Part shown: positions 1 through 64,000 of the stretch, in pieces
Position numbering within the stretch: the stretch's first letter is position 1
How the letters are laid out: the number at the start of each line of letters is the position of its first letter
Origin: Natribacillus halophilus
GTDB lineage: Bacteria; Bacillota; Bacilli; Bacillales; Marinococcaceae
Length of the DNA stretch: 64,000 nucleotides
Assembly (NCBI RefSeq): GCF_900100185.1
Contig: NZ_FNEN01000004.1
Coordinates: forward strand, 124,001-188,000
Direction: 5' to 3'
The notes under the pieces: model-generated
What the model was told of the DNA's origin: nothing
The model's database searches: none
The model's input: the letters and a program-made list of their open reading frames with translations, nothing else
Translations under genes and position numbers: made by a program

Positions 1-1
1 A

Positions 2-61
2 TGTATTGCGCCGCCTGACTTGCTTCCGAGCAGTCAAGACACGGAAGCGTCGGTCTCATAA
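2..61 (+). CDS. spoIIGA: C-terminal tail of a gene entering from the left, probably spoIIGA (partial)
   Basis: Twenty codons including a TAA are open in this frame and end 24 bases before sigE. In Bacillaceae the gene directly before sigE is spoIIGA, the membrane aspartic protease that removes the SigE pro-sequence. The peptide visible (CIAPPDLLP...) is too short to prove the family, so the name rests on synteny. Another frame also stays open across this stretch, which lowers confidence. Confidence 0.5.
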   Translation, partial: CIAPPDLLPSSQDTEASVS

Positions 62-85
62 TGATGAAGAAAGGGGATTAATGTT

Positions 86-808
86 TTGTGGAAAAGAATA
101 AAATTTAAATGGCTGAAGCGGTGGTATAAATTCCTCGCCTTTTTAGGCATAAAATCAGAGGGGATTTACTATATCGGCGGGAGCGAAGCATTGCCTCCGC
201 CGCTCTCGAAAGAAGAAGAAGCGAAGTTGCTCGCGCAATTGCCCGACGGGGACCCGGAGGTCCGCAGCATCCTGATCGAACGCAATCTTCGCCTCGTCGT
301 CTATATCGCCCGGAAATTCGAGAACACGGGAATCAATATCGAAGATTTAATCAGCATCGGGACGATTGGACTGATCAAGGGGGTGAATACGTTTAATCCG
401 GAAAAAAAGATTAAGCTCGCCACCTACGCGTCCCGGTGTATTGAAAATGAAATTTTGATGTATTTGCGCAGAAACAATAAAACCCGTTATGAAATCTCTT
501 TTGATGAACCGCTGAATGTCGATTGGGATGGCAATGAATTGTTGCTCTCGGATGTGATGGGCACGAGTGAAGATATTACCACACGGGGCATGGAAGATAA
601 AGTGGACAAATCGCTGCTGCGGCGGGCATTAAAAACGCTGAATCCCCGGGAAAAGCAAATCATGGAACTCCGTTTCGGGCTCGCCGGCCAAAAGGAGAAA
701 ACGCAAAAAGACGTGGCCGATATGCTCGGGATTTCCCAATCGTATATTTCCCGTCTGGAGAAACGGATTATCCGCCGCTTGAAAAAAGAATTTAATAAAA
801 TGGTGTAA
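86..808 (+). CDS. sigE: Sporulation sigma factor SigE precursor (mother cell)
   Basis: This is the early mother-cell sigma factor, made as an inactive precursor and activated by SpoIIGA cleavage. The 240-residue product begins with a basic hydrophobic pro-segment of about 27 residues, followed by [13 protein letters not shown], the family's cleavage region. Region 2 ([17 protein letters not shown], then [20 protein letters not shown]) and the region 4 helix-turn-helix ([13 protein letters not shown]) are intact. The start is TTG, with AAGGGG about nine bases upstream; the nearby ATG and GTG codons are out of frame. It sits between the presumed spoIIGA end and sigG, the usual arrangement. Length matches the B. 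subtilis protein (239 residues) within one residue. Confidence 0.97.
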
Positions 809-882
809 AAGAAAAAAGGCTTATAACAGGGTTTTTTTCCATATCAGCTCCCTTCCACACCCAAAAACGGAGGTACGGCTAC

Positions 883-911
883 GCATATTTTTTCTGTGCA
901 CGGACATACTG
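883..911 (+). promoter_or_regulatory. Candidate forespore (SigF/SigG type) promoter of sigG
   Basis: GCATA at 883-887 and CATACTG at 905-911 are separated by 17 bases. They resemble the GYATA and CATnnTA elements used by forespore sigma factors, and lie 57 bases before the sigG start. In B. subtilis sigG is transcribed by SigF and SigG, so the position fits. The last base of the -10 element departs from consensus, so this is a suggestion. Confidence 0.4.
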
Positions 912-967
912 AGCGTGTAAGCAGGAGGAATTGTGGTTCTTTCGTAAGCCACCGTGGGAGGGAAGAC

Positions 968-1750
968 ATGACACGCAACAAAGTAGAGATCTGCGGTGTG
1001 GATACATCGAAACTGCCCGTCTTAAAAAATGAGGAGATGCGCGTTTTATTCGAACGTTTGCAGTCCGGTGACGAGATGGCGAGAGAAACTTTGGTGAATG
1101 GCAATTTGCGACTGGTGCTTAGTGTTATTCAAAGGTTCAACAATCGAGGCGAGTTTGTTGATGATTTGTTTCAGGTTGGCTGTATCGGTTTGATGAAGAG
1201 CATCGACAATTTCGATCTCAGCCATAACGTGAAGTTTTCTACTTATGCTGTACCCATGATTATTGGTGAAATCCGCCGTTACTTACGTGACAACAATCCG
1301 ATCAGGGTATCCCGATCTCTCCGTGATACGGCTTACAAAGCCTTGCAAGTGCGTGACCGTCTCATGTCGGAGAAGAACCGGGCGACCGAACCTACGGTAC
1401 AAGAGATAGCAAAGGAATTGGAGATTCCGAAAGAAGATATCGTTTTTGCCCTGGACGCGATCCAGGATCCGGTGTCACTGTTTGAACCGATTTATAACGA
1501 TGGTGGTGACCCCATCTATGTCATGGATCAGGTGAGCGATGACAAGGTGAGCGATAAAAGCTGGATAGAACATATCGCCCTTGAAGAAGCGATGGTACGC
1601 TTAAACGAGCGGGAAAAAAAGATTCTGGACATGCGCTTTTATCAGGGAAAAACACAAATGGAAGTGGCCGAGGAGATCGGCATCTCCCAGGCACAAGTCT
1701 CCCGCCTCGAAAAAGCGGCGGTCCAACAAATGAATAAACATACGCAATAA
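968..1750 (+). CDS. sigG: Sporulation sigma factor SigG (late forespore)
   Basis: SigG directs late forespore transcription (SASPs, germination proteins). The 260-residue product keeps the family N-terminus (RNKVEICGVDTSKLPVLKNE), region 2 (LVNGNLRLVLSVIQRFNNRG; FDLSHNVKFSTYAVPMIIGE), region 3 (YNDGGDPIYVMDQ) and the region 4 helix-turn-helix (GISQAQVSRLEKAA). The frame opens further upstream, but the ATG at 968 was chosen because it has a GGGAGGGAAG ribosome-binding site and aligns with the known N-terminus. It is separated from sigE by about 160 bases holding a possible forespore promoter, so it probably has its own transcription unit. Confidence 0.97.
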   Translation: MTRNKVEICGVDTSKLPVLKNEEMRVLFERLQSGDEMARETLVNGNLRLVLSVIQRFNNRGEFVDDLFQVGCIGLMKSIDNFDLSHNVKFSTYAVPMIIGEIRRYLRDNNPIRVSRSLRDTAYKALQVRDRLMSEKNRATEPTVQEIAKELEIPKEDIVFALDAIQDPVSLFEPIYNDGGDPIYVMDQVSDDKVSDKSWIEHIALEEAMVRLNEREKKILDMRFYQGKTQMEVAEEIGISQAQVSRLEKAAVQQMNKHTQ

Positions 1751-1773
1751 CTCCGGGCCTCCCGGAGTTTTTT
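1749..1773 (+). terminator. Intrinsic terminator of sigG
   Basis: ACTCCGGG and CCCGGAGT pair as an 8-bp stem around a CCT loop and are followed by six T residues. The stem begins at the sigG stop codon. Confidence 0.9.
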
Positions 1774-1886
1774 AATAGGGGCGCACGTTTATCTGCGAAA
1801 TTGTCATCCGGGACAGAGATAAACGGTTGTCTTGAAACATATAAATGTGAGAAGAGAAGGATCAGGTTATTAGGGAGGCGCCTAAC

Positions 1887-2144
1887 ATGCTGAAAATCAC
1901 CGATCTGCAATCGAAAGAAGTGGTGAACGTTCAGACCGGAAAAAGACTGGGTTCTTTGGGGGATGTGGACATAAACTTGACGACCGGGGCTATCGATTAC
2001 CTGATTATCACGGGGGCCGGGCGTTTGTTGGGGATGTTCGGACGTGATGATGAGGTGATTATTCCCTGGCAGCAAATCGCCAAAATCGGAACGGATGTCA
2101 TTCTCGTGTATGTATACGGGACGGAAGAGAGTTTTCATCAATAA
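1887..2144 (+). CDS. ylmC: YlmC/YmxH-family PRC-barrel protein
   Basis: This 85-residue protein consists of one PRC-barrel-like domain (VVNVQTGKRLGSLGDVDIN..., then IIPWQQIAKIGTDVILVYV). It matches the small sporulation-associated YlmC/YmxH family found next to sigG and ylmD in Bacilli. The molecular function is not established; PRC barrels usually mediate protein or RNA contacts. The ribosome-binding site is TTAGGGAGG before the ATG. ylmD follows after a 64-base gap that carries a candidate promoter. Confidence 0.88.
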   Translation: MLKITDLQSKEVVNVQTGKRLGSLGDVDINLTTGAIDYLIITGAGRLLGMFGRDDEVIIPWQQIAKIGTDVILVYVYGTEESFHQ

Positions 2145-2146
2145 CT

Positions 2147-2175
2147 ATCGAATATGAAGTAAAGTGTGCTAAAAT
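2147..2175 (+). promoter_or_regulatory. Candidate extended -10 promoter for the ylmD-divIVA cluster
   Basis: TGCTAAAAT at 2167-2175 is an extended -10 element (TGn plus five of six bases of TATAAT). The -35 region (ATCGAA) is poor. It lies 34 bases before the ylmD start. Confidence 0.4.
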
Positions 2176-2208
2176 AAAAGTAACACACGAACCAGAGGCA
2201 GGCCTTTT

Positions 2209-3024
2209 ATGAAAAACGAACCTTTTGCCCTTTGTGAGCAACGAACACATCTAAAGCTGCAGACGCAAGAACATGTGCAGGCGGGATTTACAACCCGGCT
2301 CGGGGGTGAATCCGCCCCTCCTTATAACGAAGCCAACTATGGGCTTCACGTCGGCGACGATGAAGAAAAGGTGCTGGCTAACCGGGAGCGCCTTGCCGAC
2401 AGGCTCAATCTCCCGCTCACGCGCACGGTTTTTGCCGAGCAAGTCCACGGCAATGCGGTTACGAAAGTCGCTGAAAACGATGGCGGCCGGGGTGCTCATT
2501 CGCTTCATACCGTGATCCCCGGCACGGATGGGCTCTATACGAGCACGAAAAATCTATACTTGCTGACGCTCTTTGCCGATTGTGTTCCTCTATACTTTTT
2601 CGATCGCCGGCAAACGCTCGTTGGCATTGCCCACGCAGGCTGGCAAGGGACCGCGGCCAATATCGGAGCGGAAATGGTTCGGCGCTGGGTGGAAGTTGAA
2701 TATGTGTCGGCTGAAGACATCGAAGTGATCATCGGCCCCTCCATCGGTCCGGAGACTTATGAAGTGGATGAGAAGGTGGTTTCAGCGCTCGATAAGGTTT
2801 TACCTTCCGGCAAAAAGCCGTGGAAGCAAACAGTTACTGACCGTTATACTGTCGATTTAAAAGAGGCGAACGCTCTCTTGCTTGAACGAGCGGGCATCAG
2901 GCGTGAGAGCATGGCCATAAGTAACGCATGCACGTATACGAATCAGGAACTTTTTTTCTCACACCGGCGCGCAGGTGGAAAAACGGGTCGTATGCTGGGG
3001 TATATAGGGTTGAACAGGGAGTGA
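2209..3024 (+). CDS. ylmD: YfiH/YlmD-family multicopper-type purine nucleosidase-like enzyme
   Basis: A 271-residue single-domain protein of the DUF152/YfiH family, once called polyphenol oxidase or laccase. Family members act on peptidoglycan intermediates as editing enzymes (PgeF in E. coli) or on purine nucleosides. The conserved metal ligands are visible in FAEQVHG, FADCVPLYFF and IAHAGWQG, followed by GPSIGPETYEV. The C-terminus FFSHRR...TGRMLGYIGL is typical. It is followed five bases after its stop by ylmE, with the ylmE ribosome-binding site inside its last codons, so the two are probably co-translated. Confidence 0.93.
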   Translation: MKNEPFALCEQRTHLKLQTQEHVQAGFTTRLGGESAPPYNEANYGLHVGDDEEKVLANRERLADRLNLPLTRTVFAEQVHGNAVTKVAENDGGRGAHSLHTVIPGTDGLYTSTKNLYLLTLFADCVPLYFFDRRQTLVGIAHAGWQGTAANIGAEMVRRWVEVEYVSAEDIEVIIGPSIGPETYEVDEKVVSALDKVLPSGKKPWKQTVTDRYTVDLKEANALLLERAGIRRESMAISNACTYTNQELFFSHRRAGGKTGRMLGYIGLNRE

Positions 3025-3029
3025 CAACG

Positions 3030-3722
3030 GTGGACGTAAAGGCAAATTACGAAGAAGTGCTGGATAAAGTGGCCGCCGCGTGCACACGTTCGGGGCGTAA
3101 CCCCGAAGACGTCACCGTTGTGGTCGTCACGAAATATGTATCCCCCGAACGTGTAGAGAAAGCGATTGCGGCCGGGGTCGAACATTTCGGAGAGAGCCGG
3201 AGCGAAGGCTTGGCGGCTAAGCTAACAGCCGTCGAAACCCCTGTCCATTGGCATTTTATCGGGCGGCTGCAGAGCCGGAAAGTTAAAGAAGTCGTTCATG
3301 AGTGTGACGTTATTCATTCTCTGGACCGTCTGTCGCTGGCCAGGGAAATCAATAAACGCTATAAGCGGGAAAAGCCAATCCCCTGCATGGTGCAGGTGAA
3401 CGTCTCCGGTGAGGAAACGAAAGCAGGCGTGACGCCTGCTGAATTGGAATCATTCGTACGTTCACTTTCCTCCTGCGAGCATATTCAAGTCGCGGGACTC
3501 ATGACGATGGCCCCGCATGTGGAAGATCCGGAAGATGTACGACCTTATTTTAAACAGTTGCACTCCCTGCGCGCTCACATTCAGAACTTGCATTTGCCCC
3601 ACGCCCCCTGTCATCATCTTTCCATGGGCATGTCCAATGATTATGAACAGGCGGTCGAGGAAGGGGCCACTTTCATCCGGTTAGGGACAAGCATCGTCGG
3701 CAGTGAAGTCAGTCATGGATAG
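3030..3722 (+). CDS. ylmE: YggS/PLPBP-family pyridoxal-phosphate homeostasis protein
   Basis: This 230-residue protein is the alanine-racemase-fold PLP-binding protein that buffers vitamin B6 and influences amino-acid and keto-acid pools. The PLP lysine lies in VVVVTKYVSPE, followed by the family motifs HFGESR, HWHFIGRLQSRKVK, MVQVNVSGEETKAG, GLMTMAP and LSMGMSNDYEQAVEEGATFIR. The GTG at 3030 was chosen: AGGGAG lies eight bases upstream and the resulting length equals the B. subtilis homologue. A GTG nine bases earlier is in frame but abuts the ribosome-binding site. Confidence 0.95.
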   Translation: MDVKANYEEVLDKVAAACTRSGRNPEDVTVVVVTKYVSPERVEKAIAAGVEHFGESRSEGLAAKLTAVETPVHWHFIGRLQSRKVKEVVHECDVIHSLDRLSLAREINKRYKREKPIPCMVQVNVSGEETKAGVTPAELESFVRSLSSCEHIQVAGLMTMAPHVEDPEDVRPYFKQLHSLRAHIQNLHLPHAPCHHLSMGMSNDYEQAVEEGATFIRLGTSIVGSEVSHG

Positions 3723-3744
3723 AGAGGGGTGAAGGGAGAGGACG

Positions 3745-4155
3745 ATGGGCTTAAAATCTCGATTCAAACGTTTTTTTGATTTTGAAGATGAGTATTACGA
3801 CGAAGATGTGGACGTGTCGGCTAATGAGAGTGGGCGTGATCAGCAAGGGAAAAATGTGGTCAGCTTGCAAAGCGTCCAACAGTCTGCGAAGATGGTTTTA
3901 ATCGAACCGCGTACGTATGATGAGGCCCAGGAGGTCGCGGATCATCTGAAAAATCGTCGCTCGGTGATTATTAACATGCAACGCATTCCCAGCGACCAGG
4001 CCAAAAGAATCGTCGATTTCCTGAGCGGGACGGTGTACGCGATAGCCGGGGATATCCAGAAGATCGGTACGAGCACGTTTTTATGCACGCCGGATAATGT
4101 CGATGTGAGCGGCGCGATTTCCGAATTCCTCCACTACGAACAGGCCGAGTGGTAG
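3745..4155 (+). CDS. sepF: Cell division protein SepF
   Basis: SepF bundles FtsZ filaments and helps tether the Z ring to the membrane during septation. The 136-residue product has the amphipathic membrane-targeting N-terminus ([13 protein letters not shown]), an acidic linker to about residue 40, and the conserved DUF552 domain ([68 protein letters not shown]). It is slightly shorter than in B. subtilis (about 150), mainly in the linker. It stands in the ylm division cluster between ylmE and ylmG. Confidence 0.96.
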
Positions 4156-4193
4156 ACATTCGGGTGAATTGAAGAAAAAGAGGTGAGAGGCGT

Positions 4194-4448
4194 ATGCACA
4201 TGATTGGTCAAATGTTAATGATGGGACTTAATTTATACTCGTTTGCCGTTTTAATTTATGTACTTTCCAGCTGGATTCCGAATTTACGGGAGTCGAACTT
4301 CGGGCAAATGCTCGGAACGATCGTTGAACCATATTTAGAGCCTTTCCGTAAGATTATTCCTTCCATTGGAATGATTGATATTTCCCCGATTGTGGCCATC
4401 ATCGCTCTGCAATTTGCGAGCACCGGCGTCGCCGCAATTTTCTTCTAA
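4194..4448 (+). CDS. ylmG: YggT-family membrane protein YlmG
   Basis: An 84-residue integral membrane protein of the YggT family with two hydrophobic segments, about residues 5-27 and 61-84, separated by the conserved [16 protein letters not shown] and [12 protein letters not shown] stretch. The function is unknown; homologues in chloroplasts and bacteria are connected with division or thylakoid and membrane organisation. An AGAGGTGAGAGG ribosome-binding site precedes the ATG. It lies between sepF and ylmH as in other Bacilli. Confidence 0.9.
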
Positions 4449-4464
4449 AAGGGCCGGGAGCAAA

Positions 4465-5241
4465 ATGGATATATATCAACACTTTCGAAAAGAAGAAATT
4501 CCGTTTATCCAGCAGGTGGAAGACTGGAAAACAAACGTGGGCACGATGTATGAGGCAAAATTAAGCAACTTTTTGGATCCGCGGGAACGAGACATTGTCG
4601 CCGCCGTTGTCGGCCAGGATGACACGGTTAACGTTGCTTTTTTTGGAGGAGTGGCCGCAGCCGAAAGACAACGGGCCCTTCTCTACCCCTTTTATGAACA
4701 TGCCGAAGAGGACCGCTTTCAGGTTGAATTGTTCGAAGTCGATTACGACCGTAAATTCGCAAACATCCAACACCGCGATTTGCTCGGTGCGCTCACCTCG
4801 CTGGGCGTCAAACGGGAGCTTTTCGGTGACATCACGGTGACGAACGAGGTTCTGCAATTTTTCGTCGCCGAAGAAATCGGAGACTTCGTTCGCCTGAACC
4901 TGACAAAAACCGGAAACATGCCTCTGGCATTGCGCTCACAGCCTCTGGCAAAGGCGGTGCGTACAGAAGAACATTGGCAGGAAGACGCCGGATTTGTCTC
5001 TTCGTTGCGTCTCGATGTTGTCATCGCCGCGATATATCATCTCCCTCGTGCAAAAGTAAAACCGTACATAGAGAGGGAACGGGTGAAACTGAACTGGAAG
5101 GTCGTTGATCAGCCGGGCACGCTGGTAACAGAAGGCGATGTCATTTCTGTTCGCGGCAAGGGGAGAAGTAAACTGATAGCGGTCGAGGAGCGTTCGCGTA
5201 AAGGGCGACTGCGGATTGTTTATGGTCGGAAAAGATTATAG
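4465..5241 (+). CDS. ylmH: S4-domain RNA-binding protein YlmH (RqcP-like)
   Basis: A 258-residue protein with an N-terminal region containing RRM-like folds (FLDPRERDIVAAV, VAFFGGVAAAERQRALLYP) and a C-terminal S4 domain (RLDVVIAAIYHLPRAKVKPYIERERVKLNWKVV..., split here as one domain). It binds 50S ribosomal subunits carrying stalled peptidyl-tRNA and works with RqcH in ribosome-associated quality control, supporting C-terminal alanine tailing. The ATG at 4465 follows GGGAG; the long upstream extension of this frame overlaps ylmG and was discarded. rqcH itself lies in the same window at 22.7 kb. Confidence 0.92.
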   Translation: MDIYQHFRKEEIPFIQQVEDWKTNVGTMYEAKLSNFLDPRERDIVAAVVGQDDTVNVAFFGGVAAAERQRALLYPFYEHAEEDRFQVELFEVDYDRKFANIQHRDLLGALTSLGVKRELFGDITVTNEVLQFFVAEEIGDFVRLNLTKTGNMPLALRSQPLAKAVRTEEHWQEDAGFVSSLRLDVVIAAIYHLPRAKVKPYIERERVKLNWKVVDQPGTLVTEGDVISVRGKGRSKLIAVEERSRKGRLRIVYGRKRL

Positions 5242-5268
5242 TAAAATTACTCGCGGAGGTGTAAAACA

Positions 5269-5796
5269 TTGTCATTAACCCCGGTGGATATTCATAACAA
5301 ACAATTTACAAAAGCGTTTCGCGGCTATGATGAAGATGAAGTGAACGAATTTCTCGATCAGGTCATTAAGGACTTCGAGAACGCGATTCGGGAGAAAAAT
5401 GAACTGTCTGAGAAGGTCAACGATTTGGAGGAGAGGTTGAACCATTTTTCGAACATAGAAGAGACGTTGAACAAGTCCATCTACGTGGCCCAGGAATCGG
5501 CCGAAGACGTCAAACGCAGCGCGCAAAAAGAATCACAACTCATCATTCGCGAATCGGAAAAGAACGCCGATCGCATCGTCAACGACGCGCTCGCGAAATC
5601 CCGAAAGATCGCCATGGAAATCGAAGAGCTCAAAAAACAGGCTTCTGTGTACAGAATGCGCTTTAAAATGTTGATCGAGTCGCAAATGGAAATGCTTAAT
5701 GATGAACAGTGGGACAATCTGGCCGATTCCCTTGAAGAGATGGAAGAGACCCCTCCATCTGCCTATCATGAATCGGAACAGACATCGGAGACGTGA
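5269..5796 (+). CDS. divIVA: Cell-pole and septum protein DivIVA
   Basis: DivIVA recognises negatively curved membrane at the septum and poles, recruiting MinJ and, in sporulation, chromosome-anchoring proteins. The 175-residue product has the conserved N-terminal lipid-binding domain (LTPVDIHNKQFTKAFRGYDE), then long coiled coils (about residues 30-150; IEETLNKSIYVAQESAEDVKRS). The start is TTG, with GCGGAGGTG upstream, and aligns with the known N-terminus. It closes the division cluster; a promoter and T-box for ileS begin 14 bases after its stop. Confidence 0.96.
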   Translation: MSLTPVDIHNKQFTKAFRGYDEDEVNEFLDQVIKDFENAIREKNELSEKVNDLEERLNHFSNIEETLNKSIYVAQESAEDVKRSAQKESQLIIRESEKNADRIVNDALAKSRKIAMEIEELKKQASVYRMRFKMLIESQMEMLNDEQWDNLADSLEEMEETPPSAYHESEQTSET

Positions 5797-5809
5797 AAGA
5801 CGCGTTCAC

Positions 5810-5838
5810 TTGACGGCAGAGAAAATCTGCCATATAAT
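5810..5838 (+). promoter_or_regulatory. SigA-type promoter of the ileS T-box transcript
   Basis: TTGACG at 5810-5815 and a perfect TATAAT at 5833-5838 are separated by 17 bases, predicting a transcript start near 5845, just ahead of the T-box leader. Confidence 0.85.
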
Positions 5839-5844
5839 TTCTGC

Positions 5845-6085
5845 AAAAGTAAACAGAATGTGACGACAGGGACAGTAGTCAAGAGAACGGCTGCCAAGCG
5901 AATCGGGGATGGTGAGAGCCCGATCAGTCGCCTTGATGAAGATCACCCTCGAGCACCGGATTGAAATAACCAGAGTAAATACCGGCGGCCATCAAACGTT
6001 AATTGATCCGAGCGGCGTGCATCGTTGGCGCCAACAGGGTGGTACCGCGGGTGAACCTCGTCCCTAATTAGGGATGGGGTTTTTT
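5845..6085 (+). promoter_or_regulatory. Isoleucine T-box riboswitch
   Basis: The leader holds the hallmarks of a T-box that senses uncharged tRNA-Ile and controls ileS by antitermination. The conserved distal stem I loop is GGTGAGAGCC at 5911-5920. The likely specifier is ATC at 5942-5944, an isoleucine codon, within GAAGATCACC. The T-box sequence AGGGTGGTACCGCGG lies at 6036-6050. The competing terminator pairs CCTCGTCCCT (6056-6065) with AGGGATGGGG (6070-6079) ahead of a T-run at 6080-6085. Confidence 0.95.
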
Positions 6086-6108
6086 AATGTTATAAAGGAG
6101 GAGCACGC

Positions 6109-8871
6109 ATGAATTACAAGAAAACATTGCTCATGCCGAAAACGAATTTTCCCATGCGAGGGAAACTACCTACCCAGGAGCCGAAACGGCAGGAAGACTG
6201 GGAAGACAAACATCTATATGAACAGCTTACCGAAAAAAATGCGAATCGGCCCCTGTTCGTCTTGCATGACGGACCGATTTATGCGAACGGGGATATTCAT
6301 GTCGGCCACGCCCTCAATCGGATTTTAAAGGATATCATCGTTCGCCACCGTTCCATGGATGGCTTTAATGCCCCGTATATCCCCGGATGGGACGCCCATG
6401 GCTTGCCGATTGAAACGGCTTTGACGAAGACGAAAAAAATCGATCGCAAAAAGATGACAGTGGCGGAGTTTCGCCAGGCGTGTGAAGATTATGCCTGGGA
6501 CCAGCTCGAGAATCAGCGTGAACAGTTTAAACGTCTCGGCATGATCGGGGATTGGGAAAATCCCTACGTGACCTTGACGCCCGAGTTCGAAGCGAATCAA
6601 ATTCGCGTCTTCGGTGAAATGGCGAAGCAGGGCCATGTCTATCAGGGGAAACGACCGGTGTATTGGTCGCCATCGTCCGAATCTGCCCTTGCCGAAGCGG
6701 AAATTGAATACCATGACAAGCGTTCTCCTTCCATTTATGTCGCTTTCACGGTGACGGATGGAAAAGGCGTACTGGAAGCGGGCGACAACATCATAATCTG
6801 GACGACGACGCCCTGGACGATTCCGGGTAATTTAGGGATCTCTGTACACCCCGAGTCTGACTATAGTGTTTTCCGGTATGAAGGCAAACGGTATGTCGTC
6901 GCCAGCAAACTGTATGAAACAGTCACCGAAGAACTCGGCTGGCAAGAAACTGAAGTCCTTACAATCGTCAAAGGGGAAAAGCTTGAATATGTCGTGACGA
7001 GGCATCCTTTTTATGAACGCGATTCGCTCGTCATGACCGGAGAGCATGTGACGCTCGATGCCGGAACCGGGGCCGTCCATACCGCGCCCGGTCACGGGGA
7101 AGAAGACTTTTTCATCGGGGGAGAATACGGCCTTGAGGCACTTTCACCCGTTGACGATAAAGGGGTTTTTACCGAGGAAGCGCCCGGTTTCGAAGGTGTC
7201 TTTTATGATAAGGCGAATAAAATGATTACGGAAACGCTTGAGGAAAACGACGCCCTTTTGAAACTTGAATTTATGACCCACTCATACCCCCATGATTGGC
7301 GGACGAAAAAACCGGTCATTTACCGGGCCACGAAACAATGGTTTATCTCCATCGACAATATGAGGGAAGATTTGCTTGAAGCGGTTGGGCGCGTGAACTG
7401 GCAGCCGAAATGGGGAGAAACGAGGCTGTATAACATGATTCGCGACCGCGGGGACTGGTGTATTTCCAGACAGCGCTCATGGGGCGTGCCGATCCCGGTC
7501 TTTTATGCCGAAGACGGCACGGCGATCGTTGAAGACGAAACGGTCGATCACGTTGCCCAGTTGTTTAGAAAACACGGATCCAACATCTGGTTCGACTGGG
7601 AGACGAAGGATTTACTGCCGGATGGCTTTACGTCAAGCCATAGTCCCGGCGGCACATTCACGCGGGAGATGGATATCATGGATGTCTGGTTTGATTCCGG
7701 GTCCACCCATGAAGGCGTCCTGGCTGAACGGGAAGACGCCCGGCGGCCGGCGGATCTTTATCTGGAAGGGTCTGACCAATACCGGGGCTGGTTTAATTCA
7801 TCCCTGATTACCGGCGTTGCGGTGACAGGCGATGCGCCGTATAAAAAAATCCTGAGCCATGGCTTTACGATGGACGGGGAAGGCCAGAAAATGTCGAAAT
7901 CCCTCGGAAATGTCATCGACCCTCTCGATGTCATGAAGCAAATGGGTGCCGATATTTTACGGTTGTGGGCTGGATCGGTGGATTTTCAGGCCGATGTGCG
8001 CCTATCTGATGATATTTTGAAGCAGGTTTCGGAAAACTACCGGAAAGTGCGCAATACCCTGCGGTTTCTGCTCGGCAATCTGGCTGATTTTGATCCTGCG
8101 ACCGATCGCGTTCCCGTTCACGAACTGCAGGACATGGACCTGTATATGCTTGAGTGCTTAAACGATGTTATTGAACGGGCCCAGGAAGGCTATCGCGAGT
8201 ACGTATTCAGCCACGCGTATTCAGCCATTCACCATTTTTGCGCCGTCGAATTGAGTGCTTTTTATATGGATGTGGCCAAAGACTTGTTGTATTGCGATCA
8301 TGTTGATGACCCGCGGCGTCGTTCATTGCAAACGGTCATGTACGACATGCTCGTGGCGATGACGAAGCTGATCGCACCGATCACGCCGCATACGGCTGAA
8401 GAAACGTGGGAGTATATTGCGGGGGCCGACACCGAGTTTGTACAACTTGCCGATATGCCTGAACCCGCGGTCATCGAAAACCGTGAAGAGCTTAAACAGC
8501 GCTGGGAAACCTTGCTTGCCGTGCGCAACGATGTGCTTAAGGCTTTGGAAACGGCCCGGGAGGAAAAAGTGATCGGAAAATCACTGGAAGCGAAAGTGAC
8601 CATCGCCGTCACCGAACCCGTTTATCATTTGCTTCTTGAGCTCGAGCAACCGGAGAAGTTATTTATCGTCTCCCAGGTAGAGGTGCAAAAAAGCGAAACG
8701 GTTCCCGAAGGGCATAGCGCTATCGTGGACGTTGAGACGGCGACGGGTGAGACATGTGCGCGCTGTTGGCATGTGAAAGAGGACGTTGGCGTTGATGCGG
8801 AACACCCGGAATTGTGCGGGCGCTGTTTAGCGGTTGTCGCGACATATGATCTCGCCGATCTGGAAGCTTAA
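6109..8871 (+). CDS. ileS: Isoleucyl-tRNA synthetase
   Basis: Charges tRNA-Ile in the cytoplasm. The 920-residue class I enzyme has the HIGH motif as HVGH (residues 64-67, within [11 protein letters not shown]), the large CP1 editing domain ([32 protein letters not shown]), KMSKS at about 594-598, and the tRNA-anticodon-binding domain. A C-terminal zinc site is CARCW...LCGRC. The length is usual for the bacterial type. The gene has a GGAGGAG ribosome-binding site and is controlled by the T-box directly upstream; a ylyA-like gene and lspA follow. Confidence 0.98.
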
Positions 8872-8949
8872 CCAGTCATCGCTGCGGGTAAACCCTCTCT
8901 TTTCATCAGAAGCTAAGAAGGCGGGATGAAGGGAGAGGGAGTGTAAGCG

Positions 8950-9600
8950 ATGACCGATAAAGAGGCAGCGATCCAATGGCTTTATGAACGAAGGTCGGAA
9001 CTGGAAAATCAGGTGGCGATTAAAAATCAGGACAGCCGGGACAATGAATTGTCCGTGTATGACAATCACCCGGCAGACTCGGCCGATATTTTCTATGAAG
9101 CGAGCAAGGATAAAGCTTTACGAAACCACCGGAACCACGAGTACGCGGAGGTTATGCACGCCCTTGATAAGGTGAGGCAGGGCACGTACGGTGTTTGTGA
9201 AGCAACAGGCGAACAGATTTCCGCTGAACGTCTCCGCGCACATCCTGCCGCCCGCACGCAGAGTCAAAACAGAGGCGCTGACGGCGGCCCTCATTTTTTC
9301 GTGGATCCTCCTTCGAATGAAGCGAGTCCATCGGCAAACCATGAAATGTACGTGAATGGGGATGGCGCCCTCGATGGCACGGATATGTGGGAGGCGCTCA
9401 TGAATACGACAGAAGATGATGGCTATCGGGAAACGGCAACGACTGATTTTTGGGTTGAGCAGGCACCTGGTTATACGGAGGATATGGAGCGATTTCTGTC
9501 GACAGGCATAGAGGGCTTCACCGGGAATGACCATGTGGGCTTTTCCCGTAATGAGGATTATTACGCGCTTATGGATGAAGAGGAGAATGGGCGGTTATGA
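8950..9600 (+). CDS. ylyA: DksA/TraR-like protein of the YlyA/YteA type
   Basis: A 216-residue protein with an N-terminal coiled-coil hairpin (LYERRSELENQV..., HPADSADIFYEASKDKALR) and a DksA-like segment (LDKVRQGTYGVCEATGEQIS). In B. subtilis the gene in this place, YlyA, binds RNA polymerase and affects SigG-dependent spore genes. Only one cysteine remains where classical DksA has a four-cysteine zinc finger; that loss is normal for the YteA/YlyA branch. The C-terminal 100 residues are acidic and less conserved. GGGAGAGGGAG precedes the ATG. Naming follows position between ileS and lspA. Confidence 0.82.
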   Translation: MTDKEAAIQWLYERRSELENQVAIKNQDSRDNELSVYDNHPADSADIFYEASKDKALRNHRNHEYAEVMHALDKVRQGTYGVCEATGEQISAERLRAHPAARTQSQNRGADGGPHFFVDPPSNEASPSANHEMYVNGDGALDGTDMWEALMNTTEDDGYRETATTDFWVEQAPGYTEDMERFLSTGIEGFTGNDHVGFSRNEDYYALMDEEENGRL

Positions 9601-9649
9601 GCCGCCTTTTCTTTTCGCTGATTGTATCTCATTAAAAGGAGCGAACAAT

Positions 9650-10138
9650 GTGATTGCCATTTATTATCTTCTGGCCATTGTGATCATTGGTCTCGATCAA
9701 TTCACGAAATGGCTGGTAGCGGCTTATATGGAGATTGGAGAATCGATCCCGGTGATCGATGGTGTTTTACATATCACCTCGCATCGCAACGAGGGTGCGG
9801 CGTTTGGCATCCTGCAGGGCCAGATGTGGTTGTTTTTTATCGTGACGATTGTCGTCGTCATCGGTGTCGTCTATTTTATGCAGAAAATGGGGAGACAAAG
9901 CGTGTGGATCGGCATGCCGCTTGGCATATTGCTCGGCGGAACGATCGGAAACTTTATCGATCGCCTGTTTCACGGGGAAGTCATTGATTTTATCGATGTT
10001 TATATCGGGACGTATAGCTTTCCCATTTTTAATGTTGCCGATTCTGCCCTCACCGTTGGGATCATCCTGCTGATTGGAAAGATGTTTCTCGATGAGCGCC
10101 GGGAGAAAAAGAAGAAGGAGAAAGCCGATGAATCCTAG
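9650..10138 (+). CDS. lspA: Lipoprotein signal peptidase (signal peptidase II)
   Basis: An integral membrane aspartic protease that removes signal peptides from diacylglyceryl-modified prolipoproteins. The 162-residue product has four hydrophobic segments and the catalytic pair in GGTIGNFIDRLFHGEVIDFID and FPIFNVADSALTVG (two conserved Asp), plus the HRNEGAAFGIL motif. The GTG at 9650 was chosen because AAAGGAGCG precedes it; the overlapping ATG runs into a stop. Its end overlaps rluD by 11 bases, so the two are likely translationally coupled. Confidence 0.96.
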   Translation: MIAIYYLLAIVIIGLDQFTKWLVAAYMEIGESIPVIDGVLHITSHRNEGAAFGILQGQMWLFFIVTIVVVIGVVYFMQKMGRQSVWIGMPLGILLGGTIGNFIDRLFHGEVIDFIDVYIGTYSFPIFNVADSALTVGIILLIGKMFLDERREKKKKEKADES

Positions 10139-11039
10139 CACATTCACCGTTATGGAAGGAGAGGACAACGAAAGGATCGATCAGCGATTGGCCAGGGATA
10201 TGGACGTCTCGCGAACGGCGATTCAGCAATGGATCACGAGCGGTGATGTCCAAGTGAACGGTAAAGAAATAAAAAGCAACTATAAATGTCGAACCGGTGA
10301 TATCATTGAGGTCGTCCCGCCGCCGGAAGCCTCTCCTTTAACGGCACAACCTGAGGCGATCCCCCTTGATATACGCTATGAAGATGACGACGTACTCGTC
10401 GTGAACAAGGAACGGGGTATGGTCGTTCACCCTGCTGCCGGTCATGCTTCAGGTACGCTTGTCAACGCCCTCCTTCATCATACGGATGCCTTGTCGGATG
10501 TGAACGGGGCATTACGGCCGGGCATCGTACACCGCCTTGACAAGGATACGAGCGGGCTCATCGTCGTGGCTAAAACGAACGATGCTCACGAACACCTCGC
10601 GAAACAGTTGCAGACACGATCCTTAACCCGGTTATATATAGCGCTTGTGCATGGAAATGTAAGTCACGATGAAGGCACCATCGAAGCCCCGATCGGGAGG
10701 GACCAGCAACAGCGCCAAAAAATGGCGGTTACCAACGTTAACGCCAAGGAGGCCGTCACCCACTTTTCGGTTTTGGAGCGATTTAGCGAGCATACGCTCG
10801 TCCGCTGCCGTCTTGAAACAGGTCGTACCCATCAGATACGTGTCCATATGACCTACATCGGGCACTCCCTCGTGGCTGATCCGAAATATGGACGTTCGCG
10901 TTCGTCGCCGCTTGCAGGTCAGGCCCTCCACGCAGAGACGCTCGCATTCATCCATCCCCGCCAGCAGGAAAAACGGACGCTAACGGCATCTCTGCCCGCT
11001 GACATGCAAGCGTTGCTAGATAACTTGCGGTCGGGCTAA
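10128..11039 (+). CDS. rluD: RluD-family 23S rRNA pseudouridine synthase
   Basis: This 303-residue enzyme (YlyB in B. subtilis) converts uridines in the helix 69 region of 23S rRNA to pseudouridine. It has an N-terminal S4 RNA-binding domain (RIDQRLARDMDVSRTAIQQW...VQVNGK) and the catalytic domain with the HRLDKDTSGLIVVAK motif, whose aspartate is the nucleophile. The signature GRTHQIRVHM follows. The ATG at 10128 lies inside the end of lspA and is preceded by AGAAGGAG. The length equals the B. subtilis protein. Confidence 0.95.
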   Translation: MNPSTFTVMEGEDNERIDQRLARDMDVSRTAIQQWITSGDVQVNGKEIKSNYKCRTGDIIEVVPPPEASPLTAQPEAIPLDIRYEDDDVLVVNKERGMVVHPAAGHASGTLVNALLHHTDALSDVNGALRPGIVHRLDKDTSGLIVVAKTNDAHEHLAKQLQTRSLTRLYIALVHGNVSHDEGTIEAPIGRDQQQRQKMAVTNVNAKEAVTHFSVLERFSEHTLVRCRLETGRTHQIRVHMTYIGHSLVADPKYGRSRSSPLAGQALHAETLAFIHPRQQEKRTLTASLPADMQALLDNLRSG

Positions 11040-11157
11040 AGTGTTTTTCGTCCCTCACGTCGCATCTATCCCTGCTTCAAAGGTACGACAAAGCGCTTCC
11101 TTTCCCTTAAAAGCGTCCGTTCCTAATTCTGGGCTCGATAAAATTCGTCAATCCCCG

Positions 11158-11186
11158 TTGACATCCTCATTCTTTTCTGTAATAAT
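11158..11186 (+). promoter_or_regulatory. SigA-type promoter of the pyr operon
   Basis: A perfect TTGACA (11158-11163) and AATAAT (11181-11186) are separated by 17 bases. The predicted start lies about 15 bases ahead of the first PyrR-binding stem. Confidence 0.85.
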
Positions 11187-11205
11187 AAATACAATTAAAT
11201 AACTG

Positions 11206-11322
11206 ACCTTTAACACAGTCCCGTGAGGCTGAGAAGGTATCCGGAGCGCTCGAACGCCAGAGCACTCGTATGTCTGTAAGACTGGAAACCCCTCTTGTCC
11301 CGCGCGGATAAGTGGGGTTTTT
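11206..11322 (+). promoter_or_regulatory. PyrR-dependent attenuator 1 (pyrR leader)
   Basis: The anti-antiterminator stem pairs ACCTT (11206-11210) with AAGGT (11234-11238) and presents the PyrR-binding loop AGTCCCGTGAGGCTGAGAAG, a near-perfect match to the family consensus. A downstream terminator pairs AACCCCTCTTGTCC with GGATAAGTGGGGTT (11287-11319) and ends in a T-run. PyrR bound to UMP or UTP stabilises the anti-antiterminator and so promotes termination ahead of the operon. Confidence 0.93.
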
Positions 11323-11329
11323 CATGTTC

Positions 11330-11379
11330 GCAGGTAAGAAAGTATAAACCACTTTCTTATCCTGCATAAGCGCAACTAA
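11330..11379 (+). repeat. Two-hairpin interspersed repeat, copy A (left half only)
   Basis: The sequence contains the repeat's left hairpin, GCAGGTAAGAAAG pairing with CTTTCTTATCCTGC around TATAAACCA, followed by ATAAGCGCAACTAA. It then stops abruptly, and the pyrR ribosome-binding site follows. The copy starts seven bases after the T-run of the pyr attenuator terminator. Related copies lie at 21204-21291 (minus) and 41053-41146 (plus). It lies in the 5' leader of pyrR mRNA. Confidence 0.85.
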
Positions 11380-11934
<555 letters not shown>

Positions 11935-11940
11935 AGACGT

Positions 11941-12061
11941 CCTCTTTAAAACAGTCCCGTGAGGCTGATAAGAGGAATCCGGCATGGACATCTGCTATGC
12001 ATATGTGCTGCAGAAAAAAGGCGTGCCGGCCTCCTCTTTGTCACGGGCAAAGAGGTTTTTT
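11941..12061 (+). promoter_or_regulatory. PyrR-dependent attenuator 2 (pyrR-pyrP)
   Basis: CCTCTT (11941-11946) pairs with AAGAGG (11970-11975) around the PyrR-binding loop ACAGTCCCGTGAGGCTGATA. The terminator downstream pairs CCTCTTTG (12033-12040) with CAAAGAGG (12048-12055) and is followed by six T residues. The left arm of the first stem can compete with the terminator's right arm, giving the usual antiterminator switch. Confidence 0.93.
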
Positions 12062-12096
12062 ATGGGCTAGACATCCAAAGAAGGAGGCATTGATTC

Positions 12097-13431
12097 GTGG
12101 CAAAAACAAACGCAGTCCTCGACGTACATGAAAGACCCGCCTGGAGTAAATGGCTCGTGCTCAGTCTACAGCATTTATTCGCCATGTTCGGTGCGACGAT
12201 TCTCGTACCGATCCTGACAGGCTTAAGCCCCTCGATTGCATTGATCGCAAGCGGCTTAGGGACGCTATCTTATTTAATCGTGACGCGCGGGCAGATTCCG
12301 GCCTATATCGGTTCTTCTTTCGCTTTTATTTTCCCGTTAATCGCCGCGATGTCCTTTGGTGGGCCCGCTGCCGTGATGCTCGGAACGTTTACGGCCGGTG
12401 TCGTTTACGGTTTGACGGCCGTTTTGCTCAAGCTCTTTGGCGTTGGCTGGCTCATGCGCCTGTTGCCGCCGATTGTCGTCGGCCCCGTCATTATGGTTAT
12501 CGGGCTGGGACTCGCGTCCACGGCCATCGATATGGCGATGAATTTCAATGAAGACCTTGGCGAATACGTGGACAGTGCCAGGCATTTCAGTGTCGCTCTC
12601 GCCACGCTCGCGATCACGATCATAACATCCATTTTTTTCAAGGGTTTTCTCAGTGTCATCCCGATTCTGATCGGGCTGATAGGTGGATACATCATTGCGT
12701 TTATGGCAGGGATTGTTGATTTTTCCCCCGTCGTTGCGGCACCGTGGTTTCACATTCCCGATTTCGCCATTCCGTTTGTGACCGTCTCACCGATGTGGTC
12801 AATGACCGTCATCATTATTATGGCTCCCATTGCCCTCGTAACGATGGCCGAGCATATAGGTGATCAAATGGTGTTAAGTAAAGTCGTGGGGAGAAACTTT
12901 CTGCGTCGACCGGGCTTGCACCGTTCGTTGCTCGGCGATGGCGTGGCCTCGGTTATGGCTGCGCTTGTCGGTGGTCCCCCCAATACAACCTATGGTGAAA
13001 ATATCGGCGTGCTCGCGATCACGAGAGTCTACAGTGTGTTCGTCATTGGCGGCGCGGCTGTTCTCGCGATCTTATTCGGGTTTTCCGGGAAGATCGAAGC
13101 CTTGATCGCCAGCATCCCGGACGCTGTCATGGGCGGGGTATCGATTCTACTTTTTGGCATTATCGCCTCTGCCGGTTTACGCCTCATGATTGAAAATGAG
13201 CTTGATATGGGTGATAAACGCAATCTCGTCATCGCGGCAACGATTCTGGTGATCGGGATAGGCGGGGCTTTCATAGAAATCACCGAATTTCTGGAAATTC
13301 CCGCGATGGCCCTCGCTACGATTATCGGAATGATTTTACACGCCGTATTGCCCAACAAACCGGTGGCTTATGGAAATGGCCAGTTGTTCGCGAGTCTGGA
13401 CGATGAAAAAACGACAACGGAGGTGGAGTAA
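12097..13431 (+). CDS. pyrP: Uracil permease
   Basis: A 444-residue membrane transporter of the nucleobase/cation symporter 2 family (UraA/PyrP), importing uracil with protons. Twelve to fourteen hydrophobic segments are visible, with the family motifs WLVLSLQHLFAMFGATILVP, AYIGSSFAF, AEHIGDQ and GGPPNTTYGENIGVLAITRV. The start is GTG with AAGGAGG about ten bases upstream. It is preceded by PyrR attenuator 2 and followed one base after its stop by pyrB; no attenuator lies in that gap. Confidence 0.96.
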   Translation: MAKTNAVLDVHERPAWSKWLVLSLQHLFAMFGATILVPILTGLSPSIALIASGLGTLSYLIVTRGQIPAYIGSSFAFIFPLIAAMSFGGPAAVMLGTFTAGVVYGLTAVLLKLFGVGWLMRLLPPIVVGPVIMVIGLGLASTAIDMAMNFNEDLGEYVDSARHFSVALATLAITIITSIFFKGFLSVIPILIGLIGGYIIAFMAGIVDFSPVVAAPWFHIPDFAIPFVTVSPMWSMTVIIIMAPIALVTMAEHIGDQMVLSKVVGRNFLRRPGLHRSLLGDGVASVMAALVGGPPNTTYGENIGVLAITRVYSVFVIGGAAVLAILFGFSGKIEALIASIPDAVMGGVSILLFGIIASAGLRLMIENELDMGDKRNLVIAATILVIGIGGAFIEITEFLEIPAMALATIIGMILHAVLPNKPVAYGNGQLFASLDDEKTTTEVE

Positions 13432-13432
13432 G

Positions 13433-14359
13433 ATGAATCATTTTACAACGGTTGAGCACTTGTCCGCGTCAACGATTCATGCATTGCTGCAAGAAGCGAC
13501 GCTGTTTAAGGAAGGGAAAACGTGGATGTCTAGTGGTGCCCCCCTGATTGCCAATCTTTTTTATGAGCCCAGTACGCGCACGAAACTTTCTTTCGAAGTG
13601 GCGCAAAGACGTCTCGGCTTCCAGCTGCTCGATGTCGACGCCGAGACCTCCAGCATTCAAAAAGGGGAATCGTTATACGACACAGTGAGAACGTTGCAGG
13701 CGCTCGGCGCGTCCGCTGTCGTCGTCAGACATTCCGACCAACGCTTTTATGAACAACTGAAGGATATTTCGATCCCGGTGATTAATGCCGGTGATGGCCA
13801 TGGAGAACACCCATCGCAATGCCTTTTGGATGTCATGACGATTAAGGAAGAGTTCAAGTCGTTGGCCGATGTTAACGTGGCCGTGATAGGGGATGTCTAT
13901 CATAGCCGCGTCGCCCGCTCCAACGTGCAGGTGCTTAAGCGCCTGGGCGCGAACGTGATGCTGGCAGGGCCCGACGATTGGGTGAATGCTCCGGAACTTG
14001 GCTGCGAGCGGGTATCTATGGAGAGGGCGGTAACGACGGCCGATGTCGTCATGCTCCTGCGCGTCCAGCACGAGCGTCACACAAAAGATGGCAGAAAAGA
14101 TGCCGCTGACTACCATGAACAATACGGATTAACGCTGGAAAGGGAAAAAAGAATGAAGCCGGGAGCGATCATTATGCACCCCGGCCCCTTCAACCGCGGG
14201 GTTGAGATTGCTTCTGAACTCGTGGAAGCCCCACGCTCGCGGATTTTTAAACAAATGGAAAACGGGGTCTACGCCCGGATGGCGATTTTAAAATATGTAT
14301 GTGCGCCGGCGGCTGAATTTATGGCGCACTCTCGCGAACCCATAAAGGAGATGATTTAA
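13433..14359 (+). CDS. pyrB: Aspartate carbamoyltransferase catalytic subunit
   Basis: Catalyses carbamoyl phosphate plus aspartate to carbamoyl aspartate, the second step of pyrimidine synthesis. The 308-residue product has the carbamoyl-phosphate site YEPSTRTKLSFE, the HGEHPSQCLLDVMTI motif and HPGPFNRGVEI. The ATG at 13433 follows the pyrP stop by one base and has GGAGGTGGAG upstream inside pyrP. There is no regulatory pyrI. carB begins at the base after its stop, so the dihydroorotase gene pyrC and the small carbamoyl-phosphate synthase gene carA, normally between them, are absent. Confidence 0.96.
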   Translation: MNHFTTVEHLSASTIHALLQEATLFKEGKTWMSSGAPLIANLFYEPSTRTKLSFEVAQRRLGFQLLDVDAETSSIQKGESLYDTVRTLQALGASAVVVRHSDQRFYEQLKDISIPVINAGDGHGEHPSQCLLDVMTIKEEFKSLADVNVAVIGDVYHSRVARSNVQVLKRLGANVMLAGPDDWVNAPELGCERVSMERAVTTADVVMLLRVQHERHTKDGRKDAADYHEQYGLTLEREKRMKPGAIIMHPGPFNRGVEIASELVEAPRSRIFKQMENGVYARMAILKYVCAPAAEFMAHSREPIKEMI

Positions 14360-17300
14360 ATGCCAAGACGTAACGATATCGAGAAAGTGCTTGTCCTCGG
14401 CTCCGGACCGATTATTATCGGCCAGGCGGCAGAGTTCGATTATTCCGGCACCCAGGCGTGTCAGGCCTTAAAAGAAGAAGGGTATGAAACGGTGCTCATC
14501 AATTCAAACCCGGCGACGATCATGACCGATACCAATATGGCGGACACCGTCTATATTGAACCGCTCACGTTTGAATTTGTGAGCCGTATCATCCGCCAGG
14601 AACGTCCGGACGGTCTGATTGCCACCATGGGCGGGCAGACGGGGTTGAATTTGGCGATGGAATTGTATGGCGAAGGCGTGTTGGAACAATTCGGCGTCGA
14701 ACTGCTCGGCACGGATTTGGACGCGATACGCGAAGCAGAAGATCGTGACGCCTTCCGCTCATTAATGTATAAACTCGGCCAACCCGTTCCCGCGAGCGAC
14801 ATCGTTCATTCGCTGGAGGAAGGCGAGGCATTTTTGGAAAAAATCGGTTTGCCCGTGATCGTCCGGCCCGCTTATACGCTTGGCGGCACCGGCGGCGGCC
14901 TCGTCGATACGTGGGAGCAATTCCGCGACATCCTGGAAACCGGGCTGGCGAATAGCCCCGTGCATCAGTGTCTCGTGGAAAAAAGCATCGCCGGCATGAA
15001 AGAAATGGAGTATGAAGTGATCCGCGATGCCAATGACGACGTGATGATCGTCTGTGACATGGAAAATATCGATCCCGTCGGCATCCATACCGGCGACTCG
15101 ATCGTAGTTGCGCCGAGCCAAACGTTAAGGGAGCGTGATCAGAAACGGCTCCGGGACGCATCCCTGACGATCGTTCGCGCCCTCGGCATCGAAGGCGGCT
15201 GTAACGTTCAGTTTGCCCAGGCCCCTGATAGCGATGATTACTATGTCATCGAAGTGAATCCGCGCGTAAGCCGATCGTCGGCACTTGCGTCCAAGGCGAC
15301 CGGCTACCCGATCGCGAAAGTGGCGGCAAAAATCGCGGTCGGCTATCATTTGCAAGAGTTAAAAGCCAATGTGGAACCGAGCCTCGATTACATCGTTACG
15401 AAAATCCCGCGCTGGCCGTTTGATAAGTTCGCGTCCGCCCATCGCAAACTGGGGACACAAATGAAAGCGACCGGTGAAGTCATGGCCATCGGCCGTACGT
15501 TCGGAGAATCGCTCTTAAAAGGCATACGTTCCCTTGATACGAAAGAAAATCACTTGCTCGTCGACGATTATCAGGCCAGCAGTGCTGAAACATTGGAAGA
15601 GAGATGGAAAAAGGCTGATGATGAACGGCTGTACGCCGTCACGGAAGGGTTTCGCCGCGGATATAGCGTTGAGGCTATCCACGCTGCAACCGCCATCGAC
15701 CGTTTCTTCCTTGAGCATATGGAAACGCTCGTGCGTTTCCATGAAAAACTCGCGGACGATCCCTGGAGTGAAGCGCTACTGGAAGAGGCAAAAAAGAACG
15801 GATTTTCCGATCAACAAATCGCGAAACTTTGGGATACAACCGAAGCACGGGTTCGTAACTTCAAAACAGAAAACGGAATCGTTCCCGGGTTTAAAATGGT
15901 CGACACATTTTCGGATGATCGCGAACCGCAAACGCCGTATTTTTACAGCACGTATGAAGAAGAAAACGAATCCGCGAAAAGCGACAAACCGTCCGTGCTT
16001 GTGCTCGGCTCCGGTCCGATCCGCATCGGGCAGGGGATCGAATTCGATTATGCCACTGTTCATACGGTGTGGGCGATTCAGGAAGCCGGTTATGAATCGA
16101 TCATCATGAACAACAATCCGGAGACCGTCTCCACCGATTTCAGCGTTTCCGATAAATTATACTTCGAGCCGCTCACGGTGGAAGAAGTCCTTAACGTGGT
16201 GAATCTGGAACAACCGGAAGGCGTTGTCGTGCAATTCGGGGGCCAGACGGCTATTAACCTTGCCGAGGAACTCGCTAAAGCGGGTGTGCCGATTCTCGGC
16301 ACGTCGCTGGAGGATATGGATCGCGCCGAGGATCGGGATAAGTTCGAGCAGGCGTTAAAACAACTGGATGTGCCGATGCCGCCGGGAAAAACGGCAACGT
16401 CTGAGAATGAGGCCGTGGAAGCCGCCGATGAGCTCGGCTATCCGGTGCTCGTCCGTCCTTCCTATGTCCTGGGCGGGCGCGCGATGGAAATCGTCGATAA
16501 TCGAGAAGAACTCAAGCATTATATGGCAGAGGCCGTTCATGTGCATTCGGAACATCCGGTGTTGATCGACCGTTATTTTTACGGAAAAGAGATTGAAGTC
16601 GATGCCATTTCCGACGGTGAAAACGTCTTTATTCCGGGCATGATGGAGCATATCGAACGGGCAGGCGTCCATTCCGGCGATTCCATCGCCGTTTATCCTC
16701 CCCGTTCCCTTTCGGACAAAGTAAAACAGAAAGTGATTGCACAGACCGAGCAGCTTGCGAAAGGATTAAACATCGTAGGGCTTTTGAATATCCAGTTTGT
16801 CCTGTATGAAGATGACGTGTATGTCATTGAAGTCAACCCGCGGGCAAGCCGAACCGTGCCTTTTCTGAGCAAAATGACGGGCGTGCCGATGGCGCAAATC
16901 GCGACGCGCGTGATCCTCGGTGAAACATTGCCACGCCTGGGCTATCGCGATCTGTATCACCCGGAACCCGACCGGGTAGCGGTGAAAGCGCCGGTCTTTT
17001 CCTTTACGAAACTGCGTCGCGTTGATATCCATCTCGGACCGGAAATGAAATCAACCGGCGAGGTGCTCGGGCGTGATCTGACGCTGGAAAAAGCCTTGTA
17101 CAAAGGGCTTGTAGCTTCCGGGATGAACATCCCGCGTCAGGGTCAGGTCCTGTTTACCATCGCCGATAAGGACAAGGGAGAAGCCGTGAAGCTGGCGTCC
17201 CGTTATGAGCGACTCGGCTTTCAAATTATGGCCACGAAAGGGACGGCCGCCTTTTTACAGGAACGAGGTATTCGCGTGCAAGAAGTGCGCAAAATCGGCG

Positions 17301-17550
17301 AAGGGTCCCCGGATATTGCCGAACTCATTCGTGAAGGGGGCGCACAGCTCGTCATCAACACGTTAACGAAAGGGAAACAACCCGCCCGCGATGGCTTTCG
17401 CATTCGCCGGGAAGCGGTGGAACATGAAATCGTCTGTTTAACGTCGATGGATACCGCCTTTGCGCTCCTGCACGTACTGGAGATGATGTCGTTCGCCACC
17501 GAACCGGTACCCGCGCTGCAAGGCGTGAACCCGGAGGAGAAGGTGACATT

Positions 17551-17554
<4 letters not shown>
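14360..17554 (+). CDS. carB: Carbamoyl-phosphate synthase large subunit (pyrimidine operon)
   Basis: Makes carbamoyl phosphate from bicarbonate, ammonia and two ATP. The 1064-residue product shows the internal duplication typical of the family: each half starts with a nucleotide-binding motif ([19 protein letters not shown] near residue 11; [19 protein letters not shown] near 547) and carries an ATP-grasp domain, and the C-terminal 140 residues form the allosteric MGS-like domain. The length is normal. Glutamine-dependent activity needs the small subunit CarA, which is not encoded here and must be elsewhere if the pathway works. ATG follows the pyrB stop directly, with AAAGGAGATGA upstream. 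It overlaps pyrK by four bases. Confidence 0.97.
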
Positions 17555-19958
<2,404 letters not shown>

Positions 19959-19966
<8 letters not shown>

Positions 19967-20612
19967 AAAAACGGCAATCGCCAGCGAGTTATTAACGATA
20001 GGCGCTGTGTCTCTGCAACCGAACGACCCGTTCACTTGGTCCTCGGGACTGAAAGCGCCCATCTATTGTGATAACCGCTTAACGTTATCATCCCCCTCTT
20101 TCCGTACAAAATTGGCCGAAGCTTTTACTAGCAAAATTCTTCGTCGCTTCCCGGAAACAGAAGTAGTCGCGGGCACGGCAACCGCAGGTATACCGCACGC
20201 AGCACTGGTGGCTGACCGCTTGGAGTTGCCGATGGTGTACGTACGCGGTAAGGCAAAAGGACATGGGAAACAGAATCTCATCGAAGGCGACGTTCGTGGT
20301 GGGCAAAAAGTCGTCGTGATTGAAGACTTGGTATCTACCGGCAACAGCGCCATCGAAGCGACCAAAGCCCTTGAAGCGGCCGGCGCCGACGTTTTAGGCA
20401 TCGTCGCGATTTTCTCCTACGGACTTGTGATCGGTGGACGCAATCTTGCTGAGGCGAATGTGCACCTGGAAACACTTACGGATTTCGATGCCCTCATTAC
20501 GGCGTCCATTCATAACGGCGTGATCGCCGAAGAGGACCTGGAAGGGATCCGGACCTGGCAGCAGGACCCGGAAGCGTGGGGTAGCCGTAAATTTGGCGAA
20601 GTGCCAGAATAA
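19959..20612 (+). CDS. pyrE: Orotate phosphoribosyltransferase
   Basis: Couples orotate to PRPP. The 217-residue product has the orotate/PRPP site residues (FTWSSGLKAPIYCDNR), the PRPP motif VVVIEDLVSTGNSAIEA and VAGTATAGIPHAALVAD. The ATG at 19959 lies inside the end of pyrF. The last codons (GAAGTGCCAGAATAA) form the first unit of a 21-bp direct-repeat array that continues past the stop. It is the last gene of the pyr operon. Confidence 0.96.
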
Positions 20613-20695
20613 GAGTGAAAAGCGCCAGAATACGAAAGAAAAGCGCCAGAATATGTCCAAAAAGCGCCAGAATATCACGGCAAAGTGCCAGATTA
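20599..20695 (+). repeat. 21-bp tandem repeat, five units, starting in the pyrE 3' end
   Basis: A conserved 13-mer AAGYGCCAGAATA recurs at 20599, 20620, 20641, 20662 and 20683, an exact 21-base period, with eight less conserved bases between copies. The first unit contains the pyrE stop codon; the fifth copy is slightly degenerate (GATTA). It fills most of the gap between pyrE and the convergent coiled-coil gene. No strong terminator hairpin with a T-run was seen here apart from a CGCCTG/CAGGCG stem at 20702-20727. Confidence 0.95.
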
Positions 20696-20743
20696 TCTTC
20701 TCGCCTGTCCCTCATAGATGGCAGGCGAAAGCTTAGCTGGCTT

Positions 20744-21091
20744 TTATTTTATTTGATTCTTCATCACTTCCGAGATCGTGTGCAATGCCTCGGATGTCTT
20801 ACGGTGGGTTTCTTCGATCTTCGATAGACGTACGCTCGTATCGATCTGGGTGGATTCGAGGTTCCCGATGCGACGGGTGTGTTCCTTTTGGTTCATCTCT
20901 ATGTTTTCCATCCGCTGATCCATGCTATCAAACCGCTGATCGATCTGCTCGAACCGTTCATCGATCTGCTCAAACCGTTGATCAATCTGCTCGAATCGTT
21001 CATCAATCTTACTAAACTGCTCTAACATCAGTTTTCTGGTATCGGTCATTAATTGAAAGAGCTGCTTAAAATCATGATCGTTCGTCGCCAT
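20744..21091 (-). CDS. Small coiled-coil protein of unknown function
   Basis: A 115-residue, highly charged protein without a membrane segment or signal peptide. Residues about 25-65 consist of heptad repeats (RFEQIDQ, RFEQIDE, RFEQIDQ, RFDSMDQ), and the remainder continues as predicted coiled coil (RRIGNLESTQID). The repeats are also visible in DNA as a 21-base period. AAAGGTGGTGAG precedes the ATG, supporting real translation. The function is not recognised; such proteins may be oligomerisation or scaffold proteins. It is convergent with the pyr operon, has no counterpart in the syntenic B. subtilis region, and lies between pyrE and the symporter gene. Confidence 0.7.
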   Translation of the reverse strand: MATNDHDFKQLFQLMTDTRKLMLEQFSKIDERFEQIDQRFEQIDERFEQIDQRFDSMDQRMENIEMNQKEHTRRIGNLESTQIDTSVRLSKIEETHRKTSEALHTISEVMKNQIK

Positions 21092-21203
21092 TTTGGCTCA
21101 CCACCTTTCCTTTCTATCATTTTACCATACTTTCAACGAAAAGCGATTGGGCGCGAACGGTTTCCGGGAACACATCTCCTGTTTGAGGGTCCATACCATC
21201 GGC

Positions 21204-21291
21204 TAAAGAAAACTTGGCTTATCGCCAAGCCTGGCGAAAGCCTTAGTTGCACTTATGCAGGTTAAGAAGTGGTTTATACTTTCTTACCTGC
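21204..21291 (-). repeat. Two-hairpin interspersed repeat, copy B
   Basis: Read on the minus strand, the copy starts with GCAGGTAAGAAAG...CTTCTTAACCTGC, continues ATAAGTGCAACTAA, forms a second hairpin (GGCTTTCGCC with GGCGATAAGCC) and ends AAGTTTTCTTTA. It begins one base after the T-run of the symporter's minus-strand terminator. Nearly full length (88 bases) compared with copy C. Confidence 0.9.
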
Positions 21292-21292
21292 T

Positions 21293-21322
21293 AAAAAACG
21301 AAGGTCTCCCCAAAGACCTTCG
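21293..21322 (-). terminator. Intrinsic terminator of the symporter gene
   Basis: On the minus strand CGAAGGTCT pairs with AGACCTTCG around a six-base loop and six T residues follow. It lies 18 bases after the symporter stop codon and abuts repeat copy B. Confidence 0.9.
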
Positions 21323-21339
21323 CTTTCCATCCGTATCTT

Positions 21340-22488
21340 TTATTCACTTTTCCTGATAAAACGATTGACCGTGAGGGCGATCGCCCCGTCTCCGGTCACG
21401 TTACAGCCGGTCCCGAGGCTGTCCTGGGCCATGTACAGGGCGATCATTAAGCCGACAGCCGCTTCACCGAAACCGAGCATCGACGTCAATAGTCCGGATG
21501 CTGCGATAATCGCGCCGCCTGGCACCCCGGGAGCGGCGATCATGATAACGCCAAGGCCGAGAATAAACGGAAAGATGAGTCCAAATGTTGGTGATGCCAG
21601 CTCTCCGAGCATCATCATGACGGTCATGGACGCCATCGTAATCGTGATCGTACTGCCGGCAAGGTGAATATTCGCCCCTAGCGGCACGATCGCATCCGCC
21701 ATGGCAGGGTTGACATTGTTTTTCTTCGTCTGTTCGGTTGTGACCGGAATCGTCGCAGTGCTGGACACCGTACCGATGCCTGTAAAATAAGCAGGTAACA
21801 TCGTTTTGATCAGGCTGAACGGATTTCGCCCCGTGAGTCCGCCCGCGATCGAGAAAGCGCCGATCAGGTAGATCCAATGGGTCGCTAATGCCAGTAAAAG
21901 CACGAGGCCAAAAGAGGCCAGCGTTTCCCAAACGGTTCCCTCGGCGGATAATTCAGCGAAAATACTCGCGATATAAAACGGCAAAACCGGAATAACGACG
22001 ACCCAGAGCAATTTTTCAATGATCGTTTTGCCTTCATCAAAAATAGATTTTAACGTTTGCGCATTCGTTTTCGCAATACCGATACCGAAAATAAAAGAAG
22101 TGATGAGCGCTGTGATGATGGGCAGTGCGGGTTCGATTTCCAGTTCAAACAGGGCGGAAAGTCCATTTTCATCTTGAATCATAGGCGCGGATTCATCGAT
22201 GAATATCGGAAGGATGAGGGTCGCGATGATAAAAGCCATGATGCCCGCGACAACCGTCGACCCGTAAGCAATGCCACCGGTTAAACCGAGCAATTTGCCG
22301 GAATCTTTTCCCATGCTGCTCACGCCGCTCGTGATAAAAAAGATAATGATAAACGGAACGATGTATTCAAGAAATTGTCCGAAGATCAACTGGAACGTCA
22401 TAATATATTCCATGATCGCTTCATTGACGAGCAAGCCAATGATGATCCCCGCGATAATGCCTACTACGAGTTTTAAAATAAGCTTCAT
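21340..22488 (-). CDS. Dicarboxylate/amino-acid:cation symporter (DAACS family)
   Basis: A 382-residue membrane transporter with about eight transmembrane segments and re-entrant loops. The family signatures are the serine-rich GTVSSTATIPVTT and PLGANIHLAGSTITIT, followed by AAPGVPGGAIIAASG. Members import glutamate, C4-dicarboxylates, or serine/threonine with sodium or protons; the exact substrate cannot be told from sequence. The inner ATG at 22488 was chosen because GGGAGG lies seven bases before it; an upstream ATG gives five more residues. It has its own terminator and a possible promoter, and seems to be an insertion relative to the B. subtilis order. Confidence 0.9.
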   Translation of the reverse strand: MKLILKLVVGIIAGIIIGLLVNEAIMEYIMTFQLIFGQFLEYIVPFIIIFFITSGVSSMGKDSGKLLGLTGGIAYGSTVVAGIMAFIIATLILPIFIDESAPMIQDENGLSALFELEIEPALPIITALITSFIFGIGIAKTNAQTLKSIFDEGKTIIEKLLWVVVIPVLPFYIASIFAELSAEGTVWETLASFGLVLLLALATHWIYLIGAFSIAGGLTGRNPFSLIKTMLPAYFTGIGTVSSTATIPVTTEQTKKNNVNPAMADAIVPLGANIHLAGSTITITMASMTVMMMLGELASPTFGLIFPFILGLGVIMIAAPGVPGGAIIAASGLLTSMLGFGEAAVGLMIALYMAQDSLGTGCNVTGDGAIALTVNRFIRKSE

Positions 22489-22556
22489 GTAGCGACCTCC
22501 CATGCATTTTCCAAAGATTTAAAACATTGCCGGTGAGCTTTTTATATGTATCGCCT

Positions 22557-22585
22557 CCTGAATTGGAATGTTCAGGTAAATTATA
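22557..22585 (-). promoter_or_regulatory. Candidate promoter and inverted repeat ahead of the symporter
   Basis: On the minus strand TATAAT is found at 22585-22580, and just downstream CCTGAA/TTCAGG forms a 6-bp inverted repeat around eight bases (22557-22576). This could be an operator or the base of a leader hairpin. No good -35 hexamer was seen. Confidence 0.35.
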
Positions 22586-22673
22586 CAACGAACAGGAGGG
22601 TTAGGGAAGAAAAAAAGTCACACATCGGCCTTGAATATGAGCAAAGACATGAAGAGTGGTCGAAGTGCCGATA

Positions 22674-22709
22674 TAAAAAAACCGCCCGCGTCCTCTCACG
22701 CTGGGCGGT
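22674..22709 (-). terminator. Intrinsic terminator of rqcH
   Basis: On the minus strand ACCGCCC (22709-22703) pairs with GGGCGGT (22687-22681), followed by a run of seven T residues. It begins six bases after the rqcH stop. Confidence 0.9.
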
Positions 22710-22714
22710 CTTTC

Positions 22715-24418
22715 CTACTGTCGCAAAGCCCGCACCGTCTCACCTTCCGGCGTCACAAATACGGTTTTTTGCTCATCATAGGTGACGAAGCCGGGTTTGG
22801 CTCCGTTTGGCTTTCGCACGTGGCGAATGAGCGTGTAGTCGACGGGGACGGACCCCGATTCACGGGCTTTCGAGTAATAGGCGGCGATTTGTGCGGCTTC
22901 CGACAATGTGTCGTCCGAGAAGTCTTCGGCGCGGATGACGACGTGGGAACCGGGAATGTTTTTCGTGTGCAGCCACGTGTCGGTTCGTCGCGCGAGCCGG
23001 CCTGTCAAGTATTCGTTTTGCTTGTTGTTTTTGCCGACGAGAATTTCGATGCCTTCGCTTGATTCATACTGGTCGAGGGCCGGTTTATGGTTTTTCTTTT
23101 TTCGTTTTTTCGTGCTTTTGGCTTTCAAATAGCCGCCTTCTTCCAGTTCGTCGCGGATTTCGGCGATGTCCTTGGCTTCGATGCTATCCAACTGTTGCAG
23201 GAGGCTATCGAAATATTCGATTTCACGATGCGCGTTTCGTCGCTGTTTTTCCACGGCTTTGCGGGCATTTTTGGCTTTGTTGTAGCGGTGAAAATAAGCC
23301 TGGGCATTGTCGGCCGCCGTCTTTTCCGGATCGAGGTCGATCTGAATCGTCGGCGCCTGTTCATCGTAGTAATCGGTGACTTCCGCAACACTGTCTCCGG
23401 GGCGGATCGTATGCATATGCGCGGTGAGCAGTTCTCCCAGCTTTTGATTTTCCAGGCCTTCTTCCGCACTTTCAGCCGTTTCTTTTAGTTTTTCCAGCTT
23501 TTTCTCATTTTTATCGCGGTGATTACGGATAAACCTTTCGAGGTCGAAGGCTTGCTGTTTGATGCGGTCGCGGTCGGCTTTGCCTTCGTAGAACGCGTAG
23601 ATCATGTCGTTGCTGCTGTCGAATGTTTTCTTTTCACCGTCGACATGCGTGAGGTCGATAACGTGAAAAAACTCTTTTTTGGCGTCGCGCACGATCGTTG
23701 GCTGCAGCTCAAATCGCTTCATCGCCTCCATGACCTGTAAAAAGCCATTGACGAGCCGTTCCCGTTGGCCGATACTGGCCCGATGCACGATTTCTTTGGC
23801 GAGAAGGGGCGACATGCCGGTGAAATTTTGAAAAAGTTGCCGGTCGAGTTTCCCCTGATTAAAATCGAGCGTCCTCAGCACCGTCTCTTCCGTTGCCTCC
23901 AAAGCATTCCGTTTTCCCTGATCCGGCGGCGCTTCATACGTACGCCCCGGCAAAAGGGTACGATAACGGTTGATGGAGGGCGGAACATGTTTCATACAGT
24001 CTACGATCCTGTCTTCCTTATCGATGAGCAGCAAGTTGCTGTGCTTGCCCATCAGCTCTACGACGAGACGTTTATTTTCACGGTCGCCGATTTCGTTCGT
24101 GCCTTCAATATGCAGCGTCGCGATCCGTTCGAGTCCGTCCTGTTCGATGGCACGCACAAATCCGCCTTCGAGATTTTTTCGCAGCATCCGGCAAAACATC
24201 GGCGGTTCGGCAGGACCTTCGCCCATGCCGGGACTAAAGTGCAGGCGGGCAAAACTCGGGTGTATGGAAAATAAAATCGTATGGTTGCGCCCGCCTGCAC
24301 GAACGGTCAGATAAATATCCGTCGTCGTCGGCTGTTTTATTTTGGTTACTCGTCCGCCTGTAAGCGTTTCCTGCCATTCATGGAGAACGGCACGCAGGAC
24401 GAATCCGTCATAAGACAT
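22715..24418 (-). CDS. rqcH: Ribosome quality control factor RqcH (NFACT/YloA family)
   Basis: RqcH binds obstructed 50S subunits and recruits alanyl-tRNA to add C-terminal alanine tails, which mark stalled peptides for degradation. The family was formerly annotated as fibronectin-binding protein. The 567-residue product has NFACT-N (SYDGFVLRAVLHEW; RLVVELMGKHSNLLLID), a long middle coiled coil (about residues 270-440) and the NFACT-R domain (EILVGKNNKQNEYLT; DTWLHTKNIPGSHVVIR). GGAAAGGGGGAG precedes the ATG. It is divergent from the P-type ATPase gene, with its own promoter and terminator. Confidence 0.95.
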   Translation of the reverse strand: MSYDGFVLRAVLHEWQETLTGGRVTKIKQPTTTDIYLTVRAGGRNHTILFSIHPSFARLHFSPGMGEGPAEPPMFCRMLRKNLEGGFVRAIEQDGLERIATLHIEGTNEIGDRENKRLVVELMGKHSNLLLIDKEDRIVDCMKHVPPSINRYRTLLPGRTYEAPPDQGKRNALEATEETVLRTLDFNQGKLDRQLFQNFTGMSPLLAKEIVHRASIGQRERLVNGFLQVMEAMKRFELQPTIVRDAKKEFFHVIDLTHVDGEKKTFDSSNDMIYAFYEGKADRDRIKQQAFDLERFIRNHRDKNEKKLEKLKETAESAEEGLENQKLGELLTAHMHTIRPGDSVAEVTDYYDEQAPTIQIDLDPEKTAADNAQAYFHRYNKAKNARKAVEKQRRNAHREIEYFDSLLQQLDSIEAKDIAEIRDELEEGGYLKAKSTKKRKKKNHKPALDQYESSEGIEILVGKNNKQNEYLTGRLARRTDTWLHTKNIPGSHVVIRAEDFSDDTLSEAAQIAAYYSKARESGSVPVDYTLIRHVRKPNGAKPGFVTYDEQKTVFVTPEGETVRALRQ

Positions 24419-24444
24419 GGCACTCCCCCTTTCCGGGCATTAAC

Positions 24445-24473
24445 AGTATAGCATGTTTGCCCCACTTGCTGAA
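24445..24473 (-). promoter_or_regulatory. Candidate extended -10 promoter of rqcH
   Basis: On the minus strand TGCTATACT is an extended -10 element (TATACT at 24450-24445) with TTCAGC at 24473-24468, 17 bases upstream. The -35 match is weak. Confidence 0.5.
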
Positions 24474-24514
24474 TAGGATGAATGAGAAGTCCAGGCTGTG
24501 GGGTGTAAGAAGAG

Positions 24515-27208
24515 ATGAAATGGCATCAAATCGATCCTTATGCGTTGTACAAGTCTTTAAATACCGATATTGGCACGGGCTTAGACGAACGGGAAGCCGG
24601 GCGCCGCCTGCAAAAACATGGGCCCAATCAATTACTGGAAGAGACGAGGACGCCTTGGCCGATCCTTTTTCTCGAACAGTTCAAGGATTTTATGGTCTTG
24701 ATTCTGCTCGTGGCGACGTTCATTTCCGGGTTGCTCGGGGAATATATAGATGCGCTAGTCATTATCGGCATCGTCATCGTCAACGCCCTCCTCGGCTTTG
24801 CCCAGGAGCGGAAAGCGGAACGTTCATTGCATGCGCTCAAGGAATTGTCGGCGCCGGAAGTGACTGTTTTACGGGCAGGCAAATGGCAAAGCATCCCGTC
24901 GACGGAAGCGGTTCCCGGCGATGTCATTCAATTGGACAATGGTGATCGCATCAGCGCGGATGTTCGTCTCGTGGAAACGATGCGGCTCGCCATAGAAGAA
25001 TCCTCACTCACGGGCGAATCGCTGCCGTCTGAAAAAGACGCCCTTGCACTCGCAGACGATTCAATTCCCCTCGCCGACCAGCACAACATGGCTTTTGCAG
25101 GCACGATGGTGAGCCGCGGCCGGGGTAAAGGGGTGATCGTCGAAACGGGCATGAAAACGGAAATGGGCAAAATCGCCCATTTACTGCAGTCGACGGAAAC
25201 GATGATGACCCCTCTGCAGCGAAGACTCGATCAATTAGGAAAGATTTTGATCATCGGCGCGCTCTTGCTCACAGCGCTCGTCGTATTCCTCGGGATCATC
25301 CAGGGCCAACCGATGTATCAAATGTTTCTCGCTGGTGTATCGTTGGCGGTGGCGGCGATTCCTGAAGGATTACCGGCTATTGTCACCGTGGCCCTCGCCC
25401 TCGGCGTCCAACGGATGATTCGCCACAAAGCGATTGTCAGGCGTCTCCCCGCCGTGGAAACCCTGGGCTGCGCGTCGGTGATTTGTTCGGATAAAACCGG
25501 GACGTTAACGAGAAATGATATGACCGTGACCAAACTTTGGACGTTCGCAGAGGAATGGGACGTCGCGGGAGAAGGGCTCGATGCCACATTTTCCCGCGCT
25601 CAGAAAGCGTCCAGTCCCACTGAGAGCAAGGATGTCCACGCTTTACTTTACAATGGTCTGCTTTGTAACAATGCGGAAATGATCCGGGAAGATATGTCCA
25701 GGCATTCGCAACTGCAAAAGCACGGGGACGTGGAACTGAATGGGGAACCGACCGAATCGGCGCTTTTGCTGGCCGCGGCCCGGGCAGGACTATTCCCGGA
25801 AGAGGCAGAGCAAACCTATAAACGTCTCGATGAAGTGCCTTTTGATTCCTCGAGAAAGCGAATGACCGTCATAGTCAAAGACCGGCACGGTCATCGTTAT
25901 GTCGTGACGAAAGGCGCCCCCGATGTTTTAATATCCAAGTGTACGAGCGCGCGCGTAAACGGCGAGACCCGTCCGCTCACGGAAGCGATGATCGCGGATT
26001 GGAACCAGACGGTCTCGCGTATGGCGAAACAAGCCTTGCGGACGATCGCGATCGCAGTCAAGCCCCTTCCCGGGAGCGGGAGTTATCAAGCGACCGATGT
26101 TGAAAATGAGATGACCTTGATCGGCTTGCAGGCGATGATGGACCCTCCCCGTTCCGATGTGAAAGAAGCGATCGAACAGTGCCGGGAAGCAGGCATCAAG
26201 ACGGTGATGATTACCGGAGACCATGTTGAAACGGCGCGAGCGGTAGCCCTCGATCTTAATATGTTGCCGACTCACGGTGAAGTGATGTCCGGTCAACAAC
26301 TGGATGCCCTGGATGATCATGAGCTGCAAGCGCTAATCGGGAAAACTTATGTGTTTGCGCGCGTATCGCCTGAGCATAAACTCCGCATTGTCAAAGCCAT
26401 CCAGCAAAATGGGCACGTCGTGGCGATGACCGGTGACGGCGTGAACGACGCGCCTGCGTTAAAAGCCGCGGACATTGGCGTGGCGATGGGGAAAACCGGT
26501 ACCGATGTGGCTAAAGAAGCATCCGCCCTAGTGCTCGCGGACGATAAATTTTCAACCATTAAAGCGGCCATTGAAGAAGGACGGAATATCTATGATAACA
26601 TACGAAAGTTTATCCGCTATATGCTCGCCTCCAATGTCGGGGAAATTCTCGTCATGTTGTTCGCGCTTTTACTTGGACTGCCGCTGCCACTCGTCGCGAT
26701 TCAAATCCTCTGGATTAATCTCGTCACCGATGGCCTGCCGGCCATGGCACTCGGCGTCGATCGCGCCGAAAGCGATGTGATGAAACGGGCTCCCCGCGAT
26801 CCGCGGGAAGGAGTTTTTGCCCGCGGCCTCGGGAGCAAGGTGATGACACGGGGGTTGCTCATCGGCCTCGTCTCTCTTGCTGCATTTGTCATTACCCTGT
26901 ACGGCACGGGCATCCCGGAACTGACACACGCGCAAACGGTCGCTTTCACGACGCTCGTCATGGCGCAACTCATTCATGTTTTTGATTGCCGCAGCGAATA
27001 TTCCGTTTTCCACCGCTCTCCCTTTAGCAATAAACCATTGTTACTCGCGGTCCTGTCATCAGTCATTTTAATGTTGGCCGTCATTTACGTACCGATGTTG
27101 CAACCGATTTTTTACACGACGGCGCTTTATGTCAATGATTGGCTGTTAATCCTTGCCCTTGCCGCCCTTCCGACGGTTGCCCTCGGTTGGTCGGGATTGC
27201 GAAAATAA
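24515..27208 (+). CDS. yloB: Calcium-type cation-transporting P-type ATPase
   Basis: An 897-residue P2A ATPase that probably exports Ca2+ using ATP, as reported for B. subtilis YloB. Motifs in order: the actuator LTGES, the metal-site PEGLPAIVTVALALG in TM4, the phosphorylated aspartate in CSDKTGTLTRND (about residue 326), KGAPDVL in the nucleotide domain, and TGDGVNDAPALKAADIG. Around ten transmembrane segments flank these domains. Only a weak ribosome-binding site precedes the ATG. It diverges from rqcH, as neighbours, and ends at a terminator. Confidence 0.94.
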   Translation: MKWHQIDPYALYKSLNTDIGTGLDEREAGRRLQKHGPNQLLEETRTPWPILFLEQFKDFMVLILLVATFISGLLGEYIDALVIIGIVIVNALLGFAQERKAERSLHALKELSAPEVTVLRAGKWQSIPSTEAVPGDVIQLDNGDRISADVRLVETMRLAIEESSLTGESLPSEKDALALADDSIPLADQHNMAFAGTMVSRGRGKGVIVETGMKTEMGKIAHLLQSTETMMTPLQRRLDQLGKILIIGALLLTALVVFLGIIQGQPMYQMFLAGVSLAVAAIPEGLPAIVTVALALGVQRMIRHKAIVRRLPAVETLGCASVICSDKTGTLTRNDMTVTKLWTFAEEWDVAGEGLDATFSRAQKASSPTESKDVHALLYNGLLCNNAEMIREDMSRHSQLQKHGDVELNGEPTESALLLAAARAGLFPEEAEQTYKRLDEVPFDSSRKRMTVIVKDRHGHRYVVTKGAPDVLISKCTSARVNGETRPLTEAMIADWNQTVSRMAKQALRTIAIAVKPLPGSGSYQATDVENEMTLIGLQAMMDPPRSDVKEAIEQCREAGIKTVMITGDHVETARAVALDLNMLPTHGEVMSGQQLDALDDHELQALIGKTYVFARVSPEHKLRIVKAIQQNGHVVAMTGDGVNDAPALKAADIGVAMGKTGTDVAKEASALVLADDKFSTIKAAIEEGRNIYDNIRKFIRYMLASNVGEILVMLFALLLGLPLPLVAIQILWINLVTDGLPAMALGVDRAESDVMKRAPRDPREGVFARGLGSKVMTRGLLIGLVSLAAFVITLYGTGIPELTHAQTVAFTTLVMAQLIHVFDCRSEYSVFHRSPFSNKPLLLAVLSSVILMLAVIYVPMLQPIFYTTALYVNDWLLILALAALPTVALGWSGLRK

Positions 27209-27219
27209 AAAAAGTTCAG

Positions 27220-27250
27220 GAGCCTCCCGCCAGAAGCAGGGGGCTCTTTA
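27220..27250 (+). terminator. Probable terminator of the P-type ATPase gene
   Basis: GAGCCTCCCGC pairs imperfectly with GCAGGGGGCTC around a five-base loop, followed by a short T-rich tail. An A-run precedes the stem. Confidence 0.7.
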
Positions 27251-27322
27251 CTGTGGGGCGAACCGACCCTTGTTGTCAGCGCTTAAATTGTTTAAAATAA
27301 TAGGAGTGGACGGTGATGAACG

Positions 27323-28195
27323 ATGGTGACGAGTATGACCGGTTACGGCTCCGCAGAAGAAGCCGTTGGCGAAGAACGACTAAACATTGAAATGAAGAGC
27401 GTGAATCATCGCTTTCTCGAGATTCAGTTTCAGTTGCCGGCGGCTCTCCGCGCCCGGGAAGAAGAGGCCCGCAAGATCGTTAACGACAAAGTGGCGAGAG
27501 GCAAGGTGGAGATTATCGTCACTCATACCGGTGGTCTGGGCAGAAAGAAAAGTGTACGAACCGATTGGGATCTGGTGCAGCAATACTTACAGGAAGCCAG
27601 GCATTTTCAACATTTGGATGCGTTTGACGGAAAACTATCCCTTAGCGACTTTCTTCTCGATCCGAATATCGTTTCCATTCATGAAGAGACAACAGAAAAT
27701 GACGAGGCTGCGCGCGCGTTCATGAGAGCACTGGAAACTGCGAGCAGGCGATTAACCGAGATGAGAAGTGAAGAAGGCCAGCTGCTTTTGGAGGATGTCA
27801 ACAGCCGCTTGCAGCATATTTCGCAATCACTGGAGGCGTTGCACGAGCATATTCCCCGTGTGCAGAAACGTTACCAGGAGCGTCTGGAAAAGCGTATGAA
27901 GGCGCTCGCCGAAAACGTCGATGAAGAACGTTTGTTGACCGAAGTCGCCGCCTTTGCCGAGAAAAGTGATGTGACCGAAGAGTTGGTTCGCCTGAAATCG
28001 CATGTCAAACAGTTCAGAGAGACGTTGGCAGACACAGGACCCATCGGGCGTAAACTTGATTTTATCACTCAGGAAATGAGCCGGGAAGTGAACACGATCG
28101 GCGCCAAGGGCAACGACCAGGAGTTGTCAAAACTAGTCATCGAAATTAAGAGTGCACTTGAAAAAGTGAAAGAACAGGTGCAAAATATCGAATAG
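27323..28195 (+). CDS. yicC: YicC-family endoribonuclease-like protein
   Basis: A 290-residue member of the YicC family (YloC in B. subtilis), described in E. coli and Bacillus as an endoribonuclease acting on RNA. The N-terminal domain starts SMTGYGSAEE and contains IEMKSVNHRFLEIQFQLP; the C-terminal DUF1732 domain contains GPIGRKLDFITQEMSREVNT followed by GAKGNDQELSKLVIEIKS. It opens the yicC-remA-gmk-rpoZ group conserved across Firmicutes. remA follows after 22 bases. Confidence 0.93.
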   Translation: MVTSMTGYGSAEEAVGEERLNIEMKSVNHRFLEIQFQLPAALRAREEEARKIVNDKVARGKVEIIVTHTGGLGRKKSVRTDWDLVQQYLQEARHFQHLDAFDGKLSLSDFLLDPNIVSIHEETTENDEAARAFMRALETASRRLTEMRSEEGQLLLEDVNSRLQHISQSLEALHEHIPRVQKRYQERLEKRMKALAENVDEERLLTEVAAFAEKSDVTEELVRLKSHVKQFRETLADTGPIGRKLDFITQEMSREVNTIGAKGNDQELSKLVIEIKSALEKVKEQVQNIE

Positions 28196-28217
28196 AGCGA
28201 GGAAATGAGGGTTACCA

Positions 28218-28478
28218 TTGAGTATTAAGTTGATCAACATCGGTTTTGGAAATATCGTTTCCGCCAACCGTATCATTGCGATCGTTAGCCCTGAATCCGC
28301 GCCGATCAAACGCATTATCCAGGAAGGCCGGGATCGCAATATGCTTATAGATGCGACCTATGGGCGGCGCACGCGGGCAGTGGTGATCGTGGACAGCGAT
28401 CATGTTATCCTTTCGGCTGTACAACCGGAAACCGTCGCACAACGCTTATCGACGAAAGATGATAATGATGAAGATTAA
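28218..28478 (+). CDS. remA: Matrix-gene regulator RemA (YlzA family)
   Basis: An 86-residue DNA-binding protein that activates biofilm matrix and osmoprotection genes in B. subtilis and forms ring-like oligomers. The sequence is nearly invariant with the family ([54 protein letters not shown]). The start is TTG, preceded by AAATGAGGG. It lies between yicC and gmk, its standard location. Confidence 0.96.
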
Positions 28479-28511
28479 CATTTAGCGAGATTGTCGATGG
28501 AAGGATGAACC

Positions 28512-29129
28512 ATGTTGAAAAAAGATCACGGGCTGCTCATCGTTCTTTCCGGACCTGCAGGGGTGGGAAAAGGAACGGTATGCAACGCGTTGCGTGAAGT
28601 CGATGATTCGATTTTTTATTCCGTTTCTGCAACGACACGCGCTCCGCGCGAAGGTGAGAAAGACGGTGTGAATTATTTTTTTAAAAGCGAAGCCGCTTTT
28701 AAGGAAATGATCGCGAACAACCAACTGCTGGAATGGGCCAAGTATGTGAATCATTATTACGGAACTCCGCTGCAGTATGTGAACGACACGGTCCGTTCGG
28801 GGGCCGATATCATTTTGGAAATCGAGGTTCAGGGAGCGGCCAAAGTACGGGAACGTTATCCGGAAGGGGTGTTTATCTTTCTGGCGCCTCCTGATCTGTC
28901 TGAACTCCGCAAACGCATCGAAGAACGGGGCACAGAAAATACGGAACTCATCAATGAGCGCATGTCGGTCGCCCAGGCAGAAATAGAAATGATGGCCCAG
29001 TATGACTATGTCGTTGAAAATGATAAAATTGAAAACGCGGTAAAAAGCATTCAATCTATCGTTTTGGCCGAACACTGTCGCAAAGAACGTGTGATTGATC
29101 ATTACCGCCAATTCGTGGAGGTGAAATAA
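28512..29129 (+). CDS. gmk: Guanylate kinase
   Basis: Phosphorylates GMP to GDP. The 205-residue product has the P-loop [11 protein letters not shown], the GMP-binding region [28 protein letters not shown] and [16 protein letters not shown]. Length and motif order are normal. In Firmicutes the enzyme is a target of ppGpp. GGAAGGATG precedes the ATG; rpoZ follows three bases after the stop, with its ribosome-binding site inside the end of gmk. Confidence 0.97.
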
Positions 29130-29132
29130 CCC

Positions 29133-29333
29133 ATGGCAATGATTTATCCATCGATCGATTCATTACTGGAAAGAATCGATTCCAAATATTCCATCGTGTC
29201 GATCTCAGCGCAACGCGCGCGTGAACTTCAGGAAGGCCATCGGTCCACGCTGGCAAAGCCCGCGTCCAATAAACTCGTCGGTGTGGCGCTGGAAGAGATC
29301 TACGAAGGAAACCTAACCGCTAAACGCGACTAA
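29133..29333 (+). CDS. rpoZ: RNA polymerase omega subunit
   Basis: A 66-residue protein that assists folding and assembly of the beta-prime subunit. It shows MIYPSIDSLLERIDSKYSIV and ALEEIYEGNL, as in Bacilli. GGAGGTG before the ATG is located at the end of gmk. A terminator follows directly. Confidence 0.95.
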   Translation: MAMIYPSIDSLLERIDSKYSIVSISAQRARELQEGHRSTLAKPASNKLVGVALEEIYEGNLTAKRD

Positions 29334-29339
29334 TGACCG

Positions 29340-29371
29340 TCCCGTGTTGGAAAGCAGCACGGGATTTATTT
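29340..29371 (+). terminator. Intrinsic terminator after rpoZ
   Basis: TCCCGTG (29340-29346) pairs with CACGGGA (29358-29364) and is followed by TTTATTTAT. Confidence 0.8.
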
Positions 29372-29430
29372 ATCCCTGAGCCGCGTGAACTCTCCGCCGG
29401 CCCTTCAACACGTCCAATCGACATTCATCG

Positions 29431-29459
29431 CTGTATTTCGACGCCCGGGATGGTATAAT
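29431..29459 (+). promoter_or_regulatory. Extended -10 promoter of the coaBC-priA operon
   Basis: TGGTATAAT at 29451-29459 is an extended -10 element with a perfect TATAAT; the -35 position holds CTGTAT, a weak match. It lies 33 bases before the coaBC start. Confidence 0.7.
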
Positions 29460-29491
29460 ACGGGAAAAGGAGCTGGGAAAGGAGTCCAACG

Positions 29492-30718
29492 ATGAAAGAC
29501 AGGAACATTCTACTCGGAGTGACCGGCGGGATCGCGGCTTTTAAAGCGGCCGCGCTCGCTTCAAAGCTTTCACAGGCAGGTGCGAACGTTAAAGTGATCA
29601 TGACCGAGGGGGCGCGTGAGTTTATCACGCCCCTCACCTTTCAGGTCGTAACACGGGAGCGTGTCTATGTCGATACGTTTCTCGAGGAAGAAGTGGACAA
29701 GGTTGCCCATATTGATGTGGCCGATTGGGCGGATGATGTGCTCATCGCGCCGGCGACGGCCAATTTTATCGGAAAGTATGCCAATGGCATCGCCGATGAT
29801 ATGCTCACGACAACATTGCTGGCAACAAAGGCCCCCGTCTATATCGCGCCGGCCACGAACGTAAACATGTACGAACATCCCGCCGTCGTCCAGAACATTT
29901 TGACGCTAGAGTCGCGCGGTGTCGGTTTTATCGAACCCGGCAGCGGCCATTTGGCTTGCGGATGGGTCGGAAAAGGCCGCATGGCGGAACCCGAAGATAT
30001 TTTCGCGATGATGTCGAAAGTTCAGCGTCCGACTATGCCGTATTTAAAAGGAAAGAAGGTACTCATTTCCGCGGGGCCGACCCGTGAAATTATCGACCCC
30101 GTTCGTTTTTTGTCCAACCGGTCTTCCGGAAAAACAGGCTTCGCCCTCGCGGAGGCGGCCCAGGCCCAGGGGGCGGAGGTCACGCTCGTAAGCGGGCCTG
30201 TCCAATTGCCCACACCCCCGGGTGTGGAACGGATCGACGTCACTTCCGCAAAAGATATGCTGGAGGTGATCGAGCCGCTATTTGCGAAGATGGATCTCGT
30301 CATTAAGACGGCGGCCGTCGCAGACTATACACCTGCTGAAACATACGCCCACAAGGTGAAAAAAAGCGATGGTGATTTAACGATCAATATGACCAGAACG
30401 ACCGATATCCTCGGTGAACTCGGCCGTCTCAAGGAACAGCAGGTGCTCGTCGGCTTCGCGGCCGAGACGGATCAGCTGAATGCATATGCCGAGGCCAAGA
30501 TTAGCGAAAAGAACCTGGATATGATCGTCGCCAATGATGTCAATGAAGCCGGCATCGGTTTTGCCAGTGATGATAATCAAATCACCATTATTCGTCGCGA
30601 TCGTGACATGAAGACATATGAAAAACAAAGCAAGGAAGATTTGGCTTACCTTTTACTGGAAGAAATCGAGCCGCTCTTTGAGGGAGTCGATGAACGTGTA
30701 CGCGAAAATCATCGTTGA
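29492..30718 (+). CDS. coaBC: Bifunctional phosphopantothenoylcysteine decarboxylase / phosphopantothenate-cysteine ligase
   Basis: Two consecutive steps of coenzyme A synthesis in one 408-residue protein. The N-terminal CoaC flavoprotein domain (LLGVTGGIAAFKAAALASKL; APATANFIGKYANGIADD; APATNVNMYEHP) spans about residues 1-185. The CoaB ligase domain follows (ISAGPTREIIDPVRFLSNRS; KTAAVADYTP; ILGELGRLKEQQVLVGFAAE). AAAGGAG precedes the ATG. It overlaps priA by 29 bases. Confidence 0.96.
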   Translation: MKDRNILLGVTGGIAAFKAAALASKLSQAGANVKVIMTEGAREFITPLTFQVVTRERVYVDTFLEEEVDKVAHIDVADWADDVLIAPATANFIGKYANGIADDMLTTTLLATKAPVYIAPATNVNMYEHPAVVQNILTLESRGVGFIEPGSGHLACGWVGKGRMAEPEDIFAMMSKVQRPTMPYLKGKKVLISAGPTREIIDPVRFLSNRSSGKTGFALAEAAQAQGAEVTLVSGPVQLPTPPGVERIDVTSAKDMLEVIEPLFAKMDLVIKTAAVADYTPAETYAHKVKKSDGDLTINMTRTTDILGELGRLKEQQVLVGFAAETDQLNAYAEAKISEKNLDMIVANDVNEAGIGFASDDNQITIIRRDRDMKTYEKQSKEDLAYLLLEEIEPLFEGVDERVRENHR

Positions 30719-33089
30719 TGTGCCGACCGGCGGGACCGACCGTCCTTTTGATTATTACTTGCCGGAGGAGCTGGCGCGGGCCGCCGAAAGAGGGATGCGC
30801 GTGCTCGTTCCGTTCGGACAACGAAAACTGACCGGCTTTATCGTCGACATCGTAAGTGAAACGTCGGTGGAAAAAGTGAAAAATGTCTCTGAACTGCTGG
30901 ATATCAAACCGGTGTTAAACGAAGAATTGTTGCGCCTGGGTGCCTGGTTGGCGAAAGAGACGATCTGTTTCCAAATCACCGCTTTGCAGGCGATGATTCC
31001 GGCGGCCATGCGTACGAAAGCTGTAAAAAAACTTGCCGTAACCTCCGAACGAGAGCAGTTGCCCATGAATGTGCAGGCGTTATTCGGACAGGCGCACGAA
31101 TTGGCCTGGGCAAAGGTTCCGAAGGATGCCCGTATCCTTCGCGATATTCGGACGGCGATTGCACAGCGGCAAGTGACGGAACGGTTTGAAGTGAAAGGCC
31201 AGGCTGCGCCCAAAAAAGTGAAAGCTGTGATGCTACTCTCCCGAGAGGGAAATACGCCGGACACAACGAAGCAACAAGAGACGCTCGCCTATCTCGCCGA
31301 ACACTACGGCCCGTCCCCTGTCGCTGTCCAGACGTTAATGCAACAGGCTGACGTCTCCCGCTCCGTTGTGCACACGCTCGTGAAGCGCGGATTTTTACAG
31401 GAAACAGAGCTCGTCATCGACCGCAATCCTTACACGGCTGTAGAAGGGGACGGAAGCGAAGAAAAGGCAACGCTTACCGCTGATCAGTCCCATGTGCTCA
31501 CACAGGTGGAGGAAAAAATGGCGCATTCGCAGGCGACGCCCATGCTTTTACACGGCGTAACGGGAAGCGGGAAAACGGAAATCTATTTACAGGCTATTGA
31601 CCAGGTGATTCGTGAAGGACAAGAAGCGATCGTTCTCGTCCCGGAAATTTCCCTGACCCCACAAATGGTCGGACGCTTTAAAAGGCGTTTCGGCGCGAAC
31701 GTGGCCGTGCTGCACAGCGCGCTCTCCGTCGGGGAACGTTTCGACGAATGGAAAAAAATTCAGGAACAAAACGTACAAGTCGCCGTCGGCGCCCGCTCAG
31801 CAGTTTTTGCCCCGTTTACGAACCTGGGGCTGATCGTTATCGATGAAGAACACGAGAGCACGTACAAACAAGAGGAGCATCCGCGCTATCACGCCCGCGA
31901 GGTCGCGCTCTGGCGCAGCGAATACCATAGCTGCCCGGTGCTCATGGGCAGCGCGACACCGTCAATGGAAAGTTATGCGCGCGCCGCCAAGGGGGTCTAC
32001 CGGCTCCTCTCCTTGCCCGAACGGATCAACGAAAAGCCGCTGCCCGCCATTGAGGTCGCCGATATGCGTAAGGAAATGCGGGAAGGGAATCGTTCCGTTT
32101 TTTCCACCTCGCTCCTGGATAAATTGCGCGATCGCATTGAAAAGGAGGAGCAGGCCGTCCTCTTTTTAAACCGGCGGGGCTTTTCCACGTTTGTCATGTG
32201 CCGAAATTGCGGATACGTGGGGATGTGCCCCCATTGCGAGATTTCCCTTACATATCACCGCCGCGACCGGCAGTTGAAATGTCATTACTGTGGCCACGAG
32301 GAAGGGGTATATGAGCGTTGTCCCGCTTGTGAAAGCGAGCATATTCGTTATTTTGGCACGGGCACGCAACGGGTGGAAGAAGAATTGCAGCAGCTGCTTC
32401 CCGAAGCACGTATCATCCGCATGGACAACGATACGACCAGACAAAAAGGTGCGCACGAGCGGCTGTTGAAACAGTTCGGCAGAGGTGAGGCCGAGATTTT
32501 GCTCGGCACGCAAATGATTGCGAAGGGGCTGGATTTTCCGAACATCACCCTCGCAGGCGTGCTAGCGGCAGACACGCTTTTGCATCTCCCCGATTTTCGC
32601 GCCCAGGAGCGAACGTTTCAATTGCTCACGCAAGTGAGCGGCCGGGCGGGCCGGGATGAAAAAGCGGGGGAAGTCATCATTCAATCGTACACGCCTGAAC
32701 ACTACGCGATTGAACTCGCACGTGCCCACGATTACCTGTCTTTTTTTAAAAAGGAACTGGGGCAGCGGAAACAAGCGGGTTATCCGCCCTATTTCTATCT
32801 CACGCTGATTACGTTTGCCCATCCGACTTTCGAGACTGCCATGAAAGCCGGGAAGCATGCGGCCGCTGTCCTTCGTACCCGTCTCGGTGACGATGCGATT
32901 GTGCTTGGGCCGACGCCGTCGCCGATCGCGCGCATCAAGGATAGATATCGCTGCCAATGCATGATAAAATACAAGGATGAACCAGCGTTAACAGACCTTT
33001 TGCATGATTTATTTACCTACTATCAAAAAGAATTACAGCAGGACCAAAGGTTTATGACCATAGATCGGAATCCGAGCATGTTTATGTAG
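30690..33089 (+). CDS. priA: Primosomal protein N' (replication restart helicase PriA)
   Basis: Recognises stalled forks and reloads the replicative helicase. The 799-residue product has the N-terminal DNA-binding region, the helicase Walker A GVTGSGKTE (about 289-297), the DEEH box (VIDEEHES, about 384), a zinc-binding insertion with four CxxC pairs (CRNCGYVGMCPHC...CHYCG...CPAC) and helicase motifs V-VI (GTQMIAKGLDFPN; QVSGRAGR). The ATG at 30690 with GAGGGAG lies within the end of coaBC; an upstream extension of the frame lies entirely in coaBC and was dropped. fmt follows directly, whereas in B. subtilis def lies in between. Confidence 0.96.
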   Translation: MNVYAKIIVDVPTGGTDRPFDYYLPEELARAAERGMRVLVPFGQRKLTGFIVDIVSETSVEKVKNVSELLDIKPVLNEELLRLGAWLAKETICFQITALQAMIPAAMRTKAVKKLAVTSEREQLPMNVQALFGQAHELAWAKVPKDARILRDIRTAIAQRQVTERFEVKGQAAPKKVKAVMLLSREGNTPDTTKQQETLAYLAEHYGPSPVAVQTLMQQADVSRSVVHTLVKRGFLQETELVIDRNPYTAVEGDGSEEKATLTADQSHVLTQVEEKMAHSQATPMLLHGVTGSGKTEIYLQAIDQVIREGQEAIVLVPEISLTPQMVGRFKRRFGANVAVLHSALSVGERFDEWKKIQEQNVQVAVGARSAVFAPFTNLGLIVIDEEHESTYKQEEHPRYHAREVALWRSEYHSCPVLMGSATPSMESYARAAKGVYRLLSLPERINEKPLPAIEVADMRKEMREGNRSVFSTSLLDKLRDRIEKEEQAVLFLNRRGFSTFVMCRNCGYVGMCPHCEISLTYHRRDRQLKCHYCGHEEGVYERCPACESEHIRYFGTGTQRVEEELQQLLPEARIIRMDNDTTRQKGAHERLLKQFGRGEAEILLGTQMIAKGLDFPNITLAGVLAADTLLHLPDFRAQERTFQLLTQVSGRAGRDEKAGEVIIQSYTPEHYAIELARAHDYLSFFKKELGQRKQAGYPPYFYLTLITFAHPTFETAMKAGKHAAAVLRTRLGDDAIVLGPTPSPIARIKDRYRCQCMIKYKDEPALTDLLHDLFTYYQKELQQDQRFMTIDRNPSMFM

Positions 33090-33104
33090 GAGGGAAGCAC
33101 GGAC

Positions 33105-34055
33105 GTGAATATTGTTTTTATGGGAACGCCTGACTTTGCCGTTCCGATTTTGCGGATGCTAGCAGAAGAAGAGCATACGATTCTGAAAGTCGTTACGCAG
33201 CCGGATCGCCCGAAAGGTCGGAAGCGAACACTTGCCAAATCCCCGGTGAAGGAAGAAGCGGAAAGGCAGGGGCTGGAGATTTTACAACCCGAGAAGCTTA
33301 AAGATGCGGTGGCGGAAACACTGCAGCCGAAGCCGGATGTAATTATCACCGCCGCTTACGGACAGTTGCTTCCGGAAGCGATCTTAACAGCCCCCCCTTA
33401 CGGCTGTGTGAATGTCCATGCTTCCCTGTTGCCGAAATACCGGGGCGGCGCCCCCATTCACCAGGCTGTCATCGACGGGGAAAAAGAATCAGGCGTGACC
33501 CTTATGTATATGGTGAAGAAACTCGATGCCGGTGATATGCTCGCGCAAGAAGCGGTCCCCATTGCTGACACGGACACCGTCGGCACGCTGCATGACAAGT
33601 TAAGCACCGTCGGTGCCGAGCTGCTCCGAAACACGCTGCCGAAGATACCGGCGAACACGGTCGTGTCCGAGCCCCAGGATGAAGCGCAGGTGACGTATGC
33701 GCCGAACCTTTCGCGCGGGAGCGAACGTATTGACTGGAAGCAATCTGCCGAAGCTGTGTATAACCACATTCGCGGGATGAACCCATGGCCCATCGCCTAT
33801 ACCTATTGGGGGAATGACCGGTTAAAAATCTGGAGCGCAGCCCTTACCGATGAGCGGTACGAGCAGAAAAGCCCGGGCGAAGTTGCCCTTATCACGGGTA
33901 CGGCCATCATCGTTGTTTGCGGGGATCAATATGGTTTGATGATTCAGGATCTGCAACCCGCCGGCAAAAAAAAGATGACGGTCGGCGATTTCTTGCGAGG
34001 GCAGGGAGAATCCCTGGCGACAGGAGAGATATTCGGTCATGGCGAAAACGACTAA
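33105..34055 (+). CDS. fmt: Methionyl-tRNA formyltransferase
   Basis: Formylates initiator Met-tRNA using 10-formyltetrahydrofolate. The 316-residue product has FMGTPDFAVPILRML, the cofactor and active-site region NVHASLLPKYRGGAPIHQAV with the catalytic Asn-His, KLDAGDMLAQ, and a C-terminal OB-like domain (PWPIAYTYW). The start is GTG with AGGAGGG upstream. Its usual partner def (peptide deformylase) is not adjacent. It overlaps rsmB by 17 bases. Confidence 0.96.
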   Translation: MNIVFMGTPDFAVPILRMLAEEEHTILKVVTQPDRPKGRKRTLAKSPVKEEAERQGLEILQPEKLKDAVAETLQPKPDVIITAAYGQLLPEAILTAPPYGCVNVHASLLPKYRGGAPIHQAVIDGEKESGVTLMYMVKKLDAGDMLAQEAVPIADTDTVGTLHDKLSTVGAELLRNTLPKIPANTVVSEPQDEAQVTYAPNLSRGSERIDWKQSAEAVYNHIRGMNPWPIAYTYWGNDRLKIWSAALTDERYEQKSPGEVALITGTAIIVVCGDQYGLMIQDLQPAGKKKMTVGDFLRGQGESLATGEIFGHGEND

Positions 34056-35355
34056 TCATACGCCGCGCATGAACGCGGCCCACATCCTCGATCGCGTATT
34101 TTTCGAAGAGGCTTATAGCCATCTCGCCTTGAATGAGGCGCTGCAGGACAGCTCTCTCTCGGAAGTTGATAATCGTTTTGTAACCGAAGTCGTCTACGGA
34201 ACGATTAAACGCCTGAATACGCTCGATTATGTTTTAGAGCAGACGATGAAACAACCGTTTCGAAAAACCGATCGCAGAGTCAAAACGATTCTCAGAATGA
34301 GCGCTTATCAATTGCTGTATATGGATCGGATCCCCGAGCGCGCCGCCATTAATGAAGGCGTTGAACTGGCGAAACGCTGGGGAAGAGGCGGACTGAAAGG
34401 ATTTGTCAACGGGGTGTTGCGAACCGTTGCCCGTCAAGGTCTGCCTGATTTTAAGCGCATCTCCGATCCGGTGCAACGCATCGCTCTTGAGACTTCGCAC
34501 CCGGAATGGCTCGTCCGCAAATGGGTACAGGCGTATGGCGAGGACGTCTGCCGCGCGATGTGTGAAACGAACTTGAAACGCGCGTACACGACATTGCGGG
34601 TCAACCGCTTGCAAACGGACCGGGATACCCTGCAGAGAGACTTGCAAGCCGAGGGTATCGAGACGTCTGCGGGAAACCTCAGTCCGGACAGTTTAATCGT
34701 GACGGAAGGACAGGCGATGCACAGTGCCTCGTTTGCCAAAGGCGCCTTTTCTTTTCAGGATGAAAGCTCTATGCTCGTGACGCAGGCGCTCGATGTCGAA
34801 GCGGGGCTGAATGTCCTCGATGCCTGTGCCGCTCCGGGCGGAAAAACGACATATATCGCTGAACGGATGTACGACGAAGGGCAGGTGCTCGCCAATGATA
34901 TCCACCCTCATAAAAGCATGCTGATTGAGCAACAAGTACAGCGGCTCGGTCTAGAGAGCGTAACGACGCGAACAGAGGATGCCACCGACCTTGACGACAC
35001 CTTTGAAGCTGAAACGTTTGATCGCGTGCTCGTTGACGCTCCCTGCAGCGGGCTCGGTGTCGTGCGCGCAAAGCCGGACATTAAATGGCAAATGAATCCG
35101 GAGCAGATAAAAGAACTATCGGCGTTGCAGCTTCGCATTCTGGAGGCGGCTGCTTATGTATTGAAACCGGGCGGGACGCTTGTCTATAGCACATGTACCC
35201 TGATGCCGGAGGAAAATGAAGAGGTGGTGGACGCTTTTTTACAAAAGCACTATACATCGTTTGCCAAGGATGAAGTAAGATCTATTTTTCCGCAGCAATA
35301 TGATAGCGATGGATTTTTCATAGCTGCCATGACGAAAAGAGGTGACAAGAGATGA
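34039..35355 (+). CDS. rsmB: 16S rRNA (cytosine-967 C5) methyltransferase
   Basis: SAM-dependent methyltransferase of the small ribosomal subunit RNA. The 438-residue protein has an N-terminal NusB-like RNA-binding domain (about 1-140) and the Fmu/Sun methyltransferase domain with [16 protein letters not shown] and the two functional cysteines in DAPCSGLG (Cys about 336) and [13 protein letters not shown]. It starts inside the end of fmt and overlaps rlmN by four bases. Confidence 0.96.
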
Positions 35356-36422
35356 AAACCGAAACGAGCCCGGCCCTAAAACCTTCCTTGCTATCGCTCA
35401 CATTTGCAGAGATCCAGGAATGGATGATCGAACAGGGTGAACCGTCCTTTCGGGCCAGGCAACTGTTCGAATGGTTGTATCAAAAACGGGTGGAGAGCTT
35501 CGACGAGATGACGAATGTGCCGAAATCCTTGCGAGAGAAACTTCAAGAAGCGTTTACACTAACGAGATTGAAAGAAAAAATGCGACAAACATCCAGCGAC
35601 GGCACGGTCAAATTTTTATTTGGCCTGGAGGATGGCTATTCCATCGAGACGGTGCTCATGCGTCACGATTACGGCAATAGCCTGTGTGTGACGACACAGG
35701 TGGGCTGTCGTTTAGGCTGTACGTTCTGTGCCTCCGGGCTGGGAGGTTTGCAACGGAACCTGGAAGCCGGAGAAATTGTCGCGCAAGTGCTCGATGTCCA
35801 ACGCGCGCTTGATGAGACGACGGAACGGGTCGATTCCATCGTTGTGATGGGCATCGGGGAGCCTTTTGATAATTATGATGCCTTGATGGCTTTCTTAAGA
35901 ACAATCAATCATAACGAAGGTTTGAATATTGGCGCCCGTCATATTACCGTTTCCACGAGCGGGATGGTGCCGAAAATCTACCGATTCGCCGATGAAGGCA
36001 TGCAGATTAATTTTGCCGTTTCCCTTCACGCGCCAAACTCGGAGATCCGGGGACGTTTAATGCCGATTAACCGGGCTTTCCCGGTCCATAAATTAATGGA
36101 GGCGATCGATTACTACCAACAGACAACGAATCGCCGCGTCACGTATGAATACGGGTTGTTCGGCGGGGTGAACGATCAAGTCGAACACGCCGAAGAACTC
36201 GCGGATTTAATCGGCCATACGAAAGGGCACGTCAATTTAATCCCGGTGAATGACGTACCTGAACAAGACTATGTCCGCTCGACACGGGAAGATATTTTTG
36301 CCTTTGAACGCACGTTAAAAGCGCGCGGCATTAATGTCACGATCCGTCGGGAACAAGGGCATGACATCGATGCTGCCTGCGGGCAATTGCGCGCGAAGGA
36401 ACGGCAGAAGGAAACGGGGTGA
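35352..36422 (+). CDS. rlmN: Dual-specificity rRNA/tRNA adenine C2 methyltransferase RlmN
   Basis: Radical-SAM enzyme that methylates A2503 of 23S rRNA and A37 of some tRNAs. The 356-residue product has the iron-sulfur cluster motif [11 protein letters not shown] (CxxxCxxC, residues about 118-126), [13 protein letters not shown], and the C-terminal catalytic Cys in AACGQL. The length is standard. The ATG overlaps the rsmB stop; the phosphatase gene prpC follows closely. Confidence 0.96.
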
Positions 36423-36427
36423 AGCAG

Positions 36428-37174
36428 ATGGAAGCGGTGTTCAGAACCGACGTGGGTAAAATGCGCGCCCATAATGAAGATGCGGGGGGAATATTCGACG
36501 ATGAAGATATGACCCTGGCGCTCGTGGCCGACGGTATGGGTGGGCACAAAGCCGGGGATGTTGCGAGTCAAATGGTTATGGAGGCGTTGCGGGAAGCCTG
36601 GAAGCAGCGTCCGCCGCAGCGAGGCGAGATCGACGCGTGGCTAAAGGCCGAAATTAAAAAAGCGAACTATGCCGTTTTTCAAAAATCGCTGGCAGACGAC
36701 GCTTTTAAAGGCATGGGGACGACGCTGGTGGCTTCAGTCATCTACGACAACGCCATGATCATCGCTCATGTGGGGGACAGCCGAGCCTATCGTTTTCACT
36801 CTTCAACGTCGGAACAATTAACGAGTGACCATTCCCTCGTGAATGAAATGGTAAAAACGGGGCAACTGCCGTCCGAGGAAGCAGAAAATCACCCCCGAAA
36901 AAATGTGCTCACCCGTGCCCTTGGGACTGTAGAAGAGATCGACGTGGACATCAGCGAATTTGATTTTCCGGACACTGCGACGTTATTGCTTTGTTCGGAT
37001 GGACTGAGCGATCGACTTGGACAAAAAGATATAGAAGAAACCTTGCGCAGCAAAAACACGGTTGCTGAAGCTGCCGATGCCCTCATACAGGCAGCGCTTG
37101 ATCGTGGCGGCGAAGACAACATCAGTCTCATCCTCGCTCACCGTGATATGAACGAGGAGGGGACCGATTCATGA
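36428..37174 (+). CDS. prpC: PP2C-family Ser/Thr phosphatase PrpC (Stp)
   Basis: Removes phosphates added by the kinase PrkC encoded next to it. The 248-residue product shows the PP2C metal-binding motifs RAHNEDAGG, LVADGMGGHKAGDVAS, AHVGDSRAYRF, LLLCSDGLSD and GGEDNISLIL. The ATG at 36428 was chosen because it aligns with the family N-terminus and has GGGGTG six bases upstream; a GTG at 36419 overlapping the rlmN stop is a possible alternative. It overlaps prkC by four bases. Confidence 0.95.
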   Translation: MEAVFRTDVGKMRAHNEDAGGIFDDEDMTLALVADGMGGHKAGDVASQMVMEALREAWKQRPPQRGEIDAWLKAEIKKANYAVFQKSLADDAFKGMGTTLVASVIYDNAMIIAHVGDSRAYRFHSSTSEQLTSDHSLVNEMVKTGQLPSEEAENHPRKNVLTRALGTVEEIDVDISEFDFPDTATLLLCSDGLSDRLGQKDIEETLRSKNTVAEAADALIQAALDRGGEDNISLILAHRDMNEEGTDS

Positions 37175-39123
37175 TTGGCGAGCGTATCGATGGACGTTAT
37201 GAGGTGAAAGCCTATATCGGCGGCGGGATGGCCCATGTGTATCGTGCCCGCGACATCATTCTTGAACGGGACGTCGCTGTCAAGGTGCTGCAGCCCCAGC
37301 ACGCCGAGGATGACGAGTTTGTGCGGCGCTTTCAGCGGGAGGCGCGGGCAGCCACGAGCCTTGTGCATGCCAATGTCGTTGATATTTATGATTTGGGCGA
37401 AAAAGACGGTCTTTTTTATATTGTCATGGAATATGTAGGAGGGAACACGCTAAAGGAAAAGATCGTAAACGAGGGGGCGCTGTCTTTTCCGGAAACGATG
37501 CGCATTTTTTCCGAATTGGCAGTGGCGATTGCTTACGCTCATGACCAGGGTATTATTCATCGGGACCTGAAGCCGCAAAACATATTGCTTGATGAAGATG
37601 GAAGCGTGAAAGTGACTGATTTCGGGATTGCGCGCGCGTCTTCGGCAGCGACGATCACCCATACGAATTCAGTGCTCGGATCGGTTCATTACTTATCTCC
37701 GGAACAGGCACGCGCGGGGACGCTGACAGCTAAAACGGATATATACGCCCTCGGGGTTATTCTTTTTGAAATGGTCACGGGTCTGCTTCCTTTTAATGCG
37801 GATTCGGCCGTTTCCATCGCGCTCAAGCACTTGCAGGAGCCCTTTCCGAATCCGGGCGACTTGCGCGCTGACTTGCCCGGGAGCATTAACAATATGATTC
37901 GGAAGGCGACAGCCAAAGACCCTTTGCGACGCTATGAGAATGTTGAAGAGATGCGGCAGGATGCAGAAACGGCTTTATTGCCGGAGCGGTTTCATGAACC
38001 GCCGATAACTGTAGATGATAGTGATGAAGAGAGCACGCGGCCGATCCCCGCCGTTGGCCCCCATCAAGATGTCGAAGATACGAAAGTGGCGAATGGTGAA
38101 GGGGACGAAGGAGCTTCTGAAGAAGAGCCCGGGGATGATGGAAAGGAAAAAAAGAAACGAAGGTTTTGGAAGATCGCAGGGCTTGCTCTCTTGCTGCTTC
38201 TGGCTATTATCGCCGCGTTTACGGTCGTTCCTGCCTTATTAAGCCCTGATGAGGCTGACGTTCCCGAGCTCGTCGGCTCCCAGGAAGAAGAGGCGACCAC
38301 GCAGCTGGAGTCGTTGGGGCTGGAAGCTGATACCGAGTATGAATTTCATGATGTGGCAGAAGAAGGGGTTGTTTTCAATCAGGATCCGGACGCAGGTCGG
38401 ACGGTGCTTGAAGGGCAAGCCGTGACACTGTTTGTGAGCGAAGGCCAGGAAACGGTGGAGATGCCTGACGTTGAAGGCTTACAGATTGAGCAAGCGGTTG
38501 AAGAGTTGGAAGACTTCGAGGATGTGGATGTCACCTCCGAACCAGCGGAGAATGTCGCTGCCGATTTAGTGATGGAACAAAATCCGAGTGCCGATCAAGA
38601 GGTCGTCCCCAATGAAACGACGGTGCAGCTCGTCTACAGTGAAACCCCGGAGATAACGCTTGAAGATTTAACCGGCACGACTCAGGAAGGCGTCGATAAT
38701 TATTTGGAGTCGAACAACCTAAACGGTTCTTTCCAAACGAACCATTCCGATTCTGTACCGGAAGGGAGTGTCATCTCTCACGATCCCGGTCCGTATGATA
38801 CCGTTGAAGAAGGCGATGAAATAAACTTTATCGTCTCTGATGGTCCGCCTCCGGAAGAGGAAGAAGAGGAGCCGGTGCAAACGGTGGAAGCGGTCATTCC
38901 CGTGGAAGTATCGGAAATGAATGATGATCAGGACGTTTTTGAGATTGAAATTGAATATGAAGATTCTACGACTGACGGAACCGAGGTCTACGAAGAAGAG
39001 GAAATCACCTCATCGACGACGTATCGCGTCCCCCTTGAGGTCACCCCGGATACCGACGGGTCGTATACGTTGTATGTGAATGGGGATGAAGTGCAATCCA
39101 ATTCATTTTCATATGAAGACTGA
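37171..39123 (+). CDS. prkC: PASTA-domain Ser/Thr protein kinase PrkC
   Basis: Membrane kinase that senses peptidoglycan fragments and controls germination from dormancy, cell wall metabolism and translation factors. The 650-residue product has the cytoplasmic kinase domain (about 10-270; GGGMAHVYRA, VAVKVL, HRDLKPQNILL, DFGIARA), a linker rich in Glu/Asp, one transmembrane helix near residues 331-352, three extracellular PASTA domains beginning near 362, 428 and 494, and an 80-residue C-terminal extension after an EEEEEEP tract. The outer half has very few lysines and arginines, as expected for a protein exposed to salt. It is coupled to prpC and followed by rsgA. Confidence 0.96.
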   Translation: MIGERIDGRYEVKAYIGGGMAHVYRARDIILERDVAVKVLQPQHAEDDEFVRRFQREARAATSLVHANVVDIYDLGEKDGLFYIVMEYVGGNTLKEKIVNEGALSFPETMRIFSELAVAIAYAHDQGIIHRDLKPQNILLDEDGSVKVTDFGIARASSAATITHTNSVLGSVHYLSPEQARAGTLTAKTDIYALGVILFEMVTGLLPFNADSAVSIALKHLQEPFPNPGDLRADLPGSINNMIRKATAKDPLRRYENVEEMRQDAETALLPERFHEPPITVDDSDEESTRPIPAVGPHQDVEDTKVANGEGDEGASEEEPGDDGKEKKKRRFWKIAGLALLLLLAIIAAFTVVPALLSPDEADVPELVGSQEEEATTQLESLGLEADTEYEFHDVAEEGVVFNQDPDAGRTVLEGQAVTLFVSEGQETVEMPDVEGLQIEQAVEELEDFEDVDVTSEPAENVAADLVMEQNPSADQEVVPNETTVQLVYSETPEITLEDLTGTTQEGVDNYLESNNLNGSFQTNHSDSVPEGSVISHDPGPYDTVEEGDEINFIVSDGPPPEEEEEEPVQTVEAVIPVEVSEMNDDQDVFEIEIEYEDSTTDGTEVYEEEEITSSTTYRVPLEVTPDTDGSYTLYVNGDEVQSNSFSYED

Positions 39124-39141
39124 GTCATAAAAGGAGGTTCC

Positions 39142-40005
39142 ATGCAGGAAGGGCAAATTGTGAAAGCAGTCGGCGGTTTTTACGATGTGAAAAATGACGA
39201 GGGGATTTTTAGGTGCCGAGCGCGCGGTTTATTCAGAAAACAAAATATCAAGCCATTGGTCGGCGATTACGTCGCGTTTGCAGATAACTACGTTCAAACA
39301 GTAGAGCCGCGCACGAACGAGCTGCACCGGCCGCCGATCGCCAATATCGATCAGGTTTTTCTTGTCTCCTCCATTACGAAGCCTGCCTTTTCGGCGTACT
39401 TGCTTGACCGCATCCTCGTCCACGTCGAGGCTTTGAATGTCGCGGCTGTCATTGTGGTCACGAAACAGGATATAGCGACAGCGGAAGACATGGACACATT
39501 TAACGCTTATCGGAAAATATATGAAGATCTCGGCTATCCGGTGACCGTCGTCAGCAGGGATGATGATGAAGACCGGCGCACGTTATTGCCTTATATGTAC
39601 GAGCGCGTGAGCGTTTTGGCCGGACAGTCCGGGGTAGGAAAATCCGCCCTTTTAAATCGACTCGCGCCCGAGTTGCAACTGGAAACCGGAGAGATATCCG
39701 AGGGGCTGGCCCGTGGAAAGCATACGACGAGACAAGTGGAATTGTTAAGTGTCGGCGGCGGACGCGTGGCCGATACCCCGGGCTTTAGCTCTCTCGATTT
39801 CACCGGCATCGAGCCGGCGTTGGTCCAGGATTGTTTTCCGGAAATTAGCGAAGCCAGAACAGAATGCAAGTATCGGGGCTGTACCCATCGAAAAGAGGAC
39901 GGCTGTGGGGTGAAAGCGGCCGTTGAAAGAGCGGACATTGCGCGCAGCCGTTACGAGCATTACCGGCAATTTTTTAATGAAGTTGAAGAGAGCAGGAGGT
40001 ATTAA
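39142..40005 (+). CDS. rsgA: Ribosome small-subunit maturation GTPase RsgA (YloQ)
   Basis: Circularly permuted GTPase that helps late 30S assembly. The 287-residue product has an N-terminal OB fold (VGDYVAFAD), then the permuted GTPase motifs: G4 VVTKQD, G1 GQSGVGKSALLN and G3 DTPGFSSLD, and a C-terminal zinc domain (CKYRGCTHRKEDGCGVKAAV). Its gene follows prkC; in B. subtilis the homologue is a PrkC substrate. AAAGGAGG precedes the ATG. Confidence 0.96.
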   Translation: MQEGQIVKAVGGFYDVKNDEGIFRCRARGLFRKQNIKPLVGDYVAFADNYVQTVEPRTNELHRPPIANIDQVFLVSSITKPAFSAYLLDRILVHVEALNVAAVIVVTKQDIATAEDMDTFNAYRKIYEDLGYPVTVVSRDDDEDRRTLLPYMYERVSVLAGQSGVGKSALLNRLAPELQLETGEISEGLARGKHTTRQVELLSVGGGRVADTPGFSSLDFTGIEPALVQDCFPEISEARTECKYRGCTHRKEDGCGVKAAVERADIARSRYEHYRQFFNEVEESRRY

Positions 40006-40008
40006 GCG

Positions 40009-40653
40009 ATGGTGAAAATAGCCCCTTCAATATTAGCAGCCGATTTTACGTCATTGAAAGAAGACATTGTATCGGTAGAAAACGCGGGAGCCGATATGAT
40101 TCATGTCGATGTGATGGATGGTCATTTCGTGCCCAACATTACGATCGGCCCGCTGATCGTGGAAGCGTCGCGACGTTCTACCTCGTTGCCGCTGGACGTT
40201 CATCTCATGATCGAACAGCCGGAAGCATTCATCCCGGCGTTTGTGCAGGCCGGCGCAGATATGGTGACCGTTCACGCGGAAACGTGCCCCCACTTACATA
40301 GAACGATCCATTTGATCAAGGAGCAGGGCGCCCAGGCGGGGGTGGCGATTAACCCCCATACCCCTATCGAGGGGCTTAAGCATGTGCTGGAAGATATTGA
40401 TTTGGTTTTGCTGATGACGGTTAATCCCGGCTTCGGAGGCCAATCATTTATCCACGGCGTCTTGGAAAAAATATCCTCTGTCGAAAAAATGGCCGCCGAC
40501 GTGAATAAAAACCTTTGGATCGAGGTGGACGGCGGGATTGATCAGGAGACGGCCGCGTTATGCAAACAAGCGGGCGCGAATCTTCTCGTCGCCGGCTCCT
40601 ATGTATTTAAACACGACGATCGTCGGGAAGCCATCGAGCGATTGCGGGGGTGA
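40009..40653 (+). CDS. rpe: Ribulose-5-phosphate 3-epimerase
   Basis: Interconverts ribulose and xylulose 5-phosphate in the pentose phosphate pathway. The 214-residue TIM barrel has IAPSILAADF, HVDVMDGHFVPNITIGP, DVHLMI, MTVNPGFGGQSFI and the second catalytic aspartate in VDGGID. AGGAGG precedes the ATG, three bases after the rsgA stop. In B. subtilis thiN follows; here the next 276 bases contain no gene up to spoVM. Confidence 0.96.
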   Translation: MVKIAPSILAADFTSLKEDIVSVENAGADMIHVDVMDGHFVPNITIGPLIVEASRRSTSLPLDVHLMIEQPEAFIPAFVQAGADMVTVHAETCPHLHRTIHLIKEQGAQAGVAINPHTPIEGLKHVLEDIDLVLLMTVNPGFGGQSFIHGVLEKISSVEKMAADVNKNLWIEVDGGIDQETAALCKQAGANLLVAGSYVFKHDDRREAIERLRG

Positions 40654-40929
40654 AGGGCGTTCCGGCCAACAACAGTGAGCGTGGGATCACCCCGTCCGAG
40701 TGAAGCCAAAAACCGTGGATAGCGTCCGGCGAATGGCGCCACCCTAGCTCCTTCATGCCCCTGGCCGCGTTATTTTCGCCCTCCCTTCACCACGCCACAG
40801 TAAATCCCCTTAAAATTCCTGAAAAAAATAATGTACTATTTCGGCTATGGTGAATATACATATAGAAGAATCCGTATGTGCCGTCACTGATTGTCCTTTC
40901 TTAAAGCTGGCCTTCAAGGAGGAATAGTA

Positions 40930-41010
40930 ATGAAATTTTATACGATCAAGCTGCCGAAATTTCTGGGAGGAGTTGTGCGCGCGGTTCTCAGTTCTTTTAA
41001 AAAAGAATGA
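40930..41010 (+). CDS. spoVM: Stage V sporulation protein M (26 residues)
   Basis: A tiny amphipathic peptide that marks the convex forespore membrane and anchors SpoIVA for coat assembly; it also inhibits FtsH. The 26-residue frame starts MKFYTIKLPKFLGG and ends SSFKKE, matching the family length and sequence with few changes. CAAGGAGGAATAGTA before the ATG gives a strong ribosome-binding site. The upstream 276 bases show no open frame; CATATAGA at 40859-40866 might be part of a SigE-type -10, with no convincing -35. Confidence 0.96.
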   Translation: MKFYTIKLPKFLGGVVRAVLSSFKKE

Positions 41011-41021
41011 CAGAGAGAAGG

Positions 41022-41050
41022 AAAAAGCACCGTTGCGCCGGTGCTTTTTT
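41022..41050 (+). terminator. Intrinsic terminator of spoVM
   Basis: AAAAAGCACCG pairs with CGGTGCTTTTTT around a six-base loop, giving a bidirectional-looking hairpin followed by T residues. It lies 12 bases after the stop codon, and repeat copy C starts two bases after the T-run. Confidence 0.92.
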
Positions 41051-41052
41051 CG

Positions 41053-41146
41053 GCAGGTAAGAAAGTATAAACCACTTTCTTATCTTGCATAAGCGCAACT
41101 AAGGCTTATCGCCTTAAAGGCATGGCGATGAGCCAAGTTTTCTTTA
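41053..41146 (+). repeat. Two-hairpin interspersed repeat, copy C
   Basis: The copy reads GCAGGTAAGAAAG, TATAAACCA, CTTTCTTATCTTGC, then ATAAGCGCAACTAA, a second hairpin (GGCTTATCGCC with GGCGATGAGCC) and AAGTTTTCTTTA. At 94 bases it is the longest copy. It is downstream of the spoVM terminator and ahead of the convergent rpmB terminator. Confidence 0.92.
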
Positions 41147-41162
41147 ATTCCCGTCCCCCAGC

Positions 41163-41210
41163 AAAAAAAGCCGGCGGTCAGCGCTTTAAACGCGCGTGAC
41201 TTTGCCGGCT
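41163..41210 (-). terminator. Terminator of rpmB overlapping its last codons
   Basis: On the minus strand AGCCGGC (41210-41204) pairs with GCCGGCT (41175-41169), followed by T residues. The left arm lies within the last codons of rpmB and the stop codon sits in the long loop, which may itself form a small GCGCG...CGC stem. Confidence 0.75.
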
Positions 41211-41374
41211 TTCAATGCTTTCGTGGAGACATATTCACGTTTTGGCTTTCCGTTTACCATAATGCGAACTTTTTGTACGTTGGCGCCCCAGCGGCGTTTC
41301 GTTGCATTATTTGCGTGTGAACGTTTATTTCCGGATGAAGGACCGCGTCCGGTTACGACACATTTTCTTGACAT
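41186..41374 (-). CDS. rpmB: 50S ribosomal protein L28
   Basis: A 62-residue ribosomal protein of the zinc-free type, starting [20 protein letters not shown] and containing [26 protein letters not shown] precedes the ATG. As in B. subtilis it is transcribed opposite to its neighbours, between spoVM and yloU. Confidence 0.97.
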
Positions 41375-41417
41375 TAATATAACCCCCTTTATCTCGCTTC
41401 AGTCATTACACCCCAAT

Positions 41418-41447
41418 ATATTAGCACATCGCGGGGCTTTATATCAA
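41418..41447 (-). promoter_or_regulatory. SigA-type promoter of rpmB
   Basis: On the minus strand TTGATA (41447-41442) and TAATAT (41423-41418) are separated by 18 bases, with an extended TGn ahead of the -10. Confidence 0.75.
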
Positions 41448-41453
41448 TGCTCA

Positions 41454-41482
41454 TTGTTGGAAAAACAAAAATATAGTATGAT
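41454..41482 (+). promoter_or_regulatory. SigA-type promoter of yloU-fakA
   Basis: TTGTTG (41454-41459) and TATGAT (41477-41482) are separated by 17 bases and lie 43 bases before the yloU start. The promoter is back to back with that of rpmB. Confidence 0.65.
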
Positions 41483-41524
41483 AACAGTAGTTCACCATGT
41501 TGAGGAATGAATAGGAGGATGGTT

Positions 41525-41887
41525 ATGGCTCTTGAAATGAATTCTCAATTGGGATCCATCGATATATCCAGGGAAGTGGTGTCCACCGTTGCCGGAGGGG
41601 CCGCCACCGATTGTTACGGCATTGTGGGGATGGCCTCACAAAAACAAATCAAGGACGGAATATCCGAACTCTTAAGAAGGGAAAATTTTTCTCGTGGTGT
41701 CGTCATCCGTGAGATCGACGATGACCTTCATATCGATATGTACATTATTGTCAGTTATGGGACGAAGATATCGGAAGTGGCTTATAATGTGCAGACGAAA
41801 GTGAAGTATCAACTGGAACAAATGCTGGGACTTACAGTAGAATCTGTGAATATTTTTGTGCAGGGCGTGCGCGTAAGCAGCCCTTAG
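41525..41887 (+). CDS. yloU: Asp23/Gls24-family protein YloU
   Basis: A 120-residue protein of the alkaline-shock-protein 23 family; members sit at the membrane or cytoplasm and are linked with envelope stress, exact function unknown. Motifs are GSIDISREVVSTVAGGAATD, CYGIVGMAS and the C-terminal VNIFVQGVRV. The ATG at 41525 was chosen because the TAGGAGG site lies eight bases upstream, while earlier ATG codons touch it; the length equals the B. subtilis protein. It precedes fakA (yloV), its conserved partner. Confidence 0.92.
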   Translation: MALEMNSQLGSIDISREVVSTVAGGAATDCYGIVGMASQKQIKDGISELLRRENFSRGVVIREIDDDLHIDMYIIVSYGTKISEVAYNVQTKVKYQLEQMLGLTVESVNIFVQGVRVSSP

Positions 41888-41907
41888 TAAAACGGGGTGG
41901 ATGAACA

Positions 41908-43611
41908 GTGACGACGAATATTGACGGTGAAACGCTAATCGATATGTTTGCCGGTGGCGCACAAGCCCTTGACCGGCATGCTGAACGCGTTGATGCGTTA
42001 AACGTTTTTCCGGTACCGGACGGCGATACGGGAACCAATATGAGCTTGACGATCCGTTCCGGTGTAAAGGAGATGCGGGAAGGAGAGGATTTTCGGGCTC
42101 CGGAAGTGGCGAAACGCTTTTCCAAGGGCTTGCTGATGGGCGCACGCGGCAACTCGGGCGTTATCCTTTCCCAATTGTTTCGCGGTTTTACAAAAGGAAT
42201 TGAAAAAAATGAAGTGGATGGGCATGCGTTCGCAGCCGCTTTTGAACATGGCGTCGATACCGCTTATCGCGCGGTCATGAAACCGGTGGAAGGGACGATG
42301 CTAACGGTAGCCAAAGACGTTGCAAAAGCAGCGAAAAGAGAAGCGCGCAAGCATAACGATGTCGATGCCGTACTCACGGAAGTGATTGCTGAATCGAAGC
42401 GTTCTGTAGAACGAACTCCCGATTTACTCCCGGCCTTAAAGGAGGCTGACGTGGTTGATTCGGGCGGCCAGGGCCTGGTGCATATCTATGAAGGCATGCA
42501 GGCGGCCTTAAGAGGCGAGGCGACAGCCGAACCATTGCCCGAGCAACAGCCTTCGATGGATGAGCTCGTGCGAGATGAACATCATTATGTTCAGGGCGAA
42601 ATGTCGGCAGAGGATATCGAGTTCGGCTATTGTACGGAACTTATGATCCGCTTTGACGAGGAGAAAACAAAAGAGAACCCATACAATGACGAAGATTTCC
42701 GCGAAGCGTTAAGTGCGTATGGAGATTCTTTGCTCGTCGTGAGCGATGAAGATTTACTCAAAATACATATTCATGCCGAACATCCTGGGTATGTGATGAA
42801 CGAAGCACAAAAATACGGGGAACTCACTAACGTTAAAATTGAAAATATGCGGGAACAACACGCGGAGCTCTCTTCGATGCACGCGGAAGCGCAAAAAAAC
42901 AAGCAAGAGGCTGCGGAGCAGGAGCCGCCCGGCGACGAACAGCAGGAGAAGCAAACGTATGCCTTCGTTGCTGTCACGATGGGCGGTGGGGTTGAAGAGT
43001 TATTTAAAAGTATCGGGGTCGACGTGATCATTGAAGGCGGCCAGACGATGAACCCCAGTACCGAGCAAATTTTTGAAACCATTAACCGTTTGCATGCCGA
43101 CCATGTTTTTATCATTCCCAATAACGGGAATATCGTTATGACGGCGCAACAGGCAGCTGACGAGTGTGAAGAGGTTGACGTTCGGGTGATTCCGACGAAA
43201 TCCGTTCCCCAGGGTTTGGGGGCCATGTTCGCTTTTAATGAAGAGCAGGATGCAGAAACGAACGAACAGGCGATGAACGAGGGCCTTTCCGAGGTGAAAA
43301 GCGGGCAGGTGACGACGGCGATCCGTGACACCACCATTGAGGGTATTGAAATAAAAGAAAACGACTACATGGGCATTGTCGAAGATAACATCGTCAGTTC
43401 CGGAGAATCCCTGGAGCAAACGCTGCAAAAAGTCGCCGCATCCTTGATCGATGATGAGATTGAAATGGTCACCATTATCGTCGGCGAAGATGCGGACGAA
43501 GACTGTACACAAGCGCTCGTCGATCATATTGAGGACCAATATGATGAAGTGGAAACGGAAGTGCATGACGGCAAACAACCGCTCTATCATTATATTATCG
43601 CTGCCGAGTAA
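41908..43611 (+). CDS. fakA: Fatty acid kinase catalytic subunit FakA (YloV, Dak2 family)
   Basis: FakA transfers phosphate to exogenous fatty acids held by FakB/DegV proteins, giving acyl phosphate for PlsX/PlsY. The 567-residue product has an N-terminal DhaL-like ATP domain (ALNVFPVPDGDTGTNMSLTI, with the metal-binding aspartates; GARGNSGVILSQLFRGF; DSGGQGLVHIYEGM), a middle region, an acidic linker (residues about 330-350) and a C-terminal DegV-like half (VAVTMGGGVEELFKSIGVD; IPNNGNIVMTAQQA). The start is GTG with ACGGGGTGG upstream; the ATG seven bases earlier is out of frame. The next gene is a DegV protein, the predicted partner. Confidence 0.93.
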   Translation: MTTNIDGETLIDMFAGGAQALDRHAERVDALNVFPVPDGDTGTNMSLTIRSGVKEMREGEDFRAPEVAKRFSKGLLMGARGNSGVILSQLFRGFTKGIEKNEVDGHAFAAAFEHGVDTAYRAVMKPVEGTMLTVAKDVAKAAKREARKHNDVDAVLTEVIAESKRSVERTPDLLPALKEADVVDSGGQGLVHIYEGMQAALRGEATAEPLPEQQPSMDELVRDEHHYVQGEMSAEDIEFGYCTELMIRFDEEKTKENPYNDEDFREALSAYGDSLLVVSDEDLLKIHIHAEHPGYVMNEAQKYGELTNVKIENMREQHAELSSMHAEAQKNKQEAAEQEPPGDEQQEKQTYAFVAVTMGGGVEELFKSIGVDVIIEGGQTMNPSTEQIFETINRLHADHVFIIPNNGNIVMTAQQAADECEEVDVRVIPTKSVPQGLGAMFAFNEEQDAETNEQAMNEGLSEVKSGQVTTAIRDTTIEGIEIKENDYMGIVEDNIVSSGESLEQTLQKVAASLIDDEIEMVTIIVGEDADEDCTQALVDHIEDQYDEVETEVHDGKQPLYHYIIAAE

Positions 43612-43634
43612 AAGCGAGGGGAGAGGGGATATAT

Positions 43635-44495
43635 ATGGCAAGCGTAAAAGTGGTCACCGACAGTACTGCTGATATACCGAAAGATTTGGTGGAAGCATTG
43701 GACATTGCTGTCGTTCCGTTAAAAGTGAATTTCGGGGAAACGGAAACGTATACGGATGGGGAAACGTTAACGCCGTCAGGTTTTTACGAGAAGCTGCAAA
43801 ACAGTGATGAGATACCTACGACCTCCCAACCGACACCGCATGATTTTGAAACGTTGTACCGTGAGCTGGCATCTGAGGATACGGTCATCTTTTCCATTCA
43901 TTTATCCGCGCAATTAAGCGGTACTTACCAGGCGGCCACGATCGCCGCGGAAGAAGTGGACACAAGCGTTGAAGTTATCGATTCCAAAGGGGCAAGCTAC
44001 GCGTTCGGAATCATCGTGACCGATATCGCCCGCCTGGCTCAAAACGGAGCAAACAGCGATGAATGTCGGGAGCGACTGCAGCAGCTCATGCAGGATACGA
44101 GTGTTTTTTTCATGGTCGACACCCTCGACTATTTGCAAAAGAACGGCCGAATCGGCAAAGCATCGGCACTCGTAGGGTCCCTTCTTAAAATGAAACCGAT
44201 CCTTTCGCTTACGGATGAAGGCGAAATCTATCCCTATGAAAAAGTACGCGGTCGGAAAAAAGCCTTTGACAGCATCGTGTCCCATCTTGAACAAACCTAC
44301 GGAAATCAGCCTGTGCAACTCGGCGTTATGCACGCGGTCGCCGGCGATACGGCCGAAACGATTACCGCACAAGTGCGGGAGAAACTTAATGTCGAGACGG
44401 AAGTGACAGCGGAAATCGGGGCCGTTGTCGGTGCCCATGTCGGTCCGGGAACGATAGCCGTTACAGTAGCTCCAGCAAAAAACGATGATCAATAA
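43635..44495 (+). CDS. DegV-family fatty-acid-binding protein (FakB type)
   Basis: A 286-residue DegV protein. The family binds a fatty acid carboxylate and presents it to FakA. Motifs are VTDSTADIPKDLVE, the TSQPTP loop, IFSIHLSAQLSGTYQAA, IDSKGASYAFG, FMVDTLDYLQKNGRIGKA and the C-terminal VVGAHVGPGTIAVTV. GAGAGGGGAT lies before the ATG. It occupies the place where sdaAB-sdaAA lie in B. subtilis, directly after fakA, which supports the FakB assignment by context. Genomes often have several DegV proteins, and chain specificity cannot be inferred. Confidence 0.9.
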   Translation: MASVKVVTDSTADIPKDLVEALDIAVVPLKVNFGETETYTDGETLTPSGFYEKLQNSDEIPTTSQPTPHDFETLYRELASEDTVIFSIHLSAQLSGTYQAATIAAEEVDTSVEVIDSKGASYAFGIIVTDIARLAQNGANSDECRERLQQLMQDTSVFFMVDTLDYLQKNGRIGKASALVGSLLKMKPILSLTDEGEIYPYEKVRGRKKAFDSIVSHLEQTYGNQPVQLGVMHAVAGDTAETITAQVREKLNVETEVTAEIGAVVGAHVGPGTIAVTVAPAKNDDQ

Positions 44496-44525
44496 TTTTT
44501 CAAGCGAGGGGTTCCTGGAACAATC

Positions 44526-46568
44526 ATGACTACTTTACAGTTGCAAACAGGTGTAGAGGCATTGAAAGGCGTAGGGGCAGAAATGAAAAAAGATCTGGAA
44601 CGCCTCGGCATCTTTACATGTGAAGATTTGCTTTGGCACTTGCCCCATCGGTATGAAAATGTGGAAATCCGACCTGTAGAGGAATTGGAACATGACGAAC
44701 AGGCTACCCTCGTCGGTACCGTTCAGGGGCCGCCTGCGGTCAGGCACTATGGTGCCAAGAAAAACCGCCTGTCTCTTCGCCTCTTTACGGGTGGTCATCT
44801 CGTGCAGATCGTTGCTTTTAACCGCGCGTTTCTCAAGAATAAACTGCAACCGGATACGACCGTGACCGCTACCGGAAAATGGGATCGATATCGCGCGGTG
44901 CTCACGGCTCAACGCCTGGAGGTCGGGGAACCTGACGAAACGCGTGCCTATTCCCCTGTCTATCCCATCTCCGGAAAACTTAACGTCCGGCAACTGGAAC
45001 AATGGATCAAGCAAGTGCTCCAGCAAGAAGTGTTTCCGCCGGAGGTGCTTCCTTTGTCGATAAGAGACAGGTACAAACTGCCCGCGATGGCCGAGGCCCT
45101 TGTCGCGCTCCATCAACCGGAAAGCGCCCAAGCCTTGAAAAATGCGAGACGTCGCATCGTATACGAAGAATTTCTGCGTTTCCAATTGCGCATTCAGGCC
45201 TATAAACGCACACGCAGGGAAAGCGAGCGGGCGGTGCCGCTAAACATCAGTGCCGAAGCCACCCAACCCTTCACAGAAAGTCTGCCGTTTTCGCTTACCC
45301 ATGCCCAGAGACGGTCGCTGCAGGAAATCATGAATGACCTGCGCGCTGACTTTAAAATGAACCGACTGTTGCAAGGGGATGTCGGTTCCGGGAAAACCGT
45401 CGTCGCAGCCTGCGCGATGTACGCGGTTGTCAGTGCAGGTAAGCAAACCGCATTAATGGTTCCGACCGAGATCCTCGCCGCCCAGCATGCGGAGAGCCTT
45501 GCCGATTTTTTTCACCCCTATGGCATTGAACTCGCGCTTCTCACCGGTTCGACAAAAACAGCCCGGCGCAGGGAAATCCATGCGGGGTTGGCGAATGGCA
45601 CGATTTCGGTGATCGTCGGTACCCATGCCTTGATCCAGGCGAGCGTGCCTTTTCAGGATCTTGGCCTTGTCATCACCGACGAACAACATCGCTTCGGAGT
45701 GGAACAAAGACGAGCCTTAAGGGAAAAGGGCAATCCGGACGCCCTGTTTATGACCGCCACGCCCATTCCGCGAACGCTCGCGATTACCGCTTACGGGGAT
45801 ATGGATGTCTCGCGTATTGATGAACAGCCGTGCGGCCGTAAAGACGTGAAAACGTACTGGGTAAAGCCGGATATGCTCGAGCGGGTCGTTGATTTTGTCC
45901 GTAAAGAAACGGACACGGGAAGGCAGGCGTATCTCATTTGCCCCCTGATTGAGGAGAGCGAGCAACTGGACGTGCAAAATGCGGTGGATCTCCATGCTCA
46001 CCTGCAAACGCTATTGCCCGCTCATCATGTCGGCCTCCTGCATGGTCGCTTACCCACTGAAGATAAGGAAGGGGCCATGGATAGCTTCACCAAGGGCGAC
46101 ATGGATGTCCTCGTCGCCACAACCGTCGTCGAGGTGGGTGTCAATGTCGCGAACGCCACGGTTATGATTATCTATGATGCGGACCGGTTTGGCCTTTCGC
46201 AGCTCCATCAACTTCGCGGCCGGGTCGGGCGGGGAGCCGAGCAATCGTATTGCATTTTGCTAAGTGACCCCTCTTCGGAAACGGGAAAAGAACGCATGCG
46301 GATCATGACCGAGACGACGGATGGGTTTATTTTGGCGGAAAAAGACCTGCAGCTGCGTGGCCCGGGAGATCTGCTCGGCCAGAAGCAAAGCGGCATGCCT
46401 GACTTTCGCCTTGCCGACCCTGTTCATGATTACAGAGCCCTGGAGACGGCACGCCAAGATGCCAGTGCGCTCCTGGATTCGGACTCATTCTGGCATCATG
46501 CCGACTACGAGCCGCTCCGCAATGATTTAGAGGAGACCGGGGCGATCTCCGGAAAAAAATTGGATTAA
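44526..46568 (+). CDS. recG: ATP-dependent DNA helicase RecG
   Basis: Remodels stalled forks and Holliday junctions. The 680-residue product has the N-terminal wedge/OB domain (about 1-165), Walker A GDVGSGKTV (about 285-293), the DEQH box (ITDEQHRFG, about 383), VEVGVNVANATVM and QLRGRVGRG. The ribosome-binding region (GAGGGG) is farther than usual from the ATG, so the start could be a few codons later. It follows the degV gene and precedes fapR. Confidence 0.95.
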   Translation: MTTLQLQTGVEALKGVGAEMKKDLERLGIFTCEDLLWHLPHRYENVEIRPVEELEHDEQATLVGTVQGPPAVRHYGAKKNRLSLRLFTGGHLVQIVAFNRAFLKNKLQPDTTVTATGKWDRYRAVLTAQRLEVGEPDETRAYSPVYPISGKLNVRQLEQWIKQVLQQEVFPPEVLPLSIRDRYKLPAMAEALVALHQPESAQALKNARRRIVYEEFLRFQLRIQAYKRTRRESERAVPLNISAEATQPFTESLPFSLTHAQRRSLQEIMNDLRADFKMNRLLQGDVGSGKTVVAACAMYAVVSAGKQTALMVPTEILAAQHAESLADFFHPYGIELALLTGSTKTARRREIHAGLANGTISVIVGTHALIQASVPFQDLGLVITDEQHRFGVEQRRALREKGNPDALFMTATPIPRTLAITAYGDMDVSRIDEQPCGRKDVKTYWVKPDMLERVVDFVRKETDTGRQAYLICPLIEESEQLDVQNAVDLHAHLQTLLPAHHVGLLHGRLPTEDKEGAMDSFTKGDMDVLVATTVVEVGVNVANATVMIIYDADRFGLSQLHQLRGRVGRGAEQSYCILLSDPSSETGKERMRIMTETTDGFILAEKDLQLRGPGDLLGQKQSGMPDFRLADPVHDYRALETARQDASALLDSDSFWHHADYEPLRNDLEETGAISGKKLD

Positions 46569-46611
46569 AGAGAGAAACTTGAATTTAACCTGGCGATGAT
46601 TCAAACTACAG

Positions 46612-46628
46612 TTAGGACCAAGTGATAG
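46612..46628 (+). promoter_or_regulatory. Candidate FapR operator
   Basis: TTAGGACCAAGTGATAG resembles the FapR palindrome TTAGTACCTRRTACTAA at about eleven positions and lies 18 bases before the fapR start, where an autoregulatory site is expected. The right half is degenerate. Confidence 0.35.
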
Positions 46629-46645
46629 AAATAGGTGCCAGCAGC

Positions 46646-47203
46646 ATGAAACGAGGGAAAGCAAAACGACAACAACATTTGGAAGAGATGATCGCACACA
46701 ACCCCTTCATTACCGATGACGCTCTTGCTGAGCATTTTGGCGTCAGTGTACAAACCATTCGCCTCGATCGTTCCGAATTGGGTATTCCGGAAGTCAGGAG
46801 ACGCATTAAACAGCTGGCCGAAACGAATCATGATGATGTCAGAGCATTGAAGAATGAGGAGATTATCGGAGAGGTCGTGGATTTGCAACTGAATGAAACG
46901 GCGATTTCCATCCTCGATATTACGGAGGATCATGTATTCGTTCGCAATGGCATTGCCAGAGGCCACCATCTCTTTGCCCAGGCGAATTCGCTGGCGGTTG
47001 CGATCATCGATGATAAGTTCGCGGTAACCGGTCGGGCGAATGTCCGCTTTTCGCGACAAGTCTACGCGGGCGAACGTGTCGTGGCCAAAGCAAGGGTGAC
47101 AAAAAAACGGGATGAGTGGCCGGTCATTACCGTCGATAGCTACGTCGACCAAACCCTTGTTTTTAAAGGGGAATTTGTAATGTCCACGGGAAAAGAAATG
47201 TGA
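46646..47203 (+). CDS. fapR: Malonyl-CoA-responsive lipid synthesis repressor FapR
   Basis: FapR represses fatty acid and phospholipid genes until malonyl-CoA binds. The 185-residue product has an N-terminal DeoR-like helix-turn-helix (NPFITDDALAEHFGVSVQTI, then RLDRSELGIPEVR) and a C-terminal hot-dog domain (NGIARGHHLFAQANSLAVA; ARVTKKRDEWPVITVDSYV). The ATG at 46646 aligns with the known N-terminus; the frame opens 24 bases earlier. It heads the fapR-plsX-fabD-fabG-acpP cluster. Confidence 0.95.
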   Translation: MKRGKAKRQQHLEEMIAHNPFITDDALAEHFGVSVQTIRLDRSELGIPEVRRRIKQLAETNHDDVRALKNEEIIGEVVDLQLNETAISILDITEDHVFVRNGIARGHHLFAQANSLAVAIIDDKFAVTGRANVRFSRQVYAGERVVAKARVTKKRDEWPVITVDSYVDQTLVFKGEFVMSTGKEM

Positions 47204-47231
47204 ATTTGCTATTAAAGGAGTCAAATCGACC

Positions 47232-48224
47232 ATGAAAATTGCCATTGACGCGATGGGAGGAGACCATGCGCCGAAAGCACAAGTAGCCGGAACATTGGCG
47301 GCCGTACGTGCGTTTGAAGATCTTGAGGTGACGCTCGTCGGTGATGAGGAAAAGATCCAACCCCACCTGTCCGGCCATGACCGCATTAAACTGTTACATA
47401 CGACGAGTGTCATCGAAAACGATGAAATGCCCACCCAGGCTGTGCGACGCAAAAAGGATTCATCGATGGTCCTCGCCGTCAGGGAAGTGCGCGAAAACCG
47501 GGCCGACGCTTGTATATCCGCGGGAAACACGGGCGCGCTAATGTCAAGCGGATTACTGCAAATCGGGCGTATTGAAGGCCTGGAACGCCCGGCGCTGGCA
47601 CCGATGCTGCCAACGCTTGACGGTGAAGGTTTTCTTCTGCTGGATGTGGGTGCGAATATTGAAGCCCGTGCGGCTCACCTACTCCAGTACGGCATTATGG
47701 GTGACGTTTATATGCGGAAAGTAAAGAACCGCAAACGACCCAGGGTGGGCTTGCTTAATATCGGAGCCGAAGAAGGCAAAGGCAACGAGTTGACAAAGCA
47801 GGCCTATGAACAGATGCAGGATGCTGACTTTGAATTCGTCGGCAATGTGGAAGCTCGCGATGTATTAAACGGAGGTTGTGATGTCGTCGTTTGCGATGGA
47901 TTTTCCGGAAACATTGTATTAAAATCGATCGAAGGCACGGCGGAATCCCTTTTTTCCATCTTAAAGTCGGAACTGGCCTCGACGATGAAAAATAAAATGG
48001 CCGCCGCCGTGTTAAAGCCATCTTTTAAAAATGTCCAGCAGAAATTAAGCTATTCCCATTACGGGGGAGCGGGATTGTTCGGCTTAAAGGCACCGGTCGT
48101 CAAAGCTCACGGATCATCCGATCACACCGCCTTCTTCCATGCGATTCGCCAGGCGAGACAGATGGTATCCGAAGAGGTGGCTCATATTATCGCTGCGGAT
48201 TTGCAGAAACAGAGGGGGGAATGA
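47232..48224 (+). CDS. plsX: Phosphate acyltransferase PlsX
   Basis: Converts acyl-ACP to acyl phosphate, and the reverse, for phosphatidic acid synthesis; it is the point where FakA-made acyl phosphate enters. The 330-residue product shows IAIDAMGGDHAPKAQV, ACISAGNTGALMSSG, RPALAPMLPT, GLLNIGAEEGKGNEL and VCDGFSGNIVLKSIEG. AAAGGAG precedes the ATG; fabD starts six bases after its stop. Confidence 0.96.
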   Translation: MKIAIDAMGGDHAPKAQVAGTLAAVRAFEDLEVTLVGDEEKIQPHLSGHDRIKLLHTTSVIENDEMPTQAVRRKKDSSMVLAVREVRENRADACISAGNTGALMSSGLLQIGRIEGLERPALAPMLPTLDGEGFLLLDVGANIEARAAHLLQYGIMGDVYMRKVKNRKRPRVGLLNIGAEEGKGNELTKQAYEQMQDADFEFVGNVEARDVLNGGCDVVVCDGFSGNIVLKSIEGTAESLFSILKSELASTMKNKMAAAVLKPSFKNVQQKLSYSHYGGAGLFGLKAPVVKAHGSSDHTAFFHAIRQARQMVSEEVAHIIAADLQKQRGE

Positions 48225-48230
48225 TTCGAT

Positions 48231-49178
48231 ATGGGAAAAATTGCCTTTTTGTTTCCGGGCCAAGGTTCACAAGCGCTGGGCATGGGATCGGCAGCTGCTG
48301 ATGATAGCGAAGCAGCGCAGGCGATTATGACACAGGCCGACGAAACCCTTGGCTTTGACCTTACCGGGATCATGGAAAACGGACCCGAGGACGAACTGAA
48401 AAAAACGATGAATGCACAGCCGGCGTTGTTAACCGCCAGTACAGCATCCCTGCAACTGTTCTCCGCTGTCGGTATCCGGCCGGACTACGTGGCCGGCCAC
48501 AGCCTCGGCGAATACAGCGCCCTCGTTGCCGCTGGCGCTATGGCGTTTCGGGATGCTGTCATGTGTGTGCGCAAAAGAGGCGAATTTATGGAGGAAGCCG
48601 TCCCTGCCGGTCAGGGAGCCATGGCGGCCGTGATGGGTATGGACAGGGACGACCTGGAAGCAGTGGTCACCGAGGTGAGCGCGGAAGGTGAGGCCGTGCA
48701 GCTGGCGAATTTGAATGCCCCCGGCCAAATCGCGATTTCCGGTTCGGCTGCAGGGGTCAAGGAAGCGGGCGAACGGGCGAAAAGCCGCGGCGCCCGTCGT
48801 GTCGTTCCCTTAAATGTGAGCGGTCCGTTTCATTCCCAGCTCATGGCCCCTGCCCGTGAGCAGTTGCAGGATGTGCTGGAACCGATCTCCTTCCAGAACA
48901 GCGACGTTCCCGTCGTGATGAACGCGTACGCGGAATCGGCCACCGATGCTGAAACATTAAAGCAAGCCTTAATCACCCAGGTCACTGCCCCTGTCTTATG
49001 GGAAGATACCATTCGTTTCCTGCTCGCCGATGGGGTCGATACCTTTATAGAAATCGGCAGCGGCCAAGTGCTCTCCGGTTTGGTGAAAAAAATACAACGG
49101 CGTGATGTGCATGTGTTTTCGGTGGAAAGCCGGGCCGATGTTGAAGCATGTGCGGAAGCGATTAAAGGGGGTTCGTAA
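48231..49178 (+). CDS. fabD: Malonyl-CoA:ACP transacylase
   Basis: Loads malonyl groups onto ACP. The 315-residue product has FLFPGQGSQALGMG, the catalytic serine in VAGHSLGEYSALVAAGA, and the active-site histidine in NVSGPFHSQLM, with IEIGSGQVLSGLVKKI at the end. Length and motif order are standard. fabG starts at the base after its stop. Confidence 0.96.
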   Translation: MGKIAFLFPGQGSQALGMGSAAADDSEAAQAIMTQADETLGFDLTGIMENGPEDELKKTMNAQPALLTASTASLQLFSAVGIRPDYVAGHSLGEYSALVAAGAMAFRDAVMCVRKRGEFMEEAVPAGQGAMAAVMGMDRDDLEAVVTEVSAEGEAVQLANLNAPGQIAISGSAAGVKEAGERAKSRGARRVVPLNVSGPFHSQLMAPAREQLQDVLEPISFQNSDVPVVMNAYAESATDAETLKQALITQVTAPVLWEDTIRFLLADGVDTFIEIGSGQVLSGLVKKIQRRDVHVFSVESRADVEACAEAIKGGS

Positions 49179-49922
49179 ATGCAAGAAGGAAAAAAAGCGC
49201 TCGTCACCGGTGCCTCGCGCGGCATTGGCCGGGCGATTGCCTTACACCTTGCGAAAAACGGCGCGGATGTAGCCGTGAATTACGCGGGAAGTGAACAAAA
49301 GGCCTCTGAAACCGCGAAAGAATGCGAAAGCTACGGGGTAAATGCCTTTCCCATCCAGGCTGATGTCGCGGATGAAGAGGAAGTGAAGGCGCTCTTTAAA
49401 ACGGTCGTCGATTCATTCGGCGGTTTGGATGTGCTCGTGAACAATGCCGGCATAACGCGGGACAATTTAATGATGCGCATGAAAGCCGACGAGTGGGACG
49501 AGGTGATGGACACGAATTTAAAAGGGGTATTTCTCTGCTCGAAAGCCGCTGTCCGCCCGATGATGAAGCAACGCGCGGGCTCGATTATCAATATCGGCTC
49601 CGTGACCGGCTCCCTCGGAAATCCCGGACAAGCCAACTATACCGCGGCTAAAGCGGGCGTCATTGGATTGACGAAAACATTGGCACGGGAATTTTCTTCC
49701 CGGAACATCCGCGTAAATGTCGTCGCACCGGGATTTATCGAGACAGAAATGACGGATGTGCTGGAAGGAGAGCAGACCGAGGCCTTGCTTTCGCAAATCC
49801 CCCTTGGCGAACTCGGGCGCCCGGAAGATGTCGCAGAGGCGGTCGGTTTTCTCGCCGACGACAAGAGCCGCTACATGACAGGCCAAACCCTGCATGTTGA
49901 TGGCGGCATGTATATGCCATAA
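49179..49922 (+). CDS. fabG: 3-oxoacyl-ACP reductase
   Basis: NADPH-dependent reduction in fatty acid elongation. The 247-residue short-chain dehydrogenase shows the cofactor motif [31 protein letters not shown], the catalytic Ser-Tyr-Lys ([20 protein letters not shown], then K) and the C-terminal [14 protein letters not shown]. It is directly joined to fabD and followed 58 bases later by acpP. Confidence 0.96.
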
Positions 49923-49980
49923 GTCAGGCTGGTTTTTTCCAGGCAAATATCATATAATCGTTCATAAAGGAGGAAGAAAA

Positions 49981-50223
49981 ATGGCAGAAGCAGAGACGAT
50001 GGAAAGAGTGAAAAAGATTGTGGTTGACCGTTTGGGGGTCGATGAATCGGAAGTGATCGGAGAGGCAACGTTTAAAGATGATCTGGGCGCTGATTCTTTG
50101 GACGTCGTTGAGCTTGTGATGGAACTCGAAGATGAATTCGATATGGAAATCTCCGATGAAGAAGCTGAAAAAATCGCGACTGTCGCTGATGTTGTCAACT
50201 ACATAGAGGCCCAGTCCCAGTAA
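49981..50223 (+). CDS. acpP: Acyl carrier protein
   Basis: An 80-residue acidic helical protein carrying the phosphopantetheine on the serine of [29 protein letters not shown] lies before the ATG at 49981; the frame opens earlier inside fabG but that part is not ACP. The N-terminus is about three residues longer than in B. subtilis. A terminator follows. Confidence 0.97.
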
Positions 50224-50233
50224 TCTGATTGCA

Positions 50234-50266
50234 AGCAAGTTTCACCGTTGGGTGAAGCTTGCTTTC
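50234..50266 (+). terminator. Terminator of the fap-fab-acp operon
   Basis: AGCAAGTTTCACC pairs with GGGTGAAGCTTGCT around a three-base loop, with one bulge, and is followed by TT and Cs. The long stem is clear, the T-run short. Confidence 0.75.
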
Positions 50267-50300
50267 CCATTCCTGCATAAAAGGAGGCAAAAAAGAGGGA

Positions 50301-51062
50301 ATGAAATCAACTTCAAACCGTCGGCAGGGGCAAAGAAAAAACGTACACGTAGATAGCAAGCATAAACAAAAATTTCAGGATTTATTAAACCGGCTGGAAT
50401 TGACATTTTCTGATGATCAATTGTTGTATCAGGCTTTTACCCATTCATCCTATGTGAACGAAAAGAAGATTGGCGGAGACAGCGATAACGAACGGTTGGA
50501 ATTTTTGGGGGACGCCGTCCTGGAACTATGCGTGTCCCAATATCTCTATCGCCGATTTCGTACGATGCAGGAAGGGGAAATGACGAAATTGCGCGCGGCT
50601 GTCGTGCGCGAACCATCATTAGCTGAACTCGCCCGGGAGTATGATTTTGGCAGCCTCGTCTTTCTCGGCAAAGGAGAGGGCATGACCGGGGGGCGGGAAC
50701 GTTCCGCTTTGCTCGCGGATGTTTTCGAAGCTTTCGTAGGCGCTCTTTACCTCGATCAGGGGCTGGAGGCCGTCGATACGTTTCTTGAGCGTACGGTTTA
50801 CAAAAAAATCGAAACCGGCAGCTACACGGATGTGATGGATTTTAAAAGCCAGTTACAAGAGTTTGTCCAACGAGCAGCCGCGGGAAAGGTGACGTATGAG
50901 ATCGTTGCTGAACAAGGACCGGCGCACAGTCGGGAATTTGTCTCCCGTGTATTCATCGATGGCGATCATCATGGGGAAGGGTCAGGGAAAACGAAAAAGT
51001 CCGCAGAGCAACATGCCGCCCAAAAAGCACTGATGCATTTTAGCACAGAAAACGAATCATAA
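50301..51062 (+). CDS. rnc: Ribonuclease III
   Basis: Cuts double-stranded RNA in rRNA processing and mRNA turnover. The 253-residue product has the catalytic signature [20 protein letters not shown], the second acidic site ([19 protein letters not shown]) and a C-terminal dsRNA-binding domain ([11 protein letters not shown]...[15 protein letters not shown]). The ATG at 50301 has AAGAGGGA upstream. The following gene, UPF0435, is on the other strand, which separates rnc from its usual partner smc. Confidence 0.96.
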
Positions 51063-51063
51063 C

Positions 51064-51083
51064 CCCCGGGTGCACACCCGGGG
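51064..51083. other. Perfect GC-rich hairpin between rnc and the UPF0435 gene
   Basis: CCCCGGGTG and CACCCGGGG form a perfect 9-bp inverted repeat around two bases, immediately after the rnc stop. No T-run follows in either direction, so it is probably a transcript-end stabiliser or a poor terminator. Confidence 0.7.
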
Positions 51084-51115
51084 ATAGAAGTGAGAAGTGA
51101 GAGGTGGGCGGGGGG

Positions 51116-51349
51116 TTATTTATCGCTTGCGACTTTTATCCTTCCCAACTCGGAAACGAGGGCCTCCATTTCATTGACACTAATGTTTGACTGGCCGGTG
51201 ACGTAGTCATAAATCTCCTTAATATCATCGTAGTAGTAGAGGTCGTAGGACGCCGGGTCGAGAACAACCGCGTTAACGACTTGCAGGTTTTCCTGCAGTT
51301 TTTCAAAAATGTAGTTCAGATTCTCTTCTGTTGCTTCATCAAGGTTCAT
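51116..51349 (-). CDS. UPF0435 (DUF1128, YfkK-like) small protein
   Basis: A 77-residue acidic protein similar to the UPF0435 family: EENLNYIFEKLQENLQVVNA, then DLYYYDDIKEIYDYVT and NEMEALVSELGRIK. The function is unknown. AAAAGGAGG before the ATG supports expression. In B. subtilis the family member lies elsewhere (yfk region), so its location between rnc and smc, on the opposite strand, is unusual. Confidence 0.8.
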   Translation of the reverse strand: MNLDEATEENLNYIFEKLQENLQVVNAVVLDPASYDLYYYDDIKEIYDYVTGQSNISVNEMEALVSELGRIKVASDK

Positions 51350-51435
51350 GGCGAGCCTCCTTTTCTAGTTCTATTGTAGAAGGGATGAGCCTGTTTGAAA
51401 AGGTTTCATGGCAAAAAGATTGTGAGGGAGCGCCT

Positions 51436-54400
51436 TTGCATTTAAAACGACTGGAAGTGACCGGTTTCAAATCGTTCGCCGCTCCCCTGGATATAGATTT
51501 TAACGAAGGGATCACGTCGATTGTCGGGCCGAACGGAAGCGGCAAAAGCAATGTGGCCGACGGCATTCGCTGGGTCCTCGGTGAACAATCCGCCAAACAA
51601 CTGCGCGGGGCGAAGATGGAAGATGTCATTTTTGCCGGAAGCGACTCTCGAAAAAGAGTCAACATCGCCGAGGTTTCCCTGATACTTGACAATGAAGATG
51701 AATATATGATGAGCGATTTCAGTGAGATCAGCTTAACCCGCCGCCTTTACCGCACCGGTGAAAGCGAATATTTTTTAAATCGTAAACCTTGTCGCCGAAA
51801 GGATATCGTCGACCTGCTCGTCGATTCCGGTTTGGGAAAAGATGCCTATTCCATGATCGGGCAAGGGGAAGTAGACCAAATCCTTTCCTCGAAGCCGGAA
51901 GACCGCAGAACGATCTTCGAGGATGCCGCCGGGGTTTTAAAATATAAGTCCCGTAAATATGAGTCTGAGAAAAAACTGCAGGAGACGCTGGACAATCTGA
52001 ATCGGGTGCAAGACATTTTATATGAACTTGAAGAGCAATTGACGCCGCTGGAACAGCAAGCCTCGACAGCGAAGGAATACTTACAGCACCAGGAAGAAAA
52101 AGAACGGTTGGACATCGGGATTCTCGTCCATGACATCGAGGAGAAGCACGCCTCCTGGCAAGAATATAAAGAGTCGCTGGCCGATATCGAAAAAGAATGG
52201 CAAACCGAAAAACAGAACCTCGATGAAGAGAAAGGCGCCCTGTCCCGCCAAAAAGAAACGCTTGCTCACCTGGAAAGCGAACTGGATACGCGGCAGAACG
52301 AATGGCTGGAGACGAGTGAAGCGCTGCAGCAACAGGAAGGCCATCGCAACCTCATGGTCGAACGAGGCAGCAATGCCCACGAGCGTCTGGACGAGTTGGA
52401 CCGCAGAATCCGCGAGCTTCAGCAAGCCTGGGAAGAAAAACGTAAGCAACTGGATGAGGAAACCGAAACGCTGAACGAAAAAATAAGCGCGGAACAACAA
52501 AATAATGAGCAGCTGCAAGCCATCGAGCAAAGATTGAACAAATCAAAGGCAGATGTGGAAAAAGAACTCGAGGACCTTAAGGGAAAGTATATCGATGCCC
52601 TTAATACACAGGCAGCGAGCAAAAATGAACTGCGCTATACGAAAGAGCAACAGGAGAGAATCCAGGGGCGGCTGGAACGGTTACTTTCGCAAAACGAAGG
52701 AGAGCAAGAGCGCCTGGAAGACCAGGTCCGGGAAGAAGAAAAGGCTAAGCGGGAATGCGAGGAGATCGAAGAGCGCCTGCAAACTGAAAATCAATCGTAT
52801 GAACAAGCTCAAACCCATTTGACGGCAGTGCAGGAAGATAAGAATGATGCTGAACAAAAGTTATATGCAAACTACCGTAAAGGTGAAGATGCCCGCTCCC
52901 GCTTACAGCTTTTGCAACGCATGGACGAAGAACATGCCGGATTCTATCAAGGCGTAAAGGCGGTTCTGCAAGCCGGGGAAGCACAGAAGCTGGCAGGGAT
53001 TCACGGTGCGGTAGGGGCGTTGATTGCAACGGAACAACGTTTTGAAAAAGCGGTGGAAACCGCATTGGGCGCGACGATGCAACACGTGATCGTGGAACAG
53101 GAGAAAGACGCGCGCCAGGCGATTCAATTTTTAAAAATGAATCGGCAAGGACGGGCTACATTTTTACCGCGCACCGTTATGAAACCGCGGTATATCCCGG
53201 GCGCCGTGCTGGACCGATTACGCGGAGATGAAGGATTTTGCGGTGTGGCCGCACACGTGCTTACGGTTGATGAACGGTTTGCGAATGTCATCGAAAATCT
53301 CCTCGGCCATGTGGTGCTCGCTGTTGACCTGGAAAGCGGGAACCGCCTGGCAAACATGGTGCAATACCGCAACCGCATCGTAACGCTCGATGGTGAGGTT
53401 ATTAATCCCGGCGGTTCCATGACCGGTGGCAGCGACAAGCGCAAGGGAATGGAACTGTTAAGTCGGCAACGGGAACAAGAAGAACTGGAAGAAAAGTTAA
53501 AACAACTGGACGCGGAAACCGAAAAACTCGAGAAAAATGTAGCCGCTGTAAAGAAGAAAGTAGAAACTGCCGACAAAGCGGTGAGCGATCACCGTCAAAC
53601 CGTCGACGATCTGCGCACACGCCTGGCGGAGGCGAAAGAAGCCCACGTTCACTTGCAGGCCGAATCGGGTAAAATGAACTCGGAGCTTTCCCTGTACAGG
53701 AAGGAAAAGGAATCACTGGAAGCGGAACAAGCCCAATGGGCTGAGCAAATGAGAGACCTGGAGGCGAAAGTAGCCAGGGAAACGGAAGAAAATGAACGGC
53801 TGCAGGCAGACATAGATGCGAAGGAAAAAGAAAAGGAAGAGCAGGAAGAATCCGAACAGGCTTTGCAGGAAGAGTTTACCCAGTTGCGCATACAGGCTGC
53901 GGCGAGAAAAGAACAAATGGACAGTCAGAGACAAACGGTAGACCGTCTGAAAAGTGATGTTGCCGCTGAGCAGAAAGATTTGCAAGCCGCCACAAAAGAA
54001 CGGGAGAACCTCGAGCAACGCCTGCAGGAAGTCGAGGGGGGCTCCGACTCTCTCGATCAGGAGATCGAACAGTTAAAGCAACGCAAAAGCGAACTGGAAC
54101 AACAAATCGATGCTTTGAAGCAACAGCGGGAAGAACAGCAACGCGCGATTGAAAAGAAGGAGCACCAGCTTTCAACGCTGGAAAACCGTGTGGCTGCTGC
54201 GGAAGAGAATCGTTACCAATTACAGGTCTCATATCAACACCTCGATATGGAACTGGACCAGCGGCTCGAACGTTTGCAGGCCGATTATGAGATTTCCTAT
54301 GAAGCCGCCCGGCAACGGCCTTCTTTCGAGGAAGAAACGGTGGAGGACGCGCGAAAACGTTTAAAACTCGTGCAAAAAAGTATTGACGAGCTCGGCAGCG

Positions 54401-55029
54401 TAAACATAGGAGCTATCGATGAATACGAGCGCGTGAATGAACGCTATCAGTTTTTAACGGAGCAGCAGGCAGACTTAACAGAGGGGAGGGATACGCTCAT
54501 AACGGTCATCCGGGAAATGGATGAAGAGATGACCCGCAAATTTAATGAAACCTTCGCCTTGATTCGCACGTATTTTCAGGAGACATTTACGGCTATGTTT
54601 GGAGGAGGGGAAGCGGATCTCCTGTTGGAAGACCCCGACGATCTATTGGAGACGGGGATCAACATTTACGCGCGCCCGCCCGGGAAAAAACGGCAATCGT
54701 TAAGTCTGCTTTCGGGCGGAGAAAAATCCCTGACCGCCATCGCCCTCCTGTTTGCGATCCTGCACGTGCGCCCGGTGCCGTTCTGCGTCCTTGATGAAGT
54801 CGAAGCCTCCCTTGATGAGGCAAACGTGGACCGCTTTGCCAATTATTTACGCACCTTTAGCAGCCAAACCCAGTTTATCGTCATCACCCACCGCAAAGGA
54901 ACGATGATCGCCAGCGACATTTTATACGGCGTAACCATGGAAGAATCAGGCGTCTCCCGCCTCGTATCCGTGAAGCTGGAAGATTACGCCTATGATGAAG
55001 CCGAAGGCGTGTTGCAGACAGGCGGATGA
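51436..55029 (+). CDS. smc: Chromosome condensation ATPase SMC
   Basis: SMC forms the condensin ring with ScpA and ScpB, aligning chromosome arms after replication. The 1197-residue product has Walker A GPNGSGKSN (about 31-39), long coiled coils, the hinge (about 505-658; AGIHGAVGALIATEQRFEKA, GGSMTGG), a second coiled coil, the signature LSGGEKSLTAIAL (about 1091) and Walker B FCVLDEVEASLD (about 1116). The TTG at 51436 was chosen: GAGGGAG is upstream and HLKRLEVTGFKSFA aligns with the family start. An ATG at 51388 would add 16 unrelated residues. Confidence 0.95.
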   Translation: MHLKRLEVTGFKSFAAPLDIDFNEGITSIVGPNGSGKSNVADGIRWVLGEQSAKQLRGAKMEDVIFAGSDSRKRVNIAEVSLILDNEDEYMMSDFSEISLTRRLYRTGESEYFLNRKPCRRKDIVDLLVDSGLGKDAYSMIGQGEVDQILSSKPEDRRTIFEDAAGVLKYKSRKYESEKKLQETLDNLNRVQDILYELEEQLTPLEQQASTAKEYLQHQEEKERLDIGILVHDIEEKHASWQEYKESLADIEKEWQTEKQNLDEEKGALSRQKETLAHLESELDTRQNEWLETSEALQQQEGHRNLMVERGSNAHERLDELDRRIRELQQAWEEKRKQLDEETETLNEKISAEQQNNEQLQAIEQRLNKSKADVEKELEDLKGKYIDALNTQAASKNELRYTKEQQERIQGRLERLLSQNEGEQERLEDQVREEEKAKRECEEIEERLQTENQSYEQAQTHLTAVQEDKNDAEQKLYANYRKGEDARSRLQLLQRMDEEHAGFYQGVKAVLQAGEAQKLAGIHGAVGALIATEQRFEKAVETALGATMQHVIVEQEKDARQAIQFLKMNRQGRATFLPRTVMKPRYIPGAVLDRLRGDEGFCGVAAHVLTVDERFANVIENLLGHVVLAVDLESGNRLANMVQYRNRIVTLDGEVINPGGSMTGGSDKRKGMELLSRQREQEELEEKLKQLDAETEKLEKNVAAVKKKVETADKAVSDHRQTVDDLRTRLAEAKEAHVHLQAESGKMNSELSLYRKEKESLEAEQAQWAEQMRDLEAKVARETEENERLQADIDAKEKEKEEQEESEQALQEEFTQLRIQAAARKEQMDSQRQTVDRLKSDVAAEQKDLQAATKERENLEQRLQEVEGGSDSLDQEIEQLKQRKSELEQQIDALKQQREEQQRAIEKKEHQLSTLENRVAAAEENRYQLQVSYQHLDMELDQRLERLQADYEISYEAARQRPSFEEETVEDARKRLKLVQKSIDELGSVNIGAIDEYERVNERYQFLTEQQADLTEGRDTLITVIREMDEEMTRKFNETFALIRTYFQETFTAMFGGGEADLLLEDPDDLLETGINIYARPPGKKRQSLSLLSGGEKSLTAIALLFAILHVRPVPFCVLDEVEASLDEANVDRFANYLRTFSSQTQFIVITHRKGTMIASDILYGVTMEESGVSRLVSVKLEDYAYDEAEGVLQTGG

Positions 55030-55097
55030 GGAGAGTTCGCCGCTAACCGACCCAAGATCGCCGGTAAAAAAATTTTAAATGGAGGACGCGACACTGC

Positions 55098-56087
55098 ATG
55101 AACTTTTTCAAGAAACTAAAAGAACGCGTGTCATCACAAACCGATACCGTCACTACGAAATTCAAGGATGGCCTGGAGAAAACGCGCCATTCTTTCGCGG
55201 AGAAGATGAACGAGCTGGCGGCGAGATATCGGACAGTGGATGAAGATTTTTTTGAAGAACTGGAAGAACTGCTCATATCTGCCGATGTCGGGGTCCACAC
55301 CGTCATGGAAGTGACCGAAGAGCTCCGTACGGAAGTGAAACGGCAAAATGTCAAGTCACCCCGGGACGTATTGCCGATCATTAGTGAAAAATTAACCGCC
55401 AAACTCGACTATAGCGGCGAAGATTACACCCTGAATATGAATGACGAAGGCATGACGGTCATTCTGTTTGTCGGAGTCAATGGGGTCGGAAAAACGACGA
55501 CGATCGGCAAGGTCGCCCACCGCTTTAAATCCGAAGGCAAAAACGTCGTCCTGGCGGCAGGAGACACGTTCCGGGCCGGCGCCATTGAACAGCTGGCTGT
55601 CTGGGGCGAAGAGGTTGGCGTGAACGTCATTAAGCAGGAAGCAGGCTCGGATCCCGCGGCCGTCATGTACGATGCCATCCAGTCCGCCCGTTCCAAAAAA
55701 GCCGACGTCCTGCTTTGCGACACGGCCGGACGCTTGCAAAACAAAGTGAACTTGATGAAAGAGCTGGAAAAGGTGAAACGAGTCATCAGTCGCGAAATAC
55801 CGTCGGCCCCCCACGAGGTCCTTCTCGTTCTCGATGCAACGACGGGCCAGAACGCGATGACCCAGGCGAAAACGTTTAAAGAAGCCACAGATGTCTCCGG
55901 CATCGCGCTTGCGAAGCTGGACGGAACAGCGAAAGGGGGCATCGTGCTGGCGATTCGCAATGAACTCGATATTCCGGTGAAATTCGTCGGCCTCGGCGAA
56001 GGGCTTGATGACCTGCAGCCGTTTGATGCCGAACAGTTTACGTATGGGCTGTTCCGGGAACTCGCGGAGGATGACGATCGCGGCTAG
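55098..56087 (+). CDS. ftsY: Signal recognition particle receptor FtsY
   Basis: GTPase that docks SRP-ribosome complexes at the membrane. The 329-residue product has a short basic N-terminal region (MNFFKKLKERVSS), the helical N domain, and the G domain with GVNGVGKTTTIGK (about 126), AAGDTFRAGAIEQL, CDTAGRLQNK (about 208), TKLDG-like AKLDGTAKGG and FVGLGEGLDDL. It lacks a long acidic A domain, as in other Bacilli. A 52-bp repeat array begins one base after its stop. Confidence 0.96.
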   Translation: MNFFKKLKERVSSQTDTVTTKFKDGLEKTRHSFAEKMNELAARYRTVDEDFFEELEELLISADVGVHTVMEVTEELRTEVKRQNVKSPRDVLPIISEKLTAKLDYSGEDYTLNMNDEGMTVILFVGVNGVGKTTTIGKVAHRFKSEGKNVVLAAGDTFRAGAIEQLAVWGEEVGVNVIKQEAGSDPAAVMYDAIQSARSKKADVLLCDTAGRLQNKVNLMKELEKVKRVISREIPSAPHEVLLVLDATTGQNAMTQAKTFKEATDVSGIALAKLDGTAKGGIVLAIRNELDIPVKFVGLGEGLDDLQPFDAEQFTYGLFRELAEDDDRG

Positions 56088-56088
56088 A

Positions 56089-56246
56089 GTTAGGTCATTG
56101 GCGACTTAACGAGTTATAGTGGAGACCGTTAGGTCGTCAACCAAGGCTCATGAAGACCTAACGCGTCAAGACGGAAGCCGTTAGGTCGTCATCCAGGGCA
56201 TATGGCGATCTAACGTGTTATGACGAATGCCATTAGGTCGTCAACG
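56089..56246 (+). repeat. 52-bp tandem repeat array after ftsY, each unit with an inverted repeat
   Basis: Units begin RTTAGGTC at 56089, 56128, 56180 and 56232 (spacings 39, 52, 52; the fourth is partial). Each complete unit also contains the reverse element GACYTAACG or GATCTAACG, then a GnGTyA...CC tail, so each can fold GTTAGGTC against GAYCTAAC. The array fills the gap between the ftsY stop and the ylxM-ffh promoter. No canonical terminator was seen. Confidence 0.92.
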
Positions 56247-56266
56247 TTTCAGCCAAAGATGTGATC

Positions 56267-56292
56267 GGAAACCTTGACATTTCAAGGTTTCC
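56267..56292. promoter_or_regulatory. Perfect 11-bp inverted repeat overlapping the ylxM-ffh -35 box
   Basis: GGAAACCTTGA and TCAAGGTTTCC flank CATT. The left arm and spacer contain the TTGACA -35 hexamer. The arrangement resembles an operator; as RNA it would be a hairpin without a T-run. Confidence 0.75.
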
Positions 56293-56302
56293 CCTGTATC
56301 CT
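56274..56302 (+). promoter_or_regulatory. SigA-type promoter of ylxM-ffh
   Basis: A perfect TTGACA (56274-56279) and TATCCT (56297-56302) are separated by 17 bases and lie 42 bases before the chosen ylxM start. Confidence 0.75.
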
Positions 56303-56343
56303 TGTAAAGGCATTACACTTAACAGATGAACAAGGTGAAGCCA

Positions 56344-56673
56344 TTGCTGGAAAAAACGATGCGAATGAACGCGCTGTTCGATTTTTATCACCCTCTATTA
56401 ACCGAGAAACAGCGCAATTATTTACACCTTTACTACTACGATGATTACTCCCTCGGTGAGATTTCCGAGAACTTTAACGTGAGTCGCCAGGCGGTGTATG
56501 ACAACATCCGGCGCAGTGAACAGGTACTCGAAGAATACGAAGCGAAATTGCGGTTGGACGAGCGTTATCGCCAACGCCAACAGCTCTATCAAAAACTTCG
56601 GGAAGAAGCTGACGCGTCAACATCACCTGCTTTTTTTTCCATCATCGACGCATTGGAACGATCTGAAGAATAG
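56344..56673 (+). CDS. ylxM: YlxM-family SRP-associated helix-turn-helix protein
   Basis: A 109-residue protein of the UPF0122 family, linked to the signal recognition particle pathway and able to influence Ffh in streptococci. It has a sigma-4-like helix-turn-helix: [20 protein letters not shown], then [17 protein letters not shown]. The TTG at 56344 was chosen since AAGGTGA lies upstream and [14 protein letters not shown] aligns with homologues; an ATG at 56326 is possible but has no ribosome-binding site. ffh follows 11 bases after its stop. Confidence 0.9.
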
Positions 56674-56684
56674 GGGGGGACACA

Positions 56685-58040
56685 ATGGCCTTTGAAGGTT
56701 TAGCTGAACGATTGCAGGCGACGATGTCGAAGATTAAAGGCAAGGGGAAGGTCAGTGAAGCGGATGTCAAGGAGATGGCCCGGGAAGTCCGCCTGGCGCT
56801 CCTCGAAGCCGATGTCAATTTCAAAGTCGTCAAGCAATTTGTCAATCGCATCAGGGAGCGGGCCGTCGGGCAAGAGGTGATGAAAAGTTTAACCCCCGGC
56901 CAGCAAGTCATCAAAGTCGTCAATGAAGAATTGACCGACTTGATGGGAAAAGAAGAAAGCAAACTGGCCCAGGCGGACAAAGCCCCAACGGTCGTCATGA
57001 TGGTCGGTCTGCAAGGGTCGGGGAAAACGACGACCGCCGCGAAGCTCGCCAATCACTTACGCAAGGAAAAGAACCGCAATCCCATGCTCGTCGCCGCTGA
57101 CGTCTACCGCCCGGCGGCCATCGACCAGTTGAATACGCTCGGGAAGCAATTGGACATGCCTGTTTTTTCCAAAGGCACAGACGCAAACCCGGTAGATATC
57201 GTCCGGGAAGGCGTCGAGCAGGCCAAAGCGGAAAACCATGATTATGTGCTCCTCGATACGGCCGGGCGTCTGCATGTGGATGAAGCGCTCATGGAAGAGC
57301 TGCAGAAAATGAGCGACGCGGTAGAGCCCCATGAGGTCCTTCTCGTCGTCGACGCCATGACCGGTCAGGATGCGGTCAACGTTGCGGAACAGTTCAACGC
57401 GCAACTCCCCGTCTCCGGCGTCGTCCTTACAAAACTGGACGGAGACACCCGCGGCGGTGCGGCTCTTTCCATTCGCGCGGTCACCGACCAGCCGATCAAG
57501 TTCGCGGGGATGGGCGAGAAAATCGACCAGCTGGAAACGTTTCATCCCGAACGCATGGCCTCGCGTATTCTCGGCATGGGAGACATGCTGTCCCTGATCG
57601 AGAAGGCGCAGACGAACGTGGATGAAGAGCGTGCCAAAGAGCTGGAAAAGAAAATGCGCAATGCCGACCTCACCTTCGATGATTTCCTGGAACAACTGGA
57701 ACAAGTGAAAGGCATGGGGTCGCTCGAAGATTTACTCGGGATGCTCCCGGGTGCCAGCAAAATGAAAGGCCTAAAAAACATGCAAATGGATGAAGGCCAG
57801 ATCGACCGCGTCGAGGCGATCGTCCGCTCGATGACTCGGGCAGAAAAGCAGGATCCCAAGCTGATGAACGCGAGCCGCAAGCGCCGCATCGCCAAAGGAA
57901 GCGGCACATCGGTCCAGGATGTAAACAAATTGCTCAAACAATTCGAGGACATGAAAAAAATGATGAAACAAATGTCTTCCGGCGGCGGCAAAAAGAAAGG
58001 CAAAGGCAAAGGCGGCATGCAAATGCCCTTTATGCGTTGA
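56685..58040 (+). CDS. ffh: Signal recognition particle protein Ffh
   Basis: Binds signal sequences and SRP RNA for co-translational targeting. The 451-residue product has the N domain, the GTPase domain with [15 protein letters not shown] (about 108), [12 protein letters not shown] (about 190) and [13 protein letters not shown], and a methionine-rich M domain ([38 protein letters not shown]). The C-terminal tail [18 protein letters not shown] is typical. GGGGGGA precedes the ATG. It ends near the rpsP promoter. Confidence 0.97.
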
Positions 58041-58062
58041 GAAGGATGGAAAGGAAAAACCC

Positions 58063-58091
58063 TTTACAAGCCAGGGAAACTTATTTATAAT
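58063..58091 (+). promoter_or_regulatory. SigA-type promoter of rpsP
   Basis: TTTACA (58063-58068) and a perfect TATAAT (58086-58091) are separated by 17 bases, 47 bases before the rpsP start. Confidence 0.88.
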
Positions 58092-58137
58092 ATGCAAATG
58101 TGAATATGTGACTACTAGAAAAATGGAGGAATATACA

Positions 58138-58410
58138 ATGGCTACAAAAATTCGTTTAAAAAGAATGGGCTCGAAGAAACGGCCGTTTTACCGCGTCGTC
58201 GTCGCGGAATCCAGTGCGCCAAGGGACGGTCGTTTCATTGAAGAAATCGGCACGTACAATCCGCTTACCCAACCCTCGGATTTCAAAGTGGATGAAGAAC
58301 GGGCGCTTACATGGATGCTCGAAGGGGCGCAACCATCAGACACCGTGCGCAATCTCTTTTCCAAGCAAGGCCTGATGGAAAAAGTTCATCACGCCAAAAA
58401 CGGCAAGTAG
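58138..58410 (+). CDS. rpsP: 30S ribosomal protein S16
   Basis: A 90-residue primary assembly protein of the 30S subunit, starting [20 protein letters not shown] and containing [24 protein letters not shown] lies before the ATG at 58138. The gene heads the rpsP-khpA-ylqD-rimM-trmD-rplS cluster conserved in Firmicutes. Confidence 0.98.
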
Positions 58411-58418
58411 GCCGTTTT

Positions 58419-58649
58419 ATGCTAAAAGAACTCGTCTTAACGATTGCCCGTGCACTTGTGGACTACCCTGATGACGTGGATGTGAAAGAAGAGGAAATCG
58501 ATGGAATCATCGTCCTTACCCTGTACGTACACGAGGAAGATATCGGGAAAGTCATCGGCAAGAAAGGGAGGGTCGCGAGCGCGATCCGGAATGTGCTAAC
58601 AGCTGCGAGCCGAAACCAGGGCAAAGTCCGACTCAATATTGCTGATTAG
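58419..58649 (+). CDS. khpA: KH-domain RNA-binding protein KhpA
   Basis: A 76-residue KH protein (YlqC) that pairs with KhpB/Jag in cell elongation and RNA regulation in streptococci and other Firmicutes. The GxxG loop is in DIGKVIGKKGRVASAIRNVL. The ATG at 58419 lies eight bases after the rpsP stop with a weak ribosome-binding site, so translation may depend on rpsP. A terminator-like hairpin follows. Confidence 0.93.
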   Translation: MLKELVLTIARALVDYPDDVDVKEEEIDGIIVLTLYVHEEDIGKVIGKKGRVASAIRNVLTAASRNQGKVRLNIAD

Positions 58650-58653
58650 ACGG

Positions 58654-58676
58654 GGGAGGCTCTGCCTTCCTTTTTT
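58654..58676 (+). terminator. Terminator-like hairpin after khpA
   Basis: GGGAGGC pairs with GCCTTCC (one G-U pair) around TCT and is followed by six T residues. It lies inside a cluster, so it may give partial termination. Confidence 0.7.
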
Positions 58677-58705
58677 CACTCCCTGAATCCAAACGAGGTG
58701 AAGCA

Positions 58706-59131
58706 ATGAGAATTGAAAAAAATGTACTCGTTCGCCACGTCCTTACCGAAGATTACCGCGAGAAACTATTAAAAAAAATCGCTTCCGAGAAAGAGCGCCT
58801 GAATACCGAAAACGAACAATTGCAGTTCCAGTATCAAAAGCAGTTAAAAGAATCGAATTCCCGCAATAAATCGGCGATTGAATCAAGATTTACGTCCGAA
58901 CTGAACAAGCGCAGGCAACGGATTGAAAGCTTGAACTTTAGGGAAAGCAAAGTCAAAACCTTGCCGACAGGTTCACTTGTCACCGGTGAAACCGTGAAAA
59001 GGTTCACGGATGTCCAGGTCGGAGACCGCTGGGCCACACACCGGCTGGAAGATGAGATTATTATCGAGGATGATATCGTCCGCGAGATTCGTTCCAAAGG
59101 AGAAGACGGGGATGACAGCGTCCAACACTGA
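58706..59131 (+). CDS. ylqD: YlqD-family protein
   Basis: A 141-residue protein of the YlqD family, found between khpA and rimM in Bacilli; function unknown. It begins RIEKNVLVRHVLTEDYREKL, then has a charged coiled coil (residues about 20-75) and a C-terminal small domain (LPTGSLVTGETVKRFTDVQV; EIIIEDDIVREIR). GAGGTGAAG precedes the ATG. Its end overlaps rimM by 20 bases. Confidence 0.9.
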   Translation: MRIEKNVLVRHVLTEDYREKLLKKIASEKERLNTENEQLQFQYQKQLKESNSRNKSAIESRFTSELNKRRQRIESLNFRESKVKTLPTGSLVTGETVKRFTDVQVGDRWATHRLEDEIIIEDDIVREIRSKGEDGDDSVQH

Positions 59132-59639
59132 TTATTTTCACGTTGGGAAAATTGTAAATACACACGGCGTGAACGGGGAAGTACGCGTCATTGCTACAAC
59201 AGACTTTCCCGAGGATCGTTTTGCCGTCTGCTCCGAACTGCGATTCGTAGCAGAAAATGGGGACACGGTTATGCTCGAAATTCAGGCTAAACGCGAACAT
59301 AAACAATTTTATCTGCTTCTTTTTACAGGCTATGAAACACAAGCGGACGCGGAGACGTTAAAAGGCGGAGATCTGGAAGTCCATGAATCACGGCGTGAAC
59401 CCTTGCCGGAAGATGAATTTTACTATAATGAAATCATCGGAGCGGACGTTTACGCGGATGACGGTGATCATCTTGGCACGGTGCGCGAAATTCTATCTCC
59501 CGGCGCCAATGACGTCTGGGTGGTCGAGCGAGCCGGGAAGGACTTGCTGCTCCCGTACACGTCAGAGGTGGTGCAAGCGATAGACATCGAAAATCGGCGT
59601 GTAACGGTGCACTTGTTGGAAGGGCTGTTGGAGGAATGA
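59112..59639 (+). CDS. rimM: 16S rRNA processing protein RimM
   Basis: Assists maturation of the 30S head and binds S19. The 175-residue product has the N-terminal beta barrel ([20 protein letters not shown]) and the C-terminal PRC barrel ([34 protein letters not shown]). The ATG at 59112 lies inside the end of ylqD; the frame is open further upstream but the chosen start matches the family. It overlaps trmD by four bases. Confidence 0.95.
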
Positions 59640-60352
59640 AGCTTCATTTTCTCACCCTTTTTCCGGAGATGTTTCAGGGGATCACGGCATCCTCGATCTG
59701 GAAGCAGGCGAGCGATAAAGGCGCTGCCGAGTACGAGGTTACTGATTTTCGCGCGTATTCGGATAACAAGCACAACAAGGTGGATGATTACCCTTACGGC
59801 GGCGGTGCGGGGATGGTGCTGCGCGCCCAGCCGTTGGTCGATGCCATCGATGATGTGGCGAGCAGTGGGCGCGTCATTATGCTCACTCCGCAAGGGGCTC
59901 CGTTTTCCCAACAAAAGGCAGAAGCCCTGGCAAAAGAGGAGCAGTTGATTTTTATCTGTGGGCATTATGAAGGCTATGACGAACGCATCCGTTCGGTCGT
60001 GAACGAAGAAATATCCATCGGTGATTATGTCCTCACGGGAGGGGAATTGCCGGCCATGGTCGTAGCCGACAGTGTCATTCGTCTACTGCCGGGTGTGCTG
60101 GGTAATGAGACATCAGCGCACGAAGAATCATTCACGACAGGCCTGTTGGAGCACCCCCACTATACACGGCCCGCCGATTTTCGGGGCATGGAAGTCCCGG
60201 AGGTATTGTTATCCGGCAACCATGCCCATATTGAAGAGTGGAGGAAGAAGGAGACATTGCGGCGGACATGGGAGCGGCGTCCCGACTTGCTTGCAGGGCG
60301 CGAGCTGGATGCGGAAGAAACAAGGTGGCTCCGGGAATTTGAAGAGCAATGA
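59636..60352 (+). CDS. trmD: tRNA (guanine-37 N1) methyltransferase
   Basis: Methylates G37 of tRNAs with 36-GG, preventing frameshifts. The 238-residue SPOUT enzyme has [30 protein letters not shown], the knot motifs [13 protein letters not shown] and [20 protein letters not shown] and RRPDLLAG-like C-terminal signature ([14 protein letters not shown]). It is coupled to rimM by ATGA; rplS follows after 247 bases. Confidence 0.96.
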
Positions 60353-60478
60353 TGGCGTAGGATCGATAGTAGTGTTTTAATCGGAGGCGTTGGAGCGTGA
60401 AACGGACAACGTGTCCTGAAAAAGTATTCCAACCGCAGCTGCTGGCAATGACTCCCGAACGATTCGTGAAATCATTTC

Positions 60479-60507
60479 TTGCTGAACGGCGTTCCCTATG
60501 CTATGAT
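60479..60507 (+). promoter_or_regulatory. SigA-type promoter of rplS
   Basis: TTGCTG (60479-60484) and TATGAT (60502-60507) are 17 bases apart, with an extended TGC ahead of the -10. A leader of about 85 bases precedes rplS. Confidence 0.75.
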
Positions 60508-60532
60508 TTATCTTGGCAACACGCTTTTGAAT

Positions 60533-60590
60533 CCGATGTTCCGCTTCGGAAGGAGAAAAACCCCGTAAGAGCATCCGAGAAGAAAGGAGG
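60533..60590 (+). promoter_or_regulatory. Putative L19 ribosomal protein leader in the rplS 5' region
   Basis: GATG (60535-60538) can pair with CATC (60572-60575) and encloses a hairpin TTCCG-CTT-CGGAA (60539-60551). This resembles the small L19 leader known upstream of rplS in Bacilli, thought to be an autoregulatory site. The AAAGGAGG ribosome-binding site follows directly. Confidence 0.6.
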
Positions 60591-60599
60591 AAAACTAAA

Positions 60600-60944
60600 A
60601 TGAGCCATTTGATACAGGAAGTGAATAAATCACAACTAAAAGATGACGTTCCTAACTTTCGTCCGGGAGATACGGTAGCCGTACACGTGAAAGTTGTGGA
60701 AGGTTCACGCCAGCGTGTTCAGGTGTTTCAGGGCGTTGTTTTAAAACGCCGCGGAAGTTCCGTGAGCGAAACGTTCACCGTACGTAAAGCCACTTCCGGC
60801 ATTGGCATTGAACGGACATTCCCTGTCCACTCCCCTATCATTGACAAAATCGAAGTGAAGCGTCGCGGCCGCGTTCGTCAATCGAGACTATATTACTTGC
60901 GGAAACTGCAAGGAAAAGCCGCGAAAGTCAAGGAACTTCGTTAA
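60600..60944 (+). CDS. rplS: 50S ribosomal protein L19
   Basis: A 114-residue protein at the subunit interface. It shows [60 protein letters not shown] and [19 protein letters not shown] lies before the ATG. A clear terminator follows. Confidence 0.98.
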
Positions 60945-60954
60945 TGATCGCAAG

Positions 60955-60983
60955 AAGAGCTTGGGCGGCCCAGGCTCTTTTTT
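60955..60983 (+). terminator. Intrinsic terminator of rplS
   Basis: AGAGCTTGGG pairs with CCCAGGCTCT around CGG and is followed by T residues. Confidence 0.9.
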
Positions 60984-61017
60984 ATTTAGCTGATAAAACT
61001 TTAGGGAGGTGACACAC

Positions 61018-61863
61018 ATGACGATCCAATGGTATCCGGGTCATATGGCCAAAGCGACGCGCGAGCTCCAGGAATGGATCAAGCGCGTGGATGTGGTCGT
61101 TGAACTGGCCGATGCCCGTATTCCCCAGGCATCGCGTAATCCGGTCCTCAATGATGTCCTGTCCGATCGCCCCAAAGTGCTCGCCATGGTCAAAACAGAC
61201 ATGGCCGATGAAACTGTCACAAAACAATGGCAACAACATTTTGAACAAAACGGGGAAAACGTCGTCCTCATGAACGCGAAGCATAACAAAGGGTCAGGCA
61301 AACTCATTCAGGAAGTGAAAAGACTGGCGCAACCGAAAATGCAAGCCCTGCAAAAAAAAGGGATAAAAAAACGCGCGGTGCGCGCTATGATCGTGGGCGT
61401 GCCAAACGTGGGCAAATCGACCGTCATCAATCGCCTCGTCGGTAAAAATCAAGCCAAGACAGGAGACAGGCCCGCGATGACACGCGGCAATCATTGGCTG
61501 AAAGTGAGCAACGAAATGGAACTCCTCGACACGCCCGGAATCTTGTGGCCGAAATTCGAAGACCAGGAGGTTGGCTATAAACTTGCGATCACGGGCGCGA
61601 TTAAAGATGAACGCCTCGACTTTCAGGACGTCGTTCTTTATTTAATTCAACAGCTGCAAAAGTGGTATCCGCAAGCACTGGAGGAGCGCTACAACTTGTC
61701 CGAACTGCCAAGCGAAGGGGTGGACATCTTTGAAACGATCGGGCGCAAGCGGGGCTGCCTCATCGCCGGCGGCGATGTCGATTTTGACCAGGCGGCGGAA
61801 GTGATCCTTCGTGATTTCCGCTCCGAAAAACTGGGTCCCATTTCACTAGAGAAACCTGAATAA
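61018..61863 (+). CDS. rbgA: Ribosome biogenesis GTPase RbgA (YlqF)
   Basis: Circularly permuted GTPase required for late 50S assembly. The 281-residue product begins TIQWYPGHMAKATRELQEWI and shows the permuted order G4 (VKTDMAD), G1 (GVPNVGKSTVINRLVGK), G3 (LLDTPGILWPKF), then a C-terminal ANTAR-like domain (GRKRGCLIAGGDVDFDQAAE). The ATG at 61018 aligns with homologues; a GTG nine bases earlier is within the ribosome-binding site TTAGGGAGGTG. Confidence 0.96.
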   Translation: MTIQWYPGHMAKATRELQEWIKRVDVVVELADARIPQASRNPVLNDVLSDRPKVLAMVKTDMADETVTKQWQQHFEQNGENVVLMNAKHNKGSGKLIQEVKRLAQPKMQALQKKGIKKRAVRAMIVGVPNVGKSTVINRLVGKNQAKTGDRPAMTRGNHWLKVSNEMELLDTPGILWPKFEDQEVGYKLAITGAIKDERLDFQDVVLYLIQQLQKWYPQALEERYNLSELPSEGVDIFETIGRKRGCLIAGGDVDFDQAAEVILRDFRSEKLGPISLEKPE

Positions 61864-61883
61864 AAGAAAGAGGTGAATGCCGC

Positions 61884-62651
61884 TTGGCGAAAAAATTATC
61901 CATCAGGCAAATCAAGGAGCGTCTATTCGCGGAAACTGCGCCAGCGGAAACTTGGCTGGAAGAACTGCGCGTGGATGAGCGAAAAGGGGTTCAGGAATTG
62001 CTCGTTCGTTACGAACGCATTCGTGAACGGGAAGCCCAGCAGCTGCAACAGTTTAGAGACATGCGCGTGTACGAAAGTGGGTTCAGTTTTCCGGGCGCCC
62101 AACTGGCGGGCGTTGATGAAGTGGGGAGAGGACCGCTAGCCGGGCCGGTGACGGCAGCAGCGGTTATTTTGCCTGTCGCATTTGAATTGCCGGGACTAAC
62201 GGATTCGAAAATGTTAAAAGCCGAGCAGCGGGAACTTTTTTATAATGAAATCGTTACTGCCGGTGATGTTGGCATCGGGATGGCTTCGCCTGAGGAAATC
62301 GATGAGATCAACATTTATCAAGCTTCCCGTAAGGCGATGGTGCGCGCTGTAAAAGATTTAGTGCATCCACCTGACCACCTTCTGATCGACGCCATGGACT
62401 TACCGCTTGATGTTCCGCAAACGCCGCTAATCAAAGGGGATGCCAAAAGCGTGAGCATTGCCGCTGCCTCCGTCGTCGCGAAAGTGACCCGGGATACATA
62501 TATGAAAACATTACATGACCAATACCCCGCTTATCGGTTTGACCGCAACGCCGGTTACGGAACGAAAGAACATCTGGAAGCCCTCGATAGCCTTGGGCCA
62601 TGTCCCGTACACCGTCGCTCGTTCCAGCCGGTCTCGGCAAGAGAAGCGTAA
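61884..62651 (+). CDS. rnhB: Ribonuclease HII
   Basis: Removes ribonucleotides from DNA-RNA hybrids. The 255-residue product has a helical N-terminal extension of about 70 residues, common in Bacillus, then the catalytic motif AGVDEVGRGPLAGPV, LTDSKMLKAEQRE, LIDAMDLPL and GDAKSVSIAAASVVAKVTRD. The start is TTG with AGAGGTGAATG upstream. It follows rbgA after 20 bases and is probably co-transcribed. Confidence 0.96.
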   Translation: MAKKLSIRQIKERLFAETAPAETWLEELRVDERKGVQELLVRYERIREREAQQLQQFRDMRVYESGFSFPGAQLAGVDEVGRGPLAGPVTAAAVILPVAFELPGLTDSKMLKAEQRELFYNEIVTAGDVGIGMASPEEIDEINIYQASRKAMVRAVKDLVHPPDHLLIDAMDLPLDVPQTPLIKGDAKSVSIAAASVVAKVTRDTYMKTLHDQYPAYRFDRNAGYGTKEHLEALDSLGPCPVHRRSFQPVSAREA

Positions 62652-62696
62652 AATCCCTGAATCCGTACACACTAAAACCAAAAGGAGGTTTTATGT

Positions 62697-62885
62697 GTGG
62701 CTAAGAATAAAAATTTATTGGATGTAGAAGCTAGCCAGGATTTCGTAGACAGCTACAAAGAAGAACTGGCAGGGGAATTCGGCGTTTTTCACTCGGTCCA
62801 GCAGACCGACGCGATGGCCAAGGATATGACGAAAAAAGTAAGGAAACAAAAAGACGAGGATGAAAGCGACGACCAGGGGTGTTAG
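62697..62885 (+). CDS. Small protein resembling alpha/beta-type small acid-soluble spore proteins
   Basis: A 62-residue charged protein. It begins NKNLLDVEASQDFVDSYKEE and contains ELAGEFGV, which resembles the first conserved block of alpha/beta SASPs, including the GPR protease site (E-I-A cut before S-E-F). The second block is only hinted at (MAKDMTKKVRK). SASPs coat spore DNA and are degraded in germination. The start is GTG behind AAAGGAGG; a terminator follows. The acidic tail is unlike classical SASPs, so it may be a divergent member or a different small protein. Confidence 0.55.
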   Translation: MAKNKNLLDVEASQDFVDSYKEELAGEFGVFHSVQQTDAMAKDMTKKVRKQKDEDESDDQGC

Positions 62886-62894
62886 TTTTTGAGC

Positions 62895-62926
62895 AAAGCA
62901 GGTGCGCGTTGGCGCATCTGCTTTTT
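62895..62926 (+). terminator. Intrinsic terminator after the SASP-like gene
   Basis: AGCAGGTGCGC (62897-62907) pairs with GCGCATCTGCT (62912-62922) around four bases, followed by T residues. Confidence 0.92.
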
Positions 62927-62959
62927 CGTGGTACGGTAGCAAAAAGAGGTGGTCGTTCG

Positions 62960-63328
62960 ATGGACAAACATGTCGTTTTTTATGATGCCGAGTGCCCGCT
63001 CTGTCGCTGGGTGAAGTTTATTTTACAAAAGCTCGACTGGCTGGACGCCGTCGACTGGTTCCCCGTGCAGGAAGTGAGCGAAGCGACGCGGGAAAAAGCC
63101 AACGCCTACAAAAATATGTATGATGAAATTTATATGCTCACGACGGATAAACAGCTTTTGACCGGCTACAACACCGTGCGTAAGCTCCTATCGTTGCTGC
63201 CGGCCACATTTCCCGTCGCCATACTGATGTATATGCCGTTCACACGCGTGCTTGGCTCGCCCGCTTATCGTTATTTTTCGAGACGGCGGTATCGGTGGTT
63301 TGGGCGGGTGGATTATGAGCGGGGGTGA
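62960..63328 (+). CDS. DCC-family thiol-disulfide oxidoreductase-like protein (DUF393)
   Basis: A 122-residue protein of the DCC family, with the diagnostic YDAECPLCRWVKFIL at the N-terminus (thioredoxin-like CxxC) and YNTVRKLLSLLPA in the middle. Function is inferred only from the fold; substrates are unknown. The hydrophobic stretch near residues 87-101 may be buried or membrane-associated. AAGAGGTGG lies before the ATG. It is the last gene of the conserved block; a 595-base gene-free region follows. Confidence 0.85.
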   Translation: MDKHVVFYDAECPLCRWVKFILQKLDWLDAVDWFPVQEVSEATREKANAYKNMYDEIYMLTTDKQLLTGYNTVRKLLSLLPATFPVAILMYMPFTRVLGSPAYRYFSRRRYRWFGRVDYERG

Positions 63329-63403
63329 GATAGGGTTCGGAAACTCGGTTTATCCGAGCAATTAACGGCCTTTGAACGCATCCCATCGACGCGATCCAAG
63401 AAA

Positions 63404-63548
63404 CCATAATAATTGGGATTAGGGTAGATAATAGCGTCACCGTGGAGCCTAATGTGGCCATAATATTAGAATCCGATCAGTTATTTGTGTCACCCCAAGT
63501 CTATGACGCCATAAAAATTGGAATTTAAGAAATTTATGACGCCACCAA
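63404..63548 (+). repeat. Degenerate 51-54-bp tandem repeat, three units
   Basis: Units begin CCATAA at 63404, 63458 and 63509 and each ends its conserved part with GTCACC or GCCACC about 37 bases later (ATAATAATTGGGATTAGG, ATAATATTAGAATCCG, ATAAAAATTGGAATTTAAG). The connecting 15-17 bases are more variable. Similarity is moderate, so the unit boundaries are approximate. Confidence 0.65.
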
Positions 63549-63786
63549 AGCAAAAAGGCGTTTAACCTTACTTACTCTATTGTCTTTCGGGGAATGGCAA
63601 GAGAAATTGAGCTGTCCACCTTTCGGCCAACTTGATCCGGAAGCCTATGACATGAAAAGGGATACGGGGTTTTTACTTAACATTGTCTTTCCGTTAGCGC
63701 CTACTCCATAAAACTGAAGTTTTAGCTCATGATATGTATTTAATGCTTTTTACATTTGACTTCTGAAAAAAATTTTTAAATATCTC

Positions 63787-63841
63787 TTGACAGTATGGTC
63801 TATGTAGTTTAATTTATAGTTAAACGTTTAGCTAAACGTTT
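63787..63841 (+). promoter_or_regulatory. Promoter and palindromic LacI-type operator of the regulator gene
   Basis: TTGACA (63787-63792) and TAATTT (63810-63815) are 17 bases apart. A perfect 20-bp palindrome AAACGTTTAGCTAAACGTTT lies at 63822-63841, at the expected transcript start. Its half sites contain AAACGTTT with a central CG, as in LacI/GalR operators. Autorepression by the downstream gene is a reasonable inference. Confidence 0.6.
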
Positions 63842-63923
63842 TTTTAGAAAAGTATTTATGATTGCTTATAATAATGCGAAGTGGGTAATATTAGCAACGA
63901 CTGTATTGAAAGTTGAGGATCAC

Positions 63924-64000
63924 ATGACTAGTATTAAAGAAGTAGCCAAAAAAGCAGGTGTATCTACAGCCACAGTATCAGCAGTTATTAATCAGAATAA
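63924..64000 (+). CDS. LacI/GalR-family transcriptional regulator (N-terminus only; runs off the window)
   Basis: The 25 visible residues, MTSIKEVAKKAGVSTATVSA followed by VINQN, are the classic LacI helix-turn-helix. Such proteins control sugar or nucleoside genes through a C-terminal periplasmic-binding-like domain, which lies outside the window, so the ligand is unknown. GTTGAGGATC precedes the ATG. AT-rich codons differ from the rest of the window, which hints at a recently joined or less constrained region. Confidence 0.85.
   Translation, partial: MTSIKEVAKKAGVSTATVSAVINQN

Follow-up and report, generated by a model that had tools for sequence, protein, structure and literature searches.

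Tandem repeats with a unit of constant 52 nt and variable sequence have been described as satellites of Firmicutes, and roughly 30% of the Bacillus species surveyed carry them; their function was left unexplained, with nucleoid proteins or small RNAs suggested (Subirana & Messeguer 2021, PMC8161180). According to an excerpt of PMC8625621, B. coagulans transcribes its 52-nt satellites. REP and BIME elements, as a section of PMC3733652 presents them, are likewise intergenic imperfect palindromes found close to gene ends and in the gaps of convergent gene pairs. A portion of PMC6379681 reports that in E. coli BIME-2 elements are cut by gyrase, that the gyrase motif is symmetric with a phased G+C content at a period of 10.75 bp, and that fragments of 35-52 bp are the minimal ones wrapped by the GyrA C-terminal domains. 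Literature searches on GTTAGGTCGTC gave no match, and several combinations of terms on 52-bp intergenic tandem repeats in Bacillus, or on such repeats with helical turns, came back empty.

The window analysed here is a stretch of 64,000 nt from Natribacillus halophilus, whose genome is referred to as G000, and it carries a 52-bp array directly after ftsY. A sequence-only reading of this DNA had described four RTTAGGTC starts with spacings of 39, 52 and 52; all four are present, at 56089, 56128, 56180 and 56232, the first of them one base past the ftsY stop codon (TAG, 56085-56087). The reverse GAYCTAACG element that it had assigned to every unit is exact in two of the three places (GACCTAACG and GATCTAACG) and departs from that form in the first, which reads GACTTAACG. 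Tandem Repeats Finder run on the window reported a repeat at 56126-56245 with a period of 52 and a score of 149. The array is better described as three 41-bp imperfect palindromes, separated by 11-bp linkers and with a degenerate half-site in front, and the features of the locus are as follows.

55098..56087, + strand: ftsY (329 aa), upstream neighbour outside the array (open reading frame; named from the sequence-only reading and the sequence)
56089..56098, + strand: leading half-site (GTTAGGTC), degenerate in sequence, its linker shortened (read from the sequence; 3 mismatches to the half-site)
56099..56139, + strand: unit 1, 41-bp imperfect palindrome TGR...YCA made of half B, a 15-nt loop and half A (model match, E 2.6e-8)
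56140..56150, + strand: 11-bp linker, containing the closer (small-loop) dyad
56151..56191, + strand: unit 2, which fits the degenerate unit pattern exactly (model match, E 5.2e-11)
56192..56202, + strand: 11-bp linker
56203..56243, + strand: unit 3 (model match, E 1.2e-8)
56274..56302, + strand: promoter-like site of ylxM (TTGACA, 17, TATCCT; 1 found vs 0.6 expected in shuffles)
56326..56673, + strand: ylxM, downstream neighbour, with ffh next at 56685 (open reading frame; names from the sequence-only reading and the sequence)

The complete degenerate pattern of the 41-bp unit had one match in the window compared with 0/100 in shuffled sequences. Near the ylxM promoter-like site, an 11-bp inverted repeat (GGAAACCTTGA / TCAAGGTTTCC) at 56267-56292 overlaps the -35 element and could serve as an operator or form a hairpin; a similar TTGACA is also present in G003, an array-free relative. 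Elsewhere in the window, 20595-20697 and 20928-21009 hold tandem repeats of 21/42 bp, which are multiples of three and perhaps coding.

The sequence family of the window array, here called f1, is dispersed through the genome. A lack of further copies was among the refuting conditions set by the sequence-only reading, and a genome search found such copies: the exact 12-mer GTTAGGTCGTCA occurs 55 times in the whole of G000 (3.30 Mb, 47 contigs), compared with once for the reversed control. A model of f1 was built from sequence only, using 103 units from G000 and from three genomes of a second carrier genus (g10), which may be Salicibibacter. It matched at least 150 units in G000 and 84, 44, 28 and 15 units in four g10 genomes, with no match in the remaining 24 of the 29 genomes of the bacterial family. 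Carriers are thus 5/29 genomes and 2/12 genera, and this patchy occurrence argues against an essential role. Under stricter filters G000 was the sole match among 299 genomes of the order, a set outside which the g10 genomes possibly lie. The degenerate unit pattern had no match in genome_contigs or viral_contigs; since four g10 genomes do contain the pattern and near records were possibly excluded from both collections, this zero is no evidence of absence.

Conservation within f1 is seen in the two half-sites, B (TGRNGMCCTAAC) and A (GTTAGGTCGYCA), and is much lower in the loops. Across 64 arrays, the half-site spacing was 28 in 210/219 steps from B to A and 24 in 168/173 steps from A to B, while six further steps connected half-sites of the same kind, the intervening one having been missed. 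Arrays started with B and finished with A in 46 cases, were mixed in 18 and never had the reverse arrangement, indicating that the f1 unit is the TGR...YCA palindrome; elsewhere f1 arrays reach up to nine units. The GTTAGGT box, which we take to resemble the R' box of integron attC sites, was considered in that light and set aside, the units being only 11 bp apart.

The 52-bp period is shared by arrays of unrelated sequence. A lag scan of sampled stretches detected 12 arrays in G000 (464 kb scanned) and 15 in G009 (400 kb); G044 and G022, sampled at 20 kb each, had 2 and 1, and ten other genera, covered with 359 kb in total, had none. When lags of 30-80 not divisible by three were scanned (multiples of three were set aside, as coding repeats are expected there), arrays appeared at 52 alone, with 8 per 264 kb of G000 and 8 per 200 kb of G009; the signal at 53 was a shifted 52 array. 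Similarly, 589 kb from three genomes reached via Cytobacillus and Robertmurraya loci contained 9 arrays at lag 52 and none at nine other lags. We group the arrays of G000 and G009 into roughly a dozen sequence families. Imperfect inverted repeats (p <= 0.05) were detected in 18/31 arrays and in 16/23 published consensi, compared with 1/30 random 52-mers. A CA-N11-TG motif at the small loop was also considered as a common element; it occurs in 21/31 arrays against 5.5 expected, but shows no excess in 20 published consensi and is therefore not general.

The neighbourhood of ftsY recurs among the sites of such arrays. Relatives of ftsY were retrieved from genome_contigs, and the best 80 of 468 were 70-92% identical; the 80 ftsY loci of named genomes (again the best of 468) carried four strong lag-52 arrays and one weak one, all directly after ftsY. 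A weaker scan of the same 80 loci gave 0-3 scattered matches each at lags 47, 49, 50, 55 and 56; lag 52 gave 5, and lag 51, a multiple of three, about 20. All four g10 genomes also have a 52-bp array of unrelated sequence directly after ftsY (L056, L057, L058 and L060), and beyond it a NERD-domain gene on the opposite strand.

These properties fit the published 52-nt satellites of Firmicutes, and the array after ftsY is one of that kind. The arrays described here have the period of 51-53 nt given in PMC8161180, are non-coding, contain a short sequence plus its own reverse within the repeat, and occur as several unrelated sequence families per genome (about a dozen in G000 and G009). The published search used a threshold of at least four repeats and the window array has three units, the threshold being a search setting and not a biological definition. 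In the main text of PMC8161180 we noticed no genus of the present bacterial family.

The organization of the units was analyzed through the harmonics of G+C content, where harmonic 5 corresponds to 10.4 bp, or five waves per 52 bp. In 31 arrays the mean share of harmonic 5 was 0.122, compared with 0.055 in 227 control intergenic stretches and 0.038 if shares were uniform. For single arrays, it was the top harmonic in 12/31 and reached p <= 0.05 in 15/31. When each of the 12 families was represented by a single array, and likewise in 16 published consensi from other species, the excess had a p value of 5e-5, which is the floor of the test; retaining mirror symmetry in the null gave 3e-4 per set, again the floor. 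Harmonic 5 was the top harmonic in only 4/12 families and 4/16 published consensi. Shares for the named-locus arrays were 0.129 and 0.109 in Cytobacillus and low (0.046 and 0.025) in Robertmurraya. In the f1 array serving as family representative the wave is absent (harmonic-5 share 0.008), and an alignment of 151 f1 units gives larger shares to harmonics 7 (0.151) and 10 (0.119) than to harmonic 5 (0.100). The window array itself has a weak 10.4-bp wave that is not significant on its own (p 0.12), with the phase as expected.

The phase of the wave is a stronger result than its excess. Where a unit has a clear palindrome, its closer dyad coincides with the G+C maximum in 23/23 arrays, 12/12 published consensi and 2/2 named-locus arrays (37/37), compared with 198/400 random 52-mers having an equal palindrome. 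Without the palindrome filter the rule holds in 27/31 arrays, 14/16 published consensi and 4/4 named-locus arrays. None of the other harmonics from 2 to 10 was consistent throughout both larger sets, harmonics 3 and 9 coming nearest with 10/12 among the published consensi. The rule was first noticed on 23 units that overlap both larger test sets; arrays fetched after it had been noticed agree in 3/3 and 6/6 cases (9/9). The 13 arrays outside the larger sets (4/4, 3/3 and 6/6) represent only two or three sequence families, and we guess that 18 to 20 independent families are covered overall. Wave and phase are established as averages over families, published ones included. The dyad and phase rule is what is new in this analysis, the 52-nt repeats being already known; the dyad with its 10.4-bp phase is not in PMC8161180, and the helical argument may be in print elsewhere.

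Gene context was assessed with a simple gene caller, and the background for g10 was taken from G009 only. Arrays sit between called genes, aside from minor overlaps and a pair of short calls at L213, and 52 is not a multiple of three. The f1 arrays were found between convergent genes in 15/34 gaps of G000 compared with 17/177 in the background (p 6e-6), and in 12/29 gaps of g10 compared with 23/162 (p 1.4e-3). Divergent gaps made up 5/63 of the f1 gaps, and in tandem gaps the array was closer to the upstream stop in 28/31 cases. Relative to the gene, f1 was in the same orientation 16 times and in the opposite one 15 times, showing no strand preference. Arrays of the lag sample (28, three of them f1) were in 20 tandem, 5 convergent and 3 divergent gaps; with 5/28 this sample has no clear convergent enrichment, so the convergent preference is demonstrated for f1 only. 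The context of f1, together with its anatomy and dispersal, is established.

Genes next to f1 arrays are ordinary ones. Twenty neighbouring proteins were searched, with ClpP, HPr, elongation factor P and homocysteine synthase among those identified and no match for two of the 20. NERD-domain (PF08378) genes adjoin arrays at several loci, and the five f1 carriers (G000, G009, G044, G022 and G016) have 8-14 NERD-domain matches per genome compared with 0-9 in the other 24. The correlation is weak, as the non-carriers G013, G011, G020 and G004 have 7-9.

We give about an even chance to the explanation that the 52-nt satellite array after ftsY acts as double-stranded DNA, helix-phased and occupied near gene ends by a protein that bends or wraps it. 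The DNA helix has 10.4 bp per turn, and 52 bp is the shortest length in whole base pairs that contains whole turns (10.4 x 5), so that tandem units keep one face of the helix. Typical units have a dyad and five 10.4-bp G+C waves, and a bending or wrapping protein could bind the phased arrays cooperatively. Located near 3' ends, and for f1 in convergent gaps, the arrays would keep this protein where transcription accumulates positive supercoils. A constant length with free sequence, a common phase and dyad, the strand neutrality of f1 and the location at gene ends all fit a role at the level of DNA, and from them we infer protein binding, the candidate identity of the protein and its part in supercoiling. 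Among the roles that the sequence-only reading had offered, protein-binding sites are the one favoured by the evidence, binding being predicted. Against this explanation, the half-sites of f1 are conserved in sequence, and bendability alone would not require such conservation.

DNA gyrase or a nucleoid protein may be the binding partner. The gyrase motif and the arrays are both symmetric with phased G+C content, but the period given in the portion of PMC6379681 cited above is 10.75 bp, compared with 10.4 bp here as a family average; gyrase is therefore a candidate and not a finding.

The nearest competitor, which we regard as rather unlikely, is that the arrays are neutral or mildly selfish satellites, in which units spread, arrays grow by unequal exchange and the 3' location reflects avoidance of promoters. 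Several observations have this character: loci in common differ in copy number (L040, L258 and L272, for instance, have 5, 18 and 3 half-sites), L052 has a three-unit superperiod, units within one array are alike, and the carrier genera are patchy. Such satellites would not readily account for a spacing that is near-invariant despite divergence of the loops, or for one 10.4-bp phase across unrelated sequences, although an old common origin with slow indels could also give the constant length. Also against neutrality, three loci have f1 arrays at the same gene pairs in the two genera, and a fourth locus has one flank in common.

A role in RNA, with transcribed tandem hairpins that end transcription, shield an mRNA or serve as a small or sponge RNA, is less likely still. 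Both strands of 56085-56300 fold better than shuffled sequences (z -6.8 and -5.9); these scores are not attributable to the array alone, as the stretch includes one extra hairpin, the separate strong inverted repeat at 56267-56292. The frequent imperfect inverted repeats (18/31 arrays and 16/23 published consensi vs 1/30 random 52-mers) and the transcription of the B. coagulans satellites described in the excerpt of PMC8625621 are also in keeping with hairpins in a transcript. However, no consensus RNA structure was predicted on 103 f1 units, the variable outer palindrome pair showed no covariation (n=151: A-T 79, G-T 37, A-C 23, G-C 6, others 6), Rfam had no match in 55900-56500 of the window at E up to 1, and f1 lacks a strand preference (16:15).

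The proposals that the array replaces a recognisable terminator, stops transcription or protects the ftsY mRNA were not borne out. An intrinsic terminator (a G+C-rich stem followed by a T run) was detected neither in 55900-56700 nor, on either strand, in the ftsY-ylxM gap. With a crude terminator detector, ylxM being close to ftsY in 23/29 family genomes including G000, only 2/22 array-free relatives with this arrangement had a terminator-like site. Conventional terminators were about equally frequent at f1-facing gene ends (28/81) and at background ends (82/278). The 28 terminator-like sites at f1-facing ends were before the array in 22 cases, after it in 5 and inside it in 1, a gene end with such sites on both sides of the array being scored as "before". 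Other 52-bp families had a terminator-like site at 7/29 ends (4 before, 1 after and 2 inside the array). In addition, two Cytobacillus arrays lie past what appears by eye to be an intrinsic terminator after ftsY.

Finally, mobilisation of REP-like elements by a RAYT or another IS200/IS605-type transposase is highly improbable and was rejected: the 41-bp imperfect palindromes share with REPs, as described in the section of PMC3733652 cited, an intergenic location close to gene ends and in convergent gaps, but Y1_Tnp is distributed unlike the repeats (2 in G000, one of them a fragment, 1 in G022, and at least 1 in 18/24 non-carriers), no associated RAYT was found, and the neighbouring genes are ordinary. 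The arrays further differ from REP/BIME as that section depicts them in being head-to-tail, with a fixed 52 bp and no RAYT link. REPs have a GTAG or CGTC tag beside the stem and form head-to-head dimers; in f1 a CGTC occurs within half A, and the order is head to tail. G009 has 23 IS200-like Y1_Tnp matches, including fragments, compared with 1-4 in the other four carriers.

Returning to helix-phased DNA held by a bending or wrapping protein, a wider version is possible, though we put it forward tentatively and with some doubt. All Firmicutes 52-nt satellites may share one sequence-independent design, with the dyad on a G+C maximum and five waves, that would dock one DNA-wrapping protein, possibly gyrase, and take up positive supercoils where transcription units end; address and phase would persist while the sequence turns over. 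The shared helical phase and dyad make the function of these satellites cheaply testable and, if the explanation is true, 52-nt satellites would provide a handle on supercoiling and nucleoid organization.
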